Below are positions 1 through 64,000 of a DNA stretch of 64,000 nt, piece after piece. Within the stretch, counting starts at the first letter, position 1, and each line of letters opens with the position of its first letter. A model generated the notes under the pieces. That model saw only the letters and a list, made by a program, of their open reading frames with translations. It was not told the origin of the DNA and made no database searches. The position numbers and the translations under genes were made by a program. This DNA comes from Schistocephalus solidus (Eukaryota; Platyhelminthes; Cestoda; Diphyllobothriidea; Diphyllobothriidae): positions 62,001 to 126,000 of the forward strand of contig WEDG01001369.1 in NCBI GenBank assembly GCA_017591395.1, written 5' to 3'.

Positions 1-1454
1 CTAATACGAAACTTGAATGTGTGTGGGTAAGAAGGACATGCTTCAGGAAACCGGGTGTCGGCAGCATCGTTCTTCGGCTGGTCGGGCTTCGGATTCTGCC
101 AGTTCCTTTTAGCTTCGCAGATTCAAAGCCGGTTCCCTGATTGTCGCTCTTCTTTGAGAGTTCCCCGAACTGCGCGACTGACAAGAAGGCACACTTTCAA
201 GGTGTAGGTGAAGGGATCACTGTCTTCTGCATATTCTTTGCAAGCTTAACTAATTTTGAATAGGAGCCTGTGGTTGGAGGACGCTCACAAAACATTTTTC
301 GGACGCTGAATAAGCTGAGTATGAATCGTTTCCTGTCGTCTGAATTTTAGTATTCTCTTAATGAACGTTTAGATAGAATTGATTCAGATTCCAAACATGC
401 TGCAGATCTATCCGGCGTGCTATAACTCCCCAGGAGTTTTGAAGTTTACCAAGCCTTGTTTCCAGAGGGTAGACTCCTTGAGCATAAAGCAAAGTTATGT
501 TGGCCTGCTACGATTTTAGTCTTGATTAACTTATAAGAAGTTCACTCAAACATGAAGGCCGTTATTGTTGATGGATAGTTCGACAGGTTACGGCCTTCTG
601 ACCGTAATCTCTACCTGATACATTAATATTGTTTGAATTGCAGTTGTCATTTGAACCTTGATTTTAGAAAAAGAACGGAGTTGCCTTCAATAAACAAATT
701 TTATGACCTGTTCAACAGAAAAAAAAACAGCTAAGCATACTGGACAGGAAATAAAACTACCGCTAACGAACCCACATGTTTACAATTATGTCGATTTGAG
801 GCTGTCGGCTACTCGGTGCATAATGACAGGGTCGCTGATCCTAGTGAGAGCAAATGCTAGCAAGCCAGAAATGGCCATTCCAGTTTCCATTGTCTTTGCC
901 GGCAATGTTCGTCTGCTTCATAGAGTACTTGCCTTTTTGAAGTTGGTTCCTATCAAATAATGATCAGCGTTCTCCAATGGCTTGGTTCCGATATGCAAGA
1001 AACTCGAAAATCCCTGCGACAGCTTGTAATTTTAAAAATACTTGATGTGCAAACGATAAAAGCATTCGCTAGAGAGGGAAGTACATTTACTCTCATTAAA
1101 CCTAGCACTTGATTAACTTTTAATTATTACTGCCATTTTTAAGTTCCGCTGAAATTACTGCGTGAACTTGGAATAAATCCTTTTGAGCAAAACTTTCCAA
1201 ACTCGGCCCACAAGTTCGGACGAATTTTACATCTGGGCTCCATCTGCTGGAGGTACACGTACTATCTAACAATTCAGATGCCATTTCGTCGATTTTGTTC
1301 GCTTAAGCTGCGAGGGGTGGGTGTCCAGCGTTGCTCATATGCATTTCGGATTTTACAAAGATTATCTTTTTAACCTCCTTATTAATAAAGAAGTTAACTA
1401 CCAGTAGATCCTTCGAAAACAAAGTCCGGGGCTTTGCCAACTGATGGGCGTAAC
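1..1454. other. Non-coding stretch, no recognised gene
   Basis: No reading frame here looks like a known protein; the longest (703-960, 85 codons) has no recognisable domain. Bases ~868-920 resemble ~25684-25736 (both begin CCAGAAATGGCCATT), so at least this part is a dispersed repeat. Nothing else is supported. Confidence 0.5.
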
Positions 1455-2970
1455 ACGTCGCAAAGGACAAATTATACGAGGACCTGCACGCCCTGCTGGC
1501 GACTGTGCCGAAAGAGGACAAGTTAATTGTCCTTGGTGACTTCAACGCCCACGTCGAGATGGACCACGCTGCCTGGCAGGGAGTGCTGGGTCCCCACGGT
1601 CACGGTAGCTGTAACGATAACGGCCTCCTTCTTCTGCGCACGTGTTCGGAACACCGTCTTCTGCTGACAAACACCTTCTTCCGCCTTCCGACACGGGAGA
1701 AGGTCACGTGGATGCACCCTCGGGTGCGGCACTGGCATCTGCTGGACTATGTTCTCGTCCGGAGGCGAGATATACAGGACGTGCTGGTACCCAAAGGCAA
1801 TCCACGATGCTGATGGTTGGACAGATCACCGCCTCGTCATCTCCCAGATGAGGCTCCGACTGCAAACCCGACGAAGGCTCCAAGCTAAGAGGCCGCCATG
1901 TAAGTTAAATACTCTTTTATTAAATTTGCCTGCTCACTATTTTGATTTCAGCAACCAAATAACCGAGAAACTGGAAGACCTGCATGCTCCAGATGATAAC
2001 GCTACCGTGGAGACACGATGGTGTCAACTGCGAAATGGCATCCAGTCCACCGCCCTCGATGTCCTCGGACGCGCACACCGTCAACACCAGGAATGGTTTG
2101 ACGACAATGACGCCGACATCAGAAACTTACTCGCGGAGAACAATAGACTACACAAAGCCTACATGGACCTTTGAACTGACGCCACAAAAGCAGCCTTTTT
2201 CAGATGCCAGCGCCTTGTACAACAACGGCTGCGGGAGATGCAGGATGCCTGGATGATCCGAAAGGCTGAGGAAATCCAGGGGAATGCGGACCGCAATGAA
2301 ATGAAAAACTTTTTCAAAGCCATCAAGGCCATCTACGGCCCGTGTATCAAGGGGACCGCACCGCTGCTCAGCTCTGACGGCACAACACTGCTGACAGAGA
2401 AATCGCAAATTCTGAAGCGCTGGGCCGAGCACTTCAGAAGCGTCCTGTCATTGACCGGCTCCCTCAAGTGGACACGAACAATGACCTGGATCTGCCACCT
2501 TCCCTAACAGAAACCATCCGGGCCATGCAGAAGATTTCCAGCGGTAAATCACCGGGATTCGACGCCATCCCACTGGAAGTCTACAAGCACGGTGGGCCCC
2601 GGCTGATGGCAGAACTCACAGCAATCTTTCACGAGATGTGGCGCCAAATACAAGTTCCTCAGGACTTCAAAGACGCGACCATCGTCCAACTCTTCAAACG
2701 GAAGGGGAACCGGCAACTCTATTATAATCACAAAGGCATCTCTTTGCTCAACATCGCTGGGAAGATCTTCGCCCGTATCCTTCTCAATCGTCTGAACGGT
2801 CACCTAGAGCAGGGCCTGCTCCCGGAAAGCCAATGTGGTTTCCGCCGACACTGCGGAACATCCGATATGATCTTTGCCGCCCACCAGCTACAAGATAAGT
2901 CCAAGGGGATGGGAAACACCTATACACTACCTTTGCCCTTAAGGTCGAGCACATTGCACAATCATCCATG
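1455..2970 (+). pseudogene. RTE-clade LINE fragment (copy A): endonuclease + partial reverse transcriptase
   Basis: Broken ORF of an RTE non-LTR retrotransposon. The endonuclease part (from ~1463) carries the GDFNAHV motif near 1540 and a long conserved stretch to ~1800, then a frameshift moves the frame (1790-1815, DGWTDHRLV). A connector follows (1815-2170). The reverse-transcriptase start lies at 2500-2935 with LLNIAGKIFARILLNRL near 2745-2795 and LPESQCGF near 2818-2841. The 5' half of the endonuclease and the catalytic YADD/FADD part are missing, and stops occur at ~2173 and 2505. Similarity is lost shortly after ~2925. The family (RTE, target-primed reverse transcription) is established knowledge; this copy is dead. 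Confidence 0.85.
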
Positions 2971-3278
2971 ATGCCTTACCTACAGCAGCAGACGAGCTGC
3001 ACGGAGAAAAACGCAGCCGTCTCCTCTTCGTCGGTCAACATCTACAGAACTTGAGGATCAGCGGATGATTATCATGCTGCTGCAAACAGTAGATTGCCCG
3101 GTAAGGGTGACTGCATCATCATCGAGGGACTCTAGAGCCCCCCCGCTAACACCCCGAAGAAACGAATTTCCACCGACTTAGAGTAAATTCAGGAACTCAA
3201 CAACGAAATGCTGCAACCATCGGAGGAAATAACCATCCTTAAGGCCTTTCGTCTTGGAATTCATTAAAATGTCACCCC

Positions 3279-3642
3279 GATAGTTGGACCGTCGTAGTCC
3301 GACGATGTCCACCGTATGCTCCATAGAAGGGTGGAGCAGGGACGGTGACTTGCGCCTGAATTAGTTTTAAGTGATAGTAGCCTTTCGCTGCAGCTACCGC
3401 ACTCTCTCCTCCTCCCCCACCTGAGCCCGGTGTCAAGACAGAGTCAAGAAGACCGGAGGCGGGAGAGGACGCAGGTGGCTGGCGCGGCCAGGTCTCCTAA
3501 GTCCTAGTCGCCCCTAGGCGTGCAACCACAACTCCCATGTTCGGCATATGTTAGCGGAGCGCAACCCGAATAACGCATGCCGTGCCCTGATGTGGCCCCC
3601 GTGTTGGTCCAACGCATCTACCGCGAGGCCCGTTTAGGGGGG
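3279..3642 (-). mobile_element. SINE-like element, copy 1 (inserted in CR1 ORF1)
   Basis: 364-bp insertion flanked by the 6-bp direct repeat CACCCC (3273-3278 and 3643-3648). Removing it with one repeat rejoins the CR1 ORF1 frame exactly. Its sense strand is minus: a head beginning near 3640 with CGCGGTAGATGCGTTGGAC, and a tail identical in type to the RTE 3' UTR (CTTGACTCTGTCTTGACACC, ACTATCACTTAAAACTAATT, then the terminal GACTACGACGGTC). The same unit, 371 bp, occurs at 32944-33314. Confidence 0.75.
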
Positions 3643-3648
3643 CACCCC

Positions 3649-3892
3649 ACAGACATGACTACGACCCCTCAAAGTCATCCTAGGCAGCAATGAGCAAGCA
3701 AAATTAATCCTTTCTAGGCGTTTCCGACTGATTCATTCACACAAGGGTGTTTTTCAGCCGGATTACTCCCCCGCCGAACGCATAAAGAATTGCGAACTAG
3801 TCCTGGAATTTAGAACACGGCGCACCAATGAAGATCAGAACCTGATAATCTACAAAGATCAAAAAGTAAAACGACTCTCTGCCCCACTGTGC
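3649..3892 (+). pseudogene. CR1 ORF1 C-terminal part (broken)
   Basis: Reads RPLKVILGSNEQAKLIL, then SRRFRLIHSHKGVF, then DYSPAERIK and LIIYKDQKV. This parallels ORF1 of the CR1 at 57211-56957 (DFSPAERNK, LVIYHDQVI). ORF1 of these elements is an RNA-binding chaperone-like protein. The upstream part of the same ORF lies before the SINE-like insertion at 3279, and one copy of the target duplication bridges the two halves in frame. Confidence 0.65.
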
Positions 3893-3959
3893 ATCAAACA
3901 CGTTCGTATAACCGCACAGCTACTCCAGTAGACTTGGTCGGGACTAAAAACGAATCTCA

Positions 3960-6731
3960 CCTGAAATCAAACCTGAAATTTATGTACACTAAAGCACAAA
4001 GCCTCCTACCAATAATGGATGAACTGGGAATCCATATTTTTGACCTGCACCCAGACGTTATCTCAATAACGGAAACCTGGTTGTCGGAACAGGTTGGCGA
4101 CATGGAGCTTGCACTTACTGGATTCCAACTGTTTTGCAGAGACGGAGAAAATCGAAGGGTGGAGGCATAGCTACATTTGTAAAGAAGGGCGTACATGTTT
4201 CAGAAAAACGTCAAAGTTGACTTGTACGGATACACTATGGTTGACCGTAAGAGCAACGGGTTCTCAAAGCCTTGATATCTTAACGGTGTATTGACCCCCC
4301 GGAAACTACCATAAAGCTGATGCCCAATTGCTGGATGAGCTCACGCTATTTGCTACGCGGTCGAATACTCTCACCGTTGGGGACTTTAATGCACCTAACA
4401 TGGACTGGAACTCTGCCTCCACTGACTGCTCTGAAAGAGCATTTGATCAGCAGCTTCGGTCACAACTGGAAATTTGCTTCTTAGCCAAGACGTCTTGTTT
4501 ACGACGAAAGTTTGCAAGGGCCAGCAGATGATTTTCCTCAACCTCGTGTTCACTAGGTCGCCTGACAACATCGGCTTTGTGAATTGTTTACCCCCTTTAA
4601 GCAAGAGCGATCATGTGGTTCTCATTTGGGAATGCACATAATTATCACTGCAGGTTCAACCACTTGATCACCGGCCAAATATTTGGCGTGGGGATTTCGA
4701 ACAAATGAAAAATGACCTTTCTCCTGACGACTGAACATCCATATCCTCTGACAATATCGACAAGGCTTGGGGGCAATTCAAAGACGTAGTTTGCAACCTC
4801 ATTTCTAAACACTGCCCAATCCTGCGAAGAAAGCTGACAAACAGACCTCGCTGGGTGACTCCATCCTTAAAGAAGGCATTTATCAACAAGATGAAACTAT
4901 GGAAAAGATCCCGCATTGATAGCAAACTGGAATACCTCAACAGTTACAAGTTGCAGAGAAACCGAGTCAAAATTCTCATCACCAGAGATCCATGGGTCTT
5001 CGAAGAGGATCTGTTTGAACCGTGCCATGGTTAATCGCAAAGTCCTTTACAGTAACATAACTCAAAGCACGCGGAACAAGGAGCCAATCCCACTATTGCG
5101 GCCTGTCGAGGGCGCGGAAATCTCAGAGGACAAGCATAAGACTGAACATCTTTCTCAGTTCTTCCGGTCTGTCGTGACAACAGAACCTGAATTTTTCCCA
5201 CCCACTTGTGAAGACGAGGTTTTACCAACTATTGAAACAGCCCGCTTCACTGAAGAAATCATTCAAAATAAGTTGCTCAAACTAAAAGATTTGACCTCTC
5301 CAGGCCCCGATGCAATCCCGGCCAAGCTGTTGAAGGAGCCAGCTTCTGAAATGGTCAAACCGCTAGCCTTACTCTTCCAGGCGTCGTTTGCTACCTGGGT
5401 GTCTACCCTCCGATTCGAAGACCGCAACCATCACTCAATTATACAAGATTTGAAACCGAGCGTCTGCGAATAACTACATACCGGTGAGCCTTATCTCCAT
5501 CTGCTGTAAAATCATGGAGAAAATAATCAAGAAAGCATTGATTAATTCCTCGAGCAGAATCATCTCCTCTCCGATGCCCAACACGGCTTTCGCAGTGGTA
5601 GATCTTGTCTTACGAACCTGCTCTTCTCACTTGAACGCTGAACCAAAGCACGTGACGAAGGAAAAATTTTGCATGCCATCTACATCGACTTCCAAAAGGC
5701 CTTTGACTGCGTTCATCTTTATATGGATCCAGAACTTTTGATTGGACGGTCCCAAGAGTACAAGTCGGACGCCAGCAGTCCTCAGAAGAAACCGTGGTGA
5801 GTGGCGTCCCACAGGGCTCAGTTTTAGGCCCCATATTCTTCCTGGTTTTCATCAATGACTGTGTCAAGGACCTTGACTGTGATGTCCTCCTGTTCGCTGA
5901 CAAACATAAAACTATGAAAATATTTTGACAGTACGGCAGACGAAGACCATCTTGATCTTGAACAGGTTCGAGGACATGTCAAAGCGCTGGCTTATGCCGT
6001 TTAATGTTAGTATTTGCAGTTTTCGTCAAATTGGCCACTGTGGAGCCTCCAGCCCGATAATTATCTTTCTAAATGGTACACCAGTGCAACCAATTGACAG
6101 TCAGAAGGACTTCGTGTGTGGATTACATCGTCACTCAAACCAGCACTAAACTGCACGAAGGTGGCCAAGTCAGCCATGTCTGTATTGCAATCATCAGGCT
6201 AAACTTTATGGGATTTTACAAAGACAATTTCTCCAAAATATTTGGAAGTTTCGTGTGGCCGCACCTAGAATATGTCATACAGGCCTGGAGACCTTGGACT
6301 GTCACGGATAGTACCGTCTTAGAGAAGGTCCAGAGGCGGGTGAAAAAATGACTAAAGGCCTGCGAACGCTAACCTATGGAAACAGACTATCGATCCTCAG
6401 CCTATTTCCTTTTTCCTACAGGCAACTACAAGGATATCTCATACTAACGTTTCGTATTATTAATTTCCTGGACTGTTGCTTTATTCCCAATGTTTGTTTC
6501 ACTCTGACTAACACCTTGCGAGGTTACCCTTTAAAATTACTCACAGGTAAAGCAAGGGCCGATGGACCCAAGTACTTATTCAGTAACAAAGTGATTGCAG
6601 TGTGGACCACTCTGCCCACTGATGTTGTTCTCTGTACCACCGTGATTTCCTTCAAGCTCAACCTGGACGCTTATCAAACTCCTCTTATAGTCGAACTGAA
6701 TGCAATTATCCTACTCACAATAATTGAGTAG
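3960..6731 (+). pseudogene. CR1 ORF2 (endonuclease + reverse transcriptase), degraded
   Basis: The endonuclease N-terminus is visible (LKFMYTKAQSLLPIMDELG near 3975, ITETWLSEQ near 4065, GDFNAPNMDW near 4380). The RT includes LTSPGPDAIPAKLL (5295), SGVPQGSVLGP at ~5800-5830, and a metal-binding box that reads LLFADKHK at ~5890: YADD/FADD has become FADK, losing one catalytic Asp. The C-terminal region FGSFVWPHLEYVIQAWRPW lies near 6240. Frames change repeatedly (near 4166, 5450, 5740, 5925, 6070, 6350). The copy is dead. Confidence 0.8.
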
Positions 6732-6905
6732 TATTTTATGTGCATTTTTAGACTAGTAGACGGCTGCTTATTTTTCCCATGCTGTTATGGAAACAACGTC
6801 TTTTCAATTTTCCTTATGTATCGATGTTTTCCCTGACTCTTTTTAACCAAAAGGGAGCTCAAAGGTTTTCATCTATCTTTACCTTAATAAAACTGAACTG
6901 TACTG

Positions 6906-7779
6906 AACGGAAGAATTATGTTTTGTACGTGTGGCTCGTAAGCTGACTGAGCAAATGCCTTTTTAAGTACTATAACGTATTTATTATTCATGCATTTGTC
7001 ATAGAAATGACGTGGCAAGTAAGGTTTGTATACTTACTTGATATACATTAGGCAAGGTGAAAACATCATATAACAGCGAGGGCAAGCTTTAACTCTTGTA
7101 ACTATTTGTGACGTTCCCACGGACCCAGAAGAAGTCTAGCATTCGCGAATTCAGTAAGAGAAGTATGCAAAGAGATTACATCACTTTAAAATCACCAGGA
7201 ATTCCCCTGCTGTCGAAATAGGAGCTTTTCTTACAAATATATGGGTTAAATCGATAAAAATAGAGTTGCGAAAATTTCCATGGGAGGACTTAGAGGAATA
7301 GTTGGTGAGCATGCGTATAATTTCGATGAATTCCATCAGTCCAGTACATTTTTACGTGAACGGGGTTGATTAAGACATGTCTTTGATGAGAGAAATCGAT
7401 TAAAGCTCGCCTTAATACACAACCGAGCTGTGGAAATAGGGGAAGAGGGTAAATAAAGGAAGTGAGGTCGTATTCAGAGAGAGTCACGAAGATTTATCTC
7501 AGAGGAGAGAAGTAAACGAGAGGGTCCGGAAAACTGGTCACAGTTAATCGACCTTTGAACATGGTAAACACGGAGCTTGTACACGTACCTTCTGTGCGTA
7601 ATCCACTGGCAGTTGCTTCTGCTATTGTACGAAAAAAATATTCGGGCTCCATATGATGCTGTGAATCAAAATACGTGTGCGAGAAGGGCGTTATTTATGC
7701 TCCGAATTTCGCATTTACTGGCAATGCTGAGAGGTGTTCTCGTATTCTTTTGAATTGGTGCTGACTCGCGCAACCCAAA
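6906..7779. other. Non-coding stretch
   Basis: AT-rich sequence after the CR1 3' end. I see no conserved protein motif, tRNA or clear repeat in either strand. Confidence 0.45.
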
Positions 7780-7959
7780 TAACCCGCCAGGACAAGTTCC
7801 AAGGCTTCTAAGGAAGCAAGAATCGTCCATCCTCCTGTACGAGGCCGAAAGCTGAGACTGTTCGTGCGTGTATCTTCTTTGCAACAAGAACCTGGGGGTC
7901 GTATATTCGCTCTAATTCGTCCATCACTTTACGTGAAAGAGGAAAAAATAAATTTTCGA

Positions 7960-8907
7960 TAATAACGGAGGAACCTCGTTGCTGAAAAATACTGGGAAGG
8001 TATTCGTATGCAGTCTTCTCAACTCTCCCGTCACCCATCGGAAACATGAGCTCCACCCGGAAAGTCAGTGTGGTTTTCAACGACATCGTGGAACCACTGG
8101 AACGGTCTTCATCGCCTGCCAGCAGCAGAAGAAGTGCCGGACAATGCACACCATGCTCACATGGTGAATCACGATGGTATTATGAAAATTATGAAAGCAG
8201 TTTCGGTGACCAAGTGAGTGCATCAGAGATATATACTTGCTCCTCCCCCCCCCCCTCAGTCCCATGTTCTCTCTCTCATGATGATTAACGTTTAGCGTGA
8301 TAAGGGTTTTGAGATCTGCACCGTTAACAGATCCGAGGACCAAGTTCTCAATACCCGACGAATGCATGCATCCCACCGGGCATTAATAGTTTCTGTCCAC
8401 GACTTGCTCTTCTCGGAAAACTTTGCACTCAATGCCATGACAGAAGCCAGCATGCAAAAAAGCATGGACCTTTCCGACTCCGGTTGTGAAAACTTTGGAC
8501 TGACCATCAACGAGGATAAAACGGTGAGCATGAACCTACCAAAACCAGCGAAGGAGCTCACTACGTCCATTATCAACATAAATGGTACCAAACTCACCTC
8601 AGTAGAAAATTTCGACTACCTAGGCAGCATCATCTTAAACATCAAACGAAACACAGAAGAAATCTGTGGGATATCCAAAGCCAGCTGAGACCTTCGACCG
8701 GCTGCAAGCCTCCGTAAGCAACCGTCACGAAATTTCACTCAATAATAAAACTCAAAATGATCTGCAAACTACTCCGGCGGCCTGAGAAAACTTCACCCTG
8801 GATCGACCGGTTTGGAAAAAACAGCAGAAACTGAAACGCTAACTTATGATGTGGACAGGATTGCTACTGCTCAATTAAAAAGGATGCCTTGGAAATCTCA
8901 TGCACCT
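7960..8907 (+). pseudogene. RTE reverse transcriptase remnant (copy B)
   Basis: Reads TSLLKNTGKVF then LHPESQCGFQRHRGTTG (7975-8105), the standard RTE RT start. After a jump it continues at 8395 with VHDLLFSEN, where the catalytic FADD should stand, so both metal-binding aspartates are gone. It goes on through NFGLTIN, an equivalent of KTVVMHQP, and FDYLGS (to ~8640). The C-terminal RT region is deleted; only the stretch YDVDRIATAQLKRMPWKSH (8840-8900) remains before the insertion point. Confidence 0.75.
8897..8907 (+). repeat. Target-site duplication, left copy (CTCATGCACCT)
   Basis: 11-bp repeat identical to 10834-10844. It brackets the minus-strand RTE insertion 8908-10833. Confidence 0.85.
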
Positions 8908-9696
8908 GGCAGTTTGACCGTTGATTTCGACGAGGTCCACCGCATGCTCCACACCAGGTGGTGCAGGGACGGTGACCTGCGAGTGAATTAGTTTTAAGTG
9001 ATAGTAGCCTTGCACTGCAGCTACCGCACTCTCTCCTCCTCCCCCACCTGAGCCCGGTGTCAAGACAGAGTCAAGAAAACCGGAGATGGGAGAGGGCGCA
9101 GGTGGCTGGCGCGGCCGGAGCCGCCCCTGGGCGTGCCACCACACCTGGCTCGGATCCCACGGAGTGGGAGTGCCATAAAGGCCACATTAAGAAGGAGCCA
9201 TTGCAACCTGACGCTCAGTCCGCCAGTCAGCCACTCCACACAAAACACACATTGAGCTGACCACGTGGTCCGAGTTATCCCGTCAGTTGGCAACCTTCCA
9301 AGCCACGGCTTTTTAGCGCACTGTGATAGTTTTAAGCGCGTCAGATTGTTTATAGTGAGGAACATGCGCTGAGCTGTTGACCTCACTCTCTCCCCAACCC
9401 CCACCATCAGACACTGTCCGAGCCGGTCAGTTGATTGATGTGGGAGTGGGCGCATTGGCTGACGGATCGGCGTACCCATCTTCGCGCGCCACAGCACGAC
9501 CTGACCCCCATAACGCACACACCAGGATTCACAAACTCAGGGGATATTGAGGAGCCATCGCCGTCTGACTCCCAGTCCACTGGTCAGCCATGGTTTCTAG
9601 GAAACCGTGATATACTCTGGTAAATGGTGATTGTGAGGGTGTTGTCGATGTATTGGTGTAGGTAGTGTGTGCTGATGTAGCTTAGCCTCCGGTGGT
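8908..9696 (-). repeat. RTE 3' UTR (reference copy in this window)
   Basis: Non-coding tail following the zinc-finger stop. Fragments of it recur throughout the window in both orientations. Landmarks read on the plus strand: GACCGTTGATTTCGACGAGG at the 3' end, AGTTTTAAGTGATAGTAGCC, CGGTGTCAAGACAGAGTCAA, and CCATAAAGGCCACATTAAGA. Confidence 0.8.
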
Positions 9697-10833
9697 TTAC
9701 CGGAGGTTGTCGTGGAGTCGCATGTGTCCTAATAGGCCCATGCGGTGTGTAAATGTGCGGGAGCAGTGAGGGCAGTGAAGGCGGTCGCGTCGACTGCATG
9801 TTGGAGCCCCAGGCACTGGTTCACCAGCCTCCGTGCGATGGATTCGCAAGTGACCGATCAGGCCGATGCGTGAGTTGAAGTTGCGGGCGCAGTGTGGGCA
9901 GGAGAAATCTGTAGAGACTGGGGGGATGTCATTCATGGTAGTGGGGGTGGTAAAGGGCGCCAAAAATGGCAGGAGCGGAGGGTGTGCATGGTGTATCGGT
10001 GTGGTCGGCATTGTGGCGAATTCCACTGTCATGGATGCGCATGTGACCGAATAGGCCCATGCGATGAGTAAATGCGCGAGGACAGTGAGGGCAGTGGAGG
10101 TGACGATCTCTGCTGTGTGATGGTTCTCCAGGCACTGGCTCACCGGTCTCTGTACGATGTATTCGCAAGTGACCGACCAGGCCGATGCGTGAGGTGAATG
10201 TGCGGTCGCATTGAGTACAGCTTAGGAGAGATTCCCCTTCGCTGATGGTGGTGGTAGTGAAGGCAAAGGCGGTGATGGTTGCGGTGGTGGGGGTAACAGG
10301 CGATGAGTAGATGGATGTGGTCTCTATGATGGTGGGAGTAATGGAATTGATGCCAGGAGTGAGGGTGGGGGAGTCCGAAGGAGGGTTGGCAGAATTTGAC
10401 GTAGAAGATTGAATTGTCGGATTGTTGGTGCATTGCGTCTGAAGATGTCCAACCAGGCTGATTTCGTGCGCGTTAGATGCGTTGACAGTGCGGGCATGAC
10501 GGAAGGGCCTGGGCATCGCCGGTGTTGGTCTGGGGCGCTGGTGACTTACGTGCCACTCTTCTGGTCTTGGTGGCTGCGATCCGGTTGGCATCATTGATTG
10601 TTGAACCAGTCTTCACGTATCTTCTCAATGCCAGCCTATCCTGGGCGAGGTCCTCCCAGGTCGCCGGGTTGATTTGCAGTTGCTTCAGCAATTTCTTCAA
10701 AGTGTCCTTGTAGCGTAATTTTTGACCTCCCTGCCGGCGAGAACCTGTAGCGACGTCTCCGTAGAAAAGTCGTTTGGGTAGTCGCTCGTCATCCATTCTT
10801 ACCAGGTGGCCGCTCCATCGCAGTTGCACTTGC
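9697..10833 (-). pseudogene. RTE C-terminal region with five-finger C2H2 array
   Basis: Finger 1 (around 10500-10440) is split by a frameshift: SCPHCQR in one frame, then SLVGHLQTQC, a C2HC type. Fingers 2 and 3 are CTQCDRTFTSRIGLVGHLRIH (described by positions 10220-10158: CxxC...HxxxH) and CPHCPRAFTHRMG... (10105-10043). Fingers 4 and 5 are CPHCARNF...(9905-9843) and CPHCSRTF...(9773-9711). Fingers 2-3 and 4-5 are a duplicated two-finger module joined by the same linker HRTETGEPVPG / HRTEAGEPVPG. A second frameshift lies near 10010. The fingers are fused to the retrotransposon ORF2, so gene finders could mistake this for a host transcription factor. Confidence 0.8.
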
Positions 10834-10844
10834 CTCATGCACCT
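10834..10844 (+). repeat. Target-site duplication, right copy (CTCATGCACCT)
   Basis: Matches 8897-8907 exactly and marks the 5' end of the nested minus-strand RTE. Confidence 0.85.
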
Positions 10845-11410
10845 ACGACCCACACCACCAACAACCGAATGCTTCCTCCATGTCTACGCCGTCAACGAAC
10901 ATTCAGCGCACGGATTGGCCTCATCGAACATCTTCAGGCTCAGTGCAACAGCAACGTGACCATCCAATGTCACTATCCCAACCACAATCTTCACAACGTT
11001 CACGATGAAAATCACCATCACCACTGGGGTGAAAAGCTTGTAGTGTCCAGTCGTCAGTGCCACCCACCGTCACCTACGACCAACAATGCGGACGCGATCT
11101 AAACCTGTCAGCATTGTGATCGCACCTTTACCTTGCGCAGTGAACTGACCGGTCACTGGCGAATGCATCGCATCCCAGCCAACCAGCGAGCCTGGAGCCT
11201 GGACAAACACCCACCACACACGACACAGTTGTCTGTACTATTCTCGCACACTCACGCATCGCATGGGCCTACTCGGCACACCTCCATGCTATTCTGTGGT
11301 AAACCACCGCAGACCAAACCCCCATTGCTGTATATCTCTCCACGAGCACATACAAATCACATCCCTCATCACCCACCGCAGGCCTCTCACGCAATTGAGG
11401 AGCGTGTGTG
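10845..11410 (+). pseudogene. RTE zinc-finger tail (copy D), degraded
   Basis: Continuation of the host RTE after the nested insertion. Finger 1 remnant: PPCLRRQRTFSARIGLIEHLQAQC (10873-10945; the second Cys is lost). Finger 2: TCQHCDRTFTLRSELTGHWRMH (11104-11170; CxxC and HxxxH intact). Later, SHTHASHG/MGLLG around 11240-11275 is a decayed third finger. There are stops at 11101 and 11410. A second, independent copy of the same RTE zinc-finger architecture. Confidence 0.65.
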
Positions 11411-11557
11411 AGCTCCGAGAAGTCGAGAAAGGTGGTGTGTTTTATGGGGGCCATGTCGTGTTTGACACGCTATAACGAATAGCTTTTCTCTATCAGCCAC
11501 TTGCCCCAATCAGTAAATTGACCAGAGTGGACCGTCCACAAGTGCACAGAAAACTGA

Positions 11558-11560
11558 AGA

Positions 11561-11602
<42 letters not shown>
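11558..11602. repeat. (GA)n microsatellite
   Basis: About 45 bp of GA dinucleotide with few interruptions, inside the RTE 3' UTR of copy D. Confidence 0.9.
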
Positions 11603-11604
<2 letters not shown>

Positions 11605-11990
11605 ATGGGGTCTCCGTCCCCATGGTGGTCAGCACGCATGCCTCACTATACACAATCTGACGCGCTTGAAGCTAGCGCGGTTCGCCAAGAGTCATTGCTT
11701 ACCAGCTGATGGGGTAGCTTGGTCTACCCTCAGAACGGAGAGTCAAGTTGCAGTGTTTGAACTTAACGTGGCCTCCATGGCACCCACCCCCCTCCCTTCT
11801 CGATTGGGAGTCAAACTGCCTCTTTTCTTGTTTTTGGGAAACCCAGGCGGGTGTGGCACGTGTATTTGGGTTGCTTAGTTTTGTGCTCTATCTTACCTCC
11901 AGAACCCTTGACTCTGTCTCGACCATGGGCTCCGGGGGATGAAGGAGGAGAAAGTTCGATAGATGCTGCGCAAGTCTACTAGCAATCAAA

Positions 11991-14900
11991 ACTTATTCGT
12001 TGGCATGTGTCCGTTTCTGTACCTTCATATGGTGTGGCACGCGGTAGACATCGATGGTAATGAGGGTCGAATTATCCTTTCTCTATAAAAGCTATTTAAA
12101 CACAATAAAATGCTCTGTTTACCATCGACGAGGGTGCAGAAGTTCTTTTTTAGATAAAGCTGTGACCTTGGATTTATGAACGTGTTGAACGTGCTTTTGC
12201 TCGCCATCTCAGAGGGGATACTTTCAGTTTAACCCATTTTATATAAATGTTTAAAACCAAAGGGGATTATTCCTACTGATAGCAGCAAATAGGCGAGTTC
12301 CAGAGAGCACTTCAGAATAAACAGATGAGATCGCTGGAACATTGAGTTTATCGTTCTAACGTTTCGAATGCTCGCTGGAATGCATCATCAGGGAGAGTCG
12401 TAGTTAGGAAGATGAAGGTGCAACGGTACAGTACTTATCGGGCGCATTTGCCATGTATATACATGCTTATCCAATGAGCAGACTTCGATTTCATCGCTGA
12501 GGCTCGTGCATGATGCGATGATCGCTCATTTTTCCGAGTCCTAGTCGATAATTATTGAACTTTCCTTACCAATTTCGATTATTTGTGTGGATGTTGCTCC
12601 GCAGTTTGTGTCCCGGTCCTTGGAATCATTGTTCGTCGCTTCCTCCCGCTTGGTTAATTATTCTGCCTAGGTAAATTCTTAACAGATAATATGGAGCCGG
12701 GAGGTCATTGCGCCTATAAATTGACTACTGACTGGAGAACCAATACTCTGGCAGGTTAAGACCCACGCAGTTGTCAGCCGTTGCGAGAATTTAAACCTCG
12801 TCAAACTTACAGGTATGTCCGGGTCCCGTCGAATGAACCGCGACCTGAGAGACAGCGTCTTTCCTAAAACTAGGAGCAACTACCGGGCCTCAGGTGCCTT
12901 AGAAAAGTTCGCGACATCGGAAGCGCCTAATATGGGTACAGAGATTGAAGATTTGGAAAGATAGATCTGAATACTTAAAACCTAACCAAGCTTTCACATC
13001 AAATCTACAAGTAGGATATGACCCTGCTGATCAGGCAAGTTTAACTACCGGAGATGGATAGTCCAGTTGTAATTTCACTAGCAGTGCGGCTGTGGAGGTT
13101 TGAGAACAAAACTTTAAAGTTAGACGGAATAACCGTCAAAGAAGTTATACCCGCCCTAAGGTAGATGGGAAGGCGGTTAGCGATGAGGACAGGTATTTGA
13201 AGATTTATTTAATTTCCAAGTGAAATTCTGAAATGCGTTCTCGATTAGCAAGTATTAATTAAATGGGTCTGCAGCATAATCCAACGATATATGACACATG
13301 CCAGGATACCGATTTTTAAAAGCAAGGCTTCTTGGCTGGTCACAAATATCACACTCAGTAAAAGCAAACTACTTAAGAAGTATGCATTTTTTCTGATAAA
13401 TGTCGTTGTCCTAAAATTTTGAAGTATTTTTGTAGAAAACCTATGTGCATACATTGTTTTTTTGTACTCATTTGGTAGCAAAGCACATGTTTTTCAGATT
13501 TTATACCCAAAAAGGGTATAGTTTATATATTTTTCAAATGTTTTCCAACTCTTGAAGAAATTTGAGTCCGATCTGTCTTCGAAATTTCATTTAGGGTTTT
13601 CAGTCTACAGGCTGTATGTTTTCCATGTAAGTACAAGCCTGTATGTATGTATGCCAGCTAGAAGATACCATATGGTGATCATGACATTTTGAAATGGATA
13701 TAGACTACGTTCTTTACGTCATTCGATACACATTGTAGTTCTAAATCGATCTTAGAATTAAAACTTTTTACAACCCCAAAATACCGTCGTTTTGAGTATA
13801 AAAAAAATTAGTAGACGTGTTTTTCTTCCAACAAAGTCCACAAAAGATTTTTTCTGTTCATAGGGTTTTCGAAAATCAATATAAACAGCATGCTACTTAT
13901 ACAGCCATCTTTTACTAACTTTGGTTTCACAGGCTGCCGAAAATATGTACGCAGGCTGGCATCCAGACGTGGGGGCAATATCTTGGGATTACGTCGTACA
14001 GTGTCAACATTTTCACATCCTCGACTACAGACTGCAAATGCTGCATTCGAAATTGCTTTTGAATACGGTGGTCAATTAAATCTGCTAGTTCAGTAGGTAC
14101 GAGCGGCTACTTGTTGAATTAAGATTCCCAAGATCCACTGCTGTTGAGCCCTCCACATAGAAGTATGAGTTATTAGTGGATGTGGTTACAGATGACAATA
14201 AATATGACTCATCCATTGGAATACGAGTGGTCACGAAGTCGGAGAAGACCTTCGAGGCTTTCATCGTGTCTTCTAACATTCGTGTTGGTAGGTACAGAAA
14301 GATGCCACTTATTCCAACGCTCCTTTTACCAGCTTGAGACGAAACATGAACTTACGGTCGAAGTCTCCTCTCTGTCTATTGCCAGAATTTAAGTAATGAA
14401 ACGTGTAGAGGGTGGTGTATCTAGCCCGAGATGTGCAGTGCCATAGCCCCAATCGACTACTCCCTGGGAAAACTGATCTACCAGCAGCCAAGAGCTTTCA
14501 TGACTTGGTACATGCTCAAAGGTGAATTAAAATGGACGAGTTTAACTGAGCTCCAGGGTTAGAATTCCATAAAGGCTCAAGGGGCAATTCGTATAACCTG
14601 CATTCTCACACCTTGCATTTTTCCTTTCCTGACCTTATCTTGAGGCTTACCGGACTTATTTGTTGTTTTGGGTTGCTTTCGTTAAATTCCCAATACGGGT
14701 TGTACTGCAGATGTGCTGATGGAGAACCAGAATAAAACTGGCTCGTAGCACGTGTTTCTAGGGCTGCGTTGAGTCTGCGTGAAGGATTAACGGCCGCCAC
14801 TGCACTTGAATCTATCAGAACGCGCAACTATTAGTGGTTTGAACGGCTGCTACTGACAAGTTAACTCCTACTTACTTTAGCCTCCGTGACATCTTTATGA

Positions 14901-15417
14901 GTTGTCCATACAGAAGCCTGCTACATTTATTGGTTGTCAGGTCGTGTGTGGCACGCGTAGATGGGCTGTTTAAACCACTTTGCCTGCACCAGTCACCGGT
15001 AGACTTTAGCATTGGAACATGGTTGGTGTGGAATGAGAGTATGAAGCAGTTGTCCCGAACAACTCAGTCAGCTCGTGCGGCACCTGTGTTTTACGTCGTC
15101 GCCCGGGACTTTCGAACAATCGGTTTGCTCATTCAAGCGGACAATTCTTAATGACTAAACAGCCAACCACTTTAACAAATCAGAATTCAAAAGAACATTT
15201 GAGGTTCTTTCAATCGCACAGGTGATGGTGCAATGTTTTCATGCTAACAATGTATTGCGTGTTTGTATTCATTTGCAATACGAACTGGACAAGATGACAC
15301 AGAATGCGGACATTTTTGATGAGGTCTTCTTTGCCTCACACGACTGAAGATTTCAGATTCCTTCTCTTCGAAACTTCTTGATGATCACCAACCTCTCTTT
15401 TCACGACATATTTATAC
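11991..15417. other. Non-coding stretch, downstream of the 1498-aa gene
   Basis: No recognised gene. Bases 12285-12420 (GGCGAGTTCCAGAGAGCACT, then CGTTCTAACGTTTCGAATGC and ATCATCAGGG) resemble the terminal repeat of Penelope-like elements; a shorter relative lies at 26822-26858. Bases 14926-14931 read AATAAA on the minus strand, about 490 nt after the stop of the upstream gene, and are a candidate poly(A) signal. Confidence 0.35.
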
Positions 15418-18400
15418 CTAATCATCTCCAACCTCCTCCTCCTCCCGAGAAATTTCTTTACAAGCCTCTGGTTGTGTGGCAACACTGTCTTCACCGATGC
15501 TAGAAAGAATTGATGGGCTGAAGGTGGTCTTGTATTGTTGGATATCGATACTGTTGCCAGCATTTCTGTTTGACTGTTTTGACAGATAGAGTGGTACTAA
15601 ACAGCAGCATTGTGGATTTTTTGGATCGTACGGCGCGACTTGCCCGTTTCCCGCAGTGGAGTACACCATAAAACCAGCCAGTGATTGATTCGGATCAACT
15701 TCCCTGAAGGCCTTATCGATTGCCGCAGGTGGCAGCCCCGGAATAACATTTTGGATGCTTTGCTGCATATTGTTCTTAATTAGGAGATTATTCACAGATT
15801 CACCCGATCGTGTCTCTAGCAGCGCGGTACTGGCCTGTGAGGCTGTTCGGCTGTCCTGATCAATCGGCAAGAATTTGACATTCCGTGTTGGCGCGTTGCT
15901 AGGGCCCGCGGTTGGATGATGAGGATTGCCGCCACCGCCACCTTGCGGGCCACCGTCAGGAGGCGGCCCCTCAAATGGGGGCCGAATGAGTTCTGTCCTT
16001 GAGAATGAGCCCTGGAATACCATTGGCTGGTGCAGAACCGCAGTTTCAAATACGTATATTGTGTGACGAAGGTCCTCAGGGCGATAAACACAGGGCTGGA
16101 TGTAGCGTTTGCGGTCACAAAGCCGTGGTTCCGGGCTGTGATATACGTGTTCCGAGGCTGGCCCCTCTAACTTGTAGGCAATTCCATCTGCGGAGATAAC
16201 AGCAGGGTACAACTTCAAGGACACGTCCAGGGGACGGCCGACTTTGTGCACACCGAAGAGACGCAGCCATTTTCGGCGTTTCAGCCCACCGCTCTGGGGT
16301 CTGTCGCCATCCGTAGAGACCGCCCGTCGTCTGCAGCGCTTCTTCGGGCGTCTCCTCCGTGGACAGGTCTCCGCGCACGAGTTCGGCTCTGAAGAGTTTT
16401 TAAACATCCCGTGAAGAGGGCTGAAGTTATTCATCTGCCGCTGAAGTTCCCGTAGACTCCGCGGATCCTGTGATAGGCTTTGCGAACTAGCATAAAAGAG
16501 CCGGGGATTGAGATTACAACCATCTTCTGGATTGCAAGACCTGGCCCTTCGACCTGTGGTCCTGCCGCCTCCCGATGAAAGTGAGCTCAAGGGGTCTTTA
16601 GGATCAGCTGTTTGCCTAGCAGCAAAACCACTCATTATGTCACCGCGGTAACTTCTTCTCTGTTTCCTCATCTGCCTGGAAGGCTCCCGCAGGTGATTAG
16701 TATCAGTCCTGTTTTTCCAAAAAGGTGCGTTTGAATCAGGTGATTGGTTGACAGTGGTAGCCATGTAGACATCCTCACGTTTGTTTTTGGCAGCCATCGG
16801 TAGGAGCGGAATTTGACTAATCTGAGCCCGCTGCGCAATGACTTCTTTGGTCGGGAGCGACCTCTCAAGCGGGGGACCATTGGGTGCGTAGAAGACATCC
16901 CTGCCTTCCGTGTCCTCCAGTAGAGTTGACATATTAGAGACTTCATTCATAAACTGATCACTAACGCCCTCCTGGTGGGTTCCCCTTTGAACCATCGACT
17001 CGAATCCCAAGAGTCTCTTGGCTTGCGTATGCTGGCTCACCTCACTGGGCAGCTCATCGTAGGATTCGAGTCGAACAAGGACTGTTTGGTTTGCTCTACT
17101 GGTGTCGTTATCATCTGCCTCCCCAACTTCCTCCATATCGTCTTCGACACTGCAAATCTGACCATTGGGTCGATCAAAGCTTTGCAGCTGTCGTTGTCTT
17201 TGGGCTGCCCTGCGTCCCGCAGGTGCATTCGGCGACAGCCTACCATCTTCATCCTCGTATTCCGGACTGCTGGCATAGGAGGCGTGATACTGCAAATCCA
17301 AATCGTCCTGTCGAAATGTCTCAATGGCCTCCTGTTGAACGCCACCCTCACGCTGAACAACCCGATTGAGTGGGGGATGGTCTAACATCGCGTGCTCAGT
17401 CTGAATCGGGGGAGCTGTCGAAGTGTGGGCTAGCTGAGCACCCGGAAACCTCGGGACCTGCAGCTGTCGTGGAGATGTCCCTACATCTTCTGTTCCTCCT
17501 TGCACGGCGCTGCTGTCGTCTACAGAATTGTCAACAGTAATATTTACCCCCTCATCGATGTCGTGCTGTCGTTGACTGGCTTGGTGCAGTGGCTGATTCA
17601 GAGCGGCTCGCTGGGTGGGCACGCCAGAGGCCACTGTTCTGCCGGCCACTTGTGCATTCGGAAATTGGACCTGCCTCTGCGCCTGTATGCCATAATGGCC
17701 AGGTGGGTCCTGTGACATTCCGGTCCGACGAGTTTGTTGAGTATCTACTGCCCCACTGGTTCTGACACCCTGCCCAGTACCTGAGTCTGGCCCAGATACA
17801 GCATACTGTCGATAGTTCTGTTCGTCGTCACGTGATGACATACCCCGATCTAAGGGTTGATCAGCTTGCGCCAGCTCCTGACTCTGAGGAGCCACCGGGA
17901 GATCCTCTCTTTTCTGGTCTTTTACTCCTGGGGAGCCAAAAGCTGGGCGTTGGTTGGTTCCGAAGCCTCCTCGTTCAGGGGAGGCCTGATATTCTGATCC
18001 CACAGCCGGCCGAATAGCACCAGCAGTGGAGGCAAACTGGGCGGAAATTGGCGTTCCAGAGGCTGCAGACGGTCGACCCGTTCCAGCGGACCTCGCAGAA
18101 CGAGGCAAGTGTGAGGGTGTACCTCCAGTTGTTCTTTGTCCTTTTTTGGGATCCTGGGAATATTGGTTTTGTCCAGATGGCTGTTGACTTGGCGACCAGA
18201 GACCTGCGTTCTCGTAAACTGGTTCCGATCCGTCTTCTGTGTTTCTCTCAACGGCCTCATTTTCGAGGGAATTTTCTATTCGACCAACCTGTTTGAGTGT
18301 CTGGTTGGGTACGGCCGTTTGTACGGGCTGAGACATGGCTAGGGAGCGTCTGGCCCTCTGGGGTCGGGTGAAAACAATAACCTTTTGCTGGGATTCGCTG

Positions 18401-19978
18401 ACTGTCTGTTGACCCCCTGCTTTTGGTCCATCGTTCATTGCACTTAAAGGGCCCGGGAGCACATGAGGGGTGGGCACATTTTCCGGGAGGTGTGCGTTCT
18501 GAGCAGGGGGGTGGCTACCGCTGACGACAGTATGAGATTGAAAGGAAAGGGGACTAGCTCGACCTGCCTCTTCTTGAAGATGTAGGCTATTCGCGGCACC
18601 ATCCTGCCAGCTTCCCTCAACAGGAAGCCCCTGTTGCCGCGAAATGGAGACTGCCAGTTTCCTGCCGGCCTGCTGCAACCTCTGTATTAGCAGCTCCTGT
18701 TGTTGCTGTCGGGCTTCGGTTGGAAGGTCAACTGTGTTCTGCATCTCGCTTGCTGGCACGACCGAATGTAGGTACCTCGATGCTGAACTGTCGGTAAGGG
18801 TCGGCGCACTGGCTATGGAGGCAGTTTGCACCGCAGATCGGGACAGGCTAGCTTGCAAGCTATTCGTCATGATCTGGGGCTGAGAAACTATGCAAGCGAC
18901 CGACTTTTCCATCACAACGCCTTCTACTCCTTCCGTCTGAGTCTGGCTTACTGGGCGCTGTGGGCATTGGTCGGTTGACCTTGTGCGATGCCATTGAAGT
19001 CCCCGAGACCACAACAATCTGCGCAGGGTGCATAGGCGGTGGAGAAGCAGCACTGCATCGCGAAGGCGGATTCTGACTAGTCGTAGATGCACTCCTCCCA
19101 AATTTGCCGTTTCTATTGTACACGTTGCGAGTGGAAGAGTGTTTTGGAGTGTTCCTGTCTAAACCAGGTGAGTTGACACGCTGCTGATAACCGGATTGTA
19201 GCTCCTCTGTCTTGTGTGCGGACGTACAACCCTGCCCGTCACTGTATAGTCTTCGGGAGGAATTCAAAATACAGGTGTCTGTGTGCTCTCCGAGCCGTGG
19301 TGTTGTTCGTGGCGAGGGTTGATTGGGACCCTCGACTGGAATTATGTCCATTGGAGCTGCCGTCAGCTGTGTCGGTAGGTTCGGATGTGGGTGAGGCTCA
19401 TAGGGATCGATTAAATCTCGTTGAAACACAGCCAGTGGATCCGGTGGCCTCTGAAAGACGGGGTGAATGCCGGAAGAAGGAGCAGTAGCACGCCCACGAG
19501 TCACGGCAAGGGAATGGTAAACAGAAATTCTTTTACCATGCGACGTGGACGCAGTACATGCGGTCACGGTGCGTATTGTTGACCTTTTGTGGGGTCTGCC
19601 GTTGTTTCCTGTGGAACTGGGCGATCGTCCGCCCTCTTCATGATTTGACACGTTCATATTAACATGTTTGCAGTACTGCCCCTGATGGCAAATGATTTGG
19701 TCAGAGTCCAAAGAATGCAGAGACACGTCTGAGGAATTCAGCGTTGGATCGTCGTTGTCGATTTCGCTGATGGAACAAATTTCGTAGGGGAGTGGTTGCT
19801 GGCCGAGCGAATGCTGTATCTTCTTAGCACGGTCTTCCTTGTTTGATGCACAGCTGTTTCTGGCAGCCTCGGCTGGCCTGCGCAGACCATCGACGTCGCT
19901 GTTGCTTGTGAAACTGCACAGAGGCTTGGCATGTTTGATTTTACTGCCCCCAGGATTGCTTGAAAAGCCACTACCCAT
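15418..19978 (-). CDS. Predicted 1498-aa disordered protein with MGSG N-terminus (unknown function)
   Basis: Read as two exons, 19978-18952 and 18887-15418. The 64-nt intron between them (donor GTAAGC, acceptor GCATAG) joins two long overlapping ORFs of 372 and 1227 codons that otherwise lie in different frames. The start ATG has A at -3 and G at +4. MGSGFSS fits an N-myristoylation signal. The protein is low-complexity: Ser/Pro-rich residues 1-340, a Gln-rich segment ~402-421 (RQQQQELLIQRLQQ), long Gln/Ser/Pro stretches, a basic cluster ~1183-1197 (RRRRPKKRCRRR, NLS-like), then a region rich in aromatic and hydrophobic residues (~1209-1310) that may fold, a Gly/Pro-rich linker and an acidic C-terminus (SREEEEVGDD). 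I do not recognise the family. The length of the open frame and its lack of transposon motifs argue for a real host gene. Splicing is inferred, not shown. Confidence 0.75.
18888..18951 (-). other. Predicted 64-nt intron
   Basis: Donor CCCA|GTAAGC and acceptor TTGCATAG|TTTCTC on the minus strand. Phase 1 on both sides, so the two long ORFs join in frame. Other acceptor choices nearby (CTCAG, CCCAG) fit less strong donors. The size agrees with the short introns of lin-9 in this window. Confidence 0.6.
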
Positions 19979-19979
19979 G

Positions 19980-19988
19980 CTAGAGCAT
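19980..19988 (-). promoter_or_regulatory. Minimal upstream ORF (ATG CTC TAG)
   Basis: A two-codon uORF that stops one base before the main ATG of the 1498-aa protein. If it lies in the mature 5' UTR, it would limit initiation or force reinitiation. Whether the leader is kept (or replaced by a spliced leader) is not known. Confidence 0.4.
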
Positions 19989-20269
19989 GTTTACCTCTGC
20001 AGCGTTAAATTCTTGTTGTCGTATCGATTTCTGGTTTTTAATCAGGCACACAGCGCACGTGCGTTTCTCATGTGCCCTGCATACAGCGTGCTCGTGTGAC
20101 CTTCACCGTCTGGCCCAAGGGTCTGCGCCACAGATGCACTGGACGAAAACGGGAGTCAGTCCGGCTCTCAGCGTTTTATTGGAATTCGCTGGGGTCGCTT
20201 GAACAAATACCTACCTAGCCAAGGCAAGCCTTAGACGGAGACCACCTCACCGCGCCAGACACGGCACCC

Positions 20270-20510
20270 AATTCCACAGACTGGTGGATGTGAGAGGAAA
20301 GAGAGTGAGGCTAACACGCATTGTTCACTTTGGTAAATCTAATGTGCTTGACTTTAGCATAACGTGCTGACGGTCATGGTCCGGAAGACTTTTAACTGGC
20401 GTTATTCTTCTCAGAACTGAGAATCAGGCTGCAATGCCTCTTGAACGTGGCGTTTATGACATGTGAGATCCGAGCCGCTCTCACAAAAGCTATGTGTATG
20501 GGCTCAGACT
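20270..20510 (+). repeat. RTE 3' UTR fragment, diverged
   Basis: Contains TCTCAGAACTGAGAATCAGG, CTGCAATGCCTCTTGAACGTGG and GAGATCCGAGCCG in the same order as the 3' UTR at 24870-24960. No coding part is attached. Confidence 0.55.
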
Positions 20511-21600
20511 AACAAGCACCTATAAAACTCTTGGGACGAGCTCAATTGCACTCAGGTACAAGCAGATAATATGCGTGTTAAGGGTAGTCATGGAAAAAAT
20601 GCGCTCAAAGTCACTTCGAGGGTTAAATTCAGAATGAATTACAATGGGTTATATAGGGTCGTTTTTTTATTTTCAGAAATTGATTGTGTGCACACAGCGC
20701 TGATTGACGTTGGGTTATGTTTTCTCCTCCACTTGTTAGTAAATTGTGTTACTTTTCTTGTTTGCAGCCAAATACGGGACAGAGGCTTCGCCATTTATTT
20801 CCTTTTTATTACTCGGATGAACCGCATTGTCAGCAATTTTGATTGGTTGAGCGATTCCAATTCCGCGTAATCGGGCTTTGAGAAAGTGAATAGCAACAAT
20901 CAGCGTTAACTGTTTGAAACTCTTCGCTGTTTCACAGTCACTGCAAAATTTAACAACTACTGGCCTGTATCTTTTTTGCAAAGCAGTCCACTTCAAGTTG
21001 CTGGACATGACATGGGTTTACTAATGTGAACGATGCTCACTCGGAAGAGGAGAATGTTGCGCGCATGACAACTCATCACAGTAATATGGCCTTTTGCATC
21101 TGATTAAACATTATGACCAGTACCAGTCTTGTGAGGGAGGAAAGAGGTGACGAATTGCGTGTGAACGTGCCTGTAGGAGGTAAGGTACTCACAACGTCAT
21201 CTTCACTACACCTACGTTCAACAATTTCCGATTACAAGAGATAAGGCTGTACCGAGTTACTGATTGGGGATTTTATCCCGCTAACGTATGCGACACAGGT
21301 GCTGGATCGTACCCTAAAGATGGAAACAGGGTTCACGCAAACAGCTCCGAAAATAACTCCAAAAATGCCGTATTAGGAAATATGTTGGACTCTCGGCTTC
21401 TCGGGTGCCTGAATGACTGACTGAGGGAGGGATCGCACGGCAGTCTCCCCCATCCCTTTCTCCTGGCGAAGGGCTGCTCCCAGTGTGGATTTTGAACGCC
21501 AGGGTTCCATTTGTGTTGTCTCCTACATTGCTGTCTGGGTATAGGGGGTAGTAGTTCGGCGTAACACCACACAGAGAGCATTTGATCACTCCGTTTGTCT
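20511..21600. other. Non-coding stretch
   Basis: No recognisable gene. The 99-codon frame at 20571-20870 is rich in hydrophobic residues but has no known domain or support. Confidence 0.4.
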
Positions 21601-21844
21601 TGTACAGGTGGTGAATGCTCCGGTGGCTGACTCTAACTGGTACCCAACTCTCACTTGTGGCTCAACGTAGCTGGGCTCTTCTTAGCGGCCACAACCCGGG
21701 CAACCATAACGACCGGCGGGCTAAACCAGCAGAGGGTCTCCGGTGCTGTGTGTGCTTCCAAACCCCGTGTGTATGACTCCCAAACCTCCCCCCCCTACCC
21801 CTCCTCTCAAAAGTCCTAGGGTGGTGGCGACAGCAACACCGTAG

Positions 21845-24700
21845 GTGGCCAGGCTAACTTGGGTCGCTCTCCCACTAACAAAAACCGTGGTCCATAGTGG
21901 AGTTCGGCAGCCGGCTGGGCTGTCCAAGCAGCCCTATTTAGGGACAAAACTGCTTGCCTCCTCGCGGAGCAAGGGGCTAGAAAGGGTGCCTAAACAAATG
22001 CTGGGTCTCACGCCTTCTGCAGCCGGCCGTGGCTCGCAAATCGCAAAATACGCGGTCGTTAAACTCAAACAAACAACAATACTCGCATCCCCACCCCCCG
22101 CGCCATACACTCCGTGCTGCTCGGTGAGTCCGCTCACACTAGCAGCCTCGAATGTTCGTTCTTTTTTAGACAATCCGAGGAGCAACCGGCCAGAACGGAT
22201 GACGGCACTAGTCCCTTGGGAACTGCCACGCTATAAGGTGAACATTGCTGCTCTCAGCGAAACCTGATTCTCTGAGCAGGGTTAGCTGGAGGAGGTGGGT
22301 GCCGACCACACCTTCTTCTGGAGAGGCTGACCAAGGGCAGAGTGACGCGGCGCCGGTGTCACCTTTGCCATCCGGAACGGCATCGTGGGACGTCTGCCCT
22401 GTTTGCCGCGGGGATCAAGGATCGCCTGATGAGCCTCCGTCTGCCTCTTCGGGGAGACACGTTTGCCACCATCATCAGCTCCTACGCTCCCCTGATGACA
22501 AGCTCTGATGCGGCGAAGGACAATTTCTAGGAGGACCTGTACGCCCTGCTGGTGACTGTGCCGAAGGCGCGTAAGTTTAATGTCCTTGGTGACTTCAACG
22601 CTCACGTGGGGTCAGACCACGCTGTCTGACAGGGAGTGCTGAGTCACCACGGTCTCGGTATCGGTAACGAAAGCGGCCTCCTTCTTCTGCGAACCTTTGC
22701 GGAACACCGTCTTCTGCTGACGAACACCTTTTTCTGCTTTCCGACGCGGGAGAAGATCACGTGGATACACCCTCGGTCGCGGCGCTGGCAGCGGCTGTCA
22801 TCCAGTTCACTGCCCTCGAATTCCTCAGACGCGCATGCCGTCAACACCAGGTCTCGTATGACGACAATGAAGACAACATCAGCAACCTAATCGTGGAGCA
22901 AAACCGAATACACAAAGCCTACATGGATCTCCAAACTGACACCACCAAAACAGCCTTCTTCAGATGCCGCCGCCTTGTACAGCAACGGCTGTAGGAGATG
23001 CAGGACGCCTGGATGATCCGAAAGGCGGAGGAAATCTGGGGGTATGCGGACCGCAATGAAATGAAAATCTTTTCAAGGCCATCTACGGCCTCTGCACCAA
23101 AGAGACCGCACCGCTGCTCAGCTCTGATGGCACAACACTGCTGATAGAGAAATCTCAAATTCTGTAGCGCTGGACTGAGCACTTCAGAAGTGTCCTTGGT
23201 TGCTCATAAGCCATCTCTGGTGCTTCCATTGACCGGCTGCCTCAAATGGACACGAACAATGACCTGGAGCTGCCGCCTTCCCTACCAGAAACCATCCGGG
23301 CCATGCAACAGATTTCCATCGCGAAAGCACTGGGATATGACGCGATCCCACCGGAAGTCTACAAGCACGGCTGGCCCCGGCTGATGGCAGAACTCAAAAC
23401 ACTCTTCCAGGAGATTTGACGCCAAGGAAGAGTTCCTCAAAGACGCGAACATCGTCCATCTCTACAAGCGGAAGGAGAACTGACAATTCTGTTATAATCA
23501 CAGAGGCATCTCGTTGCTCAACAGCACCGGAAGATCTTCACCCGTATACTTCTCAATCGTCTGAACGGTCACCTAGAGCAAGGCCTGCTCCCGGAAAGCC
23601 AATGTGGCTTCCGACGACACCGCGGAACAGCCGACATGATCTTCGCCACCCACCAGTTACAAGAGAAGTGCCAGGAGATGCGAACCCACCTCTAAACTAC
23701 CTTCGTGGATCTGAATTGCAACGGACTTCTGAAAGTCATGCAGAATTTCGGCTGTCCTGAGCGGTTCACGCACATGGTGCGTCAGCTTCATGACGGGATG
23801 ATGGCGCGTGTCACTGATAACGGGACGGTATCCGAAGCATTCGCAGTGGGCTGCGTACTGGCCCCGACCCTCTTCAGTCTCATGTTCTCCGATATGCTGA
23901 TGGACGCCTACCGTGGTGAGTGCCCTGGGATACGCATCGCCTACAGAACTGATGGGCACCTTTTCAACAGTCGACGTTTGCAGGCCCCGACGTGCGTGTC
24001 TATGACTGCAGTTCATGACTTGCTCTTCGCAGACGACTGCACCCTTAACACCGTGACGGAGGAGGACATGGAAAGGAGCATGAACCTCTTCGCCGCAGGC
24101 TGTGCCAATTTTGGATTAACAATTAATACAGCCAAAACGGTGGTCATGCACCAACCGCCACGCAGCGTGGAATACTGTGCTCCTCGAATCAATGTCAACG
24201 GTGCTCAACTCCAAAACGTAGAAACCTTCGCTTATCTAGGAAGCACGATGTCGCGCTTCGATGACGAGGTTGCCCAACGGATCTCCACAGCTAGTCAGGC
24301 CTTCAGCCGGCTGCAGGCCTCCGTGTGGAATCGCCATGGTATTCACCTGAACACCAAACTGAAGCTGTGCAAGGCCGTCGTCTTGACGACACTCCATAAC
24401 GGAGCGGAGACCTAGACTGTATACTCGAAACAAGCTAGGAATCTGAATCACTTCTATCTCAGCTGCCTCCGCAGAATCCTGAAGCTGAGATGGCAAGACA
24501 GGATCCCAGACACGGAAGTCCTGGAGCGGACCGGGATCCTCAGCATCCACGCCATGCTGAGGCAAGTGCAGCTTCGATGGAGCGGCCACCTGGTGAAAAT
24601 GGACGACGAGGGACTCCCAAAACAAATTTTCTACGGAGAGGTCACTGCGGGTGTTCGCCGACAGGGAGGTCAAAAACGACGCTACACAGACTCGGACGTT
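21845..24700 (+). pseudogene. RTE ORF2: endonuclease and reverse transcriptase, inactivated
   Basis: The endonuclease begins at SNVRSF (~22147), with NIAALSET (22240), an in-frame stop at 22264, and [10 protein letters not shown] near 22590. A deletion near 22795 removes the endonuclease C-terminus. The RT shows LPESQCGFRRHRGT (23590-23630) and FGCPERFTHMVRQLHDGMMARV (23745-23815). SEAFAVGCVLAP (23838) lacks the usual six residues before GC, so the KQG motif B is gone. The catalytic box LLFADDC is intact (24022-24042). NFGLTIN, FAYLGS and a C-terminal [19 protein letters not shown] also remain. Stops at 24415, 22530 and elsewhere. Not functional. Confidence 0.85.
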
Positions 24701-24702
24701 GA

Positions 24703-25205
24703 GCCGATTGTGGTGTGGTGGAGAGAGTGAGGTCGACGGCTCAGCGCATTTCCCTCTATAAACAATCTGACGAGCTTGAAACTATCAAGGTACGCTAAAA
24801 GCCATGACTTGGAAGGTGCCAACTGAAGGGATAACTTGGACCGCGTGATCAGCCCGGTTTGTGTTTTGTGTGGAGTGGTTGACTGGTGGACTGAAAGCCA
24901 GGCTGCAATGGCTCCTTCTTGATGTGGCCTTTATGGAACTTCCAATCAGTGGGATCTGATCCAGGTGTGGTGTTGCGCCCAGGGGCGGCTCCGACCGCGC
25001 CTGCCACCTGTGCCCTCTCCCAGTTCCGGTCTTCCTGACTCTTTCATGACACCGGGCTGAGTTGGGGGAGGAGAAGAGAGTGCGGTAGCCGCAGCGCAAG
25101 GCTACTATCACTTAAAACTAATCCACTGGCAATTTACCGTCCCTGCACCACCCTTCTGTGGAGCATACGGTGAACAGCGTCAGACTACGACGGTTATACT
25201 GTCAA
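24703..25205 (+). repeat. RTE 3' UTR of copy E
   Basis: Sense-orientation match to the tail at 9696-8908: TGACTGGTGGACTGAAAGCC, TTCTTGATGTGGCCTTTATGG, CTTCCTGACTCTTTCATGACACC, ACTATCACTTAAAACTAATCC, and the terminal GACTACGACGG. Confidence 0.75.
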
Positions 25206-26399
25206 ACATTGCTGTCTGGTTGCTCGCGTTGCAATTAGCGCCGGGGTGGTGGGGAGTTGGCAAGTTACCAAGCGGCCCTCCAGCCATCATGGGAAACCTC
25301 ACTGAGAGGCATGTGGTGCCAAAACTACGGTGACAATGACAAGCAACCGTTCGTCACTCGCGAACGACGATTTCCACACTGTGCCCCCCGGAATGGTGGC
25401 GCAGGTCGACTAGTTGGCCATCCGTTATTTTTCACTGAGGCCGATTTATTCAGCCTCAATTGCAAGGTTGTCTTTTTCACTCACCGGGCTCACTTGGCAA
25501 GATGGTTTCACGAGGACTGGAGGTGTGCTTGGACGCGGTGGGTGATAGAGCTTAAAAGCCAGTCTACGCATTCCACCCATGAACTGGTTCCCAGTATGTA
25601 TCAGCATGTGTGCATAAATATGTTTCCCACCTGCTTGAGACGTGTGTTTGGGTTTTGGTATGGTTGGCTGGTGACGGCTCCTATGCCAGAAATGGCCATT
25701 TCAGTCCCTCTTGTCTTTGTTGGTAATTTCATCATGCCTATATCACCAGCCGCTCTGCGGCTGCTGGCGGGGCTCTAGAGTGAGCCCCAAGATACAATGG
25801 GATGAGTGTGGCCCGTAACCGATCGGTGAGCACCCATATAACATCACGGAAAGTTTCGTTTTGATCTTACCTTTGACCAGACATCCTCCAAAGCTATGAA
25901 GGGTGGACCTGATATTTCAAATCAAATTTAAGTACCTACCATTAAGCGGTTGACCCTGTGTGTTATCAACCGCTGTACATAGATTCAGAAAACAATTTTC
26001 TCTATTAAAATGGTATTTATATAATTTAAGTAGCCCATTTATTCTGGAGAAAAGTTCCGAATGGTTTTAACTTAGTCTTCGGCGATCAGACCTAATTGCA
26101 GACTGGAATGCAGAATGCCGTTTTGCCATAAAGCCCTCAGTCGAAGACTGGGGTCAACTATGGTACGGATGCTGAAGGCTTCCATTACATTATTTTGTGC
26201 CACTTTACTTCCAATTATTGCATACTTGTTCCTATGCCTTTGCCTACCGGTTATCTAGCATTTAGTCTTAAAGTAAGTGCTTACGTTTGTATCTATTCGT
26301 AAGTCAGCGAATCCAAAGTAATATCACAGCATTCTGCTGGTTGCTTTCCTGGGCGTATGGTAGGTATAGGCCTCCGAATTAGCAAGTGCTCCCCTTAAC
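25206..26399. other. Non-coding repeat-derived stretch
   Basis: A 173-codon open frame (25257-25778) has no recognised domain. Its 3' part (~25684-25736) resembles bases 868-920, which suggests a dispersed repeat, not a gene. Nothing else is identified. Confidence 0.4.
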
Positions 26400-26712
26400 A
26401 GGCCATGCCGGATTTGCTCTGGACCAACGCGGGAGATAGATTAGGGGACGGCAGCCTTTATAAGAAGTGCGTACACATAGCGAATTTCACACATGAGAGA
26501 GGGATTGGTTTCACGCTTGGGTACGGGTTCACGCTATGCGGGTCATATGTGCCCATTACCACCTCATGTCTTCTTGTCTTGGTCATGACACTGGGCTCAT
26601 ATGCGAATGGAAGAGATTTTAGTAGATGCTGGGTAAGTCAATGGTCCTGCGCTCACCCTCTGCGACACAAATGGTGAACCTCGTTGGAAACGATGGTCAA
26701 ACTATTGGATTG
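26400..26712 (+). repeat. SINE-like element, decayed copy
   Basis: The head resembles the SINE-like units (CTGGACCAACGCGGGAGATAG, GACGGCAGCC) and the tail the RTE 3' end (CTTGTCTTGGTCATGACACTGGGCTCA, GGTGAACCTCGTTGGAAACGATGGTCAAACT). Strongly diverged. Confidence 0.5.
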
Positions 26713-26853
26713 GCACGAGGCACAGTAGGTGTCCTGAAGAGTTGAACCTCAGAGGCGCACTGTGCTGGAGATCGCATGATCTCTTTCTGCAGTAGAATAA
26801 ACAGAAATGGTATTGCTAATAGAAGCGAACAGGCGAGTTTCCGAAAGCAGTTC

Positions 26854-26885
26854 AGAAGAAGAAGAAGAAGAAGAAGAAGAAGAAG

Positions 26886-26915
<30 letters not shown>
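26854..26915. repeat. (GAA)n microsatellite
   Basis: About 62 bp of GAA/AAG trinucleotide. Open frames through it encode only poly-Glu/Lys or poly-Ser and are not genes. Confidence 0.9.
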
Positions 26916-26916
<1 letters not shown>

Positions 26917-26948
26917 GATGTCTGATGTGGTGGTGGCCTCTACAGCGA

Positions 26949-27002
26949 GCTGGACTGTAGATACGCTGGACTGTAGATACGCTGGACTGTAGATACGCTG
27001 GA
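26949..27002. repeat. 16-bp tandem repeat, 3.4 copies
   Basis: Three perfect copies of GCTGGACTGTAGATAC (26949-26964, 26965-26980, 26981-26996) plus GCTGGA. Confidence 0.95.
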
Positions 27003-27559
27003 CCAGGACTGGGAGCCATACTGTCTCAGGAAAGGCGTTAATTAGGCTGTTCGGAGTCCGTACGGGCCCGTAACTACTACCATGCCTAAAATATGGCGTG
27101 GTAACAATTCTACACGTGCACCTCATGCCGCATCAATCACTCCACCCAGCACCAGATCGTTAACAGGTCCGGATGGTCTATTGAGGCAGCTTAGGTTCTT
27201 AAGGAGGTCCTATCTGCTACGACCTTCAGACCTGGTTCCGTATGATAAGAGAAGCATAAGGAAGCCAGTTTGAAGGATAGTGTGTTCTATACAGAACCAT
27301 CGGATGAGAGGTTGAAAACAGTTGGTTGCTGGACGAGGGCACATCCGAGCCGCTAGGGCGGCGTCCCCATTGTGGGACCGTGCGGAGTCATCACGGGGCA
27401 TCCAGCGTGGTCATGTGCGCATTAGCCTTGAAGATGACTGACCAGCTTAGACAGCCGGGATTGGCGAGAACCAGATAGACACTGGTGCACTTGTTCATTT
27501 AGTGGCGAGACGTTCGACTTTGCATTGTGTGCACGTAGTCGTGTCCCTACATGTCGACT

Positions 27560-27790
27560 GGTACATGGGAGAGTAAAGAGAGTGTCAGACTGTCAGTTTG
27601 ATATCTGTTTGCACGGCGAATTCCTTGATATAATAGATCTCCCGAGTTTGCACCTATTACGGTCGTGACTTGGAAGGTTAGAAAATCATAGTTTAACTTG
27701 GTCCTTCTCAGAACTGAGAGTCAAGGTCAGTGTATCCTTATAGTGACCTTTTTGAACCCCTCGTGCATGTGGTATCTGGTTCACCCTCGT
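27560..27790 (+). repeat. RTE 3' UTR fragment, diverged
   Basis: GTCGTGACTTGGAAGGTTAG, TTCTCAGAACTGAGAGTCAAGG and TAGTGACCTTTTTGAA follow the order of the RTE 3' UTR. No coding part. Confidence 0.5.
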
Positions 27791-28559
27791 GAAAATATGG
27801 TAACTGCTATGGTGACTATGTTGTGCATGACACACATTGGTGGGCTATTTGGCTTTGGCAGTGATGACGATTATTAGTGATATTATTATTATTATTTACC
27901 ATTTTTTATTTCCTTCCGTGGTTTATTCTATCCCATTTGCTTCCCCGACTATATTCATGATGGATGATTCGCACGGATGTCCGACTTGATGGCGATAAAG
28001 CAGATTAATAACCGACGCAACCTTTCCTGGAGCTGGTACATGGATAATTGTAACCTAAGCCAAGTTTGTCATATCGCCTCCTTTTGAGGCACTGCAATTG
28101 AAAACACTAGCAGCTACCCACTTTGGTCTTCTGTCGGGAAAACAGATAGCAATTGTAGAAGCACGCGTTTCCAATGTAAAAAAAAGAGATGACATAATTC
28201 AAGCTCGAATGGATCATTTGCCACGCCGATATTTTGAACTTCTTTACCACGCAACTCCAGCGCCTTTTTCCTATCGCTTCTGTAGGTACCCTAATGACAG
28301 GCATTGTGTGTTTCTTTATAAAATTTCTTTCTGAAATCGTCAGAATACAAAATCAAGACTAAATTAGGGGATGCTAAGAGGAAGGTGACGAAGGATAAGG
28401 AGAGGAGGAAGAAGACAAAGAATGACCAGACTGCCGTGCCAGCGCTGGTCGCGCTAACCGATGATACGTAAGCACGAGGTATGGTGTTTGATAGGTCAGA
28501 AATTTTCGATCCATACGGGAAGTCGCGTATCCCGGTGGTTTAGTCCTTTATGCTGTCTG
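27791..28559. other. Non-coding stretch, downstream of the 485-aa gene
   Basis: No recognisable gene. The frame at 28098-28334 (78 codons) shows no known domain. Confidence 0.4.
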
Positions 28560-30017
28560 CTATAAAACGGTGTCACCGTCACTTCGCGACTCTCTAAAGA
28601 CGAGGCGCTGTCTATCAAGGGGATAGTTAATCTCTGCCAAAGTCATCCTGCTGAGTTCATCTAGACAGTTTTCTCGTGAGATCTGACGCACTGAGACGGC
28701 TGTTTGAGGTCCACTTCGCCGTCGAGAGTATAGGGATGACATGGAAACGTTGGTTCCGATTCGAGATCTCCGCAGAGCATTAGCTTTTATATCTACGTTG
28801 GATCTGGGGCCAACTGATTTACGTAACCTTCTTCCCTTCGTCGCCGACTGACTGTCACCGGGGGTCTTGTTTGGTGAGTTTGTGTGTGACGAGCAACTTA
28901 AATTGAGCTCCTGAGTTTCATCAAGACTCAAAAGGTCTCCTGACGCCCGATTGAACAGAACATTCATGTACCCTCGTTTGCTGAGGTGGCGCTGCTTTCG
29001 AGGCCATTTCTGATCGCAAAAACAGTCCAAATCACCCATAAACTGCTGCCAGGAGGCAACCTTCTCATCTTCTGAAAGCTGCTCTCTGCCCCTCGTCGAG
29101 ATGCTTTTTGGTGTGGATGATGGGACAGCCTCGCTTTTTGGATTTACGCGGCTAAGTTTTAGCCCATTGGCAGGATGGTGTACCCAAGAGCTCTGCCCAA
29201 ATTTAGTAGTCATCCATCGGGTCATCTGACTTTCACAAGGGCTTCTCATGGCACTGGAAAGGTTTCTTCTGTAAGTTGGTGGTTTTCTGAAATTGTATTG
29301 AGAGAAATTCCATACTTGACCACTGGTTTGGCGTTCCTTTGTTGGGCTCGCTGTTCTCCTGGCCGTCTCAGTACTGCGAAGCGAAACAGTGTCATATAAC
29401 AAGGGCGTAGCCTTGCGTGCTGATCTTCCGTCCCTGTCTTCCAATTTTAGTAAGGGCACGAGGCTCTCTCGAGCCCTTCGATAGACATGTGGATACTTTT
29501 CGCATAGGGTTCTGGGTCGTGGTATACCCGTTTCGAACTCACGTCTTGGAGGAATGCGGAGCGCGGGTGGAGCTGGGATTTCCTCATTCGGCCCTTTAGT
29601 GTTAGCTTTAGGTTGGGTTCTCTCGTTCCGAGCAGGCTCGAGGGGTTTCTCTGTGCACTTCACAGTTTCAGCTTCCAATTTTGTTTCCACCTTCTCTTTT
29701 GTTTCGACCGTGGTCGATATGAGGAGTGGAGACCCTAAGGGAGTGATGGAGGTCAGGCTTGTTGCATCTTTCGGTCTCGTTTCTTGAACGTTGATTACTA
29801 GCTCATGTGCCTGGCCATCTGAGTCAGATGCGGAATCGCCATAATCATCCTCAACCTCCTGTTCATCCTCTTCCTGTTCTTCCCGCCTCTGCTGCTGCTG
29901 CTGTTGCTGCTCCTTTTCAGTATATTCATTTGGTTGTTGCCTTTCTGCGCTTAAAACCTGGATCGTATGCCCTTCGTCCGGCAGGCCTCTTGACGACTTA
30001 GTCACAGATGAACCCAT
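28560..30017 (-). CDS. 485-aa single-exon disordered protein with MGSS N-terminus (unknown function)
   Basis: A complete open frame from ATG (G at -3 and +4) to TAG. MGSSVTKSS fits an N-myristoylation signal. Poly-Gln lies at residues 38-43, an acidic block at 46-67 (REEQEEDEQEVEDDYGDS), and a Ser/Thr/Glu-rich stretch follows to ~170. A basic, Arg/Ser-rich C-terminal half contains one motif-like island (~318-350, WQQFMGDLDCFCDQKWP). No catalytic domain is seen. Codon use and continuity over 1.4 kb without transposon motifs support a real host gene. It shares strand, an MGS start and disorder with the 1498-aa gene 8.6 kb away, but I see no clear alignable homology. Possibly a membrane-anchored scaffold; that is speculation. 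Confidence 0.7.
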   Translation of the reverse strand: MGSSVTKSSRGLPDEGHTIQVLSAERQQPNEYTEKEQQQQQQQRREEQEEDEQEVEDDYGDSASDSDGQAHELVINVQETRPKDATSLTSITPLGSPLLISTTVETKEKVETKLEAETVKCTEKPLEPARNERTQPKANTKGPNEEIPAPPALRIPPRREFETGIPRPRTLCEKYPHVYRRARESLVPLLKLEDRDGRSARKATPLLYDTVSLRSTETARRTASPTKERQTSGQVWNFSQYNFRKPPTYRRNLSSAMRSPCESQMTRWMTTKFGQSSWVHHPANGLKLSRVNPKSEAVPSSTPKSISTRGREQLSEDEKVASWQQFMGDLDCFCDQKWPRKQRHLSKRGYMNVLFNRASGDLLSLDETQELNLSCSSHTNSPNKTPGDSQSATKGRRLRKSVGPRSNVDIKANALRRSRIGTNVSMSSLYSRRRSGPQTAVSVRQISRENCLDELSRMTLAEINYPLDRQRLVFRESRSDGDTVL

Positions 30018-30133
30018 GACAGTTCATTATTAGAAGGACAGCTTCAAGCTTAGGACAAACTGCGTACATTTGAACCGACAAGGCGAAAATCGATAGGCCT
30101 CAGAGCGGCAATGACAGAAATGTGATGCACCGA

Positions 30134-30184
30134 CCAATCAGACTTTAGTGAACCTTGCGCAGCCATGTAGCCATAACGACCAAT
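30134..30184 (-). promoter_or_regulatory. Paired CCAAT boxes upstream of the 485-aa gene
   Basis: GACCAATCAGA occurs twice (CCAAT at 30134-30138 and 30180-30184), 46 bp apart and 117-167 bp upstream of the ATG, in the reverse orientation relative to the gene. Such boxes are typical NF-Y sites, which work in either orientation. Confidence 0.45.
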
Positions 30185-30380
30185 CAGATCTGCTGAAGAG
30201 AGGGGTTTTCGTTTTTTCAGTTAATTTGGCTGACTTGCTGGATGGTTTTCACGTTGACTTCTGAGCGAACAAGTACCGTCTATCTGATTCACAGCATTCT
30301 GTACAGACACACCAGGCAGTACACTTTCCTCCACCCTTTCTTACAGGAAAGTTTGAATGATACTTTCAAAATAATGCGCA

Positions 30381-30524
<144 letters not shown>

Positions 30525-30567
30525 GGCTGATTGTTTTCCTCTGGTGAATTCTAATATTCTGCTTCAT

Positions 30568-32107
30568 TATAGCTACATCATTGCAGTCAATATTATTACC
30601 ACGTCTTAGTCCTCTGAATCGACAGAGTAACGGAAATATTTGACAGGTCGAACCTTAAATTTTGTCATATAAGCCTAGAAGAGAGAATAGACTTGTCCAA
30701 TATTTGTGTGTACACAGGAAAACGTTCTTTGGAACACCTCAAGTGAATCCACGAGGACTGCAATATCATCAACATACCGGAGACGTGTGACCAACTGTTC
30801 TTTCCCAAATTATCGACCCAACTTGTCTACCTGCAACTGAAAATAGCGATTCTCAGTTACGCGTTGGGACAAGAAGCACCGTATAAATGGGAAAGATCAG
30901 AGAACTGGATCCTTCTTTCTAACCGAACCAGGCAGCAGTCACCATTTTTGCTCCAGTGCCAGCGAAGACATCAACTAATGGCCTCTGTTTTTGGCATCGA
31001 GTAGACCTGTGCTCAATCCTGTTTATGGTAAAAAAGACATCTTTTGAAGCCATTTCATTTCCCGTTCACATACTAATGGGGTTAACATGTCAAGGCAAAT
31101 GCAAAAAAACTAGAGATGAGCGGTGATTCAGGCCCAGACAAAGGTAAATATACCATTTACGCAGGCCACAGGTAATCCGACCCCTAACAAGCGAACGAGG
31201 CCTTGGGGAGGGAAGGGGGTCATTAGGACTGAAACCCTGCAGCTACGCCACCGACCGTCCTCTGGGTGTGGCCCACCATCATTGTTCAGCGCCCTGCCAC
31301 GCCAAGAGTGTACCCGGACACGTTGGCATTACAGTCTATCGGACCGTGTCACGAGCATGCATGCACCTGAGGGTAACTCCAGCCGTTCTGCTCTCGTGTA
31401 ATGCAGCTCAGCACTTGAACTAATGGCTTTTAGACTCGCTAATACAGACCGATAGAGGCAACCTACCTAACAGCTTCCTTATCGGATGTGACTCAGCTCT
31501 GACAACACACCCCGTGACCTCCCCGGGGGCTAATGTCACCCAAGACACAGGGCCAGAGTACTCTACATGGTCACTCCCTCCTTCGGTTATCTTCCGTTTT
31601 ATTCAAGAAACCGGGTTTGGGCCTGACAATGACGATGGTTAAGTTTACTTTTAGATGTTACAGTTATTCCTTTGGTTCATAACTTTGTATGAAAACTTCG
31701 TGTGTCTTTCAAGGGTCAGGTTGTGTGCGGGGTATTTTAGATTGTAGCGTTTTAAGCGCGTGTATGCCTTCCGCCTCCGGCGTCCACTGCACGCCATAGG
31801 TCACGTGATCACAGTTATCGAGCTGCCGGACATGCAATCTCTGCGATAGCCAATCACAGGAGCCTAAAAATCCTACTGTCAGTAAATCAACTGATCAAGC
31901 GGACACTGACCGACTCTCACATGACGACTCTTCACTCACTTCCACGTCACCCTGGCGAACAGATGCGCGCACAGGCCCAGAGCTTACCGTGTCAGGCCTC
32001 TGACCAGCACTGAGTTTCTATGCCGAATACACGACCTCTATTGATGCCTTTTCTCTTCTCCTTCGAAGCCAAAATGGGTCTGATGACTGTAGGGCTCTGA
32101 GTGATGA
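30568..32107. other. Non-coding stretch
   Basis: Nothing recognisable as a gene. The 92-codon frame at 31123-31401 has no known domain. A GC-rich part with GCCAATCACAGGAGCCTAAA (31849-31868) could be a retroelement promoter, but this is not established. Confidence 0.35.
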
Positions 32108-33365
32108 TGACAGTTCGACCGTCGATTTCGACGAGGTCCACCGTATGCTCCATACCAGGTGGTTCAGGGACGGCGACTTGCGCGTGAATTAGTTTAAGTG
32201 ATATTAGCCTTGCGCTGCAACTTCCGCACTCTCTCCTCCCCCACCTGAGCCCGGTGTCAAGGCAGAGTCAGGAAGACCGGAGATGGGAAAGGGTGCAGGT
32301 GGCTGGCACGGCCGGAGCCACCCCTGGGTGTACCACCACACCTGACTCAGATCCCACGGAGTGGGAGTGCCATAAAGGCCACATTAAGAAGGAGCCATTG
32401 CAGCCTGACTCTCAGTCCACCAGTCAGCCACTCCACACAAAACACATTGGGCTGACCACGCGGTCCGAGTTGTCCCGTCAGTTGGTAACCGTCCAAGCCA
32501 CGGCTTTTAGCGCACCGTGATAGTTTCAAGTGCATCAGATTATTTATAGTGAGGAAAATGCGCTGAGCTGTTGACCTCACTCCCTCCCCCACCCCCACAG
32601 TCAGACCACCATCCGAGCCAGTCAATTGTCTGAGGTGGGAGTGGGTGCATTGGCTGACAGGTCGGCGTACCCGTCTTCGCGCGCCACAGCACGACCTGAC
32701 CACCATTACGCACACACCAGAATTTAATTACTCAGTGGGATATGGAGGAGCCATCGCCGTCTGACTCCCAGTCCACTGGTCAGCCACTCTACACACACAG
32801 CACATACACTGGGCCAACGGCGTGGTCTGTTGTAAGCGTAAGATTGGCAGCCTTCCAAGCCACAGTTTCTAGGAAACCGTGATTTTATCAGGTACATTAT
32901 GATGATTGTGAGGGTGTTGTCTATGTATTAGTGCAGATGGTGCGGTTGTGCCCGCTGAACGGGCCACGTGGTAGATGCGTTGGACCAACACGGGGGCCAC
33001 ATTAGGGCACGGCAGGCGTTATTAGGGTTGTACTCCCATAACAAATGCCGAAGATGGAGGTGTGGGGGCACGCCTAGGGGCGGCTTGGTCTTAGGGGACC
33101 CAGCCGCACAAGCCACCTGCGCCCTCTCCCGCCTCCGGTCTTCTTGACTCTGTCTTGACACCGGGCTCAGGTGGGGGAGTAGGAGAGAGTGCGGTAGATG
33201 CAGCGCAAGTCTACTATCACTTTAAACTAAATCACGCGCAAGTCACCGTCCCTGCTCCACTTTCCCATGGAGCATACGGTGGACATCGTCGGACTACGAC
33301 GGTCGAACTCTCGTAGATGGTGCGCGCTGATGTGGCTTAGCCGCAGGTTGTCGTGGAGGCGCATG
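32108..33365 (-). mobile_element. 5'-truncated RTE 3' end, split by a SINE-like insertion
   Basis: Plus-strand bases 32108-32943 match the RTE 3' UTR at 8908-9680 in minus orientation. After the insertion at 32944-33314 the element resumes at 33324 and ends with the last codons of finger 5 (MRLHDNLR, read on the minus strand near 33340-33362). Confidence 0.75.
32944..33314 (+). mobile_element. SINE-like element, copy 2 (inserted in RTE 3' UTR)
   Basis: 371 bp flanked by the 9-bp direct repeat AGATGGTGC (32935-32943 and 33315-33323). The head reads CCGCTGAACGGGCCACGTGG then TAGATGCGTTGGACCAACAC; the tail (~33080-33314) is the RTE 3' end in sense orientation (CTTGACTCTGTCTTGACACC ... GGACTACGACGGTCGAACT). 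A weak Pol III A-box (TGGTAGATGCG) and B-box-like GGTTGTACTCC lie 55-60 bp apart. No poly(A) tail. Same architecture as 3279-3642. Confidence 0.8.
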
Positions 33366-33389
33366 AGTACAAACACCGCTTTGACACTA

Positions 33390-33545
33390 TAAGTTATGTT
33401 ATCCACTTGCATGTAATCTGCGTAACTGATGACTGCTCGGCCCGGAAAGATTACTGGTGAAGTAGGCTGCACTGGCTCCTTCCTAATGTACTTTATATGA
33501 CATTCCCATTTAGATGGGATCCGAGCCGTTCCTATGGCTCGATGT
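33390..33545 (+). repeat. RTE 3' UTR fragment
   Basis: GGCTGCACTGGCTCCTTCCT, AATGTACTTTATATGACATT and GGGATCCGAGCCG correspond to the RTE 3' UTR in sense orientation. Confidence 0.5.
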
Positions 33546-33565
33546 AAAACCCGGTTGATCATATC

Positions 33566-34735
33566 CAAACAACACGTGTACGGCGGGCATAGAAGAGCTG
33601 CACTACAATCGATCCTACTCTCCGTATCGATGTCACTTTAGCTTACCTTTCTCCTGCACCAGCAACCTTTCAGCCCATCAAACGATGAATTTTGGCGCAG
33701 TGTCTCGTGTCATCAGTCGATTGTCGCGAGCGATGAGCTCAATCACTGCTCCACGAGATGGTCGTACTTACGATTTGCGCTTGAATTTTTTACGGCTAAC
33801 ATCCATCGTCTTTCGGTAGCAAAACAAAGTTGAGACGGCAGAAGCTAGAGATGGATGCGGTAGTTGACGTAGCTGAATAGTCCATCAATGTGGATCACAC
33901 ACAGCCTTGTTCCTAGCTCTACATTCGACAGGTCTCATTTTCTTACATAAACGGCAATGTCATAAAGTCCATTTGACCCACTTGTGAAAAGATCGGAGGC
34001 CTCGGTGTCATTCAAACCCACGCCAGCAAGGAGAAGGCTTTAGTACAGCCGACCGAGCTACGAAGCCCCCAACGGAAGCTATGCGTTCAATCACACGTGG
34101 GTTAAGAAACCCATCCAGCCTACTGTAACGCATAGAATCCACAAATTCTGATACAAAAAACTGACTGCCCAAGTAGGATTTCCTAAGCCATCAATCTAGA
34201 ATCCACCAGATGACTACCAGGCACAATTAATCAATTGGGGTTTTTTTAGATTTGAATAAGTTGTTTGATCCACTTATGTTTTCCACAAAAACAAATGTAT
34301 CCAAAACTGCCATTCTGGCACGCCTGAAATATTTTGCGAGTATACGAGTATAAAGCGCATTATAACCCCTCTAAAGTAGTCCTTCCTAACAGAAAAGGCG
34401 TTTCAGAAATTAGTTTTACCTTTAATGAGATCGACCACTGACTCTACCTACTCATCGTTTTTACATGTTAAAAACTGAGCCCCGCTGTCTGACTCAGCTT
34501 ATTCCGTCTTACTAGCTTGTCCGAAAAAAGGAACAAATTAGGCCTTTGAGAACCTATGAATGAAGGTAACTTCCCAATAAAGACGGGGGATGCGAGAATA
34601 AAAGACCTGTCTGTTACTCAGCTAATTCAGCTAAGGATGACTTGTATTGCCGCCTAATCAGGACATGGGAAAATGAATCACCCGCGACGCATGTATATTT
34701 GCACCCGATTCCGGGGAACTTTGGTTTAGGCTGAA
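33566..34735. other. Non-coding stretch
   Basis: No gene, RNA or known repeat recognised. Confidence 0.4.
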
Positions 34736-35025
34736 GGGTATTGATATGGCTAAGTGTGAGGTTAAGTTTAAGGCTAGAGTTAAGGTCTGGGATAGAGTTA
34801 GGGCCAGGCATATGTTAAGGGTTAAGGTTTGGGTTCGCGTTAATTGTAGAACTAGGGTTGAGCTTAAGGTTACAGTTTAGTTGTATGTTAGAGTTAGTGT
34901 TAGCCTTAAGACACGGGCAGATTTAATCCTTCTGAAGTGTAGCGCAAGGGCACCTATTTTAGATGGTGGGGGCGGTTCCTACCCCCGTGTCCTTTTAAGC
35001 AAACATAAAATTCATCCTTACCGGA
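34736..35025. repeat. Telomere-motif-like repeat unit 1
   Basis: Degenerate TTAGGG-like array on the plus strand (34745-34912: AGGTTAAG, AGTTAGGG, AAGGGTTAAGG, TAGGGTTGAG). It is followed by the flank shared with units 2-4: TAGCGCAAGGGCACC, CGGTTCCTACCCCCGTGTCCT, ATTCATCCTTACC. The array is inverted relative to the flank compared with the other units. Confidence 0.6.
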
Positions 35026-35877
35026 AAACCCCTTAGGCACCCCACTGGCCGACGAACTATGATGAAACATGTTGACGCTAACGCAGATTCACTCAACTAG
35101 CATTCCATTTTCGCTTTCAGATAGTCCAATCTTCCCTCTGGAGAATTTTCGCCGTCAATACCTATCTTCTGTCTACGGTATTTAACGTCTAACTTAAGTC
35201 CCGTTCTACGTAAGTAGTACCCCGTTTTAAGTCATTTAATTGGCCTGTCTCTAACGAAATAAAAATACGTCTGAAGCATGACGTATTTCCCCAGTTCCTC
35301 CCATCCTCGACACATATAATCATTTTGGTCCTAACTCCTTTCGTCCACTGCAATGTTCAGCCGAACTCCCGAGACCCATTGAACGCCATTGCTCTTGTGG
35401 TCTATTCGGCTCCAGAAAGCCTAGAATAGGGATATGCGTCTGAGTTTCTCGGTTACTGCAACGCAGCCTCGTCCTCCTAGTATGGGTTGAAGGATTATCT
35501 TTCGTTCTGGACCCAATTTTTTTCAGGCTGAAAACTGCCCAGCCGGTTGCCTACCGGAGAAATTGGAAGCATTTCAGGATCCAGTCTTATCCTCTCGTCC
35601 CCTTCCCTGAATAGCAATAATGAAGGATCAACCAAAGACCACCTATACGTTAACTACTCTGCTAAATGTAATCCTTTCTCATCCTGTCCTGGTCGGAAAT
35701 TCTTATATGCCCCCTCCTCCGACAGCAAATCGGAATAAGAATGCCTCCACGTAATACAGGTGTCTTTGTGCTACATTACGGGATTGTTGAATGGTCTCAT
35801 AGAAAGGGAACGCTCCTCTCAGGTCAGAAAGGTGGCCCTGCACATAATTCCATGGAGAGTAAATAGATCTATGTTCT
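35026..35877. other. Non-coding stretch
   Basis: No recognised gene or RNA. Short frames here show no domain. Confidence 0.4.
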
Positions 35878-36142
35878 AGACTTAAAACTAACCCTAACAT
35901 AAACCTAATCTGTCGCCTTAATTTGAACACTAACGCTACCCTAAACGCTAACTCGAAAGTCAACACTTTCTTTGTCCTTAAACCTAAACTTACCCTAAGG
36001 TAGTTTAACGTTACCCTTGACTCTAACCTTAAAACCAACCCAAACACTAAAACTAACCCTGAAAATTGACGCAAAGATGCCTGTATTGTGGGCGGTTTTT
36101 GTTCTAATGTCCTGTTTGGGAGCCATATAAGTCATCCTTGTC
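35878..36142 (+). repeat. Telomere-motif-like repeat unit 2
   Basis: Degenerate CCTAAC/CCCTAA array (ACTAACCCTAACATAAACC near 35887, TACCCTAAACGCTAAC near 35937, ACTAACCCTG near 36052). It is followed by GACGCAAAGATGCCTGTATT, GTGGGCGG and CATATAAGTCATCCTT. Confidence 0.65.
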
Positions 36143-36149
36143 GATTAAA

Positions 36150-36345
36150 TGTCACGTGTTCTAACAGTCACACTAAGCCTTACCGCAACCTTCACCGTAA
36201 CCCCCACTCTTAACCTTACCCTACTTTCAAATCTTCCCCTGCTCTACCTGGAATTTAACGCAAATCTGCCTGTATTATGGGTAGTTCCTGTTCCCATGTC
36301 GGAGGGGAGTGAGGGGGAGCATATAAGCAATCCTTACGTAATCCG
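36150..36345 (+). repeat. Telomere-motif-like repeat unit 3
   Basis: Short degenerate CCCTAAC-type array (36165-36245), then TTTAACGCAAATCTGCCTGT, ATTATGGGTAGTTCCTGTTC and CATATAAGCAATCCTTACG: the same flank as units 2 and 4. Confidence 0.65.
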
Positions 36346-36367
36346 ATCTTAACTGGCAAGGTAACGA

Positions 36368-36428
36368 GTACGCGGCTCAATGGTTAGAGCGTTAGACTTC
36401 TGATCAACGCTGACAGAAATCAGTTCGG
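36368..36428 (+). other. tRNA-like sequence (pseudo-tRNA or SINE head)
   Basis: GCTCAATGGTTAGAGC forms a perfect D-arm with an A-box, followed by an anticodon-arm-like TTAGACTTCTGATCAA. The T-arm is poor (AGTTCGGTGTG) and no acceptor stem pairs, so a functional tRNA is unlikely. Confidence 0.4.
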
Positions 36429-36429
36429 T

Positions 36430-37269
36430 GTGTCCTTTGACAGCAACAATCGTCAACTACGGAATCCTTTGAAATGATTTCCACTGAGATGTCTCCTTCC
36501 CAGTAACTGGGCATTCTCCAGATTTTTGATCCTCCATTCTTCCTTCACATCGTCTCTTTTTTAATAAAATTTTAAAAAAGTTTTCATTGGATTTGACGTT
36601 TACACGCCTATCGGGACACAGCCCTTAAATTGACGAGTTACAGAGGCGTGTATTCTTCCTTCCATCTGTGGCCATTTACCTTTTAATGTTCCTGCTTCAT
36701 GAAAAAGGATGTGCTTCTTTTTAGACGTGTCTTTCATATGCCCGCGCTTGCTCCCAATGTCTCTTATTTCTTTTTAGTTGATAATTAGCCAATCGACTTT
36801 GCTGAAACGTTGTCCACCCACACAGCGAAGTCTTTCCGCCCAGTCTAGCGTGGTTTTTGTTATAATTACTGCTATGCGGCAGCCTGTAAACCATCAATTG
36901 GACTATATTTGACACGATTTCTGCCATGTAAGGTATCAGAGATGCAGAAACTGAGAGCAGACGTGCCACCATAATGGACTTATAGCCAATTTTGATGCTG
37001 GTGCCTACATGTACCACACACAGAACGTCTTACTGGAAACGGTTCAATTATATTTTATTTAAGCCGAAAAGTAGGTGTAAGCATCCGAACTCTTCGTCTG
37101 CTCAGATGAAAAATAGAATTTGACAACCAGGAAGCGAAAAATGAACGGAAACATGATGGTGTATACGAAGCGCCGTTGGAACGGGTACGTTTCCTTCCTA
37201 ACTATAATTGCTACTGATGATTGTTTAGTAACACAATAAGTATGTCAAAAGCGATAACCACGTCACTGA
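36430..37269. other. Non-coding stretch
   Basis: No supported gene; short frames only. Confidence 0.4.
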
Positions 37270-37600
37270 AGGGAGGTGAAACGAGTGAGTTGAGTGTAAT
37301 CATGCGGCGCTCAAGGCTCTTCCTGACTGCATTAACACTTGGTGATATTACAATTTCCTCCCTGGTGGAGCCTTCCACGCCTCCACAACCCTGTGCGAAA
37401 GAGAAACTTCCACAGGTTTAGCCATGAAACACCTCGGATAGTTTATGGGGATGTCCGCGTAGTTTAGTTTTAGTAGAAATCTCAAAGAACTGCTCAACAG
37501 TACTGCAGCAACCCAGGCTTCCGACAATGTGGAAAGTCAGTAGAAGGATCGCTCGTATTTGTCTTTGCCTTAAATGCGGAGCATTCAGAATGAAAATCAT
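37270..37600 (-). pseudogene. CR1 reverse-transcriptase C-terminal fragment
   Basis: On the minus strand: AILLLTFHIVGSLGCC, EQFFEISTKTKLRGHPHKL, then HRVVEAWKAPPGR and a remnant of the terminal helix (RKSLERRM in another frame). This is the standard CR1 ORF2 C-terminus, as at 54350-54130. It probably belongs to the same broken copy as 38118-38950. Confidence 0.65.
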
Positions 37601-37835
37601 TCTCCGTTATGACAAATAATCCCTCGGATAAGCTCATTGGCGCGCCACTGGACCCCATTTCGAGAGCAGCGTTGTCCTTCGCAACCAATGGTTTCAATGC
37701 GCAAACGGTGCATCGGATAGGGATGCTATGCATGGCCACCTAAACGGCAAAAGGAAATGATCCGCACGCTTAAAATAGGTCGCCTTAATGTGAATTTCAG
37801 GAGGGATAAATATACCCGTGTCTTCAGGTTGACAC

Positions 37836-38118
37836 ATATCCTAACATAAAACTAAGCTTTAACCTTAATCTTAACCCTAGCTCTACCCTAAACCTCAAGC
37901 CTACAGTCAAAATGATAATAGCTTTAACACTTAGTCTAACTATAACCCTAACCCCAACTCTAACCTTTACCTGAAACTTCAACCGAACCCTTAACTGACC
38001 CCTAACCCTCACCTTAATCCTAAATATAATTTCCTCGGAATTTAGCGCAAAGCCACATGTATTATGGGCATTTCCTATTACCGTGTCCTATTTAGGTGAC
38101 CATACAAGATATTCTTAC
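37836..38118 (+). repeat. Telomere-motif-like repeat unit 4 (lies within a CR1 fragment)
   Basis: CCTAACATAAAACTAAGC, TAACCCTAGCTCTACCCTAA, TATAACCCTAACCCC and CCTAACCCTCACC make a degenerate array. Then comes the shared flank: GAATTTAGCGCAAAGCCACA, TATTATGGGCATTTCC, CGTGTCC, CATACAAGATATTCTTACCC. CR1 coding sequence is present on both sides. Confidence 0.65.
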
Positions 38119-38950
38119 CCAATGCAGTTTTGTCCGCACAAATGTGTTGTATACATTTGCAAAAGGCTCTTTGTCCACGATCAAGAAGGTGTATTGGATG
38201 AGGAACAGTGCTGATATCGCACAACTGGTGGACTTTGAGCACTGTAGTGATGGCTTTAGGGCAACTCTGATCCGTGTACCCAAGTTATTTTGTGCTTCTA
38301 CATCCAGGAGTGGCATGCTAGTTAAGTAGTATGTTCTGCTCTCCCAAGACCGACGTTTGTCTATCCGGAGGACGTGACAATTGCTTACATTTAAGATTAG
38401 AAGCTGTCACGGCAGTTAAATACATGGTGAGACCTAGCCACTGCGACCTTCAGGCCCGATACCGAATAGGAAGCGAAGAAGTTGGAAGCCAGTTGCGAGA
38501 AAACTGTACTCTATATACGAATTTCGGATAATGGGTTAGAGGGAGGTGGCAGCCGAACTAGGACACACGCCCAGCGTCATGAGAGAGGGCCCCCGAATGA
38601 AAGTGAGGGAGTTGTCACAGCGCCTTAGGCAGGAGCATGGCTGAGTATACCCTAAAGTTGATTGGCCGGTTTTTATAGTCGTGATTGGCCGAGAATTAGG
38701 CTGCGCGTGCAAGTAAGCGTGAGAGGCACAGCTTTGCAACAACAGGCCTCCGGAGTACAAAGCCACCTCCTCGGCTAATCTTCGATGCTAAATTTATCTG
38801 TTTACAACTGTTCCTCATCTCCTTCGTTTTTAATAGTACCGCAAAGTGGGGTATCGTCTGCAAACATAACGGTTTCATAGTCCAACTGCCGGTCGCAGTC
38901 ATCAACGAAGATGAAAAACACCACTGTCTACCGTCACTTCTCCTCACTAC
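38119..38950 (-). pseudogene. CR1 reverse-transcriptase middle fragment
   Basis: Minus strand: FVDDCDRQLDYETVMFADDT (38930-38870) holds the catalytic FADD box, followed by LCGTIKNEGDEEQL and a stop. Further along (38316-38119) LGTRIRVALKPSLQCSKST, then DKEPFANVYNTFVR, the fingers/thumb part. The segment between (38340-38770) is degraded or foreign. Confidence 0.65.
38661..38688 (-). promoter_or_regulatory. Possible core promoter: two CCAAT boxes around TATAAAA
   Basis: The minus strand reads GGCCAATCACGACTATAAAA, then CCGGCCAATCA. The arrangement is promoter-like, but no gene follows that I can recognise. It may come from a mobile element. Confidence 0.25.
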
Positions 38951-39730
38951 TGAACGTAAGCATGAGCAACTTGTGACTTCAAAGCCTTCTATTTACATTT
39001 CTATATGCCAGTAAGAAGACCTCGTAGTGGATATGAACCATGTTTTGTGCGCGTTAATAAATGAGCAGATACAATGCTATATAAATGGATATGTTGCAGT
39101 CTGATAATATCTCATAGTTAGACCTTTTTTTTAAACCAAAAGATGCCCCTTCTTAAAGTTTACCTTTTGGAGTACAAGAGGAATATTTATGCACATCTTT
39201 CCTAGAGTTAATATGGACATCGAAAATCAATAGGAAAATCCAAACTACTTAAATAGTCATTGAAGTGTAGTTTTGAAGGTGATTGGGAAGAAAGGTATGC
39301 ACATCCATACCCGGCATCAGATATAAAAGCAGAAAAAGGTAGAACGTGTACGGAGGGGATGGAAGTGCAGTATTTATAGAGCTGCATTGCCAATGTCATC
39401 TGAGGGCGTAGCACGCCTGTGGCGCGCTAGTATTATTATTATTCTTATTATTATTTATCATCTGCCTAAGCTCTTCTCCAATCAGCCTGATTCAGTCGAA
39501 CCATGTGCGGATAAGCAGGAGTCCCGTGCCCGGTGACATTGCGTGCGATATGAAGGGACGTACGCCATTTCCTGTAGGACTCAAAGGTGAAGTGCGTCCT
39601 GAGTCAACACTTATGGATTGGGATGAGTCTGGCCTGTCCGAAGCTCTACTCCTTTTCACAGGGTTTGCTTTGCGGTTTTGTCGCTAAAACGGACATGCAG
39701 CAGATGCTTTGGGCTAGATCAGAACACAAC
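38951..39730. other. Non-coding stretch
   Basis: No recognised gene or RNA. Confidence 0.4.
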
Positions 39731-39734
39731 AGGC

Positions 39735-40010
39735 AGTAGTGGGGATGCATACACACGACGAAGGCCACACATGGGATGTGGGTGTGTGTGCGTGGTTCAT
39801 GCCCAGGCGCAGACTCACGCCGCGTCAACCACCTGCGCCCGGACTTCTGGACTCTGTCTTGACACCGAGCTCAGGTGGGCGAGGGAAGGGAGCGTGGTAG
39901 GCCCCACACAAGCCTACTTCCAATGTAACCTAATTCACGCGCAATTCACCGTCGCTGCACCAACCTTGCCATGAGGCACATGGGGAACCTAGTCAGAATC
40001 GCCGATCGAA
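39735..40010 (+). repeat. SINE/RTE 3' tail, diverged
   Basis: GACTCTGTCTTGACACCGAGCTCAGG-type tail near 39850, AAGCCTACTTCCAATGTAACC, ATTCACGCGCAATTCACCGT, then CATGGGGAACCTAGTC. Sense orientation of the RTE 3' end. Confidence 0.6.
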
Positions 40011-40171
40011 TCACCGGTGGTGGTGGCCTCGAGTGGCAGATCCTGAGTCCCTGGTCTCTGTTGGCAGCAGAGTTATTTTGACGGTAGCTGTGGTATTTGC
40101 ATCAACAGTCGGAAATCGGAAATGTCAGAAGTGAAACAAGTGATGTAAATACTAAAATTCCGTAGCAACCG

Positions 40172-40515
40172 ACGACTGTTTGACCGTCGCAGTCCAGCGA
40201 TATCCACCGTAGGCTCCACGGCAGGGCGGTGACTGGCGCTGGTTTATAGTGAAATTATACTTTCGCTGCATCTACTTCACTCTCTGCTCCGATCCCCCAT
40301 CTGGGCCCGGTGTCAAGAAAACCTGAAGAAGGTAAGGGCGCGGGCACACACATTGTGGTCCACCAAAAACAAGAACAAAACAACAAGGAGGGAGGGCTAA
40401 TCGGATCCCAACTGAGTGGGAGTGTCATAAAGGCCATATTAAGGAGTCATTGCAGCCTGACTCTCAGTCCGGCAGTCAGTCACTCCGCACAAACACACAC
40501 TAGGCTAACATATCC
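40172..40515 (-). repeat. RTE 3' UTR fragment
   Basis: Starts TTTGACCGTCGCAGTCCAGC and contains GGCCCGGTGTCAAGAAAACC, GGATCCCAACTGAGTGGG, GTCATAAAGGCCATATTAAGG and CAGCCTGACTCTCAGTCC, in minus orientation as at 8908-9250. Confidence 0.7.
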
Positions 40516-40519
40516 TTCT

Positions 40520-43500
40520 TTCTACGCTCGAATTTCCTCCTCGACTGAAATCTACTTTCTTTATTGAAGCACGGATCATGTTTCTGCTATCTACTCGTAT
40601 TCGGACGCCCGCTACTGCAAAACCGAAGCCGCCTGATTACGTCTGCTCTTGCGAATAGTGTCCGAAACTCGTCACGTTAACCGGCCGCACGACGGACGGT
40701 CACGTGTTGCGCAACTGGTGATCTAGACACGCCTTCCTACCGTATGTCACGCGCACGTGACCAACCTAACCGTCTGGTGTCGACCTTAGATATCCCTTAA
40801 CTCCATCCACTTGCTTTATGACACGGCTCGACTACTAACCACGAACAGATTTCCCTCCCCTCTCTAACTGATCTGATGCAGAGCCAAATTAACCACCTTC
40901 CAGAAGTCCCTAAACACATTACCTCAGAATATGCCGCATTTTTGCCCAGTTTCACTTTACCAATGGCCCGACATAATGCTGACTGGCAGGAGCCAAGGTT
41001 GGCCACTTCAACTAACTGGGCGGAGGACCTCCACCAAACGCGCGCCGTACACACGACGATCCGCTCATTCTTGTCGTTGAAAATTTCGTCCGTGTGCACA
41101 CACATGAACATACAGGGTCATATGAATGAATGTGCAGGAATATGGTGTGCAGCAAAGGATGAGGTGATGGAGCTTCTAGCCCTGCCGATGGATTGGCTGT
41201 TGTCCAACCAGACCAATGCGCGGCAGATATCTGCAAACTGCGCAAAACCATACCGGAACGGCGACTGCACACCTGGCGGTTGTGCATTTGTGTAGACGGT
41301 GTCTCTTTTTGCGGTAAGTACGTTGGTGGATAGCCATAATAAACCATGACCGGAATTCACGTTAGACGTGGGAGCAGACTAAGGTTTTTTGGCACAGTCG
41401 CTTTTTGTGATAGAAGTGAGTTGGTTGTGAGTACATTGTGGTGAGTGTGATGGTGACCAACCAGATCAATTCGCACTTTATACGTGCGTCAAAAATGAGG
41501 ACTCGTTGAGGGTGGTCGAGTGCTGATTTGCGGCACTAACCCCCCTTGCCGTATTCGAGTGGCCAAAAACATTGCTGTCTCCTTTCGAACTCGCAGACCG
41601 CCGCACCGAATGATCAGGAAAAATAAACATCCCAGGATCCGCACCCGATTGCCGGGGACTCGGCTAAGGCAAGCTGCTTCACAATGCTTTCGCACTGCCT
41701 ATCCTTAATCGTGATGACGCCATGACCTCCCTGGCCTGACGTCCATCACCCATTGCACGTCCATCCCGTCGGAGTCAATGTTGATTAAGCATGACAGAGA
41801 AGCCAACCCATGCCCGTCTCCTCCGCGACCCGAGAAATTGCAACCCGTTGTTCAAGTCTTGGTGAAGTACAGAGGTTTTCAGAGTGAGAACCCTGTACAG
41901 TAGATTGCCTAACTCATGAAATGTCTATATCAGAATTTGAGGGCACGCATTTTGAGGTATTATATTTTTGTATTGAATCGATGCACAAAAAATGTTTAAT
42001 AATAAAGAATTCACTTCAGATCGGTTCATTGGTGGGAAAAAGGGGTAACATGGGGCAAACTCCGACGTTTCTTGCTATCCGGGAATTTTCCTAGGCTATT
42101 AAAAGCTATGGATGAAAGCATTTAGCTTTGATGCGCATTGATACGAATGAACATTAATATAAGTCGGAAACACTTGGAATATATCCCTTCGGAGAACGGA
42201 ATATTATATTTTTTTTTCACGAAAATCAGGTGAATACAGGTTTGAGAGATCACATTGTTTACGGAAAAAAAACAAGGGCAGATTCAGCCTAAAAAATAAA
42301 GTTTTGCAAATTTATGACGTTTTGTACTAAAAAACGCGTATAAACTTGTGTTAATGTACTGTTTTACCACACCGATAATTAGGACCTTAAACGAAATGAC
42401 GCGCCGCCACTTTTCGCTGTCACGGCTAAGCCTGTCAAGACAATTTCCGTCTGCAGGTGACTATAAATGAATAAGCAAACTCGAAATGGAAGGGGCAGGA
42501 GATTGACATTTTATCATTAAATCATGGTATATATTCGGCCACACTCTTGTGCGTTTGAAATCTTAGAATTAGACAGACGTAAGCAAATATATTGAAAAAC
42601 ACTCCTATCGAAACAGAGAAGTGAGCTATTTAATTTTCAACAGAAATTTTATCCGTACTTTTCAGCGAAAAACCCGTCAAACGTTCCTAGTTTTTTCCTT
42701 GACTTCACCTTGGAAAAAGCGTGATGTACGCAGACATTCGACAGCGAATCATCTAATTAAAGCGCTTTTTAAAGAGGTAACTTATTAAAGAAAATTTTTT
42801 TAAACTGATTATAGGCAAACTTTCACCCGGCTTTTTTTATGGACGTTTATTTTTCTCGGCAGCGAAGCCACAAATATGACCCAGACGGCCATCTGCATTA
42901 TAAATAATGTCCAAAAGTCACAACTTGGGTAAATGCTTTTAAGAAATATCTTATTTTGAAGGTTTTGCTAAACGCATCGAACGGAGTATAAATTTATGGG
43001 CAGTCGACTGAAGACAATGAAAATCTTAAAGAATTCACCACATTTTTAAAGGCGATCTGAAACATCTTAATAGAAAACCCGAAATCGTTATAAAGAAATG
43101 TAACAAAATGGTACGTTTACGATTGCACCTGATGATTCTATTTAAATTTATCAGTCAGCGACCGGTCTGTGAACATGTGAGGTTATAAATATTATATTCT
43201 TGTGACATCTCTATCGGCGCAATCAAGCGAAAATCTGTTTGTCAAACGCATCTAATACAATGCACGAACGGAAGAAAAAACTGCCAATTGTCGTGAAACG
43301 GTGTTGGAATATACACTCGCATGTTAGGCTACTTGATAGTGGCTATACTTTGCGTTGCGCTTAATCTGGAGGAACACGTTCGTGGAAAGCTGAAAAACTA
43401 TTTTCAAAAGTAATGCTGCTTTACTCACTCGTTTAATTGCATAGACAGGCTTCCTATGCATTTTAAACTTCAGTTTACTCAACTTGATCGATTTGTCACC

Positions 43501-45844
43501 GTAATTTGTACCTTTTCTAAAAAATTAGTATTTCTACACAACGTTATATTAATTTTGTAAACCATAATAAGCCTTGTTTTTCCTAACCATGGATTCTGTA
43601 TTGATGTAAAACTTTGGAGGACGCAGCGTGCGCTGATTTCGCGTAACGGGCCGTAACTCACAAAATCCAAAAGATTTCATGAGTTAGGACAGCTACTGTA
43701 CACCCTCGGCTTGACAACCCACACCAAAGAATCCGTCACATGTTCATACACCTTTATTTGTGGGATCGGAGACTAACAGCCCGGTGTCTTTTTCACCGGC
43801 AGACGGCACGCCAAGAGTGCCAAAACCAATTTTAGTACCCTTAAAACTTCGGTCGCCATTATCTCCCCAAAAACAGAGACTGTAGTGGTTGACTTGCCAT
43901 CACTGACCCGCTGTACCGCGGCAGCAAAATAAGGAAAAATCGGCGAAGAGCCTAAACGGATAGACTTAACTACATTACATGTCCTCGGTACCTCCAAAAA
44001 CAAAGCCTAGGGACCCAATTTGGTATCAGGATACGGTATTTTTGGCGTTAGCAAATAAACCAAAAAACACTTATTCCAGTTTCTGTCCTTGGCAATATCA
44101 CTTTGTCGGGGCCTGAACAAATGAATGGTCGAGACGCATATTCAATCGAACCGCCGGCATCTGATTCGCACAAGTTCTACAATTGGCAGAGAGAGCAAAC
44201 CCAGAAGAGGGAACAGCCGCCATTAGCTGACAACATTCCACCTGAGCTGAAATTCGAAGCCCAGCCCCAGCTCCGAGGTTAGAAAGAACAAACCAATCTT
44301 CCAATGGTCTTCGGAATTGTCTCTATAAGGGGGTACACCGCTGGAAACTGAAGAGCTAATAATTTAAGGTAGTGGACTAAGAAAAAAATCTTTTGTGGCC
44401 GGTACAATCGCCACAGGTCAGCGTGAGAAATGCCATGAACTTGTAATAGTGTGCAAGAGAATGTAACGGGATGCACAAATACATACAGGATAGGAACAAA
44501 CAGCAAGCCATTAAATATCGAGGGGTATAACAACAATAAGTGGGAGACCGATCAAAAACTGTACATGAGTCAGCCGTGGGTCAGGCCGCTAAACATACTG
44601 CATGTGGTTGGGATGCATGTACAGGAAGGAGTGAAGGTCTCCCAGCGTGTTCAATCCGCACATCGCGTGCTGTATTTTGACCTCCAGAATGTTCTCAAAG
44701 GTCCTGAAAAGGTGTAAGAAAGGGAGTGGGGTAGAGAATACATCACCACCACAATCAACACCAAAACGTCACCAAAGTCCAGACAAGGTACGGACTCGAG
44801 ACATGTGCGACCGCTAGTGCTGTAGCGTGAGCTTCTTCAACACAGTGGCGAGGAACCGCTGCTATGAGCGACCCAAAAATGTTGAACACTTTAAAAGACG
44901 TTGTGATGTGCAGTCCTTCAGTCAAAAGGAAAACGGCCTTTGAGCTATCAGTTGAAGTTGCCGGCCTAGTCATTAGAATTAAGGAATGAAAAGGGTTGCG
45001 AAATACATAGTCCGTTTAGGTAGCGTCTGTATGAAAAAAGACTCATGAAAACCCACAACGAGGCACCCTGGTTAGGACAGCGACTGTTAACAAGATTGGA
45101 TAGAGCACAAGCAAAGGTGTGGTTAGATAACTAAATACTAAAAAAATTTAGTTGGCCAGCAAAAGCAAAACAGGCACCGAGTCTCATGAAACCTTAACTG
45201 GCAAAAGTAAATGTGCAGGGATATCCAGGGATCACAATATCATAGTAATTATTGCCTCGTCGTATGTCGTATTTCCATCGAGAATTACACCAGTGGCTCG
45301 AACGAAGTGAAACCAGAAGGCAATTGAGAATCAAATAGGACAATAGCTACAAAAGGCCTACTTGTTTCAGTCAAACCAGCACAAAATACATTTGTAACAC
45401 TCAGTTGGTAGTAAAGAGAGTCTTCTCGAAATTGCGTACTCGGATAAAAAGTTCATCTAGGAGGAGGAAAAAGATGCTAGTTTTGAAATTACGGTTTATG
45501 ACCGTATAAACAGAGGTTTACAGGGCGTGCCCGCAAGGCATGCTAATCGCTCCAGAAGTTAACATTTTGTGAGTCTTTTAAAGCATCTCCGCGAATGAAA
45601 TAACTGCTTTTAACAGCAGTATTTCAAACGAATATGGGAATTTGCCAGCTCAAATAATTCGCAGGCCAAATCTAGTAGACTAATGAAACTTAATTGGAAT
45701 GTCGTGAGAATTTGCACTCCAGCTTCGTTTAAGTAACCAACGCTAGTTCAAAATAGAGGTAACTCGTTTGGTTAACATTTCACGAGTTTCGATGTGTAAT
45801 ACAGTACAGATCCAAACACTAAATTTTAAGATAAAAGTTTATTA
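40520..45844. other. Long non-coding stretch
   Basis: The 139-codon frame at 40876-41295 and the 76-codon frame at 44003-43773 carry no domain I recognise and lack support. Bases ~41900-43700 are AT-rich with only very short frames. No RNA gene identified. Confidence 0.4.
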
Positions 45845-47630
45845 AGACAGAAAAGGAGAAAGATCGGACTGATGAGGTAGAAGCACAACTGACTGACTGT
45901 TTGAAAAGACTTCAAACGGAAGGTCTGAAAAGCGAAAATGACCTAGAGCGCCTTCGCCCCGTCGGCATGCATGTACCTCGATTGTACGGCTTACCAAAGA
46001 TCCACAAAGATGGCACACCCGTTCGTCCCATCCTAGATATGAAGAACTCACCATACCATGCGATAGCAAAATGGTACGCGGACAAACTAAAGCCCATACA
46101 GGATCAGCTAGCGCCACTTAGCTACCGAGATACTTTTGAGTTCGTTGAATGCGTGAAAGACTTCGACCTGAACGGCATGACAATGTTTTCACTGGATGTC
46201 TCGTCTCTTTTTACGAATGTGCCAGTCACGGAGACAGTCAACTATATCTGTGAATTCATTACTTCCAGCCAACAAGATATAGGAATACCAGTGAATGCGC
46301 TCAAGGAACTGTTATTAAAATGTACCTTGAACGTGCAGTTCCTATTTAACAACAACTTGTACAGACAGATAGACGGAGTAGCTATGGGCTCACCCCTTGG
46401 CCCACTTCTGGCGAATATTTTTCATGGGCAAGATAGAAGCTTTACAGCTTCGTCCGCAGATAAATCGTTTAAAATATTATGGGCGCTACGTGGATGATAT
46501 CTTTGCGGTTGCATCTGAACAAACGGACATTTCAGCTGTAATGGATACCATAAATCAGGCGCACCCGTCAATAAATTTACACTGGAAGAGGAACAATCCG
46601 GATCGCTCCCTTTCCTGGACGTGCTTCTGAGTAGAAGGCCTGACGGGAGTATTCGACGTAGTGTCTATCGTAAGAAGACATGGTCCGGACAATACACCCA
46701 CTTTTGGGAGTTTTGTACCGCTGAACTTTTAAGCGTAATTTAGTGCGCTGTCTGACACAAAGGGCGAAAAGGATCTGCTCGGCCGATAGCATTGACGAAG
46801 AGCTTAAGGTTGTAGAAAGCACTTTTCGACAGAATGGATATCCAGATAGATTTATTGCTAAGAATATTACCAAAAGACCTCCAAAGCTGCCGTTGCTAAC
46901 GGCAAACAAGAAACAACTATTCCTCAGGGTCCCATTTCAAGGGGATGCAGCAAGTGAACTCCTACGAAGGCGCCTAAGCCAAGCTGTGTCAAGCACCTTT
47001 CCAGCAGCTGATGCCCATGTACTTTTCTCGACTTCTCCCATCCTTTACGGACGGGGCAAGGACAAACTGCCAGCCCAGACCACCTCAATGTGCATTTATT
47101 CTTTCACTTGCTCCTGTGGAGCAGAATATATTGGTCGCACGAGCCGGCGTTTGTCCAAAAGAGTACGAGAACACCTTCCAGCATGGTTAGGAAAGGGGCA
47201 GATAAAGAACATAAACAGCTCTATCCCTCGCGTATGTGGTAGACACAGGCCATTGTGTAAATGCCAAAGAGGCATTCCGGGTAATTTACAAGGTCCCCTC
47301 AACCTATTCAAAAATTCCTTGGACAGCGTCTGTTGGCTACGGAGAAGCAGCTGCAATCAGGCTACGCAAACCGGTCCTGTGCGCTCAAAAGAACTTTATA
47401 CAGGCACCGCAATTACCGTGGCCGAAAGCCACCAATTTAGCCGCCCGCATCTAATTACCTGTTCCGGTGGCCACCATTCCTCTGACCATAATCAGAAAAC
47501 GGACCGCAATTTTGTTTTATCCCCCTCCCCCCACCCTGACAACCGTACAATTTGTTTCTACTTACCCGCATATTTGACTTATTGACACAGTGATATAAAT
47601 GTAAAGGCCTGATGAGAATTTATCGAAAGC
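45845..47630 (+). mobile_element. Penelope-like element, 5'-truncated
   Basis: Reverse transcriptase plus GIY-YIG endonuclease in the order typical of Penelope-like retroelements, followed near 47608 by GCCTGATGAGAATTTATCGAAAGCTAACG-like sequence (GATGAG...CGAAAGCTAACG), a pattern typical of the ends of this class. The coding region starts inside the N-terminal part (~45850). Several frameshifts make it inactive. Confidence 0.8.
45850..47585 (+). pseudogene. Penelope-like polyprotein: RT and GIY-YIG endonuclease, frameshifted
   Basis: The RT shows LPKIHKDGTPVRPI (45990-46030), motif A FSLDVSSLFTNVP (46187-46228), motif B GVAMGSPLGPLLANIF (46376-46423), then a frameshift, motif C YGRYVDDIFAV (46479-46511) and a further shift before LPFLDVLLSRRPDGS (46608-46650). 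After another shift comes the linker with NGYPDRFI. The GIY-YIG domain reads CIYSFTCSCGAEYIGRTSRR then LSKRVREHL (47092-47180). Past ~47230 the conserved continuation is in yet another frame (VDTGHCVNAKEAFRVIYKV, IRLRKPVLCAQKNFIQ). Catalytic residues are present but the frame is broken at least four times. Confidence 0.85.
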
Positions 47631-47689
47631 TAACGTATGCTCGCCAAATTGTCTTTTGAATTTTTCAATGGGAATTTTCGGTACTATAA

Positions 47690-48090
47690 AAGTGACCGTT
47701 TGACCGTCGCTCTCGACGATGTCCACCTTATGGCCCACAGCGGGCGCAGAGACGACGACTTAAACGTACTTGTACATGGTACGAATACGATCATGCCCAA
47801 TCATGTCGGTCTCAATGGTGTCACGAACTGTACTTCTCCCCACTTGACGATCCGCGGCAACAGATCTGGACAGTTCAACCCATTCTCTTTGCCAACGGAA
47901 ACCGGAATCTGAAAGGCCAAGAAACACTTCCGTATCTTGGCGAACTGTGTCGAGTCTGGTTCAGAGTTGACCCGCTCTTCAACGCCTCCAATTGGGTAAC
48001 GGTACCAGGGTCCGGTAACGTTCGCATATTCCAGCATCCACTTCCAAAAGTCCCTTCCCGATTGAGTAGTCCAACTCGCATACTATTCGT
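47690..48090 (-). repeat. Dispersed repeat; RTE-like terminus and a sequence related to 58.97-59.06 kb
   Basis: 47697-47735 (GTTTGACCGTCGCTCTCGAC, ATGTCCACC) matches the 3' end motif of the RTE/SINE tails. 47885-48010 read on the minus strand (TTGGAGGCGTTGAAGAG ... CTCGACACAGTTCGCCAAG) resembles 59035-58950 (CTGGAGGCGTCGAAGTG ... CTCGACACGGTCCAGCAAA). Confidence 0.4.
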
Positions 48091-48439
48091 CCCAACCCCT
48101 AGACCAGGATAGTGGAACCTGTTGGTTCCCCAAGCTCAGTAGCATGAAGCATAATACTACAGTCAGACGTGTTTTCATGATTTCTGGGAAATTTTGAATA
48201 CTGGTGGGCCTCTAAAAGTCACTCGGAGAGTTTGTTCAGGGTTCTCTAGCGCTTTGGTTCAAGAACCTAACCACGAGGCAATGATGGAAAGCAAACTTAT
48301 TTAACGATGGTTTACGGTCACCATGCCATAGGGCCGTCATCGGGCTTTGTGGCATTTTATAAGGCTTTCGATGTACCATATCTCAGCCCTACGCACGCTG
48401 GCAGTTTTGTCGCTACTGATTCTTCAGATCCGAAAGTCT

Positions 48440-48645
48440 GTTTATTGCACAAGTAACCTTCGCTGACGGGCGTTTCGCTAACGGACTTGTGTAGCCTCTA
48501 CCACACTCTCTGTTCCCCCGCACTCCTTGGCCGGGTATTACGATGGAGTCAAGAAGACCGGAGGCGAGAGCAAGCACGGGTGACTGGCGTGGCGTAAGCC
48601 GGCATCTAGGTATGCCGGTGCACCCTCCCCCCTGTGTGCCTGAAG
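48440..48645 (-). repeat. RTE/SINE 3' tail fragment
   Basis: ACGATGGAGTCAAGAAGACC, GGAGGCGAGAGCA and GTGACTGGCGTGGCG follow the same order as the RTE 3' UTR in minus orientation. Confidence 0.55.
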
Positions 48646-49098
48646 ATACAAGGACCCACCCAATGACCTTAAGAATGAACGCTTTTGTCGGCTGTTTTGT
48701 AAAACTCTATATGTAACTAGCAACAAGCTGCGGAAAATACAGGCTGCCCAAACGGCCTTTTTTTCCCAGGTAGATCGTAATAGTCGGGGCGCATGCTCAA
48801 CTTTAGAGTTATAGTTAACACCGAGACCACCGCACAGAAACCCTACTTCCATAAAATATAATTACTGATTGCATCGATTTTAAGTTCAGGTTTCAGTTTG
48901 TCCCAGTAACACTATTGTCGATTCCCTACTACACGTTGATCGACTTGGCGTGCCCAAGACACGTGCAGAGGCGATTACTCAACATTCGGGTGCAAAATCT
49001 GACTGCCAAGGAAAACGAATTCGAATGGATATTAAGTCCAGGAAGATAGTGGCACGTATGGACTTGGAAGGCACTAGCATGGGGGAAAAGGGGTCTAC
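48646..49098 (-). other. Downstream of the last visible lin-9 exon
   Basis: No match to the conserved LIN-9 C-terminal end was found here. It should hold intron or 3' flank. Confidence 0.3.
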
Positions 49099-49102
49099 TT
49101 AC

Positions 49103-52100
49103 TGGATATTGCTAGAATGGAGCGTGGCCTTCAGATCCCGCAGTGAATCCTGGACACTTGAACAGTCGGGCGTCTTACCCTCCTGCTCACTGAGAGATCG
49201 AATTTGCACCAGGAGACCGGTTAGCTTCGTGATCAGATCCATGTTCTTTGTGTTGCGCAGTCTCTGCACCTGGATGCTTTTCACACGGTTGACAATATCG
49301 TAGGCATCCTCATCACAGCGTTGCTTGAAGTCACAAGGCTGCTCTAGCGGCGCCACACCATGCTCCTGGGCGATCTACTCAACAGAAGGAGCTTCGGTGG
49401 TGAAAAAACAAATCGTACCTCGTTGGCATACTGGAGTACATGAACGAGGTACTGGTTTAGTTCCTTGTTTAGGCGTTCTAGGTGCACAATTACTGTGAGA
49501 TAGTTGTGCTGGAATTCCATGGTGATCTCAGACTGGTTAGAAATCTAAAAAATAGAATCAATAAAGTAAAACGGGAAGTACTCTGCGCTCAGCCTCGGAG
49601 TTGAGATCCTGCAGCTCGTCTACACATCGCTTCTTTACTTCCAGAATCTTCGACAACTTTGTCTAACGGCGAAAGAGGAAGAAGAATGGCCATATGTTTG
49701 GTTGTTATGAGGGTCGTTAATAAAAGAAAATTAAAAAAAACGAAAAGAGAGAGTCTACGTACAACCATCACGAGAAATTTCATTGGGTAACCACCGTAAA
49801 TGTCAGATTCGTTAAGAAGGAGGCGGCCACCGTTGCTGGAGGGATCATTCAGAGAAAGGGCGGCTGCACCAATGCCCCCGGTCATTTCATTAATTGAGGG
49901 TGTCTTCAGAGGGGTGGAGAGCACAGAGGAACCACCACCCATGCTGCCTCCGGAGATCGACTGGCCCTCTAGGGACTGGCAGAGCGGACAATCATGTACG
50001 CCAAAGTCACCCGCGGCCCCACCGACAGCGTGAGCAAGCTTGTGATGATGCATGTGTCGTTTGCCCTGGTGTAGGAGAACTAGCATGAGAGGATATCTGA
50101 GGAAATGCCAACACACCCACATCAAACTAAAACCTGCTTACTAACCTGCAGCGCGGACTGGGCTAACAGTCGTGCGGGACTCATGAAGAGGTTGCGGCTT
50201 GCCTTGTGCTGGGTCTTGTAAGCAGACAGTGGAATTGTTTCTTGTGGGCAGATACTGAGCACCTCGTAGTCTGGAATGGAACGCGTGCCAAGAGCAGGCT
50301 TGTCAAAAGTGACGCGATAACAGTGACGGAGGGAGTCAATTGCGTCAACCTTGCCCGGATAGAGTCCATCGGTAGGATAGCGTACTCTAGAAAAAATTGT
50401 TTGAGGCATGAGGTGAGTTTACTTATACCATGTCATAAAAGGAGGCGATCATTAGGCCAACTAATTGCGATCATGGAGCCAAATGCTAGCCAATAATTGA
50501 ATCGATGAACTGTAATGCAACACTATTCGTGAGCTCAATAACTGGCGCGAATTAGCTCTCTAGATAACGACCAGTCTTATTGAAGAAAAAACATAATAAT
50601 ATTTACAGGTCTCAGTGTAAATCATCATACTTATGTGTAACGTGGTTATGTGGCATTTCCTTACATTTAGTATGAACGAATAAGAATAAATGACGGACAT
50701 TGACACATTACTTGTACACTGGTGATACTGGCAAATAACTCGGTACGATCGAGGTACATGCATTACCTGTTTAAGTTTAGGTCCAGCATAACAATAATGA
50801 AGTTAAACTGTTTGAAACCACCTTATAAGAAATCGGGTTATAAAGCTAATCGAGTTTAAATGCCTGTACTTCTGATCTGATGCGTGTAAAACAAGAAAGG
50901 AAAATGCGTCATTCAAACAGATAAGCTAAAGGAGACTAATTGGTGGTAAGGTGTTTGTGGGAAATAAAACGGAAAATATGGGTCCAATATAGGCCAGTGG
51001 CACACTGTCCAAAAAAAGTTATGGCGAATAAATTGAACAAGTCATATTCACACTGGCTCTGTGTCTAAGCGGTAGTTACGTTTTTTCCTGAAATATCGGC
51101 AATGATTAAACCTAGACTTTCACATTAACGACCTTACACACAAGGAAAGAACGCGTATTAATTTTTGTTTTGTATTAATTGCAAACGTTCTACAGTGGCA
51201 AATCAGCGACTCTACAGGTAGTCTGGTTTGGTAGGCCAGAAAACTGGTCCAGATAGCCTAGGTGATCTCTAAAATCATAGCCATACGTTTTCTAATTGAG
51301 GACTATTGAACGCAGCATGCCGCCAAATCCAAATGCGATATCTCTCCAGTCGAATGCGTTTGAGACTACGCCGCACTCTCTCCCGCGCCACCCGCCCACC
51401 CACCTAAATGCAGCTAACACAAAGCAGAATACTGTTCACTCGGGCACGTAATAATAGCAATAACACCAGTAAACATCACTACGGAGGTCAGGGCCATGCA
51501 CGTTTACACCGATGCCGCTGACACATCCTCTCTTCATGATTGCTGTCATTCCCGAAGGGACCAGAAAATAAATTATTTTCCCAAATAATTCGCTCGTCTT
51601 AAGCGAAATTAACCTCTCGGCATGGGAAAATTTTCTATGCTAGAAGATTGGGCTTCAAAAAACATGAAGCCCCTGGTCACCACATTGTCATATCCTGTTA
51701 TTTTCCTTTGCTTGTTCCAATATCGTTGAAAACCTTATACCACCAACGAATTTGGAAAAGATCCTACAAACAAGACAACAAAATTCTCAAGGTGTTGACA
51801 GGTGCAAATTGTAACAAGATGTCTCATGCAAAATGCTAAAACGAATTTTTAATCTGGCGGAAGTCTTTTCCTACATGCTTCAAAAATTTAGTCACTTGGA
51901 CGGCAACAGAGAGCAGTTGTTAGTATCAACTTCTAAATTTTTAAGGTTTCATATAAGGTTACATATAGTGTGATTCTCCAAACCGTAGCTTGTGTAAGAA
52001 GAGCTGAAAAAGGTTGAAAGCCACCATATGGACAAGCTACTGGGTGAGCGTTTTTTAAAAAAGCAACTGCCAGGTCCGGTAATAAGACACTTAAAGATCT

Positions 52101-52858
52101 TTCGTTTACATGATTAAGTAGATGGCAATACTGTTGTAATCAAAAGTTGCAAGTCACATCGAGGAAAGAAGTACGACGAAATGCACAAGCCAACTTTCAG
52201 CGTTTGAATTTATAGCAGTTTGACACAAACCTTGCATTAATTCTTGTTCCAATTATTAGTGGCATAGGGACATGCATGTCGTCCGGGAGATCACGCAGGT
52301 ATTCTAGTTGAACAGACCGTGTTGCCTGAAGAGTTCTAATTTTGTCCCGTTTTTCCTTTAAAGAACGTCTTTCTTCGTCGAAAAAAGCAGTGGAGCACCG
52401 TCTAGGTTTACCCATAAGGCGTCGAAGAAGTGACCAGTGGGCTCTTGTAAGCCTCCGAGTTTTAATGTTTGGAAAGTTTTCTCTGAGACATATTCGAAAG
52501 TCGTTTTCGCTCAAAAGTAGCGGTCTGTCGAGATTGGAATAAAACCATTCATAGAAGACCCATTTATGAGCTTTCGGGAGCTTCAGGACGTTTCTGAGGC
52601 GGACAGCGTTCACCTGGGAATTACGCCTTTCCGGGTTCGCATACATTCCGCGCCATCCAACTGGGGTTCCAACGCCCTGAACGGAATATAAATAACGAAA
52701 AAACATACGGCTTTTGGAACCCTACGAGCACGATGGGGATCATCAGGCTGCAAAGGACGGATAGGTGAGAAAACGCGAGGCGACTCTCGCGGGCGATATT
52801 GCGAGGTCTGCTCGTAATAATCCTCATAATAGCGACTTTTTTTCCTCACACGAGGTGG
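49103..52858 (-). CDS. lin-9: LIN-9 homologue (MuvB/DREAM complex subunit), seven exons, both ends missing
   Basis: LIN-9 is a core subunit of the MuvB module of the DREAM and B-Myb complexes that control cell-cycle genes in the nucleus. Exons on the minus strand: 52858-52709, 52676-52231, 50386-50142, 50079-49763, 49662-49582, 49544-49419, 49374-49103. All joins keep frame. Exon 2 holds the DIRP domain (LPKAHKWVFYEWFYSNLDR, NIKTRRLTRAHWSLLRRLMG, KPRRCSTAFFDEER). Exon 3 continues with VDAIDSLRHCYRVTFDK and SIPDYEVLSICP. Exon 4 is a low-complexity Gly/Ser insert ending GGYPMKFLVMV. Exons 5-7 hold the helical C-terminal region (TKLSKILEVKKR; MEFQHNYLTVIVHLERLNKE; DLITKLTGLLVQIRSLSEQ). About 545 residues are visible, close to the human protein's total. 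Exon 7 ends NIQ with either a TAA stop (49099-49101) or, better, a GTAAGT donor; the conserved last part would then be further on. The exon 3/4 join is the least certain. Confidence 0.88.
50387..52230 (-). other. Large lin-9 intron (1844 nt)
   Basis: Donor AAG|GTTTGT at 52230 and acceptor TTTTTTCTAG|AGTACG at 50387. It has no recognised transposon coding sequence, only short frames. Confidence 0.75.
52677..52708 (-). other. 32-nt lin-9 intron
   Basis: GTATGTTTTTTCG...TTCCGTTCAG on the minus strand. Removing it gives RVPKA-GVGTPVGWRG, matching the LIN-9 continuity before the DIRP domain. Confidence 0.8.
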
Positions 52859-53140
52859 CTAAAAGATACCAATAAGGATAAGGCATATTACATTTTTTCT
52901 GTATGACATCCCATATTCATCGATATCATCTAAAGTAAACAGTGAGTTTAAAAAGCATAACTAACAATGCGAATCGTCCGCCATTTTCTCTACGTGAAAA
53001 AATGGCGCCACACTTAATAACACAGTTAAACCAGGTATTTATTAAATTCCGGTCAGAAATTAATAGCAGTTAGTAGTAAAACAGCGGCAATTAAAAGATT
53101 TTATTCTTTTAATAGATTTCACATTAGTGTGTTCTATAAA
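52859..53140 (-). other. lin-9 upstream region, first exon not resolved
   Basis: Exon 1 of those seen begins after a TTTTAG acceptor. An ATG at 52984 (MADDSH then stop) with a GTTAGT donor could start the gene, but its phase does not match the acceptor. The first coding exon is therefore unknown. Confidence 0.3.
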
Positions 53141-53199
53141 TTAAGTCAAACAGGGCTCGAAACCACTCCAGAATATACTTGTTAATGGCCAACTTTTTT

Positions 53200-53535
53200 G
53201 AATTGGCAAACATGACAAGTCTCCGAGGTCACCAATACAAACTGAAAAGAAATCACGCCAAACTTGAAGTGCGGGCCAACTTCTTTCCCAATGGGTGATT
53301 GACGAATGGAACAAACTGCCAGCCTCAGTTGTTCAGGCTGAAAGCGTTGAAATGTTTAAAAGAAGACTTGGTGCATTTTTACTTGATGAACATATAATTA
53401 GTCGACAGCAATGATTTATATACTAAAACGACTATTGCAATGTACCATTTGCTTGTTTTGCTAGCGTCTATCTGTAAATAGGGTTTTCAAAGGCTCTGCC
53501 AATCTCCCTTATATATACTGAATTATACTGAATTA
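53200..53535 (+). pseudogene. CR1 3' end, 5'-truncated
   Basis: LRGHQYKLKRNHAKLEVRANFF, then (after a frameshift) SQWVIDEWNKLPASVVQAES and MFKRRLGAFL: the standard CR1 ORF2 C-terminus. The 3' tail ends in the short direct repeat ACTGAATTATACTGAATTA (53518-53536). Confidence 0.75.
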
Positions 53536-53545
53536 ATGTTACGCT

Positions 53546-54099
53546 GCGATCAGTATCAGTATATTTGAGGGAGATGTAGGTGAGTTACCTTTGAATTCCC
53601 TATTTGTACATGCGAGTTTTGGTATCAAAAAATAGTATCTCGATATGTTGGCGAGGCCAACATAGTTGAAAAACAGCAGACAGTAAATAAAACTCCCGGT
53701 GATATTTAGGAGAAAATAACTGTCGCCCTTGGGGGGGGGGGGGGGCAACTGGGGGCATTGCGGAGGTTACATGAATCAGCCAGATGCTCCATTGCTGATT
53801 GCAGAGTCCGTTGTGGGATTTCAAAGGCGGAACTATAGGCCCAGATCATCCTCGATCCATTGCGGTTCGCACCAAGGGAGAACGTTCATACACCTCATGG
53901 ACGGTGGCCGCCAGGTCCAGCTGATGCGAACACTCACGGTATCACCAAGGTGGGCAAATAATTAAGCAGCGAAGACCTCGAGGACCCCAGCATGGGAATT
54001 ATGGGAGAGTGCAAGACCTCAAAAGAAAATAACAAACATAAAGAAATGTTACTTACGTATAGCTAGTAGTATCATAAATACCTTATTTGCTGACGTTAC
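53546..54099. other. Non-coding stretch with a G15 run
   Basis: A run of 15 G lies at 53731-53745. No gene recognised. Confidence 0.4.
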
Positions 54100-54129
54100 T
54101 CATGCAGCTTTCAGTTCGTGTTGTAGCTC

Positions 54130-56999
54130 GCACCATTATATCGATCTAACTTTCGCATTAAAAACCTCCAAGGAGTCCGACATAACAACATCTAGAGGAA
54201 GACTATTCCAAGCTTCGACTACTCTTTTAGAGAAGAAGTATTTCCGAGCGTCTAGCCTTGCTCCAGTCATACGTAATTTGAGAGGATGACCTCTCAAGTT
54301 CATTGTTGTGGCTAGCTCAAAGAAATCACCTGGGACGAGACAACAGTCCTGGACGCGTAGTATGCGGAGGGTAGTATCAGGTCCCCCCGAAGCTGTCTAT
54401 AGCGCAAGGGAAAGAGATTAAGATTCGACAGCCGTGTTTCATAAGGCTGTGAGCTATGTCCAAGGACAAGTTTTGTTGCTCGCCTTTGGACCTTTTCGAG
54501 GATGTTGATGTCTTTCGCCGCCCAGGGTCTCCAAGCTTCGAAGGCGGACTCCAACTGTGGCCGCACGAATTTTCCGAAGACTTTAGCGAAGCAGTCGGTA
54601 GTGAAGGCTTCGAAAGCTCGTTTAACCAGGTATAGAATCGACATGGCTGACCTCGCTACCTTTGCGCAATGTAGGGAGGGTTTAAGCGAGGGCGTGATCC
54701 AGACTCCCAGGTCCTTTTGGGCATCCACTTCTTTCAATGGAATTCCCTTCAGACTGTAAACCGTACGGTTCGAAGGATTGCTTTTCCCGACTCGTATGAT
54801 GTTGCACTTGCTCTCATTAAACGGCAAGAGCCAGTCATTTGAACATTTCTGGAGTCCATTTAAGTTTGCCTGCAAGTTCTCTTCGTCAGCCGCTGCTTGA
54901 ATGGCGTGCCAAAATTTGAGATCATCGGCAAACATGGCAATATTGCAGTCCAGTTCGTTGGCACAATCGTTGATGTAGACAATGAACAAAATAGGGCCAA
55001 GAACAGAGCCTTGGGGAACACCACTCTCAACCTCAAGCTTGGTCGACTGTTGGTCGCTGATATGGACAGTTTGTGAGTGGCCAGTTAAGAAGTTTTCTAT
55101 CCATGTCAGAAGTCAACCTCTTACGCCTATGCGGTTGAGTTTATAAAGAAGGCGGTGGTGCGGCACGCTATCAAAAGCCTTTTTGAAGTCGATATAGACT
55201 GCGTGCACCGTTTTTCCTCTATCGACCACTTCAGTCCAACGTTCTAAACAGAAGCGCAAATTTGTGAAGCAGGATCTACCTCTACGGAAACCGTGCTGGA
55301 CCTCGGATAGCAGATTGTTATGTTCTAGGAACTGCATTAGATGTTGCTTAATTATTTTTTTCCATGATTTTGCAGCAAACTGTAGTTAGGCTGACCGGTC
55401 GATAATTGTTTTCAGAGACCCGGCTTCCACCCTTATAAAGTGGCGTAATCCATGGGGATTTCCAGTCGGCTGGTAGACTTCCGGTCTGGAAGGATGTTTG
55501 GAAAAACGTAGAAGGTGGTTTTGCCAACTCTCTCGCTAACGCTTTTAACAGCTTGGCAGGTACTTCATCGGGACCCGGAGACTTGGATTCCTTAACCCCA
55601 AAAGTTCCTTGAGGACAGTAGTCTCGGTTAAATGAACAGTCTCGACTATTGTATCCACTTCGAAGCCATTGGCAGGGTAATCGTATCTCGTTTCCTTTGT
55701 GAAAACCGACTGAAAAAATTCCGAAAGATGAGCAGCCTTCGCACCGTCTTCAGTAAGGTCTATGCCCTCGAGGGTCCTCAGTAGGGGTATCGGATCCTTG
55801 TTCCGTGTATTCTGCCTGAGGTAACCGTAAAACAGTTTCGGGTTCACGGTGGCCCGGTTCAGCAGGTCCACTTTGAAAGCCTGTCTTGTTCTAACAATAA
55901 GGCCCTTGACCCGATTTCTCTGCATTTTTTACGCATTTTGAGATGTAGGAGTTCCGTCCATAAGCGATTTTTTCCACAATCTCGGCTTTTTGTTAACTTC
56001 GAGTTTTAAGGCATGCGTAAGCCATCGCAATCTGTTCGGCATCCTTTTTCTCAAAATTAGACAGTGATCTTCCATGAGCCTGTGTAGTATGGCCCGGAAC
56101 GTTTCCCAGTCCTCGGTTATGTTTCCAAAGAATAAAGGTTCCCACTGAGTGCACATAAGTTCGGCCCTCATTCCACCGAAATCGCCTTGCAATATATTCC
56201 TTCTGATTGTTGTGGGTCTTGCTGGTATAGAAAATAGTGAGTAATCCCATCGCAGCACCACCTGGTCACTTTTACCTAGAGGCGGTAGACATGACACTTC
56301 ATTGATGCTGTCCTGCGACTTTGTGAGAACTAGGTCCAGGCAATTGGCCTGTTGTCCTTCGCACACCCTTGTTGGAAAAGTGACGTGCTGTGTGAGAAGT
56401 AGCTTTAGCGTCGTGCTCAGAAGACAACCGTCAAAGGCTAGGTCAGAACTATGTTCGCAGGTTGAGCTCCAGTCGATGTGAGGCGCATTGAAGTCACCCA
56501 TGATCAGGATATCCAACCGTGTAGCAATCTTTTCAAGCTCTTCTAGCAGGTAAGCATCGGCTTCGGGGTCTCCTCTCGGTGGGCGGTAGACTGTCAGGAC
56601 ATATAGACTTGATGTACCTGGCACTTTTACGGATAGCCATATCGCCTCGGAAGTAGACGCGAGTTTATAAGTTTTGTATAAAACTTTAAGTTCGCTTTTT
56701 ACGTATGTGAGTACGCCGCCACCTTGACACTCTTTCCTGTCTTTTCTAAAACGTTGGTAGCCAGCCATAGTTACCTCTCGGTTGTCCACGTGTTGGGCCA
56801 ACCAAGTTTCTGTTACGGAAATTATATCTGGAGATAGATCGCAGACATGAATCTTTAGCTCGTCGAGCTTCGATAATATACTCTGTGCATTGGCGTACAG
56901 GAATGTTAGTTTGCAGTTAGCTCGGAAAGTGCTTACAGTCGGGCGCGAGCCCCTGTCTACTGGGCCAACTGCGTAATAATCCGGAACGGGCCTCTCCAT
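54130..56999 (-). pseudogene. CR1 ORF2: endonuclease + reverse transcriptase, lightly damaged
   Basis: The AP-endonuclease is intact over ~300 codons: ANAQSILSKLDELKI, VTETWLAQ, LTVYRPPRG, MGDFNAPHIDW, LGKSDQVVLRWDY. A TAA stop at 55929-55931 replaces a Tyr-type codon (QNA-stop-KMQRNRV). A one-base loss at ~55590 and a one-base gain in an A-run near 55360 shift the frame. A TGA at 55113 interrupts GVRG-LLTWIENFLTGHS. The RT motifs are QHGFRRGRSC, DFKKAFDSVPHHRL, SGVPQGSVLGP (~55035) and MFADDLKFW (54935-54909), with the catalytic aspartates kept. The C-terminus (AWNSLPLDVV) lies near 54180 after one more frameshift. Confidence 0.85.
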
Positions 57000-58090
57000 G
57001 GGGAGAACAATGGACGATGGATCACTTGGTCGTGGTAAATAACCAAATTTGTTTCCCCCTCGCTGAGCCGCCGTCTTAGTTCGATGACAAGTTGATGTCG
57101 TTTGTTCCGCTCCGCAGGTGAGAAGTCCTGTTGAAAAAAAACTCCAGGGTTTGCGTTTTTTAACTTAAAGCGCCTAGACAGAATGAGATTGGCTTCCTGG
57201 CTACTGGTCAAGATAACTTTCAGAGGCCTAGGGCGTGTTGATTCAGATTGGCTTTCGGGCCGTTTTCCAAGGCGGAAGGCTTTTCCAGTTCAATCGACGT
57301 ATTAGGTTCCAGCATATTGTTCAGGAGTACATGAAAGCGGTTCATGTCTTCAGAATATCGGTCTACGGGAGTGGTTGCTGTTGATTCAGGTAGTCCCTGT
57401 ATTATAAACATTTTTTTCTGTCAGTGGCATTTTTTGTACCTACGACGCTGTCTTCCACTACCCGGTGGGAAGGTTTCACGTTGCACACTGGTGACGATGG
57501 AGCGGATGCTGATTGACTATTTGTTGGCTTTGATCCGGGTTTTTCGGTTTAGGCGAATTCCACGGGTTTGACGATTTTGAATCGCAGGTGGTAGTTTCAG
57601 TTGGGGAATCAATTCCACTGCTTGTGCTTGGTGTGATAATCTCATTATTTCCTGTGGAGGACAAGGCGCTTTTTTGAGGAATCTCTCGAATTCGGTTGTC
57701 CATTGGCTTTTTCCTTCTTGGTGTCAGTTTTGCGTTTTGGACGGTTTTTTTCTTGTTTTAGGCGGTCTTTTGTTTCCTGCGCCATTGGTACTTGTTGTTC
57801 GGTAGCCGTAGAAGCTGTCGAAGTTGTTATTGGGATACCCTTTGAACGCGTATCAATGTTTTTACTCCTGGTTAGTCGCTCAGTGGACTTCTGAGTGGCA
57901 TCTACTGCTTTATTTATTTTTTATTTTATTTATTTATTGCCAGTTTACAGGCCAGTTGCCAGTTTAGAGGTGCCTTTTAGCGCAGATTTTATTTACCTTA
58001 TCTCATCCTCGAGCTGCTTAAGCTTGATGGACAGTTTCTGACAGCATCCACAAATGGCAGTGTCGCCAATAGCGTGCATATTAATTTGAG
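56957..58090 (-). pseudogene. CR1 ORF1 (RNA-binding gag-like protein), broken
   Basis: The N-terminal part has a Cys-rich stretch (TAICGCCQKLSIKLKQLEDE near 58060-57998). A charged Lys/Arg-rich segment follows (TRSKNI, KDRLKQEKNRPKRKTDTKKE, ~57870-57720). The core from 57411 reads MFIIQGLPESTATTPVDRYS, then LNNMLEPN, and after a frameshift TSSQEANLILSRRF and DFSPAERNK...LVIYHDQVI, ending at 56957. The core resembles the RRM/chaperone-type ORF1 of related LINEs. At least two frame breaks and tandem stops near 57650 are seen. Confidence 0.65.
57905..57990 (-). repeat. LINE tail fragment inserted in CR1 ORF1
   Basis: The minus strand reads CTGGCCTGTAAACTGGCAAT then AAATAAATAAAATAAAAAAT. The same GCCTGTAAACTGGCAATAAA ends the element at 59155. 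Confidence 0.5.
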
Positions 58091-58106
58091 AGAGCGCCCA
58101 CCGCCG

Positions 58107-58183
58107 TGATGAGGTGGTCGAGTGGTTAGCGAGCGTCACCATCGCGTTGGTGGTCGAGGGTTCAATTCTGGCTTGTGGAACGA
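58107..58183 (+). other. tRNA-like sequence (pseudo-tRNA or SINE head)
   Basis: A-box TGGTCGAGTGG, an anticodon-arm-like CACCA/TGGTG hairpin and B-box GGGTTCAATTC stand in the right order and spacing. The acceptor ends (GATGAGG/CTTGTGG) do not pair, so this is more likely a Pol III-derived repeat head than a working tRNA. Confidence 0.4.
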
Positions 58184-58444
58184 CTTTTTGAATTCTTGTG
58201 TAGTCACTTAAGAATTAACGGGTGGCTAAGGGAAGGTTTACACTTCCAGCGGTTTTACGCTAGCAGTATATAAATTATCTACTCCGTCTTTTTTGCAAAT
58301 TAATGGAATCCCTCGAACGTTCTTAACTACGTCTGCTAGTGGAAGTTGTTAAAAGTATTTGTTATAACGAGTTACTCGATATACATTTCACAATCAGGTG
58401 GACAGAATATGGATAATAAACGACTCAGCCTGTTTTGTAGATAC

Positions 58445-58640
58445 TCCTAAGAAAGCCTGACGAGCAGTTAGAGCCTGGATTGGACTGGTAGGTTGTGAAG
58501 GCCAAGCCAAGATTCCGGCAGGTTGCTCTATTTGGAGAGCTGCCCTAGTCGAATAAATGTCCTCAGAAACCCTGGAGAGCCGTTGGAGAATGGATTGGAC
58601 TGGTAGGTTGTGCAGGCCAAGATTTCCGACAATGCTCTAA
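58445..58640 (+). repeat. Diverged tandem duplication (~112-bp period)
   Basis: TGGATTGGACTGGTAGGTTG followed by TGAAGGCCAAG (58480-58510) recurs at 58592-58622 with one change, and the sequence on both sides is also similar. Confidence 0.7.
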
Positions 58641-59149
58641 GTCACTTTATTGAGGGAAGTAGGCTTTCACCCTTGAGCTCCCTGTGAGGGTATCGAATGC
58701 AACTGGACGGAAGATTCAATTAATTGATTCAATAATTTGAACCAATTAATTTCTGTGGACTGTTTATTTCAGTGCAAAAACTCGATTAAAATCGGTCTTC
58801 TTGCTGCTAGAAATTTCAAACCGCGCGGCACCCGTTCATGCTTGATGTAACTGGCCTCGAAGATATAATAAGTTTTGCCTCTCCAAGCATGATGATTCTC
58901 GGCAGCAAACCCAGACGGCTCAACCTTATCACTTCTCCGGGTATGAACGCCAAATACCGAAGGTCCAAGCACCGCCTCGTGTTTTGCTGGACCGTGTCGA
59001 GACAGGCATTGAATTAACTTCCACTTCGACGCCTCCAGATGAACAGTGCTGGCAGATCAAGAGCAATGATACTGAGCTCATCAGATTGATGACGTATGAT
59101 ATAATTAACCCCTCAGATATCTTTTTTGGATAGTCCGAGATATCCTCAC
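58641..59149. other. Non-coding stretch
   Basis: 58950-59060 resembles 47885-48010 (both read on the minus strand), so it is repeat-derived. No gene seen. Confidence 0.4.
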
Positions 59150-60955
59150 GATATTTTTTTATTTATTGCCAGTTTACAGGCAAGATTAAATGAGAAAAAA
59201 TGTAGAGGATCGAGCTGACAGTGAAAAACCCCTGACCATTCTTTCAGGCGTTTTTCATAAGATACAATGCAGCCGGTTAAAGGATTACAGTTCGGGAGGG
59301 GAAGGGTTAAAAAATGTGGACGGTGAAGTTGTTCTCTGTTACGTGCATTATGCATTAGATAAAGGTGTGTTGGCGAACGGTTGCTCGCGTTCGGCTAACG
59401 AATTAGCTGATAAAGGAAAGCAGAATCAGCAATATTGTCCTCAGCGTGAAGCCTGGCACAGGGTTTAACGTCTGAAAACGCCATCAGAAAAGAAGAAAGA
59501 TTCCACCGAATCGCCACCCAAAATTCGTTAGAGGTGTCTTTGATATAGAAAACTCGTAACAGCTGTCCTAAAAAGGATAACTTCGCTGAATTTGATACTT
59601 CTTGGTAGCTTTTCCGGATTGCTATGGCATGTATGGAAAAAAACTGGCAGTATCTAACTTTGCGTGCCAGAGGAAGAAATAAAAGGCATCTTGATGACTG
59701 GTGTGCGGAGAGGGGTCAAGCTGTCTCTGAGTAGTGAGGTGGGTAAGGGAAGGCTGTTTAAAAGTTTTAACAGTAAAATAATCCCTTCTCTAATATGCGA
59801 AGCCACAACGGGTCAAGGCTAGTTTGCTCACAGCGTTTTTGTTAGGACACGATTCAGTTGATGAGAAAATTCTTTTAGCACAGAAGTGCTGGACTGATTT
59901 TATCTTCTTCCGTTTACTAGCGTGCAGAAGGTTAAATAGAAACGAGCAGTATTCCAGAGAAGGTCGGACGTACATTTTATAATGTCTGGTTCTAATATTG
60001 ACAGTTTTAACATGTCTGATAATGAACTCGGTAGTTCAGCGTGCTTTCAATACAATTAGGGCACAGTGCTCTGACACATTAAGAACACTGGAATATTATA
60101 CGCCCAGATCCTCTATAATCACGGGCACATTAAGGTCATGGCCATCTATGCTTTACTGTGGCTGATGATTTTCACCAACTACACTAACGGAGCATTTGTG
60201 CTAAGAAAGGGAAAGGCGCCATGCACAAAAACACTGAGCGACGACCTGAATATCCTTTTTTAGAAGCTCAAGCACGATGTTGCGATCGACTGCTTCTTCT
60301 CTATAGGCAACCTTTTAAATCGTCAGCGTACAGAAAAGGTCTACTATACTGAAAACAATCCGGAACATCATTAACAAAAAGGCAAAATAGGAGCGGGCCA
60401 AGCATACTACCCCGAATAACTCCACGCCTCACATGTGTAGGACTGGAGATGACATCGGAAATTTTAACCCGTTGTGTGCGTGCATCAAAATAGGAGGATA
60501 TTAAGTTTAAAAAGCTTGTTATCTATGCCGACGGAGGCCAGGTTCAGCAGGAGGAGATCATGGTCAACACGCTCAAAAGCCTTCGTTAAATTAAAATAAA
60601 CGTTGGAAATTGCAAAATCGCTTTCTCTAGATTGTAGCGTATGATCAAAGAAAGAAACCTGGCAGATGTCACAGTATCTAGTTTCGAGGAACCCATGCTG
60701 AGCTGCATTTAGTCGATTGTTCTCTGTTACGCGACGCATCCTTTTGTCTATGATCAAGGACTCCAATATCTTCTAGGCTGCGGGAATTGTATTTATTAGC
60801 CTGAAGTCGTCAAATTACATAGATGGCCGTGTTTGGGTATAGGCTGGATGTGTGATTCCTTCCATAAAGTAGGGAAGGTTTCGCTTTCAAGAGCAAGATT
60901 AACAATCTTACAGCAGCAAAATCTTACAGCAAAAAATCTTTCCAGCATTTAATTC
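59150..60955 (-). pseudogene. Jockey/CR1-like LINE RT fragment (minus)
   Basis: The minus strand has the RT start (LALESETFPTLWKESHIQPI near 60900; DDFRLINTIPAA and KILESLIIDKRM), then NAAQHGFLETRYCDICQVSF, FNLTKAFERVDHDLLLLNL (to 60485). In other frames it continues with GSMLGPLLFCLFVNDVPDCF and the catalytic LYADDLK (~60330). The C-terminal YCSFLFNLLHASKRKKI lies at 59950-59900. The 3' end is GCCTGTAAACTGGCAATAAA at ~59180-59160. Many stops. Confidence 0.7.
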
Positions 60956-60999
60956 TTATAGCTGCTTGCCATCTCCCGTCAGCCCCTATATTCCATCTA

Positions 61000-63900
61000 A
61001 CTTCCCGTCATTCCGTTTTAACTACCAACAGGCATATCCCGGTCGTAACCCCTATGGTGGTTCGATACCGAAAAGTTTTATTCCTACCCCTTTCAGATAT
61101 CCCTCTCAGCCTTTTGTTAATGACGTTCTATATACCAATCGTTATGGCGCAGTTGGCAATTACCCTCCAAGCCACAATAACTTCCAACTTAATTACCCAC
61201 CTCCAAATTTTTTTAATTAATAACGATAACCCTAGTTTGGATACTCGAACTACCCTAGATGTCATATTACTTAATGCTAGATCTGTTATAAATAAGATGG
61301 CCCAACTTAGAGCCATTGCTTTCGAGTTAATGCCTGATGTTTTATGTGTAACTGAATCTTGGACCCATCCCTTAATTTCAGACTCTTTGCTTGTCATAGA
61401 CCAATACGATCTCTACCGTCAAGACCGCATAGTAAGCGTGGTGGTGGTTGTCTTCTCTATATTAAAGCTTCATTTAAGCACTTCCCGTTTGATCTAGACG
61501 TAACGTCATTCTCTGGTAATTACTGCTTCGCATCCATTATCCTGTCGCCCTGACAAAAGGCTTTTCTCGGATGTATTTACTACCCGCTTAATTCATCATC
61601 CGATGATGATGTGAAACATTGTGAAATTTTTAAATTGGTTTCGGAATCCAATTTTAACATTAAAATAATCGCTGGGGATTTAAATTTTCCAGAAATTGAC
61701 AAGATTTCAAACTTTTGTCCACCCAGATTTCAGCCATTCCTAGATACCATTAATTTCTTTAATTGGTCACAGCTTGTCCGTTCTTCAACAAGAGACAAGC
61801 ATATTTTAGATCTGATTTTCACAAATTACATTGCTCCCCTCTTCGTTGATTTTAAGCAGGGCCTCTTCCAAAGTGACCATACATTAATTCACTGTTGCTT
61901 ACCAATTGTCTCATCGAAAAAAGGCTAGCGCCGTTCGTACCTATCATGCTTTTGACCTCGCAGATATGAGCTTAATTAACAACTTTTTGGACTCATTGGA
62001 TTGGCAGCATCTCTCCTCCATGAACGATGCAGCAAGTCTTTCTGACTTAATGTCAGTCGTTTCAAATAACATCCTGGAATTCGTGCCAATCCAAACTGTC
62101 AAGCCCTACACTTCGGAATCCACCGTCCCCCACTTCCTTTTGCCAAGACTAAAGAAATTGAGGAAGCAATTAAAAGATCAATATACTAGTTCGTTATCTG
62201 TACATCTAAGGATTGCAGAGATTTTTGAACTAGCCTCTAAGATTCGGTTTGCACGAAACAGACAGAGGGAAATCATGCGCACTCAGCGAGCCAAACTCTG
62301 CAAAATCTGTCGCTCAACTGTTCCGCCGTCGATCCTGCTCTAAACGTGGTTATGAAATACCTCCATTACTTAATGAAACTATGAAATTCGTTCTCGAAGA
62401 CTCTGAGAAGGCAGAATTATTTAGTGCATTCTTTGCAAATCATCTTACGATGGAATCTGAACCGGTTTCGACGTTTCAGGCATCCTCATTTAATGTTATC
62501 AGTACCATTGATTTCTCCGTAGAACTAATTCGTAAGCAAATAATGCGTCTGAAAAACTCGCACTCTTCGGGGACTGACGGTATTCCAAACTCAGTTATTA
62601 AGAGAGTGCCGAGCTTTCCCCGATTGCTTAGCCATGTATTCTCAGTTTATCTTTTAAACGGATTCTTTCCTGACTCATGGAAGACATCTATAATTCTTCC
62701 TGTCTTCAAGTCGGGCTCTCGTTCGGACGTAAATAATTATCGAGGCGTTCACAAAACCCCAGCTCTAGCAAAACTTCTCTTAAAATTATTTTTAATCAAA
62801 TTCTCGACTTTTGCTTAGAAAACAAGCTCTTAAGCGACTTGCAATATGGTTTTTTTACCTGGGAGATCATGCGAAGTGTGTCATTTAGCTTTTCTTAACC
62901 TCGTCACTTCCCTTCGTAATGAGCAACAGTCAGTGGTTGTGATCTACTTTGACCAGAGCAAAGCCTTTGACAAGGTACCGCACAGACGTCTTCTGGTGAA
63001 ACTGGAAGCCCTCGGCATCCGGCCTCCTCTCCTTGACTTCATTATTTCCTACTTCTCTAACCGCAGCTAGAAGGTCTTAGTAGGTAATAGCAACTCGACA
63101 CCTCAACCGATCACGAGTGGCGTTTTTCAAGGCACGGTTCTAGGTCCCCTTCTCTTTATTCTGTACATAAACGAAATTTCAGCTTTTCTCACATATTCAC
63201 AAAATTTTGTTTACGCTGACGATCTCAAGTGCATTTATTCATTTTCTAAAGCCAATAGTTGCGTGGATCAAATCAACATTGATCTACTAATGCTCTCACG
63301 TTGGAGCTGTACTTGGCAGATGAAATTTTTCCATCAAAGAGCAGTTTCATGTGTTTCGGCCTCGCCAAGTTTCCTGGACGCCTAGTATTTAAAAATAGCA
63401 CACTTTTAGATCGATCAACCATAAAAGACTTAGGTCTAAGTTACACGAACAAGCTAGCGTTATCGCCTCATGCAGATCGAATTTCTGCAAAGGCTGCACA
63501 GATATGTGGTTTTATATCGCATAATTTCTTCCTTCCGGAAATAAAGTAAGACATGTACCACATGTTTGTTCTTCTTATTCTAGAATACTGCTGTCCCCTC
63601 TTTGGGCTGATGAATGCCTCTGACCGCAGTAAGATTGAAAAAGTTCAGAGAGTTTTTACTCGAAAACTATTTTCTCTTCCTGGATCAAGTATCTCTTATA
63701 CGGATAGATGCCAGTTAGCAAACATTAAATTTCGGTGGGTTAGAAGATTCGAAGCCGGTCTCTGCTTCCTGTTTCGCATTAACTTTAGCCCAAATCTCCC
63801 ACGAATTAACACTCTTTTTCCGGTAGATCGACCCTATGCCACTCGTAATTCCTCTATGATCATTTCACCACCCCTTAGCTCCACAACTAACCGGTCTCAG

Positions 63901-64000
63901 TTTTTTTGCCTCCAAATATGCTTTCATCTGGAATAATCTTCCACTGCAAATTAGGTTGTCGTCCACATTAGCTATTTTCAAAACAAAGTTACGCAAACAT
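61000..64000 (+). pseudogene. Jockey/CR1-like LINE ORF2 (plus), runs off the window
   Basis: Same family as the minus-strand fragment next to it. The endonuclease reads DVILLNARSVINKMAQLR (61260), DVLCVTESWTHPL (61335), AGDLNFPEIDK (61670) and QSDHTLIHCCLP (61870). The RT reads HSSGTDGIPNSVIK (62560), YFDQSKAFDKVPHRRLL (62945), SGVFQGTVLGPLLFILYINE (63115) and FVYADDLKCIYS (63205) with both catalytic aspartates. The C-terminus reads LEYCCPLFGLMNASDRSKIE then KVQRVFTRKLF (63580-63675). Frame breaks occur near 61240, 61425, 62340, 62815, 63070, 63300 and 63550. The 3' end lies beyond base 64000. Confidence 0.85.

Follow-up and report, generated by a model that had tools for sequence, protein, structure and literature searches.

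SINEs in many cases share their 3′ end with a partner LINE. A flatworm repeat of this general kind is Sm-alpha of Schistosoma mansoni, which is SINE-like, of similar length to the element described here and contains both a hammerhead ribozyme and Pol III boxes; the four tapeworm copies that we examined, on the other hand, match no ribozyme family. The non-LTR elements HeT-A, TART and TAHRE of Drosophila form telomeric arrays that, like the tapeworm arrays, run head to tail in the same orientation, but they attach to chromosome ends, and the tapeworm arrays differ in having (TG)n spacers.

In squamates the Sauria SINE carries the 3′ end of an RTE-clade LINE, Bov-B, and has target-site duplications (TSDs), as does the tapeworm element, and its microsatellite-like 3′ repeats may influence the site of nicking and priming (PMC13295347). 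Unlike the tapeworm element it has (ACCTTT)n and (CAA)n tails and a Tn-TA target signature, and arrays are not discussed under the word “tandem”, whose single occurrence is in the reference list of that paper (PMC13295347). For the Squam SINEs and the Dip SINE, the accessible text of a second paper describes full-length SINEs in tandem, as found here, and tandem repeats derived from SINEs; nearly half of the copies of the jerboa Dip SINE lie in multimers, of up to eight (PMC10702118). The squamate satellites in that text come from portions of SINEs, whereas in the tapeworm whole units are separated by (TG)n, and compared with its SINE multimers the tapeworm arrays reach 37 units and are interleaved with the partner LINE. 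Amongst cestodes, the part available to us of a third paper reports RTE-BovB as abundant in Spirometra, D. latus and S. solidus, and 36,816 SINE annotations in Sparganum proliferum, with no description there of a single family (PMC8166898). In the accessible parts of the mainly open-access cestode, flatworm and SINE literature we found no published description of the present family.

The window, a 64,000-nucleotide stretch of a contig of Schistocephalus solidus, was analysed together with the genome (603.7 Mb in 8,019 contigs). We consider it likely that the element is a SINE-like non-autonomous retroposon with its own head and an RTE tail, copied by the RTE machinery and forming arrays by way of TG-rich landing sites.

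A head joined to the tail of a LINE

The element has a head of ~114 nt, which is joined to the final ~250 nt of an RTE-type LINE. A preliminary description of the window had named two copies, here units A and B (Table 1), which are 89% identical over 364 bp. The alignment agrees with it that both have the same unique head and an RTE 3′ tail, while correcting the lengths that it gave: the head is ~114 rather than 140 nt and the common tail ~240–257 rather than ~230 nt. A stretch of ~14 nt in A and B is absent from the RTE and from the older copies. Three LINE copies in the window have 3′ ends to which the last ~250 nt of A and B correspond, and their upstream sequences are unlike the head. The window has four full-length units and not two, as C and D were found with a profile made from A and B alone, the heads by themselves scoring 44.1 bits for D (E 9e-13) and 23.7 bits for C (E 2e-6). 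With a head profile from all four copies these score 73–107 bits, by construction, and 20 first-order Markov imitations of the window reach at best 7.2 bits. The two head remnants listed in Table 1 were found with this four-copy profile. A 16-bp tandem repeat of 3.4 copies at 26949–27003 overlaps one head remnant and resembles the A-box-like stretch, of which it is perhaps a local expansion.

Table 1. Units, remnants and partner LINE copies in the window
Feature	Position	Strand	Remarks
Unit A, full-length SINE-like, young subfamily	32944..33314	+	371 bp; 3.8% from consensus
Unit A head, unique, ~114 nt	32944..33057	+	absent from RTE copies (alignment, profile)
Unit A, A-box-like stretch	32969..32979	+	weak
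Unit A, B-box-like stretch	33026..33036	+	weak
Unit A tail, common to RTE 3′ end	33058..33314	+	
Unit A left TSD	32935..32943	.	AGATGGTGC
Unit A right TSD	33315..33323	.	AGATGGTGC
Unit B, full-length SINE-like element	3279..3642	-	
Unit B left TSD	3273..3278	.	CACCCC
Unit B right TSD	3643..3648	.	CACCCC
Unit C, older full-length copy	39674..40017	+	32% from consensus; nhmmer A+B profile 131 bits
Unit D, older full-length copy	26385..26708	+	35% from consensus; nhmmer A+B profile 92 bits
Probable head remnant	26987..27050	+	adjoins 16-bp tandem repeat; 11.0 bits (imitation best 7.2)
Possible head remnant	20121..20159	+	12.0 bits (imitation best 7.2)
RTE/SINE tail fragment	11883..12077	+	
RTE/SINE tail fragment	40172..40343	-	
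RTE/SINE tail fragment	48483..48657	-	
RTE copy 1, 3′ part	8907..10837	-	C2H2 zinc fingers (ORF 9929-10612)
RTE copy 2, 5′ end to 3′ tail	21538..25204	+	RVT_1 in 23696-24415
RTE copy 3, 3′ part	32108..33368	-	split by antisense unit A

The duplications of 9 bp around A and of CACCCC around B lie at the borders first proposed, that of A extending to 10 bp with the following G included. When the flanks of A are joined they align across the junction to the RTE copy at ~9586–9727, where the target occurs once, so that the pre-insertion site is a real empty site, and the proposal that A splits an RTE 3′ UTR is borne out. The joined flanks of B, which had been described as splitting CR1 ORF1, give a single frame, putatively that of CR1 ORF1, with two stops (...LKAFRLGIH*NVTPQT*LRPLKVILGSNEQAKLILSRRF...).

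The partner LINE has a detectable RVT_1 domain and, upstream of the reverse transcriptase, a putative APE-type endonuclease read by eye in the translations. Amongst the best 120 of 1,130 protein matches, its reverse transcriptase is closest to proteins of S. solidus and Spirometra. From the literature and the reading of motifs, rather than from a tree, it would appear to be RTE-type. Its 5′ end starts GGGGTGTAGGGG, reads toward the coding region and is present in seven array flanks. Downstream of the reverse transcriptase region lie zinc fingers (Pfam zf-C2H2, 9929–10612, minus strand), which are unusual for an RTE-type element; RTE copy 2 is without the stretch that holds them in copy 1. The RTE 3′ UTR also has a second, diverged partial copy of the tail upstream of its end (9336–9466, 32531–32661 and 24713–24774), these being weak matches of 3–18 bits. 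Elsewhere in the window an ORF of 1,246 residues (15418–19158, minus strand) is 100% identical over 95% to the uncharacterised S. solidus protein A0A0X3PXK0 and 70% identical in Spirometra, with no Pfam domain at E 0.001.

Internal deletion is the origin of many non-autonomous LINE derivatives, and the head might on this account be the RTE 5′ end joined to the RTE 3′ end. The head profile, however, finds no match in the first ~1 kb of the RTE 5′ end even at E 10. The preliminary description had held that a head always joined to RTE coding sequence would count against a SINE, and this is not what is seen: the head continues into the SINE body in all 30 head loci that were cut out, the window itself being one. 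RTE coding sequence does occur near four of them (L031, L039, L041 and L045), in neighbouring RTE copies outside the unit. Since the RTE 5′ end is unrelated and all 30 heads lead into the SINE body, the element is not a deleted RTE; such an origin is refuted for this RTE family, and we regard it as extremely improbable.

The class of the element was examined from several sides. The Pol III boxes of the head had been called weak; the best box pair in A is equalled by 23 of 500 shuffles and that of the four-copy consensus by 78 of 500, and the pairs in B, C and D are at chance level (308, 297 and 473 of 500, respectively). No tRNA, 5S or 7SL family in Rfam matches any of the four copies at E values of up to 10, nor did ARAGORN yield a usable result. 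Covariation in a 3′ stem-loop is not above that of shuffles, 145 of 500 of which reach its score. Six-frame translations of A and B have stops throughout, the longest open stretch being ~92 codons, antisense in A, and a protein search with the translated SINE found one S. solidus protein in which only tail letters match. Pattern scans of viral and genome contigs gave 0 matches. The terminal inverted repeats expected of a MITE or DNA transposon are absent from A and B, each of which has only an internal inverted repeat of 12 nt.

The element is under 700 bp, non-coding, dispersed and multicopy, has a 3′ end in common with its partner LINE and makes TSDs, all of which are attributes of a SINE. 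We call it SINE-like rather than a SINE in the strict sense in view of the Rfam and box-pair results on its head. The earlier reading of a non-autonomous partner of the zinc-finger RTE is supported in part: the element has its own head, the RTE 3′ tail and TSDs, is dispersed, and is plausibly a passenger of that RTE.

Genome copies and their arrays

A search with unit A gave 48 near-full-length matches on many contigs, at 93–100% identity with the window's own included, when the best 40 of 3,610 first-look candidates were scored; the genome copies are 93–96% identical to A. With unit B the best 40 of 4,139 first-look candidates were scored, and with the head the best 40 of 866, of which 30 loci were cut out. 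The old-copy query found best relatives at 75–76% amongst the best 40 of 4,061 first-look candidates. These first-look numbers are of candidates and not of verified copies, and the sampled copies are the best-scoring ones rather than a random set. The majority consensus from 118 distinct units is 367 nt long; most young-type units lie 0–9% from it, a few 9–15% and the old ones 24–35%. The copies are many and their borders are fixed and conserved; the TSD score described below is passed at 17 of 41 insertions or arrays.

In this one assembly young copies are often arranged head to tail in a common orientation, in arrays mixed with RTE copies. The two largest have 11 and 37 units and the others 2–5, each in one orientation, with spacers of 0–57 bp that are mostly TG repeats. 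The 37-mer occupies 13.4 kb (C1470:128000-143000; L010, L059, L011) and contains recurrent variants; its 3′ flank matches the RTE 5′ UTR. A neighbouring unit or RTE tail is close by at 20 of the 40 places scored with A and 8 of the 40 scored with B, and within 70 bp at 11 of the 30 loci cut out with the head. Arrays often start with an RTE 3′ end (L004, L007, L017, L018, L020, L031, L045 and L049), and seven loci run into an RTE 5′ end (L004, L007, L013, L014, L031, L039 and L045). At nine other loci, which belong to the old subfamily, the copies mostly stand alone. Short flanking pieces were considered as truncated units and rejected, as the fetched regions show whole neighbouring units; likewise, the shared 3′ flank is not another repeat but the RTE 5′ end.

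The genome is highly repetitive and all arrays come from one assembly, from which it might be argued that repeat copies have been collapsed or falsely joined. We find this very improbable: the units of an array differ from one another, the two ends of the 11-unit array carry 11-bp TSDs that match each other, and the contigs extend well beyond the arrays (380 kb for that of the 11-unit array and 333 kb for that of the 37-mer). The arrays, their (TG)n context and the repeated use of the same landing sites are new beyond the first observation.

Borders and landing sites

The unit runs from (GT)TGTGCCCC to ...AACTGTCG, and in arrays a TG run usually comes after it. Using a TSD score with a pass at 8 or above after 3 points had been subtracted for mismatch, 17 of 41 head-led insertions or arrays passed, compared with 26 of 1,640 mismatched flank pairs. 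Groups set aside from this set were 38 without a 5′ head (tail fragments and RTE-led arrays), 4 lying at the edge of a locus and 4 that duplicated a place. Amongst the 17 that passed, three are whole arrays, with 11 units bracketed by TATGGAATACG, 3 by GTGTGTCCAAC and 2 by TTAGTGGAGAG.

Nine of the 41 5′ borders come directly after (TG)3 or longer, for which the background is 52 and 47 of 63,994 positions on the two strands of the window and 14 of 29,640 in locus ends. In the 6 bp left of the TSDs, 71 of 102 letters are T or G, against 51% in nearby flanks (tail probability 1e-4). A TG tail is missing from many single insertions, and there are targets, such as TCCTTC at L022, that are not TG-rich. 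The same spot in the RTE 3′ UTR has been hit, antisense, by three insertions (A, L035 and L036), while L030 lies at another RTE 3′-UTR site and L021 adjoins RTE 5′-UTR sequence.

The RTE itself was looked at in the same way. Fourteen of the 20 RTE 5′ ends fetched lie directly after a SINE- or RTE-type tail and TG run, in a set whose query began with TG letters, so that copies preceded by TG rank higher (in 27 of the 40 the match starts at query position 1–3); the best 40 of 2,905 first-look candidates had been scored and 20 of the 40 fetched. By eye, nine of the 14 upstream tails are SINE-type, four RTE-type and one mixed (L079). Of the remaining six ends one lies after (AT)n(TG)n and the other five have different flanks, amongst them L083 in RTE 3′-UTR sequence and L088 with an old tail ~40 bp away.

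How the arrays may have grown

An array could arise as a satellite, one inserted copy being multiplied through replication slippage or unequal crossing-over, in which case units should be nearest to their array neighbours. In a test on units less than 12% from the consensus, the closest relative of 28 out of 73 lies in the same array, which is above all of 200 shuffles (mean 7.4, maximum 19). Most of this signal is that of the 37-mer, with its recurrent variants, where the closest relative is inside for 20 of the 27 scored units, as against only 8 of 46 elsewhere. RTE ends and truncated RTEs also occur within arrays, and the variation in spacer length, from 0 to 57 bp, speaks against this origin as well. 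Units are thus nearest their array neighbours in the longest array and not in most of the others; a satellite origin is disfavoured as a general cause and seems to us quite unlikely.

A different possibility is that several units are added in one insertion by end-to-end template jumping of the reverse transcriptase, with base pairing between the 5′ TGTG of the cDNA and the UG tail of the RNA that is copied next. The 5′ TGTG suits such a jump, and a single TSD surrounds 11 units in one array and 3 in another. Private substitutions do not differ significantly between units in 8 of the 14 arrays tested (L012, L014, L016, L019, L026, L031, L032 and L049), and these fit a single event as well. Against this, they are unequal at p<0.05, uncorrected, in the other six: L015 (6e-6), L017 (9e-4), L013 (3e-3), L018 (5e-3), the 37-mer (2e-8) and L009, an array of 4.2 kb, where the value of 0.015 would not survive correction. 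In L053, L054 and L020 young units are paired with more diverged ones. The oldest unit is not in every case the 3′-most, and the most divergent unit does not lie consistently at one end.

L053 (C4326) is informative in this respect. A unit 4.4% from the consensus adjoins one at 26%, whose best other match in the genome is 76%, and TAGTGGAGAG occurs three times, before, between and after the two. A young and an old unit with the target sequence in these three places point to stepwise growth, as target sequence between units is expected from a second insertion. As a separate observation, the unit at 26% keeps an exact 11-bp TSD, which would not be expected at such a divergence; its source gene may itself have been diverged. 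Taken as the account of array formation, one-shot concatemers seem rather unlikely.

Most of the growth resembles repeated insertion, since outside the 37-mer no more than 8 of 46 units have their closest relative at home, and in several arrays the units are unequal in age. We conclude that the main route was one insertion after another at borders rich in TG; template jumping may have contributed to some arrays, and local duplication to the longest.

Such growth could proceed as follows. The reverse transcriptase of the LINE would bind the SINE-like RNA at the tail that the two elements have in common and copy it by target-primed reverse transcription. Priming would prefer TG-rich sites, because a primer ending in CA can pair with the UG-rich 3′ end. 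As TGTG stands at the start of the element and (TG)n comes after it in arrays, each insertion would create or preserve a landing site, at which further SINE and RTE copies could insert in the same orientation, the outcome being mixed arrays of the form RTE-(TG)n-SINE-(TG)n-SINE-(TG)n-RTE. In some cases neighbouring units may have been added together, in a single event of template jumping, and the longest array has also undergone local duplication.

In the HeT-A arrangement the tail of an upstream copy serves as promoter for the next. By analogy, a SINE or RTE tail directly before the RTE start GGGGTGTAGGGG might act as a promoter, making the mixed arrays functional and not a by-product, an idea that we put forward as speculation and think improbable. 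If it were true, the SINE would repay its helper with landing sites and promoters, and membership of an array would mark active RTE copies.

SINEs with the tail of a LINE are ordinary; here a LINE and SINE pair landing on its own borders would lead to long mixed arrays. The family offers a natural case in which to study target choice by the microsatellite-like 3′ tails of RTE-type elements and the passage of repeats from an interspersed to a tandem state, and it makes the repeat content of a model tapeworm more legible.
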